Shown one piece after another: positions 1 to 64,000 of a stretch of 64,000 nt of DNA. The notes under the pieces are model-generated. The model was not told the origin of the DNA and did not search any database. It was given only the letters and a program-made list of their open reading frames with translations. The number at the start of each line of letters is the position of its first letter. Position 1 is the first letter of the stretch. The stretch is from positions 620,001 through 684,000 of the forward strand of contig CP085833.1 of NCBI GenBank assembly GCA_020809705.1. Reading direction: 5' to 3'. This stretch comes from Calonectria ilicicola. Taxonomy: Eukaryota; Ascomycota; Sordariomycetes; Hypocreales; Nectriaceae. The position numbers and the translations under genes are program-made.

Positions 1-2667
1 TATTGTCAAGGCATTTGCCTTTTGGGTAAAATCAGAAATCCTCTGACCCAAGAGAGCCCACATTAACTATTTGGGTTTGGTTTGCGATCTTGGCGACGAT
101 CTTCTCGTCACTAAGGATAGAATAGAGATCTGGATCAACCATTGCAAGATTTTCATTGATAGGCACACTGTCGTAGAATCAGCTTCGTTTGGACATCTCC
201 AACACCTCTTGAAGTGAATATCATGGTGTGGTTTGATCTCCAGGAGGCAATCAAGAACCTTATTGACCACTCTTAATAATTGGTGGGCAGGGTTATCCCA
301 TCCTCACCAGTGACTGGATTCTCGGTGCCTCTTCTGGTTCACCGCATCCATTTTGGACCCTGAAAAGGGTCGGAGCAAAATTCTCTTCTACGCTCCGAGC
401 AGCTATTTCCGAAACCCTAATGGAAACGCCTTGACTATTGCTCTCGGTGCCCAGGAACTTTTGGAAAGCTAATAGCTCGGCAATTTTTAGTACTTTTTTT
501 TCTTCTGTCTTGCAATTGAGCATCACAAAGATCTATGGGATAGCTACGGCAAATTCCGGAGCCGCTCTTCTGTGCCTAGATGCACTTACGTGCCAAGTCC
601 ATTCACCGATATGGGGAAGCGACAACTTTTCAGAAGCACTTTTGTCTTTGCCAAGCTCACAATCCCCATTGAGCGGCTCGTGAGGTCCATGTGGGATGAG
701 TTGGCGCCCTTAACTGCTGCCAAGGCCGATGGCTATACCGTCTTGAGATCGAGATACGATCACACAAGACACGGGAGAGGCGCTGAGACTCGAGTAGCGG
801 ACGCACTCAAGACAAATGATGTCAATGTCAGAGGTGATGGGCGTTTTATAAGTCGAAAACGGGGGTCCCAATGTGGGTTTTGTTTCACCCGGGCTTGGTT
901 CACTATCCCTGAGTGACGCTTATCACTGAGCCCCCCCTTTTAACTGGGGGTGTCAAAAACAACAAAAATGACGATTTTCCATTGGCGACTTTTCTCAACA
1001 GGGTAGAGATGCGACAATCAAGAGACGCTTCGTCATAGGAATGCGTGTGCGCGATACGAAACCCAGTTCTCAAATTGGGATGATCTGCCTCATCGCCACG
1101 ACCAAGCTGCGAGATGAGTGGGCGCGTAGAGGAGGGGCGGGCGGGCAACGGGTCGCTCCCGGTCGCCGATTCCTTGCATAGATGAACAGCAGGTATGCTT
1201 ATTTGTTTGTCCAGATTAAGGTTGGGCATGAAAGCGACAGGAGCTATGCGTGGGCGGCTGGAGAGGGCAAATGCACAGCATTGATTTGCTGGTGTGGCTC
1301 CGACCTGCGACCTGAGCCGCCAGTCGTCGTCATTCAGTGCGTCACTGACTGGTTTGAGAAATATGATAGTTCACTCGCCTGTGTTTTGGGCGTCCAACGG
1401 AATTTTCTTTTCCTATTCCATCCATCGGAACAAATGAATGTTTCCGCAGCATGGCGTTTGGGCGCGATCGCCAAGAAGACGGGCCCCTTCACCGAGGGCG
1501 CCGAGTCCCAAAGTGCTGCAAAAAGCGCCCCCTGGTGGAGATGGGTCCACCATGGCACCGGCAATTAATTGCCAAGAGGACCGTAGATAACGAATCCCCT
1601 GAGGTTTTGGCGGTTGGGCATCGCCATTAGGGCGACAGACGGAGTTGCCGTGCGTGTGTGGCCAAGGGGGTCAACCAACACGAGTCGTCAGAACTTTCGA
1701 ATCGGACAATGTCAAAGTGGCATGTGGTTGCAACATGGGATTTTTTTCTTTTCAGGGCCCGCGTGTGGCTTGTAGGGGGGCTTGAGCTAAGGAAAATAGG
1801 AGGCTGCGGCATGTCTGTCATCCAAGCTTTGACATGATGGACGATTGAGCCTGTCCGCATTCGTATGCCCGCCCATCAACCACTATAACCTTCTCGCAGC
1901 TTGTAACAGTTCGCTATTCAATCCATTTATTCACCCAGTTTTTTCGCCACTTTACTGGGCCAACTCTCAGGGCACAGCCCCCCCCTACACTGTTGGGTCT
2001 CAGTTGAGGCTCCCCAGCACTCGGTCTTATCTTGGCATCCCTGTCTCTCAACCGGGGCGGTGGGCCGGAAGACTGCCGCGACCGGGTCTGACCACGTTAG
2101 TGCAAAATGACGGCCTCTCGGTAAGGTGACCATCACCTTCTCCTTCCGGGCCTTCCAAGACGGGCAGCTTGGGATCTTGCATGCTAGCTAGGGGTCTCCT
2201 TGCTACCGACAGGGCCGGTTGAGCCTCAAAACAACGGTAATTGTTGCACGGCCTGCCAAGATGATTGGGCGCCCGTCAATATGTCGTCCATTCCAACCCG
2301 TCATTGGCTGAGACCCTGTCTGGGTCCTTATTTCGCCAAGCTGTCGCGGCGCAGTCTCCTGGTTACGCATCATCCGTCGTGAGATTTCTTGGCGTATCAT
2401 GATCTGCGCGCAGGGAGAACCACTAGATTATAGTCACGGATGAGGTGAGTGCACCAATGACTCTATAGATAACCACACACAAAAAAAAGCTTTCTTTTTG
2501 CGGAAGTGAGGTGATATAAAGGAGCACCGTTTCCATCACAAACGCCACCCCGATCTTCATGGCATTCGCAAACATCGACCCTCATTCCTGATCTCGGCTT
2601 CGACCTTCTTCTCCACCATTTATTCTTCTGTCTTTCATTCAGCATCATTAAACCCTTTTCATTAAAT
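1..2667. other. Intergenic / window edge, no supported gene
   Basis: Only short open frames occur on both strands and none shows a recognisable domain, conserved motif or a set of splice sites joining them. The last 150 bp are the promoter and pyrimidine-rich leader of the downstream carrier gene. A gene crossing the left edge of the window cannot be excluded. Confidence 0.5.
2515..2520 (+). promoter_or_regulatory. TATA box of the TDT carrier gene
   Basis: TATAAA lies 148 bp before the ATG at 2668, followed by a long C/T-rich stretch typical of fungal transcription-start regions. Assignment rests on sequence and spacing only. Confidence 0.45.
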
Positions 2668-4014
2668 ATGAACCGACACGAGCTTGATGCCCCATGGGGC
2701 GACTCCAACACCCCCACCCGGCGCAATTCGATTGAGTTGCTCGAGGTTATGGCATCACCACCTCAGACTTCCGCATCAAACCAATCCTACGCCCACACTC
2801 TTCACGAAGACACCGCACCTCTGAGCAACCACGCCATGTCAACAGCCAGGCTACCGGAGCGGGACGATATCGACTCCGAAAAGAACATGCGCCGCAAGGA
2901 TGGGAGTAGGTACAAGCTGTCGCTTCGAGACAGACTACACCATTTCACGTGGGCATGGTTCACATTTCCAATGAGCACTGGAGGTATTTCACTGCTCATC
3001 TATGCTCAACCATACCAATTTGAAGGCTTGAGAACCATTGGCAAGGTTGTATATGGCATCAATCTGGCCATCTTCAGCACCATCTGCCTGGCTTTGATCT
3101 GCCGTTTCTCCTTCCACCGTGGTGACTTTATGCAGTCTATCCGCCATCCCAGAGAGGGCTTCTTCCTACCCACATTTTTCTTGGCTATTGCTACAATTAT
3201 CACAAGCACTTCCCGATATGCCATTCCAGAAGACAACCCAAGAGTAGTTGGTGCGGTATCCGCAGTCTTCTGGATCTATCTTATTGTCACACTATGCCTA
3301 TCTGTGGGACAGTATGCCTATGTCTTCGCGTCCCACAGCTTTGGCCTGCAAACCATGATGCCTAGCTGGATTCTACCAATTTTCCCCGTGATGCTTACTG
3401 GTACTATCGCGACTGTCATCTTGGACATGCAAATTCACCTTAACGCTATGCCCATTATTGTTGCTGGCTTGACCTGCCAGGGACTGGGCTTTTGGATTGC
3501 TATTATGATGTATTCTCACATGATTGGACGTCTTATGCAGACTGGACTTCCCAACAGGGAACATCGTCCTGCTCTTTTCATGTGTGTTGGTCCCCCTGCC
3601 TTTACTGCTCTTGCACTTATCGGCATGGCCAACCGTCTACCTGGGGACCTTCAGGAATCTGGTAAATTCCTCATTCACGCCGACACTATTCGGGGCATGG
3701 CCCTGCTTTGTGCTATTTTCCTGTGGGCCTTGAGTCTCTGGTGGTTCTTGATTGCAGTTGTCGCCATCATCGCATCACCCCCCGAGTACTTCCACCTTGG
3801 TTGCTGGGCCGCAGTGTTCCCCAACGTGGGCTTCACGCTGGCCACCATCTCCATCGGCAACGCGTTTAAAAATTCTGGCATTCTCTGGTTTGGTACCGGA
3901 ATGACTATTATGGTTGTTATCACTTACTTCGTGGTCTTGTTCTTTAACATTCGAGCGGTTGTGGTTAGTGACATTATGCACCCCGGCAAGGACGAGGATG
4001 TCGAGGATCACTAG
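2668..4014 (+). CDS. TDT-family C4-dicarboxylate / sulfite-type carrier (Mae1/Ssu1-like)
   Basis: Predicted plasma-membrane carrier of the tellurite-resistance/dicarboxylate transporter family, which contains malate permease Mae1 and sulfite exporter Ssu1. The 448-residue protein, in a single exon, matches the family's usual 400-450 residues. A hydrophilic N-terminus of about 90 residues is followed by the typical first segment, an aromatic stretch WAWFTFPMSTGG, and about ten hydrophobic segments, ending in a short acidic tail. The substrate cannot be told from sequence: malate or other C4 acids and sulfite are both possible. No neighbour shares an obvious pathway. The start is the first ATG after the TATA box and leader. 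Family assignment is firm, substrate unknown. Confidence 0.88.
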   Translation: MNRHELDAPWGDSNTPTRRNSIELLEVMASPPQTSASNQSYAHTLHEDTAPLSNHAMSTARLPERDDIDSEKNMRRKDGSRYKLSLRDRLHHFTWAWFTFPMSTGGISLLIYAQPYQFEGLRTIGKVVYGINLAIFSTICLALICRFSFHRGDFMQSIRHPREGFFLPTFFLAIATIITSTSRYAIPEDNPRVVGAVSAVFWIYLIVTLCLSVGQYAYVFASHSFGLQTMMPSWILPIFPVMLTGTIATVILDMQIHLNAMPIIVAGLTCQGLGFWIAIMMYSHMIGRLMQTGLPNREHRPALFMCVGPPAFTALALIGMANRLPGDLQESGKFLIHADTIRGMALLCAIFLWALSLWWFLIAVVAIIASPPEYFHLGCWAAVFPNVGFTLATISIGNAFKNSGILWFGTGMTIMVVITYFVVLFFNIRAVVVSDIMHPGKDEDVEDH

Positions 4015-4875
4015 GCGTTACATTCTGATGGACATGGTTTCCTTCTTCTCTCTCTGTTACCTTCCTTCCTATACATTTCCTTTTACTTTCTTTTTTTGCG
4101 CAACAAAAATGTTTGATACACGCATGGCATTGGAACTAGACAATACGTCACATGTTTGATAGAGTTATACAGATTTAGGTACACAAGATGGAGGTATCCT
4201 GGTGATAGATGGCTGATGACCGTCTTTTTCCCCCGGCGTTATGGGATGGGATATGACATAAGGTAGAGAGTGTCCAGGCGATAGCTTGCCGACGCTAGTC
4301 ATTGTTCAATTGCATTTTCGTTGTTCTTCATCTTGACCATCGCCCCTGAATTACTTGACTCGAAGAGATTAGCATACGAGATTGCATTGGCCTTAGCGCA
4401 CAAGCGACGATTAGACTCCGCCGATCTTTGGGATTATAATTATGAAAAACCGAGACACGTGCTCGCACCATAGAGAAAAACGCGCCGTTGCAACTAGCGA
4501 AATATCACAGCGAGATAGACTAGATTATTTTCTGTTAGAAGCGCGCGGGGTTTGCCATCCCCGCATTCGCTAGCGTGTACTTGTGGTGAAGTTCGGTAGT
4601 ATAGGTCGGCAACTTGGGTCTTGCTATCCCGAAAGGGAAATAGGGCGGCGATCAAATGATGACTGGCTTCTTCATTTGGAAATTGCAAATATATCCAAGT
4701 CCGAGTTCAGAAGTAATTAATGTTGTTGGCGTGTATCAGAGCAATAGTATTTCTAGTTGATTAGTTTCTATTTGATAGTGCTAATGCTAAAGTTCAATCC
4801 GGCGTATGGATGGCACCGAAGGTCCGAGAGTGGGACCGAGAATCATCTACCTAGTCTACCTGATAGACCTGAATC
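4015..4875. other. Intergenic between convergent genes
   Basis: This is the 3' flank of the carrier and of the flavin-reductase-like gene, which converge. Only short frames without family resemblance are present. Nothing else is recognisable. Confidence 0.5.
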
Positions 4876-5783
4876 TCATTTCTCGCTTTCCTCGACGGGA
4901 TCCTTATCCTTGCCCTCGAGAAAGTGCCCTTGCATTTTCTCGTGCTGCGCCCGATTGTTCTCGGATCGCCCTTCTAGCCCGTACATGACGTCATTTGAGT
5001 CACCGACAGATGGAATAATCATCTGGAATGTGTCTTTGACGACGCAATAGTCGAAATATCCCAGTCTTGCAATAGGCTGCGTCAGCTCCGGGTCCAGCTT
5101 TCCATCCTTGAGATACTTTTCATTAATGTGGATACCGATGACCTGGCCAATAACAACATCGACTGATCCCATGGGAGGATTTCCAGGGAGCCTCAGTGTA
5201 GTATAGTACTTGCATTCGAACTTTACAGGGCTTTCGCGAACCATGGGAATTTTGATGGGCAAACTTGTTGACCACTCCTTCTCAAGGGAGCATTCCTCGA
5301 ACTCATCGACAGTATAGGGAACAGTCTTTGCGGAGATGTTGACAGCCTCACGTAGTGGATAGGTGGCCAGCTGCCAGCAAAAATAACCCGTAGATTCTGC
5401 GTTGTGAACAGTATCCTTGCGCTCAAAGCCACCCGAGCGCTGGCCTGTAGAGGAGGTTGCGGATGGATCACATGGTGTTTGGTTGGAAGCTGAGAGCTAG
5501 TTAGCCTCGAAGCCTTATCTTGAGGATAATCACAAGACGTACAGAACATGACATATGGGGGATCGAATGTCAGGTTATTAAATTGCGAGTATGGGGCAAG
5601 ATTGTATATCGGCTCTTGACCAGGCAGAGTTGGGGACACGGTGCTGATCCAGCCAATTGGCCGCGGAACCACACATGCCTACGGGTGCCATTAACTAACA
5701 GCCAATCATTCCTAGAGATTGATGCATACCTTGAAGGGATTGAATGGCAACCCATGATCCGTTTCACCTGGCTTATAGAACAT
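4876..5783 (-). CDS. Flavin-reductase-like, FMN-binding split-barrel protein
   Basis: Predicted flavin-binding protein of the flavin reductase-like (DIM6/NTAB) family, which reduces FMN with NAD(P)H or uses FMN as cofactor. The gene model has three exons, 5783-5730, 5678-5543 and 5489-4876, with introns of 51 and 53 bp whose phases join cleanly to give 267 residues. The N-terminal MFYKPG...DHGLPFNPFKA leads into CVVPRPIGWIST, the family's conserved opening strand; later the block TGYFCWQLATYPLREAVNIS is also family-typical. The C-terminal tail is charged and low in complexity. No signal peptide is seen, so it is probably cytosolic. It lies in the same orientation as the alcohol dehydrogenase 415 bp away, which suggests but does not show a shared redox role. 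Confidence 0.85.
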
Positions 5784-6197
5784 GTTGAAGTGATTGTTGA
5801 CGGAATGACGTGATGGCCTGAGAAAGCTTGATGGGACGCCAAGATAGATCGAGCTGATTGACTTTGTGTCAAGCTGTAGGGCTGCAGTAAAGTTTCACAA
5901 AGAGACAAGAACGAACTTGCGAAAATGCCTCAAAAAGGAATCTGTCCTTCGTGGCATCCAGTTCCTGGATCTCTGACTGAATATGCCGAGGGCCGCCCGA
6001 GAGGGGAACCCACTGGAAGTCCACTGTGGGCCGGTGGAGTGATCTGGTCAAAGTGCCGAAGAGGATCCGATCTGGGTGCCGTCACAGTGACGCGCGTGTA
6101 TAATTATAGATCCGTCTTACCCGTCGAGTCATACAAATGGCTTGGTTGTGGATTTGAAATTTGATTGTATTCATATGATGTATCAAAGAAAATTCTT

Positions 6198-7389
6198 TTA
6201 TTCAGACACTTGCAGCACAACCCTGCCTGCCACTTGCCCCTTGACCAACTTATCCATCCAGGAGTCCAGCTCCTCCAGCTTGCCCTTTTGGAGAATTGGC
6301 TACATGTTTATTAGAAAACGCATATTAGGGATGAGGGAGGAGAACTTACACGGACAAGACCCCGCGCCGTAAAGTCGAGGGCCTCTTCGACCTCTTTCTG
6401 GGTTCCGGTTATGCTTCCCACGATGTTGAGTCGCTGTTTAATCAGGAACGCCGGAGGAGCTCCAGCGACGACGGAGCCATCCGCAGGAATGCCGACGGCA
6501 ACAAGCGTACCACCTGGTCTGAGGAAGGTGGGTGCGGTATCGTAGGCTATCTTGGTAGCGGCTGTCACAAGCACACCATGTGCACCGTATGTTGTCACCT
6601 TCATGATTTCGCCGGCGATATTGGACGTGGTTCTGAAATCAATGAACACTTCGGCTCCGAGCTTTTGGCAGAGCTCACGCTTTTCATCACCACCGTCGAT
6701 GGCAATTACTCTCATTCCCATCGCGCGGGCATATTGGACAGCAAGGTGCCCCAGGCCACCGCCAGCTCCAGGAATAACAATCCATTGACCGGCTTTTACA
6801 TTGGATCTGTGCCCTCTGTCAGCAATAGTTCCATTAATCAAGGCCCTTCCAACTCTTACCTCTTGCATGCAACGTAAGATGTTAAACCACCACACATGAT
6901 TGGACCGGCCTCCTCATCCGAGACACCGTCAGGTAACCTGGTGGTATAGTGGCCATCTGCGATGACATACTGCTGAAATGTTCCGGGAACCGTCAGTGCA
7001 CTGACCTTCTGGTGGATACAGTGCATATCCTCTGTACCGCTCAAGCAAAACTCGCACGCTCCGCAAATGCCGGCAATCCACTTTACTCCAGCTCGATCAC
7101 CCAGCTTCCACTTTGACTCCATCCCCTCGCCTACAGCCACGACCACGCCAGCACCCTCATGGCCAGCGATTCCAAGTGTCTCTGGTGCCATGTGGACTCC
7201 CATGGCGCTCCAATCTTCATGTATCAATGACTTGTCGCTGCCACAGAGTCCGCTCCAGTTGATTTTGACGAGCAGTTCGCCACGGCCGGGCTTGGAAACT
7301 GGAATATTTTGAATTGGCGCGGTAGATGTAGATCCGCTTCCTTGACGGACGGCAGCTTGCTGCTGCTCTGGAATGGTAAATGTAGCCAT
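6198..7389 (-). CDS. Zinc-containing alcohol dehydrogenase (MDR, ADH1-like)
   Basis: Medium-chain zinc dehydrogenase that would interconvert primary alcohols and aldehydes with NAD(H). Exons are 7389-6860, 6806-6350 and 6299-6198, giving 362 residues against about 350 for yeast-type Adh. The catalytic zinc ligands are visible in GLCGSDKS and GHEGAG. The structural zinc loop has its four cysteines in CGACEFC and the following Cys. The nucleotide-binding motif GAGGGLGHLAVQYA opens the second exon. The last exon ends with a family-typical GRVVLQVSE. Introns are 53 and 50 bp, GT-AG. No targeting peptide is evident, so it is likely cytosolic. The subfamily is confident; the physiological substrate is not. 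Confidence 0.9.
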
Positions 7390-8591
7390 ATTTAAGTCAA
7401 TGAAGTTTAGGAGGAAGAAATGTTGGGTTGTTCGTAGTTGAGAAGAATTTGTTTGATTGGAGCTGGAGATGTTCAGTTATACATGCATATATATATATCT
7501 AAAATTTGTCCATAGTCTATCAAGATCATGGCAATCATTACCATGAATTCATTAGAAAGAATGCTAATACCAAGGCAAACAATAACTTGTCATCAAATGC
7601 AGACTCATCAATGGTCTTGTGATGAGGTGGATCAACACGGACTTAAAGTCCATAGCCCATGGATCTCGGACGATACGAAAACAACTAAAGTCCGGCATAA
7701 TGTGGTTGAAGATTTTTCCGCATTTAGTGAGCCGCGACAAGGACCGCACGAGGAAATGATGCAAGCCAAGGACTCTGGCGAGTTGCACTGTAGAGTGCGG
7801 TATGTAGGACTTGAGTCAATGGAGTTGTGGTGACGTAAAAAGTTCCGGTGACTTATCTCCCGATTTGTTATTAGCTAAACTTTAAGCTCAAAACGCACTT
7901 GCATTTATCTGGGGTAGCTGGAGTAGATGCTTCGGCTTGAAATGATCCTTTGAGGAAACTAGCCGAGAATCAATTGGAGAAAATGAGGGGTTGCGTGGGG
8001 TTTTGCCAACCGAGTGGCCGAAGCCGTGAGGTTAACGTTTGGGGATACGGGAGAAGTTATGCACGCGCCATGAAACACGAACATAACGGGAAGAATTTAG
8101 AGGCCGATCCCCCGGAATGTTTATCTTGCCTGCCCTCGGGAGCTAGCACGGAATTTCGGAGTGTCAAGGATATAAATGGGGTAGATTGGGGTAAGTAAAT
8201 GCGTTAGAAGTTCCCCGAGGACCCTCAAGGGCCGAATCAGATTTTGCTGATGCCAAGACCAAGCCCACCAAATGCTAAACCAATTGAGTTCTAGCGACGA
8301 GACGCGTTGCGTCACAACAACTACGAGCTGTGAAAACCAATCTCGCTAGGGAGGAAAAATGAGAGATATTATGTAAATAAAGAGTGAAATTGTTGTTGTG
8401 ACGAATCGGATAGGGCCCCGAAGGAAAAGTGTAATTACGATTGGGGGTTGCACGGATTGTAACCCAAATAAATCTGGTGGCTTTGCATTGACTAGTTCAT
8501 AAAAATGGGAACATAAAAACTCATTTGTTTAAAGATGATTAAATTATTCCAAATTATACCTATAATATTAGGTCGAAAGGTTTGGGTCAAT
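7390..8591. other. Intergenic, no supported gene
   Basis: About 1.2 kb holding the alcohol dehydrogenase promoter at its low-coordinate end and the 3' flank of the CorA-like gene at the other. A TA-repeat tract lies near 7485-7500. Short frames here lack any family resemblance. Confidence 0.5.
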
Positions 8592-10625
8592 TTAGACCGG
8601 CGAAGAGTCGACCCTTTCATTCGTCTTCTTTCTCGAGCCGGGTTCTGTGATCGCAACAAACAAATGAATCAGAAAGTTCCATAATTTCACCCCGAACTGC
8701 AAAAACCGTAGCTTCTTCCTGAATTCTTTTGCCATGTCTCTGCCGTCTCGACTTGCAATGTGATAGACCCCAAAGAGTAGAAGCAAGGCGGTGACAGAGC
8801 TACCGGCCCACCACTCAAGTGCAATATGGAGTTCATTTAACGGACCCGTAGTCATGGAAAATATTGCCGCAATCAAGCTGGGGGGTATAAATACCGACGC
8901 CAAGATTGTCAAGTTGAAGGAATTTTTGGAATCATCAAGACCAATAGCAGAATTCACAACAGTGCTGAGGCGGTCAATTCGTAATTCATAATCATCCAAA
9001 CGGTCTTTAATAATTTTGTAGTCTTGCTTATACGGATCGAATGCTGACCGAAACTTGGGGATAGTGGGGTGGAGCGGAAAAAGTTGACGCATAGTCCCCC
9101 CCAGCATATCGCGAGCTTGAGGCACCCATCGCCGCCAAAAATGGAGCTTTTCTAGGCTCTGGTTGCGATTATCGGTATCCGGCCAGAAGGAAGGCTTTGC
9201 AATTCCCCAATCAATCTGGTTAAGACGGGAGTTGAGGTAGTCGGCAAAAGTAAGCCATTCCGCGCACGTAAGGTGTAGCAGAGCTTGGATGGGGGGAGCT
9301 AGTGGTTGCAATTGAGAAGGTGGATCGGACGATCCGGGAAAGCATTCAATCTTTTGAGCCCAGAACACGTAATCCTCGAACCAGCTCAGAAATTCTCTCC
9401 GTCCGCCGGCTCGCTTTGAGGGAGGAATGTTGGAACTACTCCTTGAAGGTTTAGTGTCGTATGTCTTCATGGGGTCGAACTTGGGAACGTGGTCCCAGTT
9501 GGAATATCCGCGCCAGAGTGGGAACCCTGACTTTGGTGTGGGTTCAAGCAAAAGAACGCCTTGATCGTTGACAAAGTTCTTCATTAATGACTTGAATCTC
9601 CATAGTATGTTGTCATGGATAAAACTCACCAACGGCTGACTGTTCATCATTCCCTTCGCGCAACCAAAAAGTTGCACGGCTTCGCATGTGTCCGATTTTG
9701 CCATCGACACGTTCTTCGTGCGGTTGTATCGGCTCTTCCAATCCATATTTAATGCTGACGTCTGGATCCTTATCCCAAAAGATTTGATTGCTGTCTGCAT
9801 CCATTCTACGCGAAATATTGAAGTCATTCATCTCCTCCTTTGCATTCTGAAGTTCGTGCTGGTTGGGAAAATATCGAGAGCGGACAAGGCGTAGCTGGAA
9901 CCAATCTCGCTGGCGTGAAATAATGTCGAGCTGGGGTTGTTCTCGCCAGCGGTCCCGGATATTGTTCCAGACATATTCTGCGATATGAGCCCGAAAGAAA
10001 TGAGGGTCAATGGAAAACCCAGCGCCCAGCGTCTCTATTACATCTCGAGAGAGGTCCTCAACAACAAAAAGACTGAATTCAACATTTTGGTTGATGGTAT
10101 TGGCTTCCGATACGGCCTCCATGAGATTGGCGGTGGCTGATCCTTCCTTGATGTATTTGGATTGAAACCGAGTCAACTCAGGCTGTCCAGTTGTTTTGTA
10201 TTGAATTAAAGCAACGTTCACCTTTTCGGCTCGGTGGTCTTGTTCCTTCTTTCTCTCTGTATTAAATTAGCTACCATCGGGAGCGAGAAGGATGTTCAAA
10301 CCAACCATCGAGAGGAGCCGGATACACATATCGCGGGAATACGTGTTTATCCTTCTCCTCTTCCGGAAATAAGCACCATCTTGTCGGAACGGTTCCGACT
10401 TCCATGAAGTCGGCCAGTAGCTCGAGTTGCGGCCATCTTGGCATCAGATACTTTACGTACGATAGGTACTCCCCCTTTTGGCTATTTTCCATTCGTTACT
10501 AGGGTCCTGCTAGTCCCAGAAATCAGAACTTACTCCATCCAGTAACCTTGAGCCAACTGCTCTATAACCTTGACCCTCTTTTCATCCTGGTACGCATCTC
10601 CGAGTTGGCAATCGCCGAGACGCAT
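8592..10625 (-). CDS. CorA-like membrane protein without a GMN motif
   Basis: Large protein with a CorA-type C-terminus. Exons 10625-10534, 10481-10306, 10256-9630 and 9559-8592 join in phase to give 620 residues. The start MRLGDCQLGD follows an upstream non-coding stretch. The cytosolic part contains short conserved-looking blocks (PLWRGYSNWD, DNRNQSLEKL). Near the end are two hydrophobic helices, SVFIPPSLIAAIFSMTTG and SVTALLLLFGVYHIA, in the place of the CorA transmembrane pair. The CorA signature Gly-Met-Asn after helix 1 is replaced by Ser-Met-Thr-Thr-Gly, as in many fungal CorA-like proteins, so magnesium transport cannot be assumed. The third intron (9560-9629, 70 bp) is the least certain: it was chosen because it alone restores the frame. 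Confidence 0.7.
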
Positions 10626-12297
10626 GTTGTGATATGACTCGGCTGGCTTTGGTTTAAATTCGATACTTGGTTGGGATTATTTTCTGTTCGGATTATTTTC
10701 TAGAGTTCTGTGCAAGGTTCGTTAATAGCGCATCATGCACATGGTTGACAAATTGCTCTGTCGACGATGCGCACCTCGAGCAGAAGCTAGAAAATGTGAA
10801 CAAATCAAATACACAACGATCGTCCTGTATTGGATCCAATAAGAGTGACCACGAGTACGACCATGGAATATATCCGAACGAGCCGGCACGCTAGAGTTGG
10901 GAATGGGCTGGCTCCATCTGAATCGGGTCGGAATGACAGTCGGCCAATTTTCTTCTTGTATTATCACAGCAAGTAGTAGAGTCTTTCAGTTTTATGGGAT
11001 AGGCAGCAATCATCAGCTAGGATGTGCCATCGGTTGAGTTTTCTTGCCGTTGAAAAATTGCTTCCCCGCAGGAGTAGGCGAGACTAAGCCACGTCATCCC
11101 TGTCCGTGTTGAACAAGGCTGTGCTGAGATGCACGATTAACGAATGACATGTGCCGATACATTGACTAATCACTGACCAAGACCAATGCAAGGGATTGAA
11201 CTCTGGCAGATAGTACACTTTCAGGGCAGTGTTATAGGCCAGTGCAGTGGGTCGTTGAATGTATGGGCGTCGGCATCCTAGTAGTTCTCCACTGGCGATG
11301 TGGATTTCCCTGATTTACACAGGTGCCAATCCTTTCGGCAGGTCCTTTTGGAGCATCCGGGTGAGCGATGTCGGTTGGAGTGGAGCGGGGTCAGCCATTC
11401 GGCGGCTTCGGCTAGCTAGACTCCCACGAATCATGACTGATCAGCTCCGAAATGCGAACCACCCTTTGACCATAGTTCAACCTTGCCTATTTAGGCTTCT
11501 AAAAGAGTTGCCTCGTCGGTTCACAGCTGCGAGTGCGCTCGACGTTCAAGAGAATGAAGGGATTTAGATTGAAGCCTCGTCATCGGATTCCGCGCTGGGA
11601 GGTTAAATAAACTCATGTATTTGCTCCACCATGATTATTTTTGCTAGCTACGGATGGGTCGAGATGCTGAGATTCGTTCAAGGATGGAGAGAGTAGAGGC
11701 GAGTGGCTGGTGGTGTAGGGTAGTTAGACGATGAGATGATTTGGGCACGTGACTTTTGCAGAATGATTGGCTTACTGACCCCACAGGTGCGAAATTGGCA
11801 AAATTTTATTGGTCGTCGTTCTCTTGTGCCCTTGGTAATGGTCTCTCCTGCCGAACTTGGATGATTCGCTCCGTCTAGTTTGTCAGATCTACCGTCATTC
11901 TCTCCGCCCAGTTTACTCCATTATCTAAGGTCATGTGAAAAGGCAAGATGGCATGTTCTTTGCTTGAGGTATCAGGCAGTGAGATATTTGAGAAAGGCGG
12001 GCCAATTAACCTCACCGGATACGTTGATTTCCTAATATATTCATTCACACCATCCATTACAAACTAAACGCGGAGACGGTAGTGAGCTGCCTTTTAATCT
12101 AATAGTGTTGATTTATGATGTAAGGTAGTGAATGGATGACCATGATACCCTAAAGACTGCATCTGAACCCATGAAATTGACGCCTACCCTTCTATCCTGT
12201 ATTTACTTTCTAGTACAAAATGCAGGCAAACCAAATCTAACCGATACACCTCGATATTTCACAGCGCGTATAAATTACGTGCGGCATAAGAGATAGA
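10626..12297. other. Intergenic, no supported gene
   Basis: About 1.7 kb between two genes on the minus strand. The longest open frame (11259-11567, plus) has no motif, no splice partners and no family resemblance. Nothing repeat-like was seen. Confidence 0.5.
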
Positions 12298-13722
12298 CTA
12301 CTCTTTCATAGAGGTTCCGGACAAAACCCAACCCAAAATTTGGCATACAGAAAGCCAAGCACCAGCGGTGGCAATAGCATCCTAAATATAATCAGCTGAA
12401 AATACTTGAACAACATTCGGTAGCCGAAGGCTTACAGTCCAATCGAGTGCGGGCTTCAAGCTATAGTTTTGACGGTCAAAAGTTGGGAACTGGATGTAGA
12501 GCGATGTAAAACATGCCCCGCTTGATGAATTACTGGAACTTGTATCGCACTGTAGGTCCCTTGACGGAACCGGTGAGATATTGGGTTGGTAATCATAAGC
12601 AGTCTGTCCCTGGCGCTCTCTCTTTTTGATCGCAAGGTTGACCTGAACTATCCCGTTGGCGTTGATGAGATTCATTTGTGTATACCCGGTCTCGAGGGCT
12701 TCCTGGAGTGACAAATCTGGGTCAAACATGGCGAGCCAGAGACTGGGGGATATTTCGCGTGAGGAGTCGGTCTTTGCCCTCGATTGATTGTCTATGATGA
12801 TACAGTTAGCTCAAAGATCTGGATACAAAGACAATCCCCAAAGGCTTCGAAGCAACCAAAAAAAAGAAGAAAAGGTCACGAACAGTAGAAGAATGCCTGT
12901 GCGACCATGAGAGATGTTGGCTTTGTGCTGAGTAAGTCCTCGGTCGCTTTCAGCATAATCATGCTGTAATTGACGTCTTGCCATTGGAAATTGTGGGTAA
13001 TGGACTGATCCCAATTCTCACCACAGTTACAACGCTGTCCTGGTGAAACCTTTGAGCAATTAGGGGCTGATTGGTCAAACCATCCAAGAAAGCACTTAGG
13101 CTTGGCATAGACAGTTGTTAATTCTGCTTGGGATGTCCAATCTAGTCTCCTGAAAAGTGCCACTGACGGAAAGCGCATCTGATCCTAGAAGCCAAACAAT
13201 AAGATGGATGCAGCAGTATGGGGAAGGAAACGGTATACTTACAACAGTGTCTTCCTCAATCGTGATTACGGATTGGGTTAATTTGGGATGCCAGACTAAG
13301 TAATATAAAATCGGCAGCATAGCCAAAGCCAGAACAGAAGTCAGCACAGTATTAGCCAAGTTGCAGCTCCAAGAGGGCCAGCCCTTTGAGAAGCCATCTA
13401 TGAGCGATAAAAAGAAGAGAATAAGAGCAGCAGTGCAGAATAGCACCAAAAAGATAATTGGGAGAGGCTGAACTGAATGGGCTATGAAGATGGCGCCTAG
13501 GATGAGAGAAAGGGATAAAAGTAGAGTACAAAGACTGGCTATTGTCTTTGATGGGAATGTTTGCCCATTCATTTGCCCATTCATTTGCCCATTCATTTGC
13601 CCATTCATTTGCCCATTCATTTGCCCATTCATTTGTCCATTTATTTGTCCATTCATTTGCCCATTCTTTTGCCCATTCTGGACTTGTGAACCCTGATAAC
13701 TTGTTCTTAAAAAAGATAGCAT
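12298..13722 (-). CDS. Unknown multi-pass membrane protein with Asn-Gly-Gln repeats
   Basis: Not recognised. Four exons (13722-13243, 13184-12884, 12791-12436, 12381-12298) with good splice sites and branch-like CTAAC sequences join in phase to 406 residues. Residues 16-55 are ten near-perfect copies of Asn-Gly-Gln-Met/Lys/Ile. They are followed by two or three membrane segments (TIASLCTLLLSLSLILGAIF, PIIFLVLFCTAALILFFLSL, ANTVLTSVLALAMLPILYYL). A long soluble region follows, rich in cysteine and serine (CNCGEN, CDTSSSNSSSGACF), with a short hydrophobic C-terminal stretch. The topology suggests a membrane anchor with a cysteine-bearing outer domain. No enzyme motif is visible. The start is the first in-frame ATG and its open frame continues through the repeat. 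Confidence 0.7.
13561..13680 (-). repeat. 12-bp minisatellite, ten units, coding
   Basis: Ten head-to-tail 12-bp units lie fully inside the first exon of the membrane-protein gene and encode the Asn-Gly-Gln-X array. Units differ at only a few bases (two carry a T in place of a C), so recent slippage is likely. The 12-bp period keeps the reading frame whatever the copy number. Confidence 0.95.
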
Positions 13723-15400
13723 TTCGATTTGATTCCTTTGCGTGTCAGTAGTATGGTTTTGGGTTCGGGAAATGGAAAGCTATCGCATGAATCGGTTTAT
13801 GATAAAAGAACAGAAAGAGAAGGTGGCTGGGAAGGGAGAAAAAGCCTGGTTTTGTCTTCCCCACTGCTCACCTAGGTGCTAGGCGACGAGAGCTGAACGT
13901 GGATTTAAAAGCCCGGTCTCGTGTTCGCTTGATGAGAATGCCTTGCAGCTGTTGATATTTTGTTGCCTAGGCATTCTCTCTATGTACCAGCCGGCATGAA
14001 ACGTAGCCACTTAGAGCTCCCCAATGACGCCAAAATTACCGCCACGCGGCAAGCCATACAGCCAAAGGTACTTGTGACTGCAAAATTATATCGGCACTTA
14101 AATGCTTATGCTAGATTTTTTTTAAAAAAATAATGGCTTTTTAACATATATTACGTATAATTTATTTATTTTTGATTATTATTATAAGTATTTTTTTTAC
14201 GAAGAATTTAATATAAATATCTAAATACTTATAATTATAAGTACCTATGGCTAGTTATGTGGCTTGCCTTGCCACGTATGACAATTTCAATGAGTCATTA
14301 ATAGCTGAAATCACAATTCCAATTCCAATTCCCATTTTGAATCTAGCTGTTTGAACATTGATCAGCTGAACTGCTGAGCCTCCTCCTCGGCATGAATACT
14401 TCGGTTAAAATTCCCATCAGCGGTTAATCTTGCTTCAAGTGCTGATCAGCCCCGCTCATGTTTCCCCTGGATTGGGGTTATGAGTCCGAATGAGGAAGCT
14501 CAAAGATGATGCGGAACGTCATCTGTAAAGCGAGCTCGGATGTCATGACATGGAGCTTGCGCTAGTGGCATAGGAGCATATCAAAGCCCCAGTGGGTATC
14601 CTAATTCTGCCTACGCAAGGCTGAGAATGTACTACGGGATTGGGAGAGGCCGGAACAAACTCATTCATGCTGTATGATGACTGAAGGCTTGGCCCAGGAA
14701 TCTCAGAACCATCTAGAATCACCCAGAATGCATCCCATTGTAATGGGTAGCAAGCAGGAGACACACAACCATCGTTTAGCTTCTACTTGCCCACAGAAAG
14801 ATCAATTCCGAATAGTAGTGACCAGGATGGTCAGCCACCCTCCTCAAGGGCAATAGAGCACGTGCATGAGGCGATTGCTAGTTTGCTGCTTTGTTCCGAC
14901 CAGGCTGACCTGCGTAGTCTTGGTAGAGTCGCTACCCACTTAATCGCACCTCCATGTAATTGTGATAGTGTCTTAAACCCTCTGTTTCATTTGTCTGGAT
15001 TTGTCTTGCAGCAATGGCGGCCCACGCAGGTACTTTCTGGGAAGTTGTGACTCGTTTAATTTTCGCCACAAACTTTTCTCTAAAATCAAACTGGCTACTA
15101 AACCAGTAGTCGTGGTTGCTTGAGAAAGCTGGGATTTTTTATTCTCCGTGATCTGGGTTTCTGAGTGCTTGAGGAGGCGTAGATTGATGAGAACTAACAT
15201 CAGATTTCATTGCTCTTTCCCGAGCATCTCGAGCAACCACCAGGCGATATCGTTCCCAGTTCTTTGCAAAGATATTTAGCGACCAAGTTCAGTCGTTAAT
15301 AGTCAACAATTTGTATTTTAAGGCAGCTGCTCACAGTTCACAACGATATCTTGCGAATCTGATCACACGTAATAGATTGACCCGTGTAACAAACCATTTC
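13723..15400. other. Intergenic with an AT-rich element
   Basis: No gene is supported. The stretch contains the MITE-like element described separately. Short frames elsewhere (14543-15200) have no resemblance to known families. Confidence 0.5.
14037..14280. mobile_element. MITE-like AT-rich element with imperfect terminal inverted repeats
   Basis: The left end at 14048-14073 contains GGCAAGCCATA, then GCCAAAGGTACTT. The reverse complement of 14239-14268 contains GGCAAGCCACATA, then GCCATAGGTACTT. The inner 130 bp are almost pure A/T with a further short inverted pair around AAGTATTT/AAATACTT. Size, terminal inverted repeats and AT-rich core fit a non-autonomous DNA transposon remnant. No transposase frame is present and a clear target-site duplication was not found. 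Confidence 0.6.
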
Positions 15401-16571
15401 CTAAAAATGATACGGAATCTCAAATGATTTCCCGGAGATTTCCTGGTACAGAGAGTCCATCGCATTGACAACATCCTGTGGGAGATGGCCTTCCTCAACC
15501 ATCCTCAGGCTTGCCTGTAGTTGTTCTGAACTGGACGCACCAATTACGACGGCATCTCCAAACTCTGCCGTCAGACTGCTATGGTATACCGTCCATCTCA
15601 AAGCTGCTGCATGGCCACCAATCCCATACCTGGCGGCAGTATCTCGAACACGATCCGTGGAAGCTTCAATGGTTGGCTGTACATAGGCGGAGTAGTACAT
15701 CTGGCCATGGGAATGCTGGCCAACGAGAAGTTATTAGCAGCTCTCTTGGGTGGGGTAATGAAGGATTGGCCAATCTCACAGACTTATCAAATCGGCTACC
15801 AGGCTGGGCATGCTTGTAATTCTTGGAAAAGAAGCCGCCACCAGCAGGACTAAATATGCCAGGGGTGCCTTAGCTTAGCACCAAATACACAGAAACATTA
15901 AATGGAATAACTTTACCTCCAGGCATAAAACGAAATGCCATGCTCGCGAAGCAGCGGGATGAGATCTTTCTCGGCACCTCTAACAATCGGATTATATTGT
16001 CCTTGGTACACGCTTGGTTTAACGAATCCACGTCGTTCACAGATTTCGAGAATGCTCTTCACTTCGGATGCGGTGTAGTTCGACAGACCGAATCGTTTGA
16101 ACTTGCCCTCCCTATACGCATTGTCCATTGCCTCACACGTCTCTTCGAATGGTGTTGCCCTGTCCGGATGGTGTAGATATTCGATGTCTAGGTTTGCGAT
16201 TTTGAGCGCCGTGAGAGAATCGTCGATGCTCTTCGCGATCTTCTCCTTCGAGTGGCATCCAGGCTCTTGTGAGGAGACCTTGGAGTCAATGGCAAACCGA
16301 TTACCGGCTTCGACAGCTCCGAGTCTTGGCTCAGATGTACCCGGAGCATGTGGAGAGTAACCACGGGCTGTATCTATCTTGCGGTGACCACGGTCGTAGA
16401 AGGCATCCAAGATTGCCATAACTTCATCCTGTGTATCGAAACGGACCATTGGGTCTAGAGATTTGTCTCCAATCTAGCGTTGCGGTTAGTCTTAGAATCC
16501 CGAACGCCCGGATATTGATCTGATACATTTCCAGTTCCAAACACAATCTGTATAGTCGACTTTCCTGCCAT
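15401..16571 (-). CDS. Aldo/keto reductase, AKR7 (aflatoxin-aldehyde-reductase)-like
   Basis: NADPH-dependent reductase of carbonyl compounds, predicted cytosolic. Exons 16571-16527, 16473-15917, 15849-15780 and 15715-15401 join in phase to 328 residues, the AKR7 length. The catalytic set is visible: Asp and Tyr in DTARGYS, Lys in DSKVSS, His in YLHHPD. The blocks GLSNYTASEV and YQGQYNPIVRGAE are AKR7-like, and PAGGGFFSKNYK matches the family's loop after the barrel strand. For the last intron two CAG acceptors keep the frame (15716 or 15701); the upstream one, nearer the branch-like GCTAATAAC, is used. It is divergently transcribed from the alpha/beta hydrolase, and the shared 695-bp promoter holds two TCGGNCCGA sites, so co-regulation is inferred. 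Confidence 0.9.
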
Positions 16572-16809
16572 TTTGCAATGTAATATTTAAAACGTTATGT
16601 AGTTCTTTGAAGGTTTAGTATCAGTAAACGTATTAAATAGGATAGGGGAACTTAGATAGTTCAAGATGGGCATACTAGAAAGAGCACGTAACGAGCCTAT
16701 TTGTAGATGCAGAACCCTTCTGCAACATGAAACATAGCTAACTATACCGAGGATTGGCGCTCGGGGACAAGTTGACCCGAATAGTGTCGGACTTGTGACT
16801 TTGGTTGGC

Positions 16810-16818
16810 TCGGCCCGA
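16810..16818. promoter_or_regulatory. TCGGNCCGA palindrome, N = C
   Basis: Perfect copy, TCGGCCCGA, in the divergent promoter 239 bp before the aldo/keto reductase ATG. Inverted CGG triplets are the usual contact of dimeric Zn2Cys6 regulators (established). Binding by the regulator encoded at 22.5-25.3 kb is inference. Confidence 0.6.
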
Positions 16819-17020
16819 ATTCCATTTACATCATAATGGCCTAGTCTGGACCTTCCTACAAGATAGTTAGGTTTAAGCTGTCTCTAATAAAGGTAATTGT
16901 AGGATTAATCCTTGTAGAAGTGATTAGATATGCTAGATTGTAACACCTATTCCTTACATTTAGAGGTTTTCGTGGAGGCACTTGGTCCACTTGTACCACG
17001 CCGAGGTCCGAATACCGTTA

Positions 17021-17029
17021 TCGGGCCGA
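17021..17029. promoter_or_regulatory. TCGGNCCGA palindrome, N = G
   Basis: Perfect copy, TCGGGCCGA, 238 bp before the hydrolase ATG. Together with the copy at 16810 it gives each divergent gene one site at nearly the same distance. Confidence 0.6.
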
Positions 17030-17266
17030 CCCCTGGAGCGATCCGTCACCCTGAATGCGATTGCCCGAGTTAACGTGAGGTTGCCAACGCGTCGCAATTA
17101 GCGGAGGCTGCAGATAATTCGGTGTTTAAATATCTCGTTTACTTCTCTTCCTGTTCAAGGCATCCTTACTATTGCATCTTAATTGCTTCCGAAATTTGCT
17201 TTTCGTAATCTTACGCTTCTGGTATAAAAAGAATTTCCTTGAAAAAGAAAACACTTTAGCTTCATC

Positions 17267-18209
17267 ATGGGCTCCCAGAATATCGAGTTCCTCGCTACCG
17301 ACGGCGTCAAACTACGGGGTTCCTTCTTCAGTGCGGGCACTTCGCGGCCTTGCGTGATAATGAGCAACGGGGTAAAATTGGTCATCAGTTGGTCTGATTG
17401 TTATACTAACTCGGCATTAGTTCTCCGGGCTCAAAGAGCAATTCTTGCCGGATTTTGCTCAACGGTTCCAAGAAGCTGGGTACACGGTTTTGATCTACGA
17501 CAATCGAAACTGGGGTGAGAGTGAGGGCATGCCGAGAAATGAGACAGATCCTCTCGCCCAATCCCGCGACTACTTCGCGGCCTTCGATTATGTCTCCTCC
17601 CTGCCCAGTGTTGATGCTAGCAAGATCGTGTACTGGGGATCTAGTATGGCAGGTGGAAACGTTATCTCGGCAGCTTCGGTGGATAAACGAATTCGGGGCG
17701 TCATCTCCCAGATCCCATTCGTCTCTGGGGAATTCCTGGCCGCTACCCTCGGACCTAAGACAAACCTAATATTCACGGACCGCAACACCGTCAGCAATGG
17801 GGGTGCATCCAAGATGATCCCAGTCACTCCAGAGTCCCGCGAAGCAGCTGAGTCTGGTACCTCCCAGGCCATCCTTGCCGACCCGTCAGTCTACGTCTAC
17901 CTGGACGAGTTGGATCGACGTGGTATTAAGTATGAGACCATGTGTACTACTCAGAGCCTGCTCTACCTGCAACAGCATGAACCTCAGTCCCTAATCCATC
18001 GCGTGGCGCCCACCCCGATGCTCATGATAGTCGCAGAGCGAGATGACAGCTGTATCACGCACTTACAGTTGCGGACTTTTCACAATGCTTTGGAACCCAA
18101 GAGATTGCATATATTGCGTGGAGCTACACATTTCTCGCCGTATTTCGGTCCCCAATTCGAAGAGAACATCAAAGTCCAGCTAGACTTTCTGAAAGAGGTC
18201 ATGGCATGA
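17267..18209 (+). CDS. Alpha/beta hydrolase of the af380 / DLH-like type
   Basis: Predicted cytosolic hydrolase or acyl-transferring enzyme. Exons 17267-17371 and 17421-18209 (49-bp intron) give 297 residues. The block YDNRNWGESEG followed by PRNETDP and YWGSSMAGGNV is typical of the fungal group that includes the af380 polyketide transferase. The nucleophile elbow Gly-Ser-Ser-Met-Ala-Gly lies near residue 110. The acid is probably the Asp in VAERDDSC and the base the His in GATHFSPYF. Members of this fold hydrolyse esters, lactones or thioesters, so the substrate is open. It shares its promoter with the aldo/keto reductase. No PKS or NRPS gene is in the window, so a degradative role is at least as likely as a biosynthetic one. 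Confidence 0.88.
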
Positions 18210-18525
18210 GATGGATATAACAAAGCGATTTGATGGAGCCGATGATCTATCCATGTGTGCTATATGTTAGATACAGACAAAATATAAACGCTGCTTTTAT
18301 ATTTTCAAAAATTGGAGGCTTAGCCCTTACCTACAGGAGCCGCGTCGCGGTTGGGGAACCTTTTGTTGACTATATCTTCCACGTGACGAAAGGCGAGAGG
18401 AAGTAGTCAGATGTTCGAGTAGACAATATATCAGACAGAGACCCTAGCCCACTGGGAATAAAACCTGCACCTATAAAAATGGTATGTGCATCTAGAATAC
18501 ATCTAACCATTCAGTATTCGGTTTG

Positions 18526-18705
18526 TTATTTCACAAGCCAATCACTTCTGGAACATGAGCCTGCAAAATAAGTAGTCAGGAATAAAGTCTATGAAACCAA
18601 TGGAATAAATTAAAACTTACCAATATGTAAGTATTTGAACTTGCTGACAAGATCAGCAAGTGTTACACCGGGGTGTCCGAAGGGCTGCGGCCCAAGCTTC
18701 TCAAT
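18526..18705 (-). pseudogene. Possible 3' remnant of an unidentified gene
   Basis: On the minus strand, 18705-18621 reads openly as 28 codons containing LGPQPFGHPGVTLADLV and stops at a canonical GTAAGT donor. A 60-bp intron ends in TTGCAG, and a short exon reaches a stop at 18526. The upstream side has an acceptor-like TAAAGTAG, but no open frame continues between it and the next gene at 18971. The coding-like look and paired splice sites suggest the tail of a lost gene. The family was not recognised. The remaining DNA of 18210-18970 shows nothing else. Confidence 0.35.
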
Positions 18706-18970
18706 CTACTTTACCGAATTATGTTAGCATATTCACGTTTCTCTTTTTGATAAGTGTGAAAAATAGTATGAGAGATGATGGAATCACTGTAAAAAATAAA
18801 TGCCGCTTATGGAGTGTTCGGCTTATAGAAGTGGAGGAGCGCGGTGAAAAAAATATGATGATGGTTTTATTCAATGACTTAGTCACCCTAATGCTATCAG
18901 TGACGCATCAGTGGACTATTTTCGAAGACCAAACTCCATCTAACCGATAAGAGCTCTTAATTCTGGAATT

Positions 18971-20074
18971 CTACTCGATGTCCCATACGCCTTCGAGGAT
19001 ATCTACATGGGACAGCCACATATAAACACGTGGATCCTTGCTCTTGAGATTTGCCATCTGGCGGATGATGGCTCTGGCAGATTCGGGATCCTCATGCAGT
19101 GTATGGTTCTTCGTAAAGGTAACTGCATTGCCAAATGGTGCCTCGGGATAGTATGCAAAGTGGAGACAATGCATACAGTCTGCAACCAGAACCACCCATC
19201 GAGTCTCGCCTTGCTTGCTCTTGGTGCGACAAAGCGCTGCCAGGTTCCCGTCTAGATGGCCGGGAGCATCGATTATGAAGAAACTTCCATCGCCAAAGAA
19301 ATCATAGGTTCGTTCGAAACCTGCCAATGGCTTCCAGAGGTCAGGATGCTGTTTCGGAGAAGGCAATTCTTCAATTGGCAGCTCCGAGGCTTCAGGATCC
19401 CAAATCCTTCCGTCCCATTTGCCATCCTCATACTTGGGCCAGTTTCGCTCAGTGAGAGCCAATGTCCCAGTACCGCAGAGAATCTTGGCATTGGGCAAGA
19501 ACTCTTTCACAGGAAACATATGGTCCCAGTGTGCGTGGCTGAACGTGATACCAGATTAGTGAGAGACCAGAAGTCAGGTTCGATAGTTTGTCGTACCTAG
19601 CAATGACATATTTAACAGAGTTAGGGTCTTCGCCAAGAAGTTTCATGTCATCCAAAATGGAGTTGGGAGCTGGTTGGGTTTCGAAGAACTTGTGCTGAAT
19701 GTTCTGAATGCTGGGCGGGTAATGGCTGAGATCCTGATCACATTCAGTTAACATGGTTGCACTTTGCTAAATGTAAATGTAACATTGCATACATGAGAAA
19801 TGCCTAGATCAAACCAAAACTTCGTCTTCGTCGCCTGATGCGTAATGAAAAATCGCCATGACCCACAGACGCCGTCTCCACGAGCGTCTTGAATTGTGAT
19901 ATTCATTGGAGCCACCATTGATCCCGTGTTAAATGGCGAAACCTTGACGAAGGCATCGGGCGTGGATGCTTCAGGAAGAGTCGAGTCGAATGGGACGTTC
20001 ATGGTTCTGTTGTCGCTTAAGAGCTGAAAGTGATTGAGATCTTGGAGTGAGTGTTCTGATTTGAAATCATGCAA
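18971..20074 (-). CDS. Metallo-beta-lactamase-fold hydrolase, lactonase/AttM-like
   Basis: Zinc-dependent hydrolase of the MBL fold, probably acting on lactone, ester or thioester bonds. Exons 20074-19793, 19733-19597 and 19538-18971 give 328 residues. The metal site is assembled across the second intron: SHAHWDHM (HxHxDH) at about residues 140-147. GHLDGN (second-shell His) and VADCMH (bridging Asp) follow, with SHVD near the C-terminus. The long insert with EGDG-like FFGDGSFFIIDAPGH resembles fungal AttM-type lactonases. The start is uncertain: an in-frame ATG at 20002 would shorten the protein by 24 residues. Two perfect TCGGNCCGA sites lie 98 and 114 bp before the ATG used here, tying it to the 16-27 kb group. 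Confidence 0.85.
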
Positions 20075-20171
20075 GTCAACTCATAAAGGTATAGAAGTGA
20101 CTATTTATTTTCAACACCATGCGTACTTCAGGCAATTAACCGACTTTGTGGAAGAGCAGGCTAATAGGATG

Positions 20172-20290
20172 TCGGACCGATTGGATGTCGGGCCGAACCG
20201 AGCCTCCCTTGAAACGATTGAGCCTCATCGGACTACAATGTCGGACTATGTCTAGCGTCGGATTAAAACATCGGCATCGATCCAAACTAC
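20172..20290. promoter_or_regulatory. Two TCGGNCCGA palindromes and a run of TCGG half-sites
   Basis: Perfect copies at 20172-20180 (N = A) and 20188-20196 (N = G) are 16 bp apart centre to centre. They are followed by four TCGG half-sites between 20228 and 20275. The array lies directly upstream of the metallo-hydrolase gene. Confidence 0.6.
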
Positions 20291-20708
20291 AGTCTTGGTC
20301 TACTAGATCGTTTTAGACTTTAAGAGGTCTTCCGACTTGATGGTATAGCCCGGGGGCTCCGGTCCAGATAAGATGACTTGAGGTTTTAAATATCAAAATA
20401 GCTTCAAAATGGGATAATTAGTCAGTTTTATTAATTGCTCTTCTGAAAGCAAGAGTAAGCTCAACCTGGGAAGAAGCGCCTATGATCACACAACTAGGTT
20501 CTACAGTTATTGGTACTGTTAGTAATAGTATCTGTACCTGCAATCAAGTCTCCTACAATCGTGTATCGACAATTCTGAGACACCCTCAAAAATCTTGACA
20601 GAAAACTCTATCAATTTGAACACTTATTTGAAGGCTTAGACAAGATGCATTCCATCGCGCAGTTAACTGGTAATTTTGATCCTCAATAAAAAGTATATTT
20701 ATTGAATA

Positions 20709-21606
20709 CTACATATTGAAAAGCTGGTCACTTTGGATTTCAGACCACGTGGGAATGTTGTGCCTAATGGGTGCATCTGTCATCTTTGCTACCATAAGCC
20801 CAATCTGGGTGGCATCTTCAAAGTCTTTACAAGTTCCACCATTCCGAATCAAGCCGCGGCTATGCCATCCAACCTGAACTGGGAGATCCAAGGGGACCAG
20901 GGTGCTAACACAGATCAATGCTGTTTCCTTCGCAGAAAGAACTGTCTCATCGGACAGCCAATAACCATATGTGAATTTGAGTGCGAATTGATCTAGCCTT
21001 GTTAAATATGCCCTCAATTGTTTTTCTTTTTCTTTTTTTGGGTGGAGGGGAACCGAACAACGTACAAATATCCCGTGAAAATGTCTCGAGTGGCTCGATC
21101 ATCCGGGGCAGATCATCCCGGTACATGTTAGTGAGATAGTTCATTCCCCGTCCCTCAACGTCCTGAGGTCGATAGATGGATTCCCTAATAAATTCCGTGC
21201 CTGGAAACGGGTTCTGCCCAACCGAGCGGCTAGAGCTTTTTTCTAGAATGGACCGATATACTCGATCATGTGCTCGACAAAGTGGATAGAAAGAATTCAA
21301 GAGTTTTGGGACGCCATATATGAATGAGGCTTTCAGAAGAGCTTCCTTCATTCTGCGAAAAACATGACCAAGATACTCTTCTGTCTTGTTGGACGCTATA
21401 GCAACTTCGTAGACTTCGGCAACAAGTACCGGTTGGTTTGCAGATGTGAGAGCAGCAGCCTAATAAATGATTAGTAAAATCCTACTGGTAATAGACGTGG
21501 TGGCATTGACCAGTTGACAGTACCATGTATCATTACCAGCTCTGGCCTCGGCGCTAGGTAGCCCAAGTTCAATTAGGAGTGTAGTAATCTCTTTTGAAAT
21601 CACCAT
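20709..21606 (-). CDS. AhpD / carboxymuconolactone-decarboxylase-like protein
   Basis: All-helical CMD-fold protein. Family members decarboxylate carboxymuconolactone or act as thiol peroxidase partners; many fungal ones are unassigned. Exons 21606-21511, 21459-21066 and 20992-20709 give 257 residues. Typical blocks are MKEALLKASFIYGVPKLLNS, then LTNMYRDDLPRM, and after the second intron YGYWLSDETVLSAKETALIC with WHSRGLIRNGGT. Only one cysteine lies in the active helix, so the AhpD CxxC is absent and a peroxidase role is doubtful. The first donor (GTCAAT) is weak and chosen by frame. Its promoter has TCGGTCCGA at 21724 and a one-mismatch copy at 21752. This suggests membership in the hydrolase/fumarylacetoacetase group. 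Confidence 0.8.
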
Positions 21607-21723
21607 GGTTGAACAGAATTAATCAATAGTGTCTACAACCATACAGTCGTCCAAATTATTCAACCCAGGTATGCTAAGGCCGAGGCCCGTTACAAATAAG
21701 TACCATTTGTCCCCACTCAAGGT

Positions 21724-21760
21724 TCGGTCCGATGGTAATTACTAATAGGTATCGGCCCGT
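21724..21760. promoter_or_regulatory. TCGGNCCGA palindromes upstream of the CMD-like gene
   Basis: A perfect copy (N = T) is at 21724-21732 and a copy with one mismatch, TCGGCCCGT, at 21752-21760. They are 118 and 146 bp before the ATG at 21606. Confidence 0.55.
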
Positions 21761-22058
21761 GTTAACCAACTATTAAATGGACCAATCGGAACGAATTAGA
21801 AGCTAGCGAACTCCTATTATCACTTATAGTTCGCTTGATTTATATATGATTACAATTCCAAGGTAGTAATACCTTCTGTCTTCTGTGGGCTGATGCGCTC
21901 CTAGAGCAAGCAAGTATGCTTTGCATTTTGTTTGTTCTATTGTGATTGACCGAGCTATAAGTAGGTCTAGGGTAGGTGACACCTGATTGGTTTTCCTAAT
22001 TTGGTGCTGCTAGTTCTGCCTGTCCGAGCTTTCGTGCCATGGGTCATGAGACTCGAGT

Positions 22059-22067
22059 TCGGCCCGA
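22059..22067. promoter_or_regulatory. TCGGNCCGA palindrome between CMD-like gene and regulator
   Basis: A perfect copy (N = C) lies 386 bp before the regulator ATG, followed closely by a TCGG half-site at 22071. Its position allows autoregulation of the Zn2Cys6 gene (inference). Confidence 0.5.
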
Positions 22068-22452
22068 TATTCGGAAATATACTTGACCATGCATTTATGT
22101 ATCGTAATATTCCCTTGGAAATAGACAATATATGTAAATTAAGATGGTGACTGTACTTGGATTGCATATCTAAGAATAATTACTGGATTATCCTCAACAT
22201 CTTATAGTAGGAATATAGATCATCTTATTTTTACTGTCCGCACCCTAACCCGTAACCTGTATTATTTATTAGTCTCGCCCAATTATTTCTTCATAGCTCG
22301 AAACTCTAAATCTTAGTGTCACGTGCACAGGAGCCAACCCATCCTTTGACCCCACGTTATCTTGCTGTCCCTTATTCTTGCTAGCTCCCATTCTCGGTAG
22401 ATGTTGCAACAAGAGCTTTGAGCATCGCAAGAACACATACACTGTCAGTGAA

Positions 22453-25325
22453 ATGCCCTCTTCAAACACCCGGATAACTGGTCGTCCGGCAGGGGCGGAG
22501 CTGCCAGCTTCTCCCTCACAACTCAAGCGGTCTGTGCCTGTGTCTCGTGTCGCTTGCTACAAGTGCCGATCCCAGAAGGTATGTGTTCATATACCTGCGT
22601 TAGGTTACCCACAAGCTTCGAAACGGATAGCTGAATGTATAGTTCTAGTTAAAATGCAGCAAAGAAACTCCTTCTTGTTCAAGATGCGTAAGACGTAAAG
22701 CAGTCTGTCAATATCCGCCACTGCCCAACCGCAAGCAGCTGGCGGCTGAGCGCAAGATGCGATATGACGCCCGAGGGAATCGCAACTCGTCGAATGCGGA
22801 TTCAACAGGGATACAGCAACAAACCCAGCACATCTCAGTGGAAGAAGAATATACTCCTACTCGACTTGAACATCAAGCAACCAATCAGTTGCTCCCTCAA
22901 CCATCTGAATCAAGTCAGCCTTTAGGCCTAAACAAGAGAGCCCTGGGTTCTGAGCTGAACAATTCCTCCCAGTCTATAGCCAGGACTAACCAATCCGATT
23001 GCACTGATCAGAATACCTTTAGGTCTGAGACTGCCCGGGAAATGTTGGTTGATAGTGCTGAACAATTCACCTTTGACTTTGGCGAATCTTGTCCACAGCA
23101 GGAAGCTAGCCCTCATGTAAGCCAATGGAATCTCCTAGAACATGGAATATTTTCAATTGATGCCTCCCATAGTTAGAGACAGACCATCGGCGTGATGATG
23201 CCATTTCTCGCTCCTGTGAACATTGCCAAGGAGAGAGTACATACCTTCACCCACTCAACGGGGTTAATCCCAATTCACTCCCTCCGCGAGCGATCGGATT
23301 AGCTATGATAGAGATATACTTTGAACGGGTATACAATAGCAAGCTCATGTTTGACATGTCTCATTTCATTGAGAGATACCTCAAAGGAATGCACCCAGAC
23401 CTTCTCTTGCGCGCTGTCTTCGCCCTATCCACGTTGTATGAAAGCCGAGGCACTCCCCAACCCTTTCCTTATTCCGATGAGATACCACGGTTTTAATGAC
23501 ACTATTGCATGCAGGTTCCTCAAATCCGACAGGTCTTCTAGTGAGACTTTAGTTCATCAGCTTGAAGTGCCAGAGTTGACCATGTTGAAGTGTTTTCACA
23601 AGAACGGTATCGAATGGGCCAATGAAGCCAGCCGTGGGGCGCTTGCTCTGGCGGATAAGCCATCATTAAGCATAATCCAGACTCTTGAATGTTTGACCCT
23701 TTACTGGTTTGGTGTCGGAGAGATGACTCGCGCGTCTGTGCATGTAAGTATGCCATCCTTGGCGCGTTCTACATCCTATTCACATCGGATGCTAATATAG
23801 TTGCTGTCTTTAGCCCTTGCCTACCATTTATGTCATAATCTAGGTTACAATCGGCCATTACCAATTTCTCGCCAAATGCAGCAAGATAAGTTAGAAGAGG
23901 AAGAGAAGATACGGTGTTTCTGGGCCTGTTGGTGCTCCAACGTAGTCGGTGGCCGTCCTAGAGTCTTTTCAAGGATCGCATGGTTAGATGCGGCTTGGTT
24001 GCCATTGCCTTCAGCATTATCACGAGTGTCTAACAAGGACAACCAAGTTGATACAGAAACAATGGATGAAAACTGGCAGTGTGTGCCCTGCAACAACATT
24101 CAGCGCGTCTCCAGCATGAATGGCCATTTCGGGTCAAGCTTGCTCAGTGAACTGATTAAGGTAATGGGAATCTGGTATGGCTCTTTCCTCTCATAGCCTT
24201 TTCTCGTTAATAAATAAAACCCTGTGATTAGGATTCGAGTTCGGGAACTTGCCTTGATTGAGTCCACTGAAGATCTGATCAGTGAAAGAAAGTTTCTTGT
24301 GGACGCCCTTACTCGTATCGAAGAATCGAAATCCTTCCCGCCCCATCCGAATCTTTTTTGCGACTCTTTGAGCGAAGTCGAAATGATTTTTCAGATTCGA
24401 AGCATGTACAACCTCTGTGTCATTTTCATCCATGCGTCCTTAATGCCGTTATTCACTGGCCGAAGAATTAAACGAGATCTAATACCTGAACATCTTTGGA
24501 AGGAATCCATCGACGCCATCATCAAGCAGGCGTGTCTAGCAGGAGAACTCGCCTCTTCTTATTTGTCAGTGCCACGAGATGTTACAAAACTGAACCCCAC
24601 AGTTGGATATAGTGTGTTTGTCTCTGGGTCAGTGCTTGTTATGATGAAGCGACTCCAAGATAAGGCTCAGTTGCATGGACACTTGCATGGACAGTCCTCA
24701 AAATATCATCCGATGATTGAGCCTCAGTGGGTCAGATCGATCGTGTCTCTTTTGGAATTGCTTGGTCGTAATTGGCAGCCACTCCAACGGTTTGTATGTT
24801 GATTTGATCCAACTTCCCTAGAATGCGTGAGCTGATCAATAACTTGGTGGTGCGCAGGCAGTAAAATTAAAACAGGTATCTGCGCCTCAATCAGATGAAA
24901 TTCGAAATCCTGAGCCATGTATCTCTGATCCAAGCCTATCAGGGGCTACGAATACAGTGTCTGAAACGGGGACAACAGAACTAGACGCTGCTTCATTGGT
25001 GTTATCAGAGTATATCCCCGGTAACAAAGCTTGCTCTTCGTTGGACACAATGCTAAGCAGAGAGATTCAATCTTTTGTCGCTTGGATATCTTCGCGATTC
25101 TTCCAAGAGCGAACATCTTTAAACCAAACACCCTCAAACCTTGCTGCTGCACCCCATTCTTTGGCCATTGACAACTGTACACCTGAAGAGTCTATATGTG
25201 GTAATGCACAGGACAAGGCTCCAAGGGAGCAAATACATATCCCTCTTGAAGGTGATTTTGATATGGAGCAGTGGTCTGCGATTTTCCCACTAGATGATCC
25301 CTTTTTCGCCTTCATCCATCAGTAG
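22453..25325 (+). CDS. Zn2Cys6 transcription factor with fungal middle-homology region
   Basis: Nuclear regulator. Seven exons (22453-22578, 22649-23116, 23173-23435, 23515-23743, 23801-24174, 24232-24793, 24858-25325) join in phase to 829 residues. The zinc cluster is split by intron 1 and reads Cys35-X2-Cys38-X6-Cys45-X6-Cys52-X2-Cys55-X6-Cys62, followed by the basic linker NRKQLAAERK. The middle-homology region runs from about residue 230 (IEIYFERVYNSKLMF) through the typical EEKIRCFWACWCSN. The C-terminus is acidic with aromatic residues, as in activation domains. The intron 5 donor TG|GTATGG was preferred over the nearby GTAATG because only it keeps the frame. It sits inside the block whose promoters share TCGGNCCGA and has that motif upstream, so it is the natural candidate regulator. 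Confidence 0.9.
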
Positions 25326-25710
25326 GAGAAGTGCTCCACGTTTATAGGGAGGAAATGAGAGATTTGGGTGGGTATCCACTCGATTTGACAGTACTGGTTG
25401 GACTGGAACGCAGGAATCCACGTTGGAAGTTAGTTGAATAAGAAGTCGTCGATGGGAGGGACACACACCCACTGGTCTTATGAAAGTAGAAGATTGTGGT
25501 GGCACTAGGATTGCTTTTTGTTATTGATCTTTTCTTGCTTGATGATGCCGTATTTATTTATCTTCCCCGAGACAAAATAAATTTCTTCGTTGCTAGCTAG
25601 GTTCACCCATTTGTAGTAGCTGCATGTTAGGAGTGGCTGATGGTTTGATCATTCATAAAAGAGGCTGCTGCGCTTTCAAGGGAGTGTGATATTCTAGATG
25701 GTTTCCCTCA

Positions 25711-26011
25711 TCGGACCGGTATTTTCTCTTCGGCCCGAGTTGAAATAGCCCCGATGCTTCGCAACGACAGATCGGACCGGAATTAGTCATATTGATGAGT
25801 AGATTCCGTACTTGCATAGAGCGCTTAATGATGTACCAGCTTGGGAATTAACTTTCATCGGCAGGGGAGAAGTATACAGCGTCGAATTAATGAAATGGAA
25901 TCACCGATATGGAATACACTGTTACTGGGTGCGTGAGGTCGTTTGGGAACGAACCAGTCCGAATTGATTGAGCTTGTCTACAATTTTTTAGGTGTTGCAC
26001 CTTCGGGCCGG
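25711..26011. promoter_or_regulatory. Four TCGGNCCG(A/G) sites upstream of fumarylacetoacetase
   Basis: One perfect copy is at 25730-25738 (N = C). One-mismatch copies are at 25711-25719 and 25772-25780 (both TCGGACCGG) and 26003-26011 (TCGGGCCGG). All lie between the regulator's stop and the fumarylacetoacetase ATG at 26151, which is preceded by a C/T-rich leader. Confidence 0.6.
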
Positions 26012-26150
26012 TACAATAACATGCCTCACAAACTGTTGCTCTTAAAGGTGGCTTCGGGTAGCTAAGAATCTAAGTATTCTAAACCAAAACTTTCTTCACA
26101 CATTTGCCTACCAAACCTTCTTCCACCCTTCTTTCTAGTACACAGAAAAA

Positions 26151-27847
26151 ATGCCTGTTTTATCTCCGGTTTCAGTCGCACCAGACAGCCCCTTCACTTT
26201 ATCAAATCTACCTTATGGGGTTTTCAGTGCCCCAGATCTAGGCTTGGTACGCGCTGCTATTCTGGTATTGAATAGTGTTTCATCTAATATCAACAACAGA
26301 CCCCCCGTGTTGGAACAATCTTGGGAGACCATGTCGTCGACTTGTCAGTGATTGCACAACACGGACTTTTCAACGGCGTGTTCCCCCAGGATTCATTGTC
26401 CGTAAGCGTTTTGTCTGCAGTAAGTCGCCCATTGACAATATATTATTTTTCATAAACTTGATAGCTCTGTCAAGTAATAGTATATATATCTTTTAATAAT
26501 CACGGCCTATAGTCAGATCTTCATGCACTTGCTGAACGTCCTGCTGCGGAGAGACAAAATTTGCGTCAAAGATTAACGGAATTGCTTTCCTCTGAGACCT
26601 CTGACTTGATCCAAAACAAGTCCGTGAGTAATAGGGCGTTCATACGGAGTAACCTGGTCAAGATGCATCTGCCTTTTCGCATCTCTAACTTTAGTGACCT
26701 CACCAGCTCGGCCGTGCACTTTACAAACGTAAGCTAAAGCCCTCTCACTGAAGGCAATCCTTATCACTAGTTCTTGGGCCTAATACACGAGTCCAGATGG
26801 CCAGGATTTACGGCGTTCCGCTGCCAGAGCAATTTCGAGAAATGCCGCAGGGTTACAATGGCCGAACGTCTTCGATTTTCCTCAGCGGAACAGATTTTCC
26901 CCGGCCGAAGGGACTGTTCCGTTTGGAAGGCGAACAAACTGCCACATACAACCCGACTCGCAAGCTGGACTTCGAGATAGAAATTGGTCTTTTCATTTCG
27001 AAGCCCCTTCCGAACGGAGCAATAGTGCCTGCGTCCGCCGCTGTGGGTGGGGATTGGGCACAGGATCATCTATTTGGGCTGGTGCTTATGAATGATTGGT
27101 CTGCTCGCGATGTGCAAGGCTATGAAAGCGGGCCTTTGGGCCCATTCCATGGCAAGAGCTTTGCCACTTCCCTATCTCCGTGGGTGGTCACTCTCGAAGC
27201 GCTTTTGGAGCCACAAAATCAAATCAAGCAACATAACAGTCGCCTAGGGTTTACCAGACCGGTCAAAGAGCTAGAATTATACGAGAAGCAGACAGGAATT
27301 TTTGACATTGAGCTCTCGGTCACAATTGATAGTAAGTCGTGAGTATTTCCAAAGTGTATTCTTTTTGTACTGACTATTCAAAAAAGGGCCAGGGAAAGGG
27401 ACAGCAGAAATCAGCATTTGCAACCTAGGATGTGCAATCTGGAGTCTTTATCAATTGATTTCGTATCAATCTCTCTCTGGCTGTGGGCTTAGAACCGGTG
27501 ATCTCATCGGGTCCGGCACTTTGTCGTCTGATGAGGTAAGTTATCCAGTTGGCATTTCAACCAGCGGTAGGAATCTGACTATTCTCACGCAGGAAACCAA
27601 GCCTTCTAAACCTCCCTTAACTAAACTTGCATGCTTGCAAGAAATCACATTGAGTGGCGCGAAGCCACTCAAGGTCCCGTCTGGTGAACACAATGAAGAA
27701 TTTGAAATTGGCTGGCTAGAGGATGGAGATGAGATTCGTGTTGAGGGCTGGGCACGGACTCCGACTGGTGTGAGATCTATTGGATTTGGGCAAGTCGTTG
27801 GACGAGTTCAACCCGTAGGCTCGCCAAACACTAAATATGTAATTTAA
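26151..27847 (+). CDS. Fumarylacetoacetase (FAH family)
   Basis: Would cleave fumarylacetoacetate, or a similar beta-diketone acid, to fumarate and acetoacetate, the last step of tyrosine/homogentisate breakdown in the cytosol. Six exons (26151-26246, 26300-26419, 26513-26728, 26797-27331, 27393-27535, 27593-27847) give 454 residues, near the usual 420-430. The N-terminal SH3-like domain begins with PFTLSNLPYGVF. The catalytic domain has GYNGRTSSI, EIEIGLFI, MNDWSARDVQGYE, PLGPFHGKSF and CGLRTGDLIGSGT, all FAH signatures with the metal-binding acids. Two donors fit at the end of exon 2 (26402 or 26420) and two acceptors before exon 5. No homogentisate dioxygenase or maleylacetoacetate isomerase lies beside it, so it may be a paralog serving another ring-cleavage route. 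Confidence 0.9.
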
Positions 27848-28122
27848 GTCTGCAAGATAGTCTAATGGCTGTGCTATTGACCACTATATCATAGGGCAAA
27901 AGATTGGTCAATAATCGCTATTACCTGTTGTCAATATTTTTTTTTTTCTTTTTTTAAATTTGGATTGAATGATCAAGCAGCTGGTATATAAAGCAGCATT
28001 CAATGCCTTGAATGTTTTCATTATGAAATAAATAAAGCTTTCAGTTGTTTTATTTACCACGAAACCGTCAATTCTTGGAGTTGATAAGCTGTTTATAATA
28101 CTGAACCGTATCAAAACCTCTC

Positions 28123-29571
28123 TCACACCTTTGTAAAGATCACCCATTGTTTACCTAAACACGCCCACCTGCTGAATGCAAAAGAAACTAGGCTTAGTGC
28201 CAAAACAGAACATAGAAAGATTACCATGAATCGAGAATCCAATGCCTCAACCAGCTCGCCGCCGATAGGGATACAAACCAAAGTGGCTAGGCTGGCAATG
28301 AAGTACACTGACCCGTAGTATCTCCCAAACTCCTCCGCTTTGCAAAGTTGACCAATGCAGGCAGGTATCAAAGCCATCCATGATCCCGTACCGAATCCAA
28401 AGAATGCTGTGAATGCATATAGCGCCCCAAGCGACTTGTCACCTAGGGGCAGCCAGAGTACAAGCATCCAGAACAGCGTAAATATGATCATCAGGAATAG
28501 GGTATTGAACCTCCCGATTTTATCGGAGAAATAACCCGGACCGAAGCGGCCTAGGCAAGAGACGCCGTTTAGAACAGCAATGAGGTAGAAGCCTGTGTCT
28601 GGCGGGTAGTGAGGTTGAAGGGTCGCGTATGTCGGTAAAAGCCCCAAGGTGCTGAAAAGGACCACCTCAAGGCCGAAGACGCTGCAAGTTAGTAGTATGA
28701 ATCGTAAGTCGCTGAATAACGAGAAAGAGATGACACTTCTATCATTAGACGCAGGTGACGGCCGGATCCGAGGTTTGATGAGAATGTTGCCCAGGATCAG
28801 CGTAAACACAGAGATGAAGCCCACAATCCGAAGCGACCAGCTGTAGCCGTATCGAGGAAATGTGGAGCGAAGAATGATGGGAATAACCAAACCGCCAAAG
28901 GAGGAGCCGATCATGGCTATGCCCTGTGTTAGGCCCCTGCGCTCTTTAAACCAATGGGAAACAAGGGCAAGACTAGTCGTTGTCAACGTGGCACCGGTGA
29001 CACCTCCTAGGACGCCGCAGCACAGAATCAACTGCCAGAACTTTGTGCACTCGGCAAGCAGAAAGATCATGGCGATATAACCTACACTACCTAGTAGCAC
29101 AAGCCATCGAGAGCCATACCGATCAAAGAGGGGCCCAACCCAGATACCGAGGGCTAGCGAGAGATAGACGAAGACGGACGGAATCCAACCAATATCGCGG
29201 GTTGAGTAATTTGAGAGCTGGTGTTCACTCCAATAGTCTTGGAAAGTCCCAATGGAGACCATTAATCCAAAAGAGGGGAACAAAATGAGAAATGAACCCA
29301 TGACAACGAGCCATGCTCTAATACCCCCCTCTGGGAAAGTCTCTTCCGGGTCTCGATTGGTGAGGGCTTTCTCGTGTGTCTTGCCTTGTGAATTGGGTTC
29401 TTTTTGGGCATGACCAACAGAGCTCCTGGGAGGCCATCGCTCAGTATCTACTTTGTTTGACCCGATAGCGTCCCGCCCATTCTCAGGGTCGAACTCGGAG
29501 GACACCACTTCGTACTCTTGTTTGGATAGGGTGCCCTGCTGCTGCTTGTCTGAGCTTGATATTGGGTCCAT
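28123..29571 (-). CDS. MFS carrier, monocarboxylate (MCT/MCH)-like
   Basis: Plasma-membrane carrier of the major facilitator superfamily, MCT group, whose fungal members move monocarboxylates, riboflavin or unknown acids. A single exon codes for 482 residues. A charged N-terminal tail of about 80 residues precedes FPEGGIRAWLVVMGSFLILF, the MCT-typical entry to helix 1. Twelve hydrophobic segments follow, with a loop motif FDRYGSRW after helix 2 and SHWFKERRGLTQGIA after helix 4, both hallmarks of the group. The end CLGKQW is also typical. The next gene towards 30 kb is a permease in the same orientation. The gene is not accompanied by the TCGGNCCGA motif. Confidence 0.9.
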   Translation of the reverse strand: MDPISSSDKQQQGTLSKQEYEVVSSEFDPENGRDAIGSNKVDTERWPPRSSVGHAQKEPNSQGKTHEKALTNRDPEETFPEGGIRAWLVVMGSFLILFPSFGLMVSIGTFQDYWSEHQLSNYSTRDIGWIPSVFVYLSLALGIWVGPLFDRYGSRWLVLLGSVGYIAMIFLLAECTKFWQLILCCGVLGGVTGATLTTTSLALVSHWFKERRGLTQGIAMIGSSFGGLVIPIILRSTFPRYGYSWSLRIVGFISVFTLILGNILIKPRIRPSPASNDRSVISFSLFSDLRFILLTCSVFGLEVVLFSTLGLLPTYATLQPHYPPDTGFYLIAVLNGVSCLGRFGPGYFSDKIGRFNTLFLMIIFTLFWMLVLWLPLGDKSLGALYAFTAFFGFGTGSWMALIPACIGQLCKAEEFGRYYGSVYFIASLATLVCIPIGGELVEALDSRFMVIFLCSVLALSLVSFAFSRWACLGKQWVIFTKV

Positions 29572-30081
29572 CTGAGCTCTGATGTGTAGAAGAGGACGTA
29601 AAGAAGTGAAGAGTGTCTAAAAACGCTACCGAAACAATGTTGCAGAGCGTTATTCGCCTGACTCGTTCTTCTTATCGCCCTACGAGGATTGAGGGCTGCT
29701 TGATCCCCGCGCCTCCGGAGCGAAAGTCCAGCCTGCCTGCGGGATATGCACCCGTAGTCATAGTTATGGAGCCCGCAGTGGACCGCTGTGGCATCGGAAC
29801 CAATAGCAAGCGGCACTTCCCTAATAGATCGTTACGGCCTGATCCACCTTTCCGGCTCTACTCTCCGAAACCCATTCCTGCCTCCTTATAAACACCGATA
29901 TTGTTTTATATATAAGACTAGAATATATTTTACATACGCAGATATGAGAATGTCCTCCCAGAGTGCGCACTACTAGCTTTTAAATATCGGGATTTAATTA
30001 CTTATCAATAAGCAGTTGGTCTGGGGTCTAAGGAAATAGTCATGACAGTATATAGAAAGGTAATTGCCATACATAGATCTA
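29572..30081. other. Intergenic, no supported gene
   Basis: Promoter of the MCT-like carrier and 3' flank of the amino-acid permease. No motif of note was seen. Confidence 0.5.
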
Positions 30082-31677
30082 TCACTCTTTCTTGTGGGGC
30101 ACATTAGTAGGTTCGTTTACAGCGACCGGCTCAATCCCTTCTTGGACCAGGACAATTGGACCGGAGAACTTCCTGTGGCCATATGTAAAATACCACAGGA
30201 TGCTAACAACGCCGAATCCGGTGAAGACGACACTGGCATAATTCATGGTCTCTGCCGTGGCCGGCAAGGACACAGGCATGCAGAACAGCACAAGAGAAAA
30301 TCCGATCCAAACAACCGACACCAGATTCACGACGAAACCGAACGGGCGCAATGAGTATGGTGACCGTTGTACGTTTTTTCTTTTCCGAAGGAGTGAGATG
30401 AGAATCGGCATTCCGTATGACGTTGAAAGGCAAATGGTCGCGGTTCCGGTGAAAGAGTTGAAAGCAGCTGAAGAGCCAAAGTAGATTGGACCAAGGCAAA
30501 AGTTGACTAGCGTCCCAAGATATATTGCGTTGAGGGGGACTTCAAGGCGGGCATTAATACGACTCCATAGATGATAACCTGGGATCGCTCCATCCCGAGC
30601 GAAAGCGTATGTGTAGCGACTCGACACCGTGACAGATCCAATGCTAGCAAAAAGGAAAACCCCAATAATTAGAATGAGAAGGCAGAACGCCCCCGCTTCT
30701 GAACCAGTGACGAGTTTAAAAAGCAGTGCAATAGGTTGCCCGCTGGTGACATCGAGAAGTAGCTCAATATTTGGTAGAGTTACCAGGACGGGAATCAAAA
30801 AGGCTAGACCCAGGAAGCCAGCAACAGCCACGGATATAACCATTGCTCGAGGGACCTCAAGATGAGGGTTATGAACTTCCTCGCAGAGTGATGAAATCAA
30901 CCCGTAGCCCAGCATTACATAGCCTCCTTGTAAGAGGCCAACAAAGAATGACCAGCCCGTAGGCCAGCCACTTGCTGAGGCATCGTAGTGTGCAAAAATG
31001 TATTTTCCAGAATGTCGATTCTTGCTGGTGGCGAGCAGTGTGATAAAAATGATGACAATTGTGGCGGTTGTCCAAGCGATACAGGCGGTGTTGATGGCGG
31101 TCAAGTACTTCCTCCCGAAGACATTCACAATGGAAGAAAAGCAAGTAAACGCCCAAAATAATACAACGGTCTGCCATGTTGTTGGAACATAGTCCTCATG
31201 CCACAGTGTAACAGCTGAGAGCACAATCTGGGCACCAGAGAAGTTGATGCTGACAGTAACCAGCCAGTTACCCACGAGATTGAGCCATCCAGTGACCCAT
31301 GATGCGACGGGGGCGAAGCGAGGCGTCGACAACATGGCTGACCAAAAGTAAGGCCCACCAGCCGTAGGATATATGGCGCATATTTCGGCCATTGAAGCTG
31401 CAATACAGATGGAGACAGCCGTCACGAATACCCAACCCCAGAGGACAGTCACTGACTGCCCGTTGATTAAGGTGATGTACAGGGTGCTTGACAACCCAAA
31501 CGGAACACCCATAATTGCAACTGACCTGTTATGGATATATTCAGTATTTACATGAAGAAAGAGGGACTCTTCAAACAGGAGGTTGCTGGCTTACAGACTA
31601 AGGATGGTCCGTATTGACAGAGACCTCTTCAGCTCATTTTTATAACCTAGATTGGATAAAACTTGATCTGCATCCAT
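30082..31677 (-). CDS. Amino-acid / GABA-type permease (APC superfamily)
   Basis: Plasma-membrane permease for amino acids, GABA or choline-like amines. A short first exon (31677-31595) and a long second exon (31525-30082), separated by a 69-bp intron, give 508 residues, the usual length. The N-terminal block LGYKNELKRSLSIRTILSLS leads into helix 1. The sequence MAEICAIYPTAGGPYFWSAM is the family signature around helix 2-3, followed by ten further hydrophobic segments and a charged C-terminal tail. Fungal relatives are often placed beside catabolic enzymes, and here an SDR and a monooxygenase follow. The substrate cannot be deduced. Confidence 0.9.
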
Positions 31678-32445
31678 CTTGAAGAACGAGGGAAAGGCTG
31701 CTGGATATTAGTGGCGGAAATGAACAGGCTGGGCATGGCAAAATGTTGAAGATGAGAATGCCGAGTGAAATGGACCTTTTATGGTCTTGTTGAACAACTA
31801 TTGGAACTGCACAATGGGCATACGATAAGGGCGATGCTGAAAAGTGTAATGAGCATGAATAAAGCCATATTTGACAAGATAAAAGATACGCCGAAGACGT
31901 TCTAGTCTTTTGCAAAAGGCACCACATTTTTCGGTTCTCCACCATCGCAAGGATGTTGGCCTTGTTGTCAGCTGGGAGTAGACACCATGGGCTCCTGACT
32001 CGATCCTATCGCGGGGGTGCTCACATTTTTATCTCAATGCGGTTTGGTGCGGTGTTTCCCCACACAACCATGGGCAGTCCGTAATCTGGTTGAGTACTTG
32101 GTGTGCAATTTTAAGTCATGAGCCCTGAAAACTTACTACGCGGTTTCATTTCATCAATACTGGATTAGTCAAACTGATGATGTCGCTTCGAGCGGTTCCA
32201 CGGGCGTGTCTGCTGACCAGTACCCACTTCGGGCGCATGGAAGATTGTGCAAGATTCAAGGGCTACGGGAGTGTAGGGTCAAGCACAGACCTTTGCCTGT
32301 TTGGAAAAGCTCACAACATGTTGGTCAACATAATTGTCTAGAATCCTACTAGAATCATCTGTAATGCTTAGAAATAGACAATTGGCTTGTGTTACATAAT
32401 TTCTAACGAGTACGTTGTTCAATTGCTCTACTTTAGATATCCAAC
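31678..32445. other. Intergenic, no supported gene
   Basis: Promoter of the permease and 3' flank of the SDR gene. A 101-codon frame on the minus strand has no splice partner or family resemblance. Confidence 0.5.
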
Positions 32446-33511
32446 CTATGCACTTGTGGTTTCAGAAAGGTCCATTCCCCAGCCCTTGGTGAGTAACTTT
32501 TTGGCAGCATTTTCAGACGCAACCATGTTGGATGCTATTGCGCCAGGACCGGAAGGACCAGGATCGTGATAGGCGGTCACAGGCCTAACCCGGCCCTTGG
32601 TCACCTCTAGGATAGTGCCACTGGTGATAGCGATGTCTTGCTTGGTCTCATCATACTCTCCAATCTGCGAGCTCATTTTATCTCTCTCGATCAAACAAAT
32701 CATAGCTTCAGCCACTTCCTCTGGACCAACCCACCCATCAGTAATGCTATCGATCATCGCCAGCTTCTCGGGGTTTTCAGTATACAGCGGAGTCTTGATA
32801 ATTCCTGGGGCCACGGCAGCAACCCGAATCCCAACGCTGTCAATGTCTTTGATAGATCTAACGAAACCACTAATGGCATGCTTGGAACAGTCGTACAAAG
32901 GCGTGGCAATGCTCGTGTCCTGGGCACTAGTCCTTGAAATTAAAATGATTGTCTTTGGAGTTGACGAGTTGGAGTTGAGAAATTTTGAGATAGCCAGCTG
33001 ACTGGTGCGAAGCGGGTGAACCAAGTTGATGTCAAGAAGAGCATATCGGTTTTCGGCAGGGGAATCGCGACTCTGTGGTGTTCCGGGGGGATACCAGAAG
33101 TTACTCCATGTCTATATCACGCAGATTGAAGGTCAGACTCCTGAGCTAATTCCTCAAGAAGCGGGAGCAATGACTCTGTAGATTAGAGTCAAAAACGAAA
33201 TGACTTACCGGCTCGTACACGCCAGCTCCAGGACAGACGATATCAACGACACCAAACTCGCGTTCTGCTGTCTGGAACATTCTTTCCAACTGAGCCCAGT
33301 CCCGGACATCGGTTTCCTGGAACACGGCACGGCCAAGGCCGTCGACCGCGCTGGAATGGTTCTGTACTACTTTCTCTGCCTCTGGCCTCAGCGATAGGTC
33401 GGAAAACACGACATTGCAGCCTTTCGACAAAAGTAGGGACGCAAAGGATAAATTAATGCCACTCCCAGCACCGGTAACGATAGCAGTCTTGCCTTTAACA
33501 GAGTGCGACAT
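32446..33511 (-). CDS. Short-chain dehydrogenase, 15-hydroxyprostaglandin-dehydrogenase-like
   Basis: NAD(P)-dependent oxidoreductase for secondary alcohols or ketones, cytosolic. Exons 33511-33209 and 33111-32446 (97-bp intron) give 322 residues. The nucleotide site is TGAGSGINLSFA and the acidic residue after strand 2 (FSDLS) favours NAD. The usual NNAG is changed to CPGAG. The active site has YDCSK (Tyr-X3-Lys); the serine expected 13 residues earlier is shifted, with Ser residues at 11 and 14. The blocks YEPTWSNFWYPPGT and NRYALLDINLVHPLRTSQLA match fungal members of this subgroup. An ATG at 33547 would add 12 residues. It is divergent from the monooxygenase at 34.4 kb, an arrangement common for enzymes of one pathway. 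Confidence 0.88.
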
Positions 33512-34388
33512 GATGTTGAAGAAGGGTTCGAAAATGGGAGGTACCAAAAACGAGCAATTGGTACGGGCGGTGCCGCAGTTTTCTTTGTCGAGAGCGGGAG
33601 TTAATAAGTGCTACTGAACCCAAGAACTAGTTCATTATTTCTCTAGATCTCTTAATAATATCCGGAGCGGCTCCCAATAATTCCACGGTTGCTTATGCAC
33701 GTGCTATTTTTGATCGCGTGAACTGTGACGGTGCAGTTGGTCCTGTTGGTTTGAAACTCGACCCTGGTGGATACTCATAGTTTTTGCCCATTTGGGAGAA
33801 GCATAAGAGTAGTGGTCGGTTAATAGCTGCATTCCACTCACACTATTTTTACTAGAGCTAATCGTATGCCACCTTCCTAGATTCCGTTTATTTAAATCCT
33901 CTCATAGATATGACCGAAGAGAGTTAGCATGAGCGTATATCCGAGGTAATCTATCCTCCATCGATAGTGGTCTCGTGGATGATTGGTTCAGCTCATGCGA
34001 CCTCACAGAAGAAGATAAGCTCGTTAAACAGTTCTGCGCCATTGGAGGCGGCCAGCATAGATCCATGAAACAATTTCAAGGATGGCCACAGTTACAGCAT
34101 CCGTTCCGAATTACCGATTATCATTGCTCTCATATCCCAAACAGCGCACCAGTCAAGTGCCTTAGCTCACACATTTGTCCAAACAGGGCTAGGCTACTCT
34201 ATCTTGTCTATCTATCATCTCAATAAGCCAAGCGGAATATATGCCGAGCGCACTCCCATTGTAAGTTTGGATGCGCTTTTAAGATGGAGTATTGAGTACG
34301 AACGCTTATCACACAATTTACTCCATTCTACTGTCTACCTAAAGCCTCCTGCTTCTTTGAACTATCTTCCTTTCGCCTTAGCTATATC
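33512..34388. other. Divergent promoter region of SDR and monooxygenase
   Basis: No gene is supported. The TCGGNCCGA palindrome seen at 16.8-26.0 kb was not found here. The last 80 bp before the monooxygenase ATG are C/T-rich. Confidence 0.5.
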
Positions 34389-36036
34389 ATGCCGTCTCAA
34401 GAAGGTGCAAAGTTTTCACGGACAGTGGGAACCCCGGTTTCTGACTTTGACGTCGTCATTGTTGGTGGCGGATTCTCAGGCTGCTATCTGCTGTACAAAC
34501 TTCGTCAACAGGGTTTCAAAGTCCTTCTTATTGAATCTGCGTCTGGATTTGGCGGTGTCTGGCAATGGAATTGTTATCCAGGAGCCCGCGTTGACACTCA
34601 TGTCCCGTTGTATCAATACTCGATCCCTGAAGTTTGGAAAACCTGGAACTGGTCCGAGAAATTCCCTACTGCTGGTGAATTCGTTCGGTACTTCGAGCAT
34701 GTCGACAAAATTCTCGAATTGAGTAAAGACGCTTTGTTTAACACTAGAGTACTCAGTGCTAAATTCAGCGATGACGACAGTCGCTGGACTATTCTGACTG
34801 ACAAGGGCGACGTTATCGTGCGAGCTGCTTGGTTTATCCCTTCGGTCGGGTTTGCTGCCAAGCGGCACCTCCCTAATTGGCCCGGTTTGGAGACTTTCAA
34901 GGGTGTCATTCACCACTCCAGTTACTGGCCTAAGGAAGGTGTTGAATATAGCGGAAAGCGCGTCGGAATTGTTGGCACCGGAAGCACCGGTCTGCAAATG
35001 GTGTCGGAGATGGCAGCAGGAGCTAAGGAGCTGGTGCTCTTCCAGCGTACCCCTAACCTTGCTCTTCCTCTTCGCCAGGCCAAGTTGACACCAGAGATGC
35101 AGGAGAAGAATAAGCACAACTATCCAGCCATATACGAAAGCAGACTTCGGAGCCGGGGAGGCTACGACTTTAACCCGGTGGATCTCGCCACATTTGACCA
35201 TACCTCCGAAGAACGAGAGGCCTTCTTCGAGGAAAGGTGGGAGAAGGGTGGCTTTCTCTTATGGGTCGGTTCCTATCGTGATACTCTCACCGACCCGAAG
35301 GCCAACCGCGAAACGTACGATTTCTGGGCCAGAAAGGTCCGCGCCATGGTTAATGACCCAAGGAAAAGAGACATTGTGGCACCGCTAGAACCCCCGCACC
35401 CCTTTGGAACTAAGCGACCGGGCCTGTTCTTGAACTATTACAACGCTTTAAACCAGTCTAATGTCCACGTAGCAGATGTTGCGAAATACCCTGTCCAGAG
35501 TGTTTCGGAAAAGGGAATCACAACTGCTGATGGTCAATTTTACGAGCTTGATATTCTTGCTTTGGCCACAGGGTTCGACGCTATCACCGGTGGCTTGAAA
35601 GCGATTGACATTCGCAATGGCTCAGGCATGTCTCTGTCTGAGAAGTGGGAAAAGGGAACTTGGACCTACTTGGGAATTATGACAGCAGAGTTCCCTAACA
35701 TGTTCTTCACGTACGGGCCACAGGGTCCCACAGCCTTCTCCAACGGCCCAACTTGTGTAGAGATCCAAGGAGACTGGATCGTCGACTCTAATCAGACATC
35801 GAGAGCAAGGAATTCGCAGAATGGAGCCCACTGTTCAGGCTGAGCAAGAGTACCGAGAATTGGTCAACGATATGACGAACCGGACGCTGTTTCCAAAGGC
35901 CAATTCGTACTATATGGGAGCCAATATCGACGGAAAGCCGCGCGAGGCGCTGAACTTTCCAGACGGTATTCCGGTTTATCGAAAAATGCTCCAGCAAAGC
36001 TTTGATAACGGGCTAAGTGGGTTCAAATTGACTTGA
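34389..36036 (+). CDS. Baeyer-Villiger-type FAD monooxygenase, apparent frameshift near the end
   Basis: Flavoprotein that would insert oxygen next to a ketone with NADPH. The first frame has the FAD site VVIVGGGFSGCYLLY, the block GGVWQWNCYPGARVD, the Baeyer-Villiger fingerprint FKGVIHHSSYWP, and the NADPH site VGIVGTGSTGLQ. It reads to ATCVEIQ-type sequence ending in GDWIVD at about 35786. After that the frame turns to unlike sequence and stops at 35843. The expected C-terminus (GIRRMEPTVQAEQEYREL...TLFPKANSYYMGANI...LNFPDG) continues in the +1 frame and stops at 36036. Dropping one base in 35776-35800 would restore the family length of about 548. No GT-AG intron there changes the frame. 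This is either a real break or a sequencing/assembly error. Confidence 0.85.
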
Positions 36037-36072
36037 GTCGGAATTAAATAGAATTGTTGAATTATTACTTAT

Positions 36073-37517
36073 TCACGCGCAAATGTATTGCTTATGTGAC
36101 TGGAGACGAGATGGCCACGCGGAGCCAGCACCCTCCAATTCCCCAAGAAACTTATACATCATTGCTACATTCTTCCACCCAAAAGTCGTCGTGTGTTTGA
36201 AGAGGCGTTCCATGAAGAATTTACGAAGCGACGGGGTAGGCGAGGCTGCAGAAGCCATAAAATATACCCACGTCAGATAATGATCGAATTCCATGATGTC
36301 ATCCAGGGCTTCTATCCTGGACCGAAATTCTTCCAGAACACTAGTTACGTCGAGACTCAACTTTTGCCTTTGGCTATCCCAGATTGTTAACATTGTCCTC
36401 CAACAGTAGGCTAAAAATGGTGAACTGTGGCGATCCGTCTTCGTCGTCAATTCAAAGTCCTGGACAAATTTCAAGGCACGAGGCTGCAGCTCCACGCTAG
36501 CATCAGTATCGAGATGAGGCAGCGAGAACATAGTCAGTCTATATTGATCTCTTGTTAGAAAGTATTGCTTTAGGCAACGGAAGGGTGAACTAGGTACTTG
36601 CACTTACATTCTGAATTGATCCTGCAGATACCTACGAAGCTCAAAGCTACCCCCCAGAAGTGAAAAGTCCACAAAGTCGCACATACTTACCATAATGCGC
36701 ACAAGGGTTGTAAAGTAATCATGAGCTGCGACCATCTCGTCATACATCAGGATTAGCAGAGCAGCCGCAGAAAACAACCGATCATTGGAAGCGCCACAGG
36801 GCGAGCAAACACTTCGACAGCTTTGCAACAATCCCTTGATGGCGGATGCTTTGTATCGTTCGGCCCTCTCCGCGAAGTCACAGTTACCATAATAGGCCAA
36901 CCGATGGTACGTTGTCGCGGCTACGGCATCAAAAACTAGCGGCGAGGACATGGCCAATGGTAGAACGTGGGTTTTGCATTCATTGTCGGCACGGAGGATT
37001 GGACACATCCATGGGGTTATCTGCTGGGCGACTTTTCTTCCGAGTTAGTAAAGGTCCTCAGGGATATGTCGCGTTTCCCATACGCACAATAGTTCATGAC
37101 CCAAAGATCAGGGTGCTTGCTTGGCAGCATTGCAATAGAGCTGCTTGGTAATGTCATTTGAGTTTCCACTTCGACATCACTGGATTCCTGAGCTGCAAGT
37201 TAGCACTTTACAGAGCCGAGGCCCAGAGGTCAAAGGATCTACTAACTATTTGAGGAAGATGGGGTAGGTTTGCTGATGCGGGTATACGTTCCCGCTTCTT
37301 CCTTGCAGTAGATGCTGCCATCCACCGATAAGTTCCACTGAGGCCATAGCATTCAAGATTGTCTCGGATACATTTCCGGCAGTGGGGTTTATTTCCATCG
37401 CAGTTAATTCGGCGGCGTGAGCAATTCCGACATCCTGCAACGATATCGTTTAGCTCTCTACCCTGGGTCATGCTTCAACGAAACTGTAGTACTCTCACCT
37501 TTGACCTTAGTGGGCAT
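36073..37517 (-). CDS. Zn2Cys6 transcription factor, Fungal_trans_2-like
   Basis: Nuclear regulator. Five exons (37517-37499, 37434-37243, 37192-37088, 37031-36608, 36538-36073) give 401 residues. The start ATG sits in a strong CCACC context and the 19-base first exon splices directly into the cluster: Cys8-X2-Cys11-X6-Cys18-X6-Cys25-X2-Cys28-X6-Cys35. The body has the pattern HPDLWVMNYFAQQITPWM, then LPLAMSSPLVFDAVAATTYH and FELRRYLQDQFR, typical of the Fungal_trans_2 class. Donor GTAGAT (intron 2) and acceptor AAAAG (intron 3) are chosen by frame. It converges on the monooxygenase with only 36 bp between stops, so it probably regulates the 28-37 kb group (inference). Confidence 0.85.
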
Positions 37518-38250
37518 GGTGGCGAATAAGTGATGTGAGTGGGTAGAAGATTAACCTTGCTTTGAGGTGAAATTGCAGGGCGCTTGTCAGACGACAGGGA
37601 AAGCAATGGACACGAGAACTTATGCCATTATGAACTGCAAGGCCATGTCCTCTGGGGTGCTACTCACCTCTTTATCTGTTTCTGGACAAGGGCTTCTCCG
37701 GTCTCCACAAGTTGTTATCTCTGCCAATATCCCTGTTTCCCCGCATCTCCAATCCCATCGCTCACTATTTTGACCTGATCAAGGATAGTGCCATGGAATT
37801 ATGGCCCATCACCCTTTAATCAGTACTGGCCTTGTAACTCTTGATTTGACATCAGGATCTTGATAGCTAACCTATTTTTCTTTTTAATTCGTTCATGCCT
37901 TGTCGTGTGTTCACATCTTCGATACTTCTAACACGAGACGGTATCTGAAGGCGCATTCCGGCTTTCTGGAGAGATGAATGTAAAGAGAAATAATGGAATT
38001 AGTAAGATTGTAGGGGTTCTAACTGTGACACTTGTCGCCTGACACTTAGATTCAGAATAGCCGCTACACAGTTTGGACCTCGGGGGAATAACACATATTT
38101 GCTTTAGTCTGATTATTTTGGAGGATCACAAGGGTCGTTCCAATATCGAGCGTGTTCCAGGGAATACGGAGTGAGAAAACAACAAATGCCCGGCGTTGAT
38201 TGATGCTATGGTCTATCTATAAAACATGTTTCTTTTTTCTCTAAAACAAA
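37518..38250. other. Intergenic, no supported gene
   Basis: Promoter of the second regulator and 3' flank of threonine synthase. No gene or repeat was seen. Confidence 0.5.
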
Positions 38251-40238
38251 TCAAGCGCTAGCCTCGGCCTTCAAGTCCTCCTCGACTTGGCTTTTCACAA
38301 GCTCTCTTACACCCTCCCACGAGTTCTTCACTGTTGTGACACGGCGCTCCTTCTGGAGAAGAGTCTTGAACTCCTCAGGGAGGACCTGCTGCTCAAAGTT
38401 GAAGCCGGGCTCATCCTTCAGGGCAAGCTCAACAACGCCAGAGAACTTGGCGGGGTGGGCGGTGGAAAGGGAGATGTGGTGTGTGTGGGAGCCAACTCTG
38501 GCAAGGGATCGCTTGGATGTGGCAATTCCGACAGCGGTGTGGGGGTCGAGGACGTATTTGGTCTCCTTGTAGGTGGTGGTGATGGTCTCCAGAGTCTCGG
38601 GGTCGCTGACACGCTCACTCTCGAAAATGAGACGTCCGTTCTCTAGGATTTCATTGTGCACGCTGAAGCCGCCGGTCTCCTTGAGAGATTTGTACCAGAC
38701 ACTGACCTCCTGACCAGCCTGCTTCTTGTTGAATTCTTCATCCATACCAACGGTAGCAGCGAACTCCTTGGCGAGGAACCACAAAAGTCGCTCAAAGTTG
38801 CTGGAAACCAAGATGTCCATGGCAGGGCTGTGAGTCTCCTTGCAAGCGTTGGCATCGGACTTGTCAGCGTTCTTCTCGTAGCTACCGGTAGTCCAGAATC
38901 GGTGGAGGATATCGTTCTCGTTGGTGGCGACAACCAGCTTGTCGATGGGGAGACCCATCTTCTTGGCGAAGTATCCGGCGAGAATGTTGCCAAAGTTGCC
39001 GGTTGGGGTGACGAATCGAACCTTGTCTCCGACCTTGAATGTCTCGGATTTCCTGGCCAGGGAGAAGTAGGCGTAGAAGTAAAAGACGATCTGGGCTAGG
39101 ATTCTGGCAAAGTTAATAGAGTTGACGGCTCCAAGCTTCAGGGCCGCGTTGGAGTCGGGGTCGTTGAACATAGCCTTGACGATGTCCTGGCGTGTTGTTA
39201 GTTTTCAATTTATTTCTAATTTAATCTTTAAATCTCACCTGGCAATCGTCGAATGTTCCCTCAACGGCGATGTTGTGGACATTGGCGTCAGAAATGGTGG
39301 TCATCTGAGCCTCCTGGATGGGGCTGACACGACCCTTGGGGTGCATGATGAAGACAGAGACATCCTTCTTGCCACGAAGACCCTCAATGGCAGCAGATCC
39401 AGTCTGAAAAGTTGTTAGTGTTTGTATTCTAAAATCTGCACGAGGGAGTCTTACGTCACCGCTAGTAGCGCCAACAACAGTCAAGTGATGCCTGTCTATA
39501 CTATAGTCAGTCTTCTTGAGCTTGATTAAATGGACCAAAACTTGGTAAAGGTTTCTATGTTCTCGTAAACTCACCCTTGCCCTCCTTGCCCTGGTTCTTT
39601 CGGACGAGGAAGTACTCAAAAAGATTTCCGAGGAATTGCAGAGCACCTGAGGATGTGTTAGTTTCAATTGAATTCAACCCAAGGGGTTTGGCAACGTACA
39701 ATCCTTGAAGGAATAACTAGGGCCGTGGAACAGCTCGAGGACATACAAGCTGTTGTCCTGGAGATGCACCAAGGGGACAACTTCCTCGGAGCGGAATGTA
39801 GAGTAACTTCGGTTAATGATGGCCTTGAGGTCATCTGCGGGAATCTCATCTCTTGAGATGTAGAGGCTCAAGATCTGGAAAGCCAATTCAGGATAGGAGA
39901 GATCCTTCCAGCTAGCCTAGATGATGTATTAGTGCCATGTTTGATGTATGTAAATGTGTGCTCGGTGGCGAGTGAACTGTAAAAGTTTGCTGCAAAAATG
40001 ATTGAGAAAAATTGAACACATACCCAGTCGGCCGCAGTTGGGATCTCATGAGGCAGGAAAAGGCCACCATCGGGGGCCAATCCCTTGAGAACGACGTTCT
40101 CGAATTCGAGCTTTGAACGGTCAGCAAAATATTCCAAATTACGCTCCAATTTCGCAGGAAACCAACACCGTAGTCACCACCTCGGGTAGAGAGGTAAACC
40201 TGCGACTCGGTATGAGTCTTCGCCGTTGAGTCTGCCAT
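38251..40238 (-). CDS. THR4: Threonine synthase
   Basis: PLP enzyme converting O-phosphohomoserine to threonine, last step of threonine biosynthesis, cytosolic. Seven exons (40238-40167, 40110-40024, 39916-39700, 39646-39575, 39495-39455, 39403-39239, 39186-38251) give 529 residues, close to yeast Thr4 (514). The start STRGGDYG...VLKGLAPDGGLFLP is the fungal N-terminus. The PLP lysine is in SYSFKDCALQF, split by an intron, and TVVGATSGDTGSAA binds phosphate. The long second exon group contains VTPTGNFGNILAGYFAKKMG and NENDILHRFW, both diagnostic. This is a housekeeping gene that separates the two accessory-looking halves of the window. Confidence 0.96.
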
Positions 40239-40770
40239 GATGCTTGTGTGGTTGGGCGTCAAAATTTCTCTGCTAGAAAATTTCTGCGCTGGAACGTGTC
40301 TAATACCCCTCAGACTAAACATAACATTTGGAGTCGTTGGTGTCCCGCCGGAGAAAAGATGGTCCGGCCGATACCGGAACAGTAAACTTTGGGGAAGGCG
40401 CGACGGACTGGCCGGACCAACCAAGAAGGGGCATTAGCGTCACGTGGAAGAGCACTCGCATGACGGGAATGCGGGAAGGCGGCTGGGTGGGCATGTCGCC
40501 GCCAGTGCCATCGTGAGTCACATAATCATTACTGAGCCCGCCATTCGCCGGCTGCTTGAAGTCGGGCCACTAAGAAAATGTCCAGTAATATAACGGATAC
40601 CGCGCATAAGCTTAAAGATTTGTTGTATACAAACGATTCTCATGAATCCGATAAACAGTATTATTAGTCTTGAAGAGAGCCTGTGTAACAATGATCCTGC
40701 TCTGTGCGTTTCAATTTAGTTAGTTGGTCCTCTAACCCCATTCATTATGCACCACCCCATCGTCTCATCG
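40239..40770. other. Intergenic, no supported gene
   Basis: Threonine synthase promoter and the 3' flank of the bZIP gene. Open frames here are short and without resemblance to known families. Confidence 0.5.
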
Positions 40771-41771
40771 TCACACCGCCACAACTAGAGGCTTTTCGCC
40801 TCGGCGCAATCTCCAACGGTTGCTTGACTCAATCACCTCTTGACACCCTTCCAGGGCCCATCCCCACTTTTCCAAGAAACCCGTTGTCACCTCCCAACTC
40901 GCTGTGACGTGTGGCTCTCCCCATAAGATGAGTCCGCCCCGAGCCTCATTGGTTTCATCATCATCATCATCTTGTTCAGTGGTTTGAATTTTTGAAACAA
41001 CTGGCTGCACTTTGCCCTGAGGTTTAAAGAACCAGGTGAGATCTAGTAGTTCGCCAATCACGTCCCCCGCTAAGTCGGCGTGGTCATAATGAGCCTCCCA
41101 TCGTATCAGATTGTCGCGCATATTCGGAAACGGCATAAGGTCGATCCATATTGAGTGCTCAGTGCTAATCTGTAGCTTTGTTGGCTGGAGGTTTGCAGGC
41201 AGGCCGCTCGCTGTTGGAACCATAACAGCGCGACCAGGATATACATCTTCCACGAAAGGCATGGGTGGCTCCTCTGGTGTGTTGCCAACAGTAAAGTACT
41301 TTGTTAGAGCCGCGAGTGCACGTTTATTTCCAATCATGCCGCGCAACACATTGAAGTGAATGAGGTTCAATAAGTGATCTCGTGAAGGGGACTCTCTCTC
41401 GAACGGCCAACTTTCAATCTCCAGGCAATTGCATTTCAATGTGCCAGAAGGACGCCGTCGCTCAAGATGCAAAGGTGTATCAGTTCGCGCATTTGAAGAC
41501 TCTCCTATTGTTGGAGTAGCCTCTGGATACGACACCCGCCAACGCTTCACTTGGTACGGACGGTGGTGGGTCTTGTCAGAGTCCCTAACTTGCCCCTCCA
41601 TCCGCAACCCTGTACAATCAGCATTTACAACACTTCAAGCTAAATAAAAAGTAGGCTCTTACTGCGCGCTCTCTGGTTGATGCGATTTTGCATCTTTTTC
41701 CGTTGCTTCCGCTCTTCAGTTGCCAATGACATCATGGCTGGCGCGGCATCTTCACCGGTCTGGTTTGGCAT
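40771..41771 (-). CDS. bZIP-type transcription factor with DUF3425 domain
   Basis: Probable nuclear regulator. Exons 41771-41663 and 41609-40771 (53-bp intron) give 315 residues. The first exon ends in the basic region ERKQRKKMQNRINQRARR, with the Asn-X-X-Asn-Gln-Arg core of fungal bZIPs, and the intron interrupts the Arg codon directly after it. No long leucine zipper follows, which is usual for DUF3425 proteins. The C-terminal domain has LLNLIHFNVLRGMIGNKRAL, PANLQPTKLQISTEHSIWID and PFPNMRDNLIRWE, the DUF3425 pattern. An acidic run (DDDDDE) lies near residue 255. The target genes are unknown. Confidence 0.88.
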
Positions 41772-42204
41772 GACGAACACTGAAGCGTGGTCCGAGACTG
41801 AGGTCGGATCGCGTTTGATCCTTCGTCTTACAAATCAACTAAAATGTAGAGACGGGGAGAAAATGAAAGTGAACTAAACTTGGAGAGGAGAAAAAGGTAA
41901 GCCAGGAGTTATGAGGCTGCAAAATGGAAACGGGGTGGTGGCGACCGTAAGCATTCGCATTCGGATGATCGTCGCACTAACCACAAATGGCAAAAAATGT
42001 CAGCCAGCCCGTGTGGGCCGGCCAGTGATGGCTGCGATCCATCATGCATATTGATGAAAAGAACACGACATGAAGATGTATAAAATGCGAGGACAGTCGC
42101 CGCTATTGTTTTAATTTACACAAACAAACCAACATAAATAAACTAAGAAACCCAGAACCATCATCATATTTTTCTACCCTAACATTTTGTCCTACCCTAT
42201 AATC
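41772..42204 (+). promoter_or_regulatory. Divergent promoter of bZIP and SDR genes, with TATA box
   Basis: The region lies between divergent starts. TATAAAA at 42079-42085 is 120 bp before the SDR ATG. No gene is present. Confidence 0.45.
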
Positions 42205-43206
42205 ATGTCCCAATACGCAAAGGCTCATGCTGAAGCCCGAGGGCCAGGAGATACTCGGCCAACAGCTTTGCAAATTGTCAAAGATGCCAATATTGATCTT
42301 TCTGGCAAAGTAGCTGTTGTTACTGGAGCCTCCTCTGGTATTGGCGTCGAAACTGTTCGTGCCTTGGCAACAACTGGGTTGTCCTTCATTTTGCCAGTTC
42401 GCAGTCTTGACAAGGCTAAAGCTGCTTTGGGCGAGTCTTTCGACCCAGAAAAAATGCAATTTGTTTTCATGGACCAAACTTCACTAGAAAGTGTGCGAGA
42501 CGCTGCCAAAGAGATCCTCGCAAAGACAAGCAAGGTCAATATCCTCATCAACAACGCAGGCATTATGGCTGTGCCTGAGCTCCAACTCAGCAAGGATAAT
42601 TACGAACTACAATTTGCGACAAACCATCTGGCACACTTCCTGTTGTTCCAACTTCTCAAACCCGCACTTCTCGCTGCTAGCACAGCTGACTTCCAATCTC
42701 GCGTTGTGGCTGTGAGCTCCGACTCCCACAAATTGTTTGCTCTGAATGAGTCGGGCAACTACAACTTTGAAAAGGGCGACTACCATCCCTTTCTGGCATA
42801 CGGACAATCCAAGACGGCAAATATATACATGGTAAATGAAATCGAGCGACGCTATGGGCACCACGGTTTGCATGCGACGAGCGTTCATCCTGGTGTAATT
42901 GCCACTGGGCTTGGCCGGTACCTCTCTGAGGAGCAAGTCCAGGGTCTCGCCCAAAACGAAAAGCTCGCCAGGTACTGGAAATCACCTGAACAAGGTGCAG
43001 CTACAACAGTGTGGGGGGCAGTTGGTAGGGAATGGGAGGGGAAGGGTGGTAGGTATCTGTCTAATTGTGCCGAAGCGCCTCTGAATGAGGATCCTGAGAA
43101 TGACCCGTCTGGCGCAGAGTATATAAAGCAGACCTATGATCCAAAAAATGAGGCCAGGCTGTGGAAAGACTCTCTGGCGATGGTCAATATACCAGAGGAT
43201 GAGTGA
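42205..43206 (+). CDS. Short-chain dehydrogenase, retinol-dehydrogenase/WW-oxidoreductase-like
   Basis: NADP-preferring oxidoreductase, substrate unknown. A single exon gives 333 residues. The Rossmann motif TGASSGIG is at residues 42-49. Arg in LPVRSLDKAK after strand 2 favours NADP. NNAGIM, the serine in VAVSSDSH and YGQSK (Tyr-X3-Lys) complete the active site. The C-terminal half (SVHPGVIATGLGRYL, SPEQGAATTVWGAVG, GGRYLSNC) is typical of this fungal group. The ATG at 42205 was taken because it follows the leader and opens the family-like MSQYAKAHAEA. It converges on the secreted-protein gene that follows. Confidence 0.92.
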   Translation: MSQYAKAHAEARGPGDTRPTALQIVKDANIDLSGKVAVVTGASSGIGVETVRALATTGLSFILPVRSLDKAKAALGESFDPEKMQFVFMDQTSLESVRDAAKEILAKTSKVNILINNAGIMAVPELQLSKDNYELQFATNHLAHFLLFQLLKPALLAASTADFQSRVVAVSSDSHKLFALNESGNYNFEKGDYHPFLAYGQSKTANIYMVNEIERRYGHHGLHATSVHPGVIATGLGRYLSEEQVQGLAQNEKLARYWKSPEQGAATTVWGAVGREWEGKGGRYLSNCAEAPLNEDPENDPSGAEYIKQTYDPKNEARLWKDSLAMVNIPEDE

Positions 43207-43371
43207 GATGGGCACGGCTAGTTTATTTGAGCCGGTAACAATATTTCTGTAATATCATGAAAGTCTCTGAATTATGAACTCATCCTGAAATGAACCTCGC
43301 CCTTCTTTTTGGCAGCGATTCCTTCTCAGTAAGTTACCGTTACGAAATTATTGACATAAATTATGAGCAAT

Positions 43372-43859
43372 CTAATCACCGAGACCAACTCTGGCGCCAG
43401 CCTTCCGACAATAATGTTCCCACTCATCACCACCAATGTGCTTGCCAAGAGAGTTGCAAACTAAGACGTCACCACGAGCGCTCTATTATGGGTTTTCAAG
43501 TTAATTCAATCCATAACACTGTCTGTGAGGCTAAACGTACTGTTTTACAATCAGGGCACCTGTCCCACTGTTTGTTGCCGGTGTTGCGCATCTTGTACAT
43601 ATCACATGCCTTTTGCGTAGCATCGGGGTTCTGCAGTAACCATCGTCAGCGCAACTTTCTCAATGAACCCATGGTAACGAAAGGTTCACACCTCTTTGTA
43701 ACTTTTATTGATTCCTTTCCACTCGAAATCAGCACAACTAGCGTAGTAGTGCAAATCGGCGGCAACGCTGGGGGATTGTTAGTGAACGCTTAAGTTTCTG
43801 GGTTCCATGACTGACCCAGTGATGCCTGCAACAGCAACGAAAAAAAGCGAGAAGTGCAT
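43372..43859 (-). CDS. Small secreted cysteine-rich protein, copy A
   Basis: Predicted secreted protein of unknown role. Exons 43859-43816, 43767-43692, 43630-43541 and 43482-43372 give 106 residues. The first 15 (MHFSLFFVAVAGITG) form a signal peptide. The mature part has six cysteines. Exon 3 encodes RNTGNKQWDRCPDC, and exon 4 ends with HIGGDEWEHYC and a short tail. It is a paralog of the gene at 45.6 kb: intron phases (2,0,0), the 44-base first exon, the 90-base third exon and the CPDC and GGDE motifs agree. A TATATAA lies 122 bp upstream. The cysteine pattern and size resemble fungal effector-like or antimicrobial proteins, but no family was named from memory and no function is claimed. 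Confidence 0.78.
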
Positions 43860-45605
43860 TTTTCAAATAGAGAAACGCCGATATGGTTTTATGAAATTCA
43901 GAATGGTCTGAACGACGAGTTGAAGAATAAAGAGAACTGGTATTTTGAATCTACAAGTCAAATTGAGCCGGAATGAGGTTTTATATAAGTTGAGACAAAA
44001 GGGGGTTCTAATCTTCCCGTATTCGCATTGTAACATTTGAGCCAACCTCAAACATTGCATTTCTTTCGAATACTTTTACGAACGAGTATCAGCGTTTGGA
44101 TAGATGACTGGGAAGAGATGAAACTAGCGTCTCGCATCATTGAAACGTGGGACAACCCTTTTTCATGCATGATTTACTTAGTGAACGCTGAACTTGTAGA
44201 CTTGTTGTGCTACATTGTCATCTTCGAGCAGGAAGGGGTTTTCGGACTGTGCGTGCATAGTCCATTGTGTCCCGAAGGGTAAACCTAATAGTGGATTAGA
44301 GTTGGTTTGGCGTAGCGCACTGTCTGTGCTCTGTTAAATCGCCGAATACTACCTGTCAAATGGCTGAGCTGTTTCATCTAGAGTTGATGTAACAAATTAG
44401 TCTGAATTATAGCCCTTAGCGACGTCAAATGCTAATTTGGTGCTTGGATTCACCGATTTATTACCGCTCAGGCTTGTACGATCGCATGCATTACTAGTCA
44501 ACCTTTTTACATTCTAATTCAGAACAAGAAAGCCCAACGGTAAAAAGTACAGAGCTTGACACTTGATCAAGAGCTGCTAATAAATGCAATAGAGAAGTCT
44601 TAAAGCACACCGGACACGCCGTTGGGCGTTCTAGCTGTCTTTAGCGGCTGGGAAAACGTCGAGGTGGCAGCTGTTCAAGAGAGAAATGACATCACCTAAT
44701 ATAGCTGCAGCCTTCTTGTTATTAACTTCCACTTTTAGGGAATTTGGCTAATTGATATCGTCACTGAGTTGTACACGACCGACTAGAAGTTACCAGCCGT
44801 AAAGATGCATGATGCGAATGATCCATCTTCAACTGGTGACAGTGCTATATTATTCCTATCTCGATTCTAACAAAAATTTAAATGAAAGTCCGTGGGAGCT
44901 CTGAGGTTATGCGCGATGATGAAGTTGGATTAGGCCATAGTAGATTAACCTTCTTTGAGATTTGGGATTATGCACGTAGTAAAAGGGAACAGCCTCGAGA
45001 TGTTTTGGATCGATTTGAAACGCGATTCGAGACATGAAACGGGGAAATTAATCATATTAATGCTTGGCTCACTAGGTGTGAATTAACCCCAAAGCTTTCT
45101 GTCTTTGATTGTCTTCAGGTGGTCTGTGACGACTCTGGTGTTTCAGCCTTATAATGCAAACACCCCGCCTTTCTCACAAGACAGCCTTACCACAATGGTC
45201 AAAGTTTCAATTAGTCGGTTTCGTTGTAGCGCATGAACCAGCCTAGCGGAATCATCCACAGCACTTGTGCGTGTTCCTCAAGGAAACACATCAGCATCTC
45301 AGAGATTAGCTGCCCAGCTTTCCATTTCCTTAAACCATGGCCGGACAACATTCGGTCAAACACAGGCATAAAACATGACCAAAACAAGGCAGAATTAACC
45401 TTTTCTCATGTATACCAAAACCTAGGATTAATTAACTTCCAGTTACTCATGTGTTTAGTCCTCACCCGACTTCAATGCTTCAAGGCCCCGACAGGATGAC
45501 CTCTTAAAGAGGCCATATTCTCAACAATTTTCTTTGACATTTTAACATCTTCTATCATACTTTTTCATTCAACAATTAAAACCAAGATTTTATTCATACC
45601 TCAAA
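43860..45605. other. Intergenic between the two secreted-protein genes
   Basis: About 1.7 kb separating the divergent paralogs and so carrying both promoters. TATATAA at 43981-43987 serves copy A, and a C/T- and A-rich leader precedes copy B. No further copy, transposon end or gene was recognised. Confidence 0.5.
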
Positions 45606-46190
45606 ATGCAATTATCCACTCTTGTTGTCCTCCTTGGCTGCACTGCCGGGTATGTCACATCCACTCCCTTGCGTTATTGCAAAACTCGAGAGCATTGGAC
45701 TATACTAACTACCGTTTTAGAGTCATAGGCGATCTGCAAAAATCTTTGTATTGCACTAGCCGCTTTCAGCCCATCAACAATGACAATAGCTGCAAGGCAT
45801 TTGGTGGCAAACGGGACACTTCCGTCAACGAACGCGGTCTTATCCAGCCTCGCGCATATGCAGATGTAAGTGACAAAAGTGATCATGGGGGGTTCCAACA
45901 TCTTACAATATGTAGAATGAAGAGGCTACAAGAAAGGCATGTGCTGCCTACCGCAGACGCAACACTGGCAATAAAAAGTGGGACAAGTGCCCCGACTGCC
46001 ACACAGTAAGTGACCGGTCAATTATTTCTTCTACAACAGTTTCTAAACTAATGCCCTCAAGCGTTGGTACCGAACCCCAGGTCCCAATTACTGCATCAAT
46101 GCGTGTGACTCTCCTGCTGGCCATCTTGGTGGCGATGAATTCCTCTACTATTGCAAGCAAAACGGGGCGGATGGTTCAACTGATATTTAG
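45606..46190 (+). CDS. Small secreted cysteine-rich protein, copy B
   Basis: Paralog of the minus-strand gene 1.75 kb away. Exons 45606-45649, 45721-45865, 45916-46005 and 46062-46190 give 135 residues. The signal peptide is MQLSTLVVLLGCTAG. The mature chain has eight cysteines, two more than copy A: one in the longer second exon (LYC...NSC) and one in CINAC. Shared blocks are EATRKAC, RNTGNKKWDKCPDC and GHLGGDEFLYYC. Intron positions and phases equal those of copy A. Introns are 71, 50 and 56 bp with canonical donors; the last acceptor is AAG, chosen because it alone keeps the frame. Eight cysteines would allow four disulfides, consistent with an apoplastic or extracellular protein. Confidence 0.8.
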
Positions 46191-46379
46191 TCCATTAGTT
46201 GAAGAACAATCGCGTTATAGAACGTGAATACAATAAACATGACTATGATGCAATATGAACGTCCAAGTGAATGTTCCCTTTCTTTGTTGCGGTGTTCGTA
46301 CTATAGATGTTTGCTGAAAAATTGAGAAACCTCTGCCGTCTAGACTGTCGTCCGCGTCGGTGTCAGGCTCAGAGCACAT

Positions 46380-48545
46380 TCAGTCATCCCATGCCAACTT
46401 GGCCCCCATAGCAGGGTGAATGTCGCCGGCAGCCAAGGCCACATGCCGCCACACGCTGTCTGGATTCATGACGAGATCTACGAGTTCAATACTCTGATTC
46501 GGGCTTGTCATCAACACCTTGACAAGTCCTGAATGACCATAGTTGGGCCGCTTCGCCAAGCTCTCAAACATGGTAGCAATGTAATGCATGTCGTTCAGCC
46601 AGGGCTCCTGCTCGTACCATGAAACGCCATCAAGGATGCAGAAGATGTGCATGTGCGACGGGATCTGCTTCACAAGCTTGACGAAGACTTTGCAAAGCGC
46701 GCGGCAATCTCTTTGGATGCAGCCCTCCAGCATGTCCTGAGACAAGAATCCTAGGTTGGGCTTTGGTAAATTCGAGCTGAGAAGCAACTGCGAGATCAGG
46801 CTACGCATGAGGGCATCTGGCCCGCTTAGAACCTTGCCAGTGTGCAGTCCGGCAAAGAAAAAGGCCACAACCGAGTCAGGGTCGTCGACCAAGCTGGAGA
46901 TGAGGCCACAACACAAGCCTGATAGTGGGGAAATGAGCTCGATGTCCATGCAGCCGTCGACGAGTAAAACCGACGAGGCATCTTCACGCAACCAATCCCT
47001 GAATTCTTCTGTTTGGACTAACCATTGAGCTCGAGCCTTTAGGCCCGCATCGAAGCGATCTGCGTGCCGCATAGTGAAGTCGAGGTCGTCCCCAGGATCA
47101 TAAGTGGAGAGTCCAAGAACACCCAGGAGCTGAATCTTCGATATGGCAAATCCAAACTGCCTTTCAGCGACCTGACTAGCTAGTCTGCTGGATTGATTTC
47201 TCAGATGTAGGTTTGCTGCTTGTGTGTCAGTACTCTGTGCCAAATTGTCGCACCAAAGGATTTTGCCCACTCTGTTCTAGCTGTTTTCGCTCTCGAGCCC
47301 AATTTTCCTGATCCAACTCCCTGTCTCGTCGAGCGTTTCTCAGCTCCTCTCGGAAGATTGTAGCCACATCGGCATATATCTGAGATCCTATGGCGGCCAC
47401 CGACATATTAATTGCCGCCGTCTGCTCCTTGAGTCTGTCATCTATTATCTGCTGCAACGATTCTTCTCCAGCTAACAGATCTCGGATGCCTTTTCCCGAG
47501 GCCTCGACAGTGTCCTGGATGCTTTTTAATCTAATTGAGTCACTGTCTTGTTTAGCGGAAACTTTAGCCAATAGTCGTATCTTCAACTTTTCCACATGCT
47601 CTTTCAGTCGCCCCAGTTGCTGAGTCCAGCGACCTAGAATGTCATCGATGGTCGATTTCTCGGGGATTTTCAGCATTAGCACGCCGACAACCTTGCGATA
47701 CCCTAGCCAACAGAAATAAACATTAGCGAAAGCGAGGCATGACTTGACCGGGATCACGAGGTCGGGGACGAATCGCATTCTTACAGGCCTCTGTTCCCAG
47801 TAGTATTTTTATCAAGGCCGGAATATCTTCGAATAGCATACTGAGGAACTCTTCCTGGAGCTCTACATCGCTGGGGTCCGGTTCGAGGAGGCTATGGGCA
47901 GTGTTGATGGTGATGATAGTGTCGGGAAGGGTTTCGAACGTGTCAAGGATCCTGCTCCTGTTTTCTATATGCCTGCTTGTAGCCTACGATGCTTTTGTTA
48001 GTCACGTACTTCTCCGCTAAGAGGTTGGGGCTAGCTAGATACGTCGAAAATGAGCGCCAAGCCCCCTTTGAGGATCCCAAGGCCGTAGTCGTCTGGCATG
48101 AGGTCGATGAACGAGGACGTTATTTCAATTCCAAGCCCAACCTTGGAGCCATGATCTTTTTTCTCTTCTTTCTGCCGCTTCGCATCTGCCATTAAGTCGA
48201 ACACGGTATTCCATGAGCTACTAGAGACTCTCAGCGCTGTTGCGCCATACTTGTCATGGGCATCGATAATCTTCTCCAAATCCCTACGAAATTTAGGTTA
48301 CTAGAGCATGAGGAGCGAGGGGGAATTTGCACCACATACTCTACCGCAATGTCGTTTCGGGGTTTGTATCTATTTTCCTGGTCGTCATATTGGCTCGGAC
48401 CTGGAGGCGCAATACGAAAACTACCGACGCGCTCGCGGAGGAACTTGTCGACCTTCTCTGGGCTTGGAGACCTATCTTGGCCTTTTGAACGCAGCAGCCC
48501 ATGACGCAGGAACGAGCGCTCACGTGAACCTTTGCTATTTTTCAT
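46380..48545 (-). CDS. STAND/NLR-like protein with degenerate nucleotide site
   Basis: Five exons (48545-48340, 48283-48043, 47983-47785, 47702-47234, 47175-46380) join in phase to 636 residues. Residues about 70-240 are helical and resemble the N-terminal domain (DUF7708-like) found before NACHT modules in fungi. A long coiled-coil-like stretch follows (QQIIDDRLKEQTAAIN, REELRNARRDRELDQENW). The C-terminal third has the layout of a fungal P-loop domain: LREDASSVLLVDGCMD where GxxxxGKS should be, and HIFCILDGVSWYE like a Walker B strand. The Gly-Lys-Ser loop is absent, so ATP hydrolysis is unlikely. It may be a signalling partner or decoy (inference). It is divergent from the AAA+ gene. Confidence 0.7.
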
Positions 48546-49156
48546 CGCTATGGATTGTTATAGCGCAACAAGAAATGAAAATCGCAGCCGGTGGTAGGTA
48601 TCTAAATGCCTCGGTGGAACAGGGGGGAGGAGGAAGAAGATTGAAATCCTAGCCCCTCGTCAACGACAATTGACACCCATGTCCATAGGACAGACGATAA
48701 TGTGAAAAAGCCCGCAGGAACTGCCTTCATAAACCGGCGATCATTGCTTACTCTAACCGAGGCTTATGCTGCTTATAATAGTCCCTACATTTCAGCCCAA
48801 GAACAAGAGCCAGTCACATAACGGCCCCCAAACACCCAACTTAGGAAGGCGGCAAACCACCCAATGAATAGATGCCAACACCTCAATTTGTGGGACTCGT
48901 CAGCATGAAGCTAAGCGTGATGAGGCTCCCCGGTTAGTTATGGTGGAGTAAGACAGAGTTGGTGGGTTCAGCTAATCACAACCCTTGAGACTTTTAAATA
49001 TTAAAGTACTCAATAAACCGAGCACCTGAAAATGCACTCAATTTGGATCCCAGATCGCTCAAGGCCGACTTTTTGAAAACCCTATTCTATCCTGACTCCG
49101 ACCGAAGACTAGCGTGAGCTGGTTTGCGACTGGGCCTGTTTCCACATTCCGTTACC
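48546..49156. promoter_or_regulatory. Divergent promoter of STAND-like and AAA+ genes
   Basis: 611 bp between two starts facing away from each other. No gene was seen. A shared promoter would allow joint expression. Confidence 0.4.
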
Positions 49157-52100
49157 ATGACTGAGGAGGAGCCATCGGTCACGACCACCGCTGTGGTGAA
49201 TGGGAGCTCTTGCGATAGTCCGCTTTCTGTCGCTCGGGCTCCCAATCTAGGAATCTTGTTGGACTCCACTGAACCCGCGGAATCTTTGCAACTGGAAGAG
49301 CGAGAGGCGCCAAAGAGCCCTGCTGCAGATCTAGAGAGAGCTAACGGGATCTCGGAAGTAGATGCTCCGGGTTCGGTAAAGGAGACACCACTTGAAACGG
49401 TAGAAAATCACCAACCAAATGAAGATGAAGAGGCTCCCAGAGAAGACACTTCGGATGATGGATCTATCGATGAAACCCTTCCCGACTCGGACCGGCCCAT
49501 CAAAACAGGGGTGCGCTACTACAAATATGAAGGATTCATGAACCGTATGGATGGGGATGATGGGGACTACGTCATTGAAGTCCTTGTAACCAAGGGCGAC
49601 TGGATGAGGGACATAAAAGCTGAGCTTGAGGGAAGGGATCGACGCCAATACCCCAGAAAAGGCGACAGCCATAAGGGCACGCAGCTGAAGCTGCCCCAAG
49701 GTTCCAAATCACACGAAGAGGAAGAGCGCATCCAACGTGTCCGTATTCGTTCACAAACGGTCTTGGATGCCCTGGCGTCTGCATCCAGATTTGCTAAAAT
49801 AAACGCAAATCCATACTTTGAGTTTTATCGCCCATTTAGGACTCTCGAAGAGTTCCATGGAGACATGAAATCCAAATTAACCGAATTGGAGAATGAATAT
49901 AAAGCCGAAGGCGGTTCGCTTAGCACAGCGCTGAGCAACGCTGGAGCCGCCCAAGACGAGGCTGTCGAAGAAGACCAGTCTAAGCCTGTCGAGAACAATG
50001 AATCCAAAGAAGTCAGCGAGGGCTCTAAAACATCAGTCAAGACCGCCTTGGAGCATATGCGTTGCTATATTGACTTTGTGGAGCAGGAAGTCCTGCCAAT
50101 CCGCAAAAGATTCCAAGCTAGTGACAAGACAACACGCCGCCGAATCAGGCACGACGAAATCCCATATCTCTTTCAGACTGGATCATTGGCCTTCTTGCGT
50201 CTTGACACAGCTGGCAAAACTATGCACCGATCTGCCGTGCAGCAAATAGGAAGAATGGTTTCGTGCGTCGTATCCGACCACCCCGATTTATTGGACGAGA
50301 GGAGGGAAGGGTTTGAGGACCGCAGTTCGAAAAAGACTACTTGGGTCATCCATTCCCTTGACTTCGACGGTGAAAGGCTGGTGCCTGTTTGCACTCGAGC
50401 CGAGTTCGCTTTCTTCAATGGCGAGCGAGACATCACTTCCCTAGAGTGCTATCCGCTAGCATACCATCCTAATTCCGCCGCAATCCTTCAGCAGCACAAA
50501 GAATCGGGCCGCCTCTTCAGGTCGTACATCTCAGAGAGTGCGAAGCATCTCTATTACTCGGGTTGGACTTTTATCAAGGGTATCCGGGGGGAAGCCTTGG
50601 AAGACGAGAAGGGTAATTTGATCCACTACCCTGAGTATATCGAGAGTGAGGTTGTGCTTGACTTCAAGGAGGCCATTCGAAACTATCCAAAGTGGGAGAC
50701 AGATTATGGAGGTTGGGAGCCAGAAGTAGTACCTTGGGACTATGCTGGGTATGCTGAGATATCACTCCGCATCTGGGAAGAATACCCTAATGGCCGGGGT
50801 GGTGGTAGGCGCTACAGAGAACAGCAGATCTCAGTCCTAACCCAAGAGAGTGAGGCATACAGGCCAGAAGCGATCAAATGGATTGAAAAAGACAAGTTCC
50901 TTGTGGATGAGGCTACTGGCTCCCTCAAGGATATAGAGTGGACAGATGAAGACCTGGTGCTTTTACCCAAGAGGTTGTTCGGCTACGTCTTGAGGGAGAG
51001 GAGGTTCGCCCGCCTTGACGTGGAGGGCATCGACATGGAAACCCAGAAGAGCCGTGTCACTCTGGACGATGTTCAGATGCCCGCGTCCCGGAGGAAAATG
51101 ATCCGATCAGCCGTCTCAGCGCATTTCAGGTCGCAAGAAAAAGAAAAACAGGGACTGTCGTCCATCCAGTTAGACGTAATTCGTGGTAAGGGCAAAGGTC
51201 TCGTCATTCTCCTCCACGGAGCTCCCGGTGTTGGAAAAACAGCGACAGCCGAGGCGGTCGCTCTTGAGAATAGCAAGCCGCTCTTCCCTATCACTTGCGG
51301 GGACTTGGGATTTTCACCCGGCGCAGTCGACAAGTCACTGCGAGACACTTTCCGCTATGCCCATTTGTGGGATTGCATTTTGCTCCTCGATGAGGCCGAC
51401 GTTTTTCTGACACAGAGAGATCGTAGTGGCGGCAACTTAGAGCGCAATGCGCTAGTAGGAGGTAAGTTGCCCTCTCAGCTATCAGCACCCTAAAGCCGAA
51501 GATTTAATGCTAACTCCATGCTCCAGTATTTCTCAGAGCTCTGGAATACTATAGCGGGATCCTCTTTCTCACAACAAACAGGGTAGGGTCTCTTGACGAG
51601 GCTTTCAGGTCCCGCGTGCACCTAAGTCTCTGCTATCCTTACCTGAGTCTGAGCGACACGTTGGCGATCCTTGATTCCAACCTGAAACGTCTTCCCAGGA
51701 TTGAAGATGCCAAAGAGGGAACTTCAAAGGATGGCTACATCAAAGTCATTGAGGAGCCAATCAAGAAGTTTATCGAAGACGAATATCATAAATACTCAAA
51801 GGCCACGAAGAAGCAGAGAGGACCCTGGAATGGGCGCCAGATCCGCAACGCGGTACAGATAGCTGCAGGTCTTGCTCTTTATGAAAAGGAGACCTCGAGC
51901 AACAATGACGGCCTACCAGCCATCCTGACCAGTGAACAATTTCGATCTGTGGCTGAAACAACCTCCGAGTTTGAGGAATACTTGAAGGCCACCAAAAAAG
52001 GTGACGAAGCGTACCAGGCTCGACTACGTATGGATCGGCACGATGACTTCCATGACGAGGGCGTCAAGGAGTACGCGCATTATTCGGATCACTCTGATGA

Positions 52101-52491
52101 GGATGAAACTTATGCAACACCCCAAAAGCGAATGTACAAGAGCCCTGCGCCGAGGCCTTCACAGGCCAGACGACAGGGGGGTCAAAGGGGAGCCGGCGCA
52201 TCTGACAGGAACCGTGGCTCAGCGTCACCATATGCTGATGGAGCGAGCGGCAATTATCCAGGCTCAGCGAAACCGTCTACCAGGCCGACCCGTCCAGAGC
52301 GACGGTTACAATATGCTTCACAGGAACCTGAGTATGGTGACGAAGGAGCCGAAGACATGGAGGGTAACTTCTATGAGGATGATGAGCCCGAGGAGCGTGG
52401 CTATAGTCATAATATTCGTCCCGTCTCGCATGGTAGGCGGGCGCAGTTTAGAGGAGATTCGGATCGGTATAGCTTAAACCAAGATAGGTAG
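49157..52491 (+). CDS. AAA+ ATPase with DUF7025-like N-terminal domain
   Basis: Large ATPase of a family expanded in filamentous fungi. Exons 49157-51461 and 51527-52491 (65-bp intron) give 1089 residues. The first 130 are acidic and unstructured. A conserved central domain follows (LEHMRCYIDFVEQEVLPIRK, HDEIPYLFQTGSLAFL, YYSGWTFIKGIRGE). The AAA core has Walker A HGAPGVGKTATAE at about residue 688, Walker B CILLLDEADVFL near 741, sensor-1 FLTTNR after the intron and the arginine finger FRSRVH, so catalysis should be intact. The C-terminal 200 residues are low-complexity, rich in Arg, Ser, Pro and acidic residues. The intron falls between Walker B and sensor 1. Its role is unknown; remodelling of a protein complex is the generic expectation. 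Confidence 0.9.
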
Positions 52492-52760
52492 GTCTTACTC
52501 AAACATAAATAACCAGATTTAGAGTTAGGGAAATGAAGCCAGACTCTCCAAGGTTTGCCAGCCGCAATGAAAATAGCAGATGATGTTTGAGATGAATGCA
52601 ACCAGCTCTGGGCTAGCTGTTGTCTTTGAGCTATTTCTATGCCAGTAAAATGTCATTTGGGCCTAGCTGAGCACACATATAGATACTTCCTATGAACTGT
52701 AGAGGCATTCATAGCCACTGCTCTTTTACATAAATAACCATAGAGATAAAATAGCAATTT

Positions 52761-55700
52761 TTAGTCACGGCTTTCCATATCACGAACTGCGATATCCGAT
52801 AAGTATTTTGCCACGTCAAAATGGCCTTCCTTTGCAGCGATATTTATTGCATACGCAAAACAACCTTCATTTTGATGATCATTTGCCCCTGCATTAATCA
52901 ACATCTTCACAATATCAAGTATCCCGATTGAAGCTGCAAGAGTGATGGTGCTTTCAAACGGCTCACAACAAACAGCGTTTACATCGGCGCCATACTGCAG
53001 AAGCAGCAGTGCAAGATTGAAATGGCCATTGATTATTGCCAGCTGAAGTGGTGTGAATGGTTCTGGATCTGGGTTAACCTCAACGCCTTCATCCAATAGC
53101 AATTGGGCGATCTGCACGGAGACTTCTGTGTTCTCCTTGCTGGCACATGTGTGGTGAAGAGGGGATCCTCTTCCATTCCAAATAAAATCCCCAGGCACCT
53201 CAACCCAATCTTCAAAATCGCTTTCCACATGGACACTAGCTCCATGTTTAATGAGATAGCGGACGATATCAAGTTGTCCAAAGTAACAGGCAGTAGCAAG
53301 CGGAGTTGCATGATCCTCATAAAACTGATCGATATCAGCACCAGAGGATGCCAAATACATAAGAGCCTCGAGTGGTTCCATGCAGACGTCTGAAAACCCG
53401 CAACTATTTAGGTCTCGAGTTTCTAAAGTTGTATAAGTGCGCCCATCGCATATGTATTGGAAAGGCGGTTTATATGGTTCTCTATAGAAATTCACATCTG
53501 CGCCATGGTCGACGAGAAGTTTTATCAGATCGAAAGAGCATATTCTAAAAGCGTGCTGAAGTGGGGTAGCCCAATCTGACTGTATAGCGTTGACATCTAC
53601 TCCTTCGTCAAGTAGCTTCTTGACCATATGCATGGCTTTAGCGATAGTTTTTGAATCTGGGCAGTTTCTTTCTGTATCAATAGATAATAGAACAGCTTGA
53701 AGTGACGTGCATCTAATCACTCCGGTCTCAGTGAGATACGTTGTTGCTTCAAAGCAAGCATTATGCTCAACGAGGAAATGAAGCTTTTCGTCTAGGTCAA
53801 CGACACAACTACTAAGTGCGTTGACATACACCACACACGATTCAAAGGAACCGGAGAACGGTAGACTTTGGGTGAATCTGGCTCCCAGCGCCCAGAGGAT
53901 TTCGACAGTATGGATTCGACCAAACAAGAGAGCGCACGTAAGAGGTGTAATTTGGCTCTCACCATATTCATATTCATATTGTTGACTCACTTCGTGGGTG
54001 CTAATTAACTTGTATCGGGGAGTGTCATGGTCGATGAATATATTCGGCTCGTTAAATCCCTCCAACGCGTCATATTCGATGGCATTCATTGGGCGATCAA
54101 CACGCACCCCTGCCCTAGTGAGACTCTGGATTAAAGGTGCATTATATGTTGCGATAGCGAAAAATAATAAAGTCTGACCCGTATAGTGAAGGTGATCAGG
54201 TTCGAAGAATATTGGAACCAGAGGCGCCATGAATCGGAGATATTGTGAAAGCTTCTCAAGATGGAATGTGAACAACGGTTGGATATTGTCCCATTCATTC
54301 CTCAATGTCGTTTGGTGTCGCTCCCAAAATCTGGCCCCATTCTCCAAGAGACAGCGAACGGCAAGTGTATTATTGTATTGGAAGGCAAATTGAAGAGGTA
54401 GGCTTGGTTTCCCTTCGGCCCAAGTAAAAAATCTCTTCTCGGCAGGGATTATGACGTTGGAAAAGTCTCTTGAAACGGAGGTTTCTCGTCGCATGCGCAG
54501 GTGGGCACAATTTGGATCAACACCAAACCGCAAAAGGGATTCAGCGAGATCAATCTTAGAAAATCTCACTGCCCCTAAGAGGGCAAGTTCATCTGCAAGA
54601 CTATTCCTCTTAGAGGAATGGATCCAATCGACTTTTTGACTCGGATTTCCTGAGAAGTGAGCCAGTAATGTACAGATTTCTAGGCTAAGTGGATCGGTAA
54701 TGTAAGGCAATAGTAGTCCTGGAGAGGATGACCGAAAGGCAAAAACTTCTCCAAGTGTGAAAGGAGAAAACTTGGCATTGGACCAATCAAGTAATCCCTG
54801 AGAAATACGATGGCTGGAAATCTGACGAAGGAGGGTTTCCAAATGGGAATCAGAGTCGAACAGATTTTTTTCCAATGCGAAGAACAAAGCTTTGATTAAT
54901 GGCCGAGAAGATGCGTCGTAGTCGAGCAATATCGGGACAGTTGACCCACTAAAGTTGAAGGACATCCATTTAAGAAAAGTCCATTCTAAATGGAATTCGT
55001 CAATTAGGTTAAGGCCGTTTTTCGAGGTGAGGATATTGAGGACTATTTCAGGAATGTTAAGGTGGAAGGAGATGCTGATTAATGAGCTGACTACCTTGTG
55101 TGTGAGGAAACCCCCAAGAGAATTCTCAACGAGAGTAAATACAAGTTTAACAGCATGTTGAAGTCTTGGTAATTCAATTGAATTTGAGACCATGGGTAGA
55201 GAAACGACATATATGAATTTCCAAACGAATGATAGTATTTGTTCGCTGCGTGATTTCAATATTTGTTTGAGAAGATCTTCTTGGCTGTCGCTCGTGAACC
55301 AGGAAAGCAGCTCAATTAAATGCATCACGCCGTTGTACTTGTAGCTAGCTATAGTGTTTATAGCCATGTTTAAGAGAGCTTCCTTAGAACAAAAGCTGAG
55401 CTCGCTCATTGCTGTAGGAAAACTTGCGACCACTGCTCGACAGTGTTTCAATTTTGGAGAACAGAGTATCGAAGTGAGAGATTCCCAGCTCCATGTATGA
55501 AATGGAGGTCTTGGGATTCCAGGTGGAGGAATTTCTGAAAGCAGCATGATATATTCCTGATTCTGGAGAGTATGCGAAATGTGTTGATCACTTTCAACTA
55601 TATAAGTATTAGCAGAATGCTGAAGTCCTCATCATAAAACGTCATACTGGGTACAATATAAACCCTGCGTCCAAATACAGGGATTCCCGACAAATATAAT

Positions 55701-56315
55701 TCCCTGCTGAGAACTGAGAGGGACCCGTAGTCGTTCTCGGACATGGCATCTGAGGGGACATTTACTCCCACAGTATCCCCATCCGTAATAATCGGTGGAC
55801 AGATAGGAGATGGCGACCGTGATATCAGAGGGGTACGGATCAAAACTCTGTTTGAGAAAGCTTTGAATTATTAATCGGCAAATCCTTTATGAACATTATT
55901 TGCTTACCTGGCATTCTGCTCCTTGGCCGTAATCTCGGATTGTATCTGGCAAATTCCCTTTCAATTTTCTTTGGGTCGATCGCTTTACCATCCCAAAAAA
56001 CCTCCGTTTTTTTACCCTCATTCTGCCTTGCTTTAACTGCTGATAGAATGTGATGCCAATGCTGGCTGGAAATGTTTTTAGATCTTCCTGAGTTTTTGGA
56101 ATCCAAGAGCCATTTGTACTGTCGATCACTTAAGATGGGTTAGATACCGAGATAGTGTTGATTTAAGGAAGATGCACATGCCTTGCAGAGATTCCATGCT
56201 TCTCACTAATGTGCTGCTTTATCCTTTGCAGCTTCCAACCCTCATCGAAATACAATGCCAAAATTTCGTCCCGGTAGGGGTTTAGGACTGACTTTCCCCT
56301 TTTGCGCACATCCAT
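52761..56315 (-). CDS. Clr5-domain ankyrin-repeat protein
   Basis: Four exons (56315-56182, 56128-55908, 55845-55648, 55597-52761) give 1129 residues. The N-terminus is a Clr5 domain: LNPYRDEILALYFDEGWKLQ, then EKHGISASDRQYKW across intron 1 and KNISSQHW after it. A variable linker of about 600 residues follows. The last 400 hold ankyrin repeats of the form TPLQHAFRICSFDLIKLLVDHGADVN, with at least six units to the end. Intron 1 begins with GC rather than GT. Intron 2 ends at the second of two overlapping AGs. An ATG at 56393 would add 26 residues. Clr5-ankyrin proteins are common in Pezizomycotina and proposed to be regulators or NLR relatives; no function is shown. Confidence 0.82.
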
Positions 56316-56956
56316 CTTGTACACGTAGGCAGCAGCACTTGGTAGATATATCCCGAATTTCCGGGAATGTATATTAGGTGGAACTGGTACCAATAAACTT
56401 GAAGAAAGTTGGGCAGTGTTATCTAGAAGCCATGGTTGAGAAATGGTGTGGATGAAAAAAAACTATTGCTCGCTGTTCGACTCGCGCTGTGCATGCTCGC
56501 CAAATGATGGGCAATGTGCCGCTTTTTATATCCATTTGTGACGAGCATCATTTGGGTCGCAATGAGGCGGCGCAAATCTGACCTTTGAAAAATGCAACTG
56601 ACTGCATCCATGATTTGCTGAAACCGAGTTGGGGAAAGTAATCGGAGGAGAGGCTCCAAATATGATTGGACGTTCTGAAAATGGCCGTATGTACTTTTGC
56701 TAAAAAGTCTTGGGTAATCTAAGAAGACGCCTCATTGGAAACTGCATGTCGTGACGTCCAATGCGCTTGGGTTATTTTGGCATCCCCCCCTCCTTCAAAT
56801 GTACCTCATGCGATAATGACAAATGCAAACAGACGTTAGAAAATGGCAGCGGTGTTCATCATCCAAAGATAAAATTTTCGGTATTGCGTTAAACAAACTT
56901 TTGAGGGTATCTATGTGGAAAATAACAAGTCATCTCTCGTTACTACGAGGCTCAAT
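56316..56956. other. Intergenic upstream of the Clr5-ankyrin gene
   Basis: Promoter region of the ankyrin gene and 3' flank of the dioxygenase gene. A 78-codon frame on the minus strand (56659-56423) is open but shows no domain, and no splice joins it to the ankyrin gene. Confidence 0.45.
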
Positions 56957-58484
56957 TTATTCTACTCCTTCCGTAGGCTCGACGTCATACTCGATATCAC
57001 TTCTAATGATATACTTTGCGCCCTTTTTCACACCTGTCCCCTCATGCAGTGGCGCACCACGCTCTTCCCCGTGGGGGAACACTGCAAGTCCACCCATGAC
57101 AGGCTTCACGGGATAGGCATTGAGCACTCCTTCCTGCGCCGCTGGCAAAAAGAATGTCGTCTCGCCACCCTCAAATTCGTCGTTGAGGTACAGAAGGAAA
57201 GTGAACAGGGAGCTTTGCTTCTTTTCTTTGGGCGAAGCATCATACACGTAGGTATCGTCTGGGAGGATTCCAGATGGTGGCCACGCTCCGTCAATGTGGC
57301 TTCGGTACTCTGCGCCGGGAACATAACGATAGACACGGAAGCGTCGGTTGATGCCTCGAGCTAGGCGACCATTGAGGGACTTGGGAACGAATGGAGCGAC
57401 ACGCGACCACAGAATATCGATAAATTCGGGGTCGGTAACCCAGTAAAAGTTGTGTGCAAGAATGCTGGCGTCTTCGCCCTCGCGGAGAGGTGCGTCTGGG
57501 AGGAAGCCAACGCTTTCTCCGGCGGCAATGATTGCTTTACATTCCTGGGGTGTCAAGACATTCGAGGCGAGGCCGAGGCCGGGGACGTGGGGGTGATCTT
57601 GCCATGTAATAGTTGGGCTCGTGGAGGAGAGCTGGACAGCATTCGCGGCGGTAGTGTATAGGACGGCATCGTGGTGATTCGGGGGTTTGCGGAGAGGGCC
57701 AGGTGTAGTTTCGATGACTCGGAGAGAGGAGACAATGTTTGGAGGAGCGGAGTCGAAGATGGTCGTGTCGAGAACGGAGGCGTAGACTTCGTCGCGTGGC
57801 GTGTCGGGGCGGAGATCCCAGACCGGCTGGAAGGAGATGGGAGAGGAACTGTCGGACACGGTGGCTGTGTTCTTGTCAATTGGGCCGCTGACACGCAGAA
57901 CTCCATCCATGACGCTGATGAGTTCCCTGTCTCTGGCCGAGAGTGCGACTTTGTCAACGGTTCCATCGGGTCGCCTTGAGAGGCCGCTGACGACGTCGAG
58001 GTCGCGCACCCAGCGACACAGAGCGCCAAGCTTGGGCTCCTCGCCGCGAATCTTCATCTCGGCGAGGAGAATTCTTGCTTCGGTGTATTTTTCATCTTCG
58101 AGTGCGGCCGTAATTCGTCCGGTGAGGTTTGAGCCTTCTGTGCACGATCTTGTTAGCTGATTGCATGACATGGGATGGATTATCATATCATGGCCACATA
58201 CCAGCACTGTTGACGCCAGTGGTACAAGACTGTCGGAAGTCGTAGACGGCGACTCGGAGATCTTTGCATTGTTTGGACTTGGTGAGGCCGGGGTATTGTG
58301 AGAGCGTCTTGAGCGTGTCAATGGTGATTTCAAGCTCTTCTTCGGAAATGACCGTCTGGAGACTCTTGGGCTCGAATGGAGTGCCCTCGGGCGGCGGCGT
58401 AACAATTTTGGCGACCTTGGGCGTCTTTCCCTGGAGCTGGGCCTGAGCCTTTCGCTTTTGCTTGGCGGCTTTGGACTTGGCCAT
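56957..58484 (-). CDS. 2-oxoglutarate/Fe(II) dioxygenase-like protein (prolyl-4-hydroxylase type)
   Basis: Predicted oxygenase using Fe(II) and 2-oxoglutarate. Exons 58484-58202 and 58137-56957 (64-bp intron) give 487 residues. The N-terminus is very basic (KSKAAKQKRKAQAQ), suggesting nuclear or nucleolar location. The first 250 residues are unassigned. The C-terminal 210 form a P4H-like double-stranded helix: LTPQECKAIIAAGESVGF, the iron ligands His and Asp in YRSHIDGAWP, and the distal His in APLHEGTGVKKGAKYIIRSD with the basic residue for 2-oxoglutarate. FTFLLYLNDEFEGGETTFF is a hallmark block. The substrate protein or small molecule is unknown. Confidence 0.88.
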
Positions 58485-59300
58485 GATAACGGCTGCTGAT
58501 TGTGATTGACCTAGTTATGCATCGATAAAGATGGACAATTCGAGCACTAAACATTTTCATCGACTTTGTGGGGTACACGAGAGGATGCGGGGGTCTAGCA
58601 CGTGACATCACATCAAAATGGTTCGATTGACGACGTCACAGAGCACAAATAGCGTTTCATTAGGTCAATAATTCATGAGGGTTACCTAAAATCGAGGATC
58701 AAAAGCATTGTCTCAACTAAAATACAAGAAAATGGCGTTTGTGAACCGGTAATGAGTCTGGGAGACAAACGGACCAAGTTGTGTACTACCACCTCCTAGC
58801 TCCAGATCCATCCAGACAAACTTCACTTCCGACCAGAAATAGGGTAATAAAATCAATATTATTCGAGAGAATTCGTGTTTGTTTGATTGGTTTATTTATT
58901 GTTCAAATCTTTTACTGACTGCTCAGTATGGTGATGGTTTTTTTACTCATCCACCTGACACCAAACGTGTTGCTCTTGGGTAGTTGTACTATTGCTGGGT
59001 CTCCATACGAGCTGCTCAATATGAACTGTCCCATATGATACCTAATAGATGGTTGAAAGAGAATGTAAAAGTAATTGATTGTGTAAAATCTTTATTACCA
59101 ATATGTCCCAGGTGATGGTATCTGGTGCGGGAAAGGGAGAGTGTGATCACAGGCAGGAGTGGCTCATCTTCCAAGGTCTGATGCAGCCATAGCAGTGCAA
59201 TGATATGAATATCACATCCACTGAGAAAGCCACCATCATCTCTACATCTTTATAATAATCATAGGAGAATAAAACCGAATGAAACCATGACCTGGCAATC
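58485..59300. other. Intergenic, no supported gene
   Basis: About 0.8 kb, AT-rich in parts, with the dioxygenase promoter and the 3' flank of the thioredoxin gene. No feature was recognised. Confidence 0.5.
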
Positions 59301-59931
59301 CTACAGACTGCCATCAGACTCCCAATCCCCTGGGTCTTTGGGAACCTTTCGTAGCATCGCCTCCAAAGCTTTTAGTCTCGCGCCAACCACCTCGTCCGAC
59401 TTTCTTCCCCTTTGCATTAGAGTAAAGGTAGGTATCGCGCGAATTCCAAATTGGTTAGCTAGATCGTATGTACCGTCGACGTCTACGCTATAGAATTTAA
59501 TATAGCTATACTTTGATGCCAGACTAAAGCGTATTAATATCACAAATGAAGACATTGTGGGCAATATGTTTGCATACCGTTCCACATCAGGCGCTATCCT
59601 TTTGCAAGGTATACACCATGTAGCCTCAAAGTCGAGAACCACGTTCTCATCCGCATTTAATGCAGCAAATAATTCGTCTATGCTATTAATAAATTAGCAT
59701 TACTTTAATATATCTTGAATTTGAGGTGAAAATGATTGAGAATAGATGAGTGTTTTCACCAAAAAGATCTGCGGCGATGGCTTCACAGTGATATGAATAC
59801 CAGACTTACTCATGAATTTCAGGAAAGCCATATACTTTGATATCCGTGCTTGTAGCATTATTATGGGGTAAACACTGAGTAATTCCTGAAAAAAACAGAA
59901 AGGAGAGTGACAAGAACTGTAACCAAAACAT
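59301..59931 (-). CDS. Thioredoxin with N-terminal signal peptide
   Basis: Disulfide reductase of the thioredoxin fold. Exons 59931-59810, 59682-59578 and 59523-59301 give 149 residues. The first 20 or so (MFWLQFLSLSFLFFSGITQC) look like a cleavable signal peptide, so the protein should enter the secretory pathway, unlike cytosolic thioredoxin. The active site is WCIPCK. DVDGTYDLANQFGIRAIPTF contains the buried Asp region and the cis-proline. Intron 2 (59524-59577) was set at TTTAG|TCTGG because only this gives the standard spacing between the active site and the following strand. A basic, charged tail ends the protein. Neighbours give no pathway. Confidence 0.85.
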
Positions 59932-60744
59932 GTTTAATCACTCCAAAACAGTCGATAATAACACAAAGAGCGATAAGAAATGTGAGGTGGGCAGCGTTTA
60001 TATCATATCGCCATGAAGCTAATCTCCATGATTTTAGTGCCCGCCAAGCTCCCAACCTCCGTCATAAAAGGTGCCTAAATCAGTCAAACTTCGCTAGTAC
60101 TAGCAGAGAGTTCGCCTTGTGTAAAAGTATTTTAGGTGTTGATCATTACTGGCACAGCGTGATCTGTTGGAAAATAAATTATCAATTTAGAGGGAAATAA
60201 AATACAGCCGTGAAGCTGCCAAGCTTGAGGCGGAAGATAGAAGGACTCCTCTGGCCACCTAATTGACCAAAGCACCAACGTCACTATTGCGGCATCTTGT
60301 ATATTGAGTAATCTCAATTGGGTTACGAACAGGGAAAATACTTTTCAAGGCGTAAATGTGGAATAGCCATGGCTTTGCGCTACAAGAGATCTGCATTCCA
60401 TTTAGGAGCTGACCTAGAGTAGCCTGAAGCATATTTAAACTCAATCTGCTGCCATGTGGCTAGCATGAGCGAGTTATACGATTAAGCTTTAGTTACTGGT
60501 TTCAAGTGTTTGGCAGTGAGCTTGGACTTTTATTCGTGCGCTTGCTCATTTCACCTTTTCTCTAATGAGCATATAATATGGCCAATAATTCATGTTTTGC
60601 TGAACTTCTTGATTCAATTAAAGCAGCTTTCCTAATGCCCTTTGTGCATATGGTACAACTAAACGTGATTAATCCCTTCGCACGTAGATTTCTAGATCCG
60701 GAAAAAGTTCAGGGTCATCGGGAAATGCATGTGTATCGTAATCT
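59932..60744. other. Intergenic, no supported gene
   Basis: Thioredoxin promoter and 3' flank of the SRR1-like gene. A plus-strand open frame starting at 60578 is the complement of the SRR1 exon and is not a gene. Confidence 0.5.
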
Positions 60745-62049
60745 TCAACCAGTTTTCGTGTGCGGGGCGAATCTTCGTCTGTTACCCATGGTCTGGATGA
60801 CCCCAATTAGTATTTTGATTGCTAACGAGTTTAATGAAAACCACTTACGCCACCTTGCACTGCTCTCCACCATCCATCACCTCGATTGTCCATTCGTGAC
60901 TTTCTTCAGAGCTTGGTCTTACCGAATTCCAAATCATAGCAGCTGGCCTGGCAATATCGGCAACCACTTGCTTCACGGGGATGTTTGGGCTACAGCTAAA
61001 GACAACCGTATCATCGTCGACATGTGTAAACGCAAGGCTACCATGGCCGTCGACTACCTCGATTCCCAATTCTTTTAGCAAATCTTTTGCTGCTGGGGTA
61101 TAAGCTGGGTCTTGCACTAGAATAGGCAAAGGACCGGTGCCGAGCAGCTCGCCGAACAGGGTTGCCATGGTTAGTGCAGCAGCGTGTTGTGCCATGCTGC
61201 ATCTGCTTGACCGACTGTCACAATTGTCTGTGTTATCTAAACCCCAATCCGGGCTGCCGAGCGCGAAACAGACCATATGTTTCAGCTTTCGGGGGATTTT
61301 GAATTTCTCTTTAAAAATAGTCACCAGTTCTTCACATTTTGAATTTTGTGTCCAATTTCTCCAGGCGTTGTCCCACGTAGCTCTCAAACGAGGGTATTCG
61401 ATAGTCGGCCTCAATGGTCTGCCTTCCGTCCATCCGATGTTGAGAGCACAAGCATATGACAATTTGCGCTGTTCGTCGAACTCTTCGATGTAGCCTTCGG
61501 GCATCAAAGACATTCCCTTCTCAGAGTAATCTTCCTTGGGTTGATAAAGCAACTCCTGGTAGAGGTTGAAAATTATAACGATATGCCTATATTTGTACGT
61601 ATCAAAGTCAGCTCTTTGTTTTAAAATCAACTTGGAAACCTCTGGGGAAAATCCTATAGCTTTCGGATTTCTTTTTGGCAGTCAGACTCACTTTCGTTCA
61701 TTCTCATTGTCAGAAGAACCAATTCCGCGTGGTAGGTCTTTCCGCTTCCACTTTCCGTCCACTATCGTAAAATTGAGAATTGGGGTCAAAAGTAACTGGG
61801 GAAAAGATAAAGATGCATACTTGTGGGGATCATTACTGAAGAAGGCAGTGGTGTCTTTGAGAGCTCCTCTTCAATCTTGCCAAGCATTTCCTTGGTCCAT
61901 AACTTCGCACCAGAAACGTACAAGTTGTGAATGTATTCGGATAGTTCCTTGCCATATTGGCCACGGCTTTTGCGACGGTTCATGTCATGGTCTATATCTA
62001 GCCGTTGATCTTGTGATGTATCTTTTTCAGAGATTTCTGACATGGTCAA
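60745..62049 (-). CDS. SRR1-like domain protein
   Basis: Protein with the SRR1 domain, named from a plant light-signalling and clock gene; the fungal role is unknown. The domain is clear: MVCFALGSPDWG, a serine-rich SRSSRCSMAQHAA, LPILVQDPAYTPAAKDLLKELGIEVV and TVVFSCSPNIPVKQVVAD. The N-terminal exon (62049 to about 61830) encodes a charged helical stretch with ELSEYIHNLYVSGAKLWTKE. The two short introns between 61830 and 61605 are less certain: GTATGC...GATAG and GTGAGT...CAAAG fit the frame best. A final intron (60779-60842) with donor GTAAGT adds 11 residues; without it the protein would stop at 60845. Total length is about 370-390 residues. Confidence 0.72.
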
Positions 62050-62671
62050 TAGGATGAACGGAAGACGATGGAGTTTTGCTTTGCCCTTGACAGAAGCGCA
62101 AATATTCTGTGCCTCAGCTCGTCATAAGCGCCCAGAAATCCTACCCAAGTCGAAGCGTTAGGCTCCAGCGCTTTAGTCAGCGTGGTTGATCGGACTTTCA
62201 GCCGGGCCGCTCGAGAGATGACTATTCATGAGGAAGTTGTTGGTTCAGCTGCGAAAATTTGTTAGTACAATAGGATGGAGGCATTCAATCTTTAGTGCTT
62301 CCTAATTTCTAACCCCGAGTAAGCTAGACGGTGGAATTTGAGGATTATTGACTCTCTTAAAAACATCAAATTGGAAAATAATGGGTTTCAAACCTGGTTA
62401 CACAGGCATCGGAGGATTTTGGCTGGTTGTATGACCACGATATTTATGACTCTACTTGCTATAGTGTTGCCTCAGTGCCTGCCCCACTTAAGCTAGCGAG
62501 CTCTCAGCTCATGTCGTAATATGCAACGTTGCGTGCTTTTCATGAGTACCTTAGTTATTTTCGCGTAGCCAGACTCTTCAGTGAATTTCCCTTTGCTGAT
62601 TCCCCACATGCCATATTTACTGAGCCTTGTTAGCAACTTCCGCTAATCGGGCATGCGCTTTTTACAAACCT
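62050..62671. other. Intergenic, no supported gene
   Basis: Promoter of the SRR1-like gene and 3' flank of the sugar transporter. Nothing recognisable was seen. Confidence 0.5.
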
Positions 62672-64000
62672 CTAGCATTCCTTTTCGCTCTCTCTTTGCT
62701 TCACCACATCTTGATGAGTGGTCTCCGTAGAAGCGAATCTCCAAGCAGGAATCCCACGTTCGAACAACTCATCCAGTTCATTGTATGTGCGGCCTTTGGT
62801 TTCCGGAAAGAGCAGGATACACGGAATGAGATACACAAATGTGATACCACCAAAGAAAATTCCAATTTTTTGTCCCCAATTGGCGCCTTGGTTGGATAAC
62901 ATTAGTGGCACACAGTAATTCTACAACACGAGGTCAGTTTCTTCAAGGTTTTTCTTAACGGTGGGTTGTTTAACTGACGAAGAGAATTCCTGTCATGTAT
63001 TGAATCGTAACGGCGATGGATGTGGTTTTTGCGCGGAGGTTGGGGCTAGAAATCTCGACAAGACTGATCCAACCTAAATCACAAAGGATCATGAGCTCCG
63101 AGATCTCGCGTAATATGTATGACGCCTGTACTTACCGATTGGTGCGAGCGAATTCGCATATATAAAGGCCCAAAGAGAGCACAAGGCAACCAAGGCCATG
63201 CCGGAAGAATTTGTCTGTTTCATAAATCCAAGGCCTCCCACAATAAAGCAAATGGTTCCCATGATAACACCTCCCCAAATGACAAGTGTCCTTCGGCCCA
63301 CCTTGTCAACCATGTAAAAGGAAATAAGGATGCCGACGACGAGTACCATTTGTTTGATGATGTTGCCAAGGAAGGGATCATTAACACCTGCTAGCTGGAA
63401 GAAGTATGTGGTGTAACCAAACATTAGAGGGACTCCAACAATATTTTGGAAAGTAAATGGCAAGGTCGATATTACCGCCCTCTTAATATTTATCTTGCTG
63501 GAAAATAGAGCTTTCCAGTCAGAATCTTCGGATGTTCTTTTGGACAGAGCAATAGATTCCTCAATTTCGTATTTTAGGACGGAGTACTCATGGTCGATAT
63601 CATACCCTTCAACATTTCCGATTAATCTTCTGAGTGCTTTCTTCGCGTCATCATCTCTGCCTTTTCTCGCGAACCAAGCTAAATGCGATTAGCTTAATTC
63701 TTGTCTCAAGCGTTGAAATATTTACCTGGCGTCTCGGGCAGGTATAGCATAGGGAAAAGCCAGAGACCAGTGAAGATGAATTCAGAGTAAAAAATGTTTC
63801 GGAATGCCATCGGCTTGGTTTCTTCAAGGACTTTTAAACCAATGGCCAAAAATACCTGGCCAAGCGAAAACGCGAGAGAGAAGCTTCCCAATAGAGCTCC
63901 GCGAAACTGGGGCATGGCGATCTCCGACATGTAGACCATGACAGAGGTTCCCATCATGCCTCCCGCGCATCCGGCGACGAGACGAGCAATCAGAAGAACC
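62672..64000 (-). CDS. MFS sugar transporter, partial (5' end outside the window)
   Basis: Plasma-membrane hexose- or disaccharide-type proton symporter. The visible exons are 64000-63726 (entering from the right edge), 63678-63136, 63073-62979 and 62920-62672, with in-phase introns of 47, 62 and 58 bp. The fragment starts at RLVAGCAGGMMG, equal to helix 4 of the family, so roughly the first 140 residues are missing. Diagnostic blocks are YMSEIAMPQFRGALLG, the central-loop PETPG with AWFARKGRDDDAKKALRRL, MVDKVGRRTLVIWGG and, near the end, PETKGRTYNELDELFE. The sequence YCVPLMLSNQGANWG suits the maltose/alpha-glucoside-like group, but the substrate is not decided. Confidence 0.92.

Follow-up and report, generated by a model that had tools for sequence, protein, structure and literature searches.

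Among the known geometries of inverted CGG triplets, a one-base spacer lies towards the tight end. One of the closest described counterparts of the arrangement reported here is the gliotoxin cluster, for which the palindrome TCGGN3CCGA was proposed as the site of GliZ in nearly every cluster promoter (PMC4006717, PMC7022936), the 2014 paper presenting it, in the sections consulted, as a proposal without experimental proof (PMC4006717). CLR-1 of Neurospora is listed with the site CGGN5CGGNCCG (PMC5468973; text of PMC12911045), the table of PMC12911045 giving CGGN5CGGNCGG instead, and a comparison of four Fusarium genomes reported for Fusarium graminearum the motif M18, CGGnCCG, with 369 instances, 93 of them conserved as we read the table (PMC2853525). 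Two further Zn2Cys6 factors, TerR (terrein cluster) and PDR-1, the Neurospora pectin regulator, have a T preceding CGG that is important or conserved (PMC4360782, PMC5469009). As for gene content, the Fusarium loci of benzoxazolinone detoxification, FDB1 and FDB2, comprise a metallo-beta-lactamase, a hydrolase and a resident Zn2Cys6 factor, together with an aldo/keto reductase in FDB2 (PMC4726666, PMC10512309); in the consulted text, the FDB1 set includes NmrA-like protein, amidases, dienelactone hydrolase, metallo-beta-lactamase, transporters, salicylate hydroxylase and Zn2Cys6 protein (PMC4726666). Within FVEG_03387-03405 of F. verticillioides, the C6 factor FVEG_03393, not induced according to the available part of the source, adjoins the fumarylacetoacetase (FAA) gene FVEG_03394, which is induced by benzoxazolinone.

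The window, i.e., the whole 64-kb stretch of DNA that was analysed, contains a block of six modelled genes associated with the nine-base palindrome TCGGNCCGA, in which TCGG and CCGA are separated by one base. The block is composed as follows (some splice sites of the gene models were placed by eye; near sites have one mismatch):

15401..16571, minus strand: aldo/keto reductase gene, 4-exon model (Aldo_ket_red, 5.6e-52)
16572..17266: divergent promoter of the aldo/keto reductase and alpha/beta hydrolase genes, perfect sites 16810-16818 and 17021-17029
17267..18209, plus strand: alpha/beta hydrolase gene, 2-exon model (Abhydrolase_1, 3.5e-08 on the second-exon ORF)
18210..18970: tail-to-tail gap between the alpha/beta hydrolase and metallo-hydrolase genes, site-free
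18971..20002, minus strand: metallo-beta-lactamase-fold hydrolase gene, 3-exon model (motif HAHWDH; Lactamase_B, 9.9e-06)
20003..20708: metallo-hydrolase promoter, perfect sites 20172-20180 and 20188-20196
20709..21606, minus strand: CMD/AhpD-like gene, 3-exon model (relative P0025)
21607..22452: divergent promoter of the CMD-like and regulator genes, perfect sites 21724-21732 and 22059-22067, near sites 21752-21760 and 21786-21794
22453..25325, plus strand: Zn2Cys6 transcription factor gene, 7-exon model, 823 aa (Cys6 cluster and Fungal_trans)
25326..26150: fumarylacetoacetase promoter, perfect site 25730-25738, near sites at 25711, 25772 and 26003
26151..27847, plus strand: fumarylacetoacetase-family gene, 5-exon model (N- and C-terminal FAA domains)

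The fumarylacetoacetase-family model matched PF01557 (7.9e-29) and PF09298 (2.2e-19), and relatives of the metallo-hydrolase reach 54% identity, the named fungal ones up to 53%. The CMD/AhpD-like model had no Pfam matches, its single database relative (P0025, 32% identity) being named as alkylhydroperoxidase/carboxymuconolactone decarboxylase family. The spliced model of the regulator (second exon from 22649, fifth exon assumed to begin at 23801) possesses the pattern CX2CX6CX5-9CX2CX6-8C near the N-terminus, and its 820-aa version, three residues short of the 823-aa model, matched PF00172 (28.9 bits at a cut-off of 21, 1.2e-06) and the fungal-specific middle domain PF04082 (36.8 bits at a cut-off of 23, 3e-09). 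The best database relative shares 35% identity with the regulator, and GAL4 and LAC9 are nearest to its DNA-binding domain among solved structures. In an Aspergillus and Fusarium acutatum, relatives of the regulator were deposited as single proteins also containing FAA domains, which suggests that the adjacency of regulator and FAA genes recurs.

The initial comparison of this block with the gliotoxin system, made in the sequence-only reading, holds for the regulatory logic, already known as proposed for GliZ: here, too, a resident Zn2Cys6 factor is accompanied by a TCGG/CCGA palindrome before most cluster genes. It does not hold for the site itself, as TCGGN3CCGA is found once in the window (12417) and nowhere in the block, the spacer being three bases in the GliZ site versus one here. 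Moreover, the 2014 paper, in the text consulted, gives gliZ and gliA as lacking the site (PMC4006717), whereas the regulator's own shared promoter possesses it here, and the gliotoxin cluster is biosynthetic, while the present block looks catabolic. The listed CLR-1 site includes the inner CGGNCCG found here, but the promoter sites all lack the additional CGG at N5, and the single window match to CGGN5CGGNCCG is in the coding part of the alpha/beta hydrolase gene. M18 shares the seven-base core with TCGGNCCGA, its table row naming no regulator (PMC2853525). As described in the consulted parts of the sources, TerR binds a direct repeat, TCGGHHWYHCGGH, mostly as a monomer, in contrast to the inverted repeat considered here, and PDR-1/RhaR recognize an inverted repeat with an 11-base spacer instead of one base. 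The metallo-beta-lactamase, hydrolase and resident Zn2Cys6 genes are common to the block and FDB1/FDB2, as is the aldo/keto reductase in the case of FDB2; identity with these loci was nevertheless rejected, for the FDB1 list in the consulted text includes neither a CMD-like nor an FAA protein, and an amidase is absent from the six genes here. No named binding site for the window's Zn2Cys6 protein was seen, and the literature search met with no published account of TCGGNCCGA with its one-base spacer, the TCGGACCGA matches, part of which were listed, being judged by title.

An exact scan retrieved all seven perfect copies of TCGGNCCGA previously reported in the window (16810, 17021, 20172, 20188, 21724, 22059 and 25730), which are the only ones in it and lie between 16,810 and 25,738, as well as the four one-mismatch copies named together with them (21752, 25711, 25772 and 26003). 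By the gene models, both groups are intergenic, in agreement with the non-coding location claimed for them, and the claim that the motif marks every promoter of the block is borne out by a perfect site upstream of each of the six modelled genes, four of which are served via the two shared divergent promoters. All seven perfect sites belong to the four intergenic regions with modelled promoters, the centres of sites 16810 and 17021 being located 243 and 242 bp upstream of the aldo/keto reductase and alpha/beta hydrolase ATG, respectively, while the tail-to-tail gap 18210-18970, an internal negative control, has none. In 100 dinucleotide shuffles of the window, the perfect motif appeared 0.73 times on average and three times at most; in 3,000 first-order Markov simulations of the four promoter regions, it never exceeded one copy (seven observed), and the inner CGGNCCG never exceeded four (11 observed). 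An unsupervised k-mer scan ranked CGGCCCG as the top 7-mer of the promoters (7 seen, 0.10 expected). When one mismatch is allowed, the window as a whole yields 23 matches, a number within chance expectation (18.07 on average in the shuffles, 16 of 100 of which give at least 23); the 23 include a match at 21786 (TCGGAACGA) in the CMD-like/regulator promoter and another at 17749 within the alpha/beta hydrolase coding sequence.

The clustering noticed in the sequence-only reading stands out at the genome scale as well. The genome contains 475 copies of TCGGNCCGA in 69.93 Mb (the reversed control word, 1,138), giving a uniform expectation of 0.063 per 9.3 kb. Complete site positions cover C1-C4 (182 sites, 31.3 Mb), and C5-C12 are covered by totals and by complete lists of two 11-base forms. 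Throughout C1-C4, no 9.3-kb stretch contains more than three sites, versus seven in the block; two or more fall inside 9.3 kb at 17 start points, and there are two triplets. In 5,000 random placements, an 8.93-kb span never received more than five sites. Pairs with a spacer of 1-30 are represented genome-wide by a single case, 20172/20188 of the window, and those with a spacer of 31-61 also by one, C2:7641478, which is outside any ORF of at least 130 codons.

One of the two triplets coincides with a locus at C2:8.03-8.05 Mb that was picked by regulator homology alone. This paralogous cluster includes divergent relatives of the regulator, metallo-hydrolase (43-45% identity) and fumarylacetoacetase (30-32%), along with an MFS transporter; the regulator model matched Zn_clus and not Fungal_trans in Pfam, and the metallo-hydrolase model, without a Pfam match, was assigned by similarity to that of the window. 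Exactly three TCGGNCCGA sites occur there, all within its two divergent promoters, which serve these four genes, against an expectation of 0.14 over the 20 kb (Poisson probability of at least three, 3.8e-4) and 0.0065 over the 960 bp of the promoters (4.6e-8). Between the window and C2 promoters, blastn found only matches of 10-18 bases (E at least 0.095), many of them covering the sites, and TCGG-N1-CCGA is the sole dyad type among 3,328 present at least twice in both clusters. The bases around the sites vary from one to another in the window, in contrast to TTCGGNCCGAACG in the C2 cluster, so that the complete recognition sequence may differ between the two. In a tree of 17 of the 23 homologs (P0006, P0010, P0012, P0016, P0020 and P0022 omitted), one clade for the window and C2 regulators is neither supported nor excluded, and the C2 branch is very long. 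A further regulator relative, at C11:1.34 Mb, has the Cys6 domain intact across a presumed intron and no TCGGNCCGA within roughly 8-10 kb; it groups with an Exophiala homolog at 88/75, below the tool's strong-support mark.

Since the motif precedes all six genes of the block and those of a distantly related cluster in this genome, it very probably serves the cluster's control protein as a docking site for their joint control. We consider it quite likely that the gene at 22453-25325 encodes a pathway-specific Gal4-type Zn2Cys6 activator, that TCGGNCCGA is its operator and that this activator drives both the cluster and itself, as had been suggested; the regulator relative that adjoins the identical dyad at C2 lends independent support to this reading. 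As a dimer, the regulator would contact the two CGG triplets of the inverted repeat with one Gal4-type zinc cluster apiece, across the one-base spacer, upstream of the aldo/keto reductase, alpha/beta hydrolase, metallo-hydrolase, CMD-like, regulator and fumarylacetoacetase genes. Joint induction of the block would follow when a substrate acts on the regulator, a lactone, ester or aromatic-derived diketone being the probable candidates, and the regulator gene would be subject to a positive loop.

It appears unlikely that the sites are read by another factor, such as a wider sugar/catabolite regulator of maltase and GH32 promoters, with the resident factor acting elsewhere. Such a regulator would account for the second C1-C4 triplet, three TCGGNCCGA in 536 bp between GH13 and sugar-transporter genes of the maltase locus, near a different Zn2Cys6 ORF, and for two copies within about 100 bp between GH32 and sugar-transporter genes; in view of the maltase triplet, this core may be recognized by further regulators as well, and the core alone cannot identify one regulator. 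However, four of these five sugar-locus sites have the form GTCGGNCCGAC, whose G/C flank pair occurs at none of the seven window and none of the three C2 sites, and the C2 triplet adjoins a regulator relative, not sugar-enzyme genes. At six more single GTCGGNCCGAC places (L023, L027-L031), the ORFs of L027-L030 were scanned; three matched Pfam, with no common function. Several other pairs of TCGGNCCGA look unrelated: C1:7164564/7165522 (both in a listerin-like ORF), C1:2918178/2921475 (the second in a WD40 ORF), C1:924745/925620 (near a Nup54 ORF), C2:7998404/8001165 (the first in an aminotransferase ORF) and C3:5858197/5859257 (both in an ORF without a Pfam match).

Even less probable is that the resident factor binds but mainly represses the block until the inducer comes, or binds as a heterodimer. 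Sequence alone cannot tell activation from repression, and the perfect site upstream of the regulator gene itself would suit this variant too, but most cluster-resident Zn2Cys6 factors are activators. That chance, base composition or promoter duplication produced the cluster of sites can practically be dismissed, despite the shortness of the half-site and the chance level of one-mismatch matches over the window, since it is contradicted by the window shuffles, genome scan, random placements, Markov simulations and dyad comparison, and by the differing bases around individual sites.

We also put forward, tentatively and with considerable doubt, that TCGGNCCGA serves as a compact Gal4-type operator for several unrelated Zn2Cys6 regulators in one genome, distinguished by flanking bases; equally tentatively, the distinguishing flanks could be T/A and ACG in the C2 cluster, G/C at the maltase and GH32 loci, and looser ones in the window. 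If this were true, a single short core would serve insulated regulons. As to the proposed operator of the resident factor, the block provides a specific testable candidate regulator-operator pair, with a replicate in the same genome; the boundaries of a hydrolase/FAA cluster are suggested by cis-elements alone, and the one-base spacer would shed light on the way in which spacing is recognized by Gal4-type dimers.

The exact scan of the window returned seven perfect TCGGNCCGA copies, at the same coordinates as reported in the sequence-only reading, and the one-mismatch copies listed there were also present, while no excess of matches with up to one mismatch was found across the whole window. 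In 100 shuffled windows TCGGNCCGA occurred at most three times per shuffle, against the seven copies observed. Its inner core, CGGNCCG, is found in 11 copies in the four promoter-bearing intergenic regions of the block (maximum of four in 3,000 simulated promoter sets), all 11 reading TCGGNCCGN on the plus strand, and unsupervised k-mer ranking of these regions placed CGGCCCG as the top 7-mer. The gap between the tail-to-tail alpha/beta hydrolase and metallo-hydrolase genes (18210-18970) contains no TCGGNCCGA site. The density of TCGG/CCGA was 13-19 per kb in the site-bearing promoters, 8 in this gap and 5-11 in the genes; several single half-sites (TCGGAC/TCGGAT) lie at 20228-20340, after the site pair upstream of the metallo-hydrolase gene. 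Splice-aware computational gene models with predicted start codons, Pfam-supported except for the CMD-like gene, place the perfect-site centres as follows.

Perfect-site centres upstream of the modelled start codons of the six block genes
Aldo/keto reductase (AKR), minus strand: 243 bp
Alpha/beta hydrolase, plus strand: 242 bp
Metallo-hydrolase, minus strand: 174 and 190 bp
CMD-like gene, minus strand: 122 bp; one database relative only (32% identity), named CMD-family protein
Zn2Cys6 regulator, plus strand: 390 bp
Fumarylacetoacetase (FAA), plus strand: 417 bp

The genome (69.93 Mb, 12 contigs) contains 475 TCGGNCCGA sites versus 1,138 occurrences of the reversed control word. The genome-wide scan proposed as a check supported the clustering of sites in the block: on contigs C1-C4, where two centre-specific searches listed all sites (182 in 31.33 Mb), no 9.3 kb held more than three, versus seven in the block, and this maximum was reached just twice, at C1:300447-300982 and at C2:8041091-8045095. 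When 475 sites were placed at random in 5,000 trials, five per 8.93 kb occurred in 3 trials, and never more.

A motif-blind genome search with the regulator protein gave 43 matches, the multi-exon ones lying, besides its own gene, at two places only, on C11 and C2. The C2 locus (L016/L017) comprises, in order, relatives of the regulator (minus strand), the metallo-hydrolase (plus) and FAA (minus), and an MFS transporter (plus); Pfam confirmed Zn_clus, both FAA domains and MFS_1, and the metallo-hydrolase model, without Pfam match, is based on 43-45% identity to that of the window. Three sites occur in the C2 20-kb region, all within its two divergent promoters and all written TTCGGNCCGAACG; the metallo-hydrolase and FAA genes face each other tail to tail, with no site between them. 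The complete genome-wide list of TTCGGNCCGAA has 34 entries, the three C2 copies being its sole close group. In a nucleotide comparison of the whole clusters, two matches appeared, both short and weak (E 0.017): the first links the FAA coding sequences, the second links window 25841-25863 to a C2 stretch outside the site-bearing promoters. Promoter compared with promoter, matches extend over just 10-18 bases (E 0.095 or worse), which makes it improbable that the dyad common to both promoter sets is left over from a duplication. When 256 four-base words were examined with spacers 0-12, TCGG with spacer 1 was the sole combination present two or more times in each set. On C9 (L024, C9:263600-273500, site 4946), one copy of TTCGGCCCGAACG, the extended form seen in the C2 cluster, lies upstream of a DUF3425 gene whose bZIP match falls below the cut-off.

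No site was found in the 20-kb region of the C11 regulator relative, which pairs in the tree with an Exophiala homolog (support 88/75); deep branches are weak, including the placement of the window and C2 regulators. Among at least 23 regulator homologs, two, P0002 from Aspergillus affinis and P0023 from Fusarium acutatum, were each deposited as one protein that carries FAA domains as well; P0021, from Fusarium globosum, bears the name FAA hydrolase but has a regulator-like sequence. The simplest reading is that the regulator and FAA genes adjoin in those fungi and were fused by annotation.

The solved structures most similar to the DNA-binding domain of the regulator are GAL4 and LAC9. For yeast Stb4, a motif similar to TCGGNCCGA is reported (TCGGNNCGA). 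The resident regulator would be a dimeric, inducer-responsive, self-regulating activator. The comparison with GliZ drawn earlier holds for the regulatory logic, as proposed for GliZ (PMC4006717, PMC7022936), and fails for the spacer, which differs from that of the block. The CLR-1 site contains CGGNCCG (PMC5468973) and the same core appears in a Fusarium motif list (PMC2853525); TCGGNCCGA printed as a site was not found in the literature searched, partly judged by title.

Two TCGGNCCGA sites (2696 and 3263) also lie on the 1.36-Mb contig C12, in a 6-kb stretch without ORFs of at least 150 codons (L026, C12:374000-380000). The C1 triplet (L006, C1:296000-305900; sites 4448, 4565 and 4975, two of them GTCGGNCCGAC) is a candidate maltose regulon site: it has a GH13 alpha-amylase-family gene on one side and a sugar-transporter gene on the other, and a Zn2Cys6 ORF (242-1864) lies beyond the GH13 gene. 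On C11 (L018, C11:1436700-1446600), two sites 93 bp apart (4955 and 5048), both GTCGGNCCGAC, separate a GH32 gene from a sugar-transporter gene. GTCGGNCCGAC occurs 24 times genome-wide, and the further single places examined had no function in common. Since sites are also present at these GH13 and GH32 sugar loci, where four of five read GTCGGNCCGAC, more than one factor probably recognises the core, and the flanking bases may discriminate between such factors.
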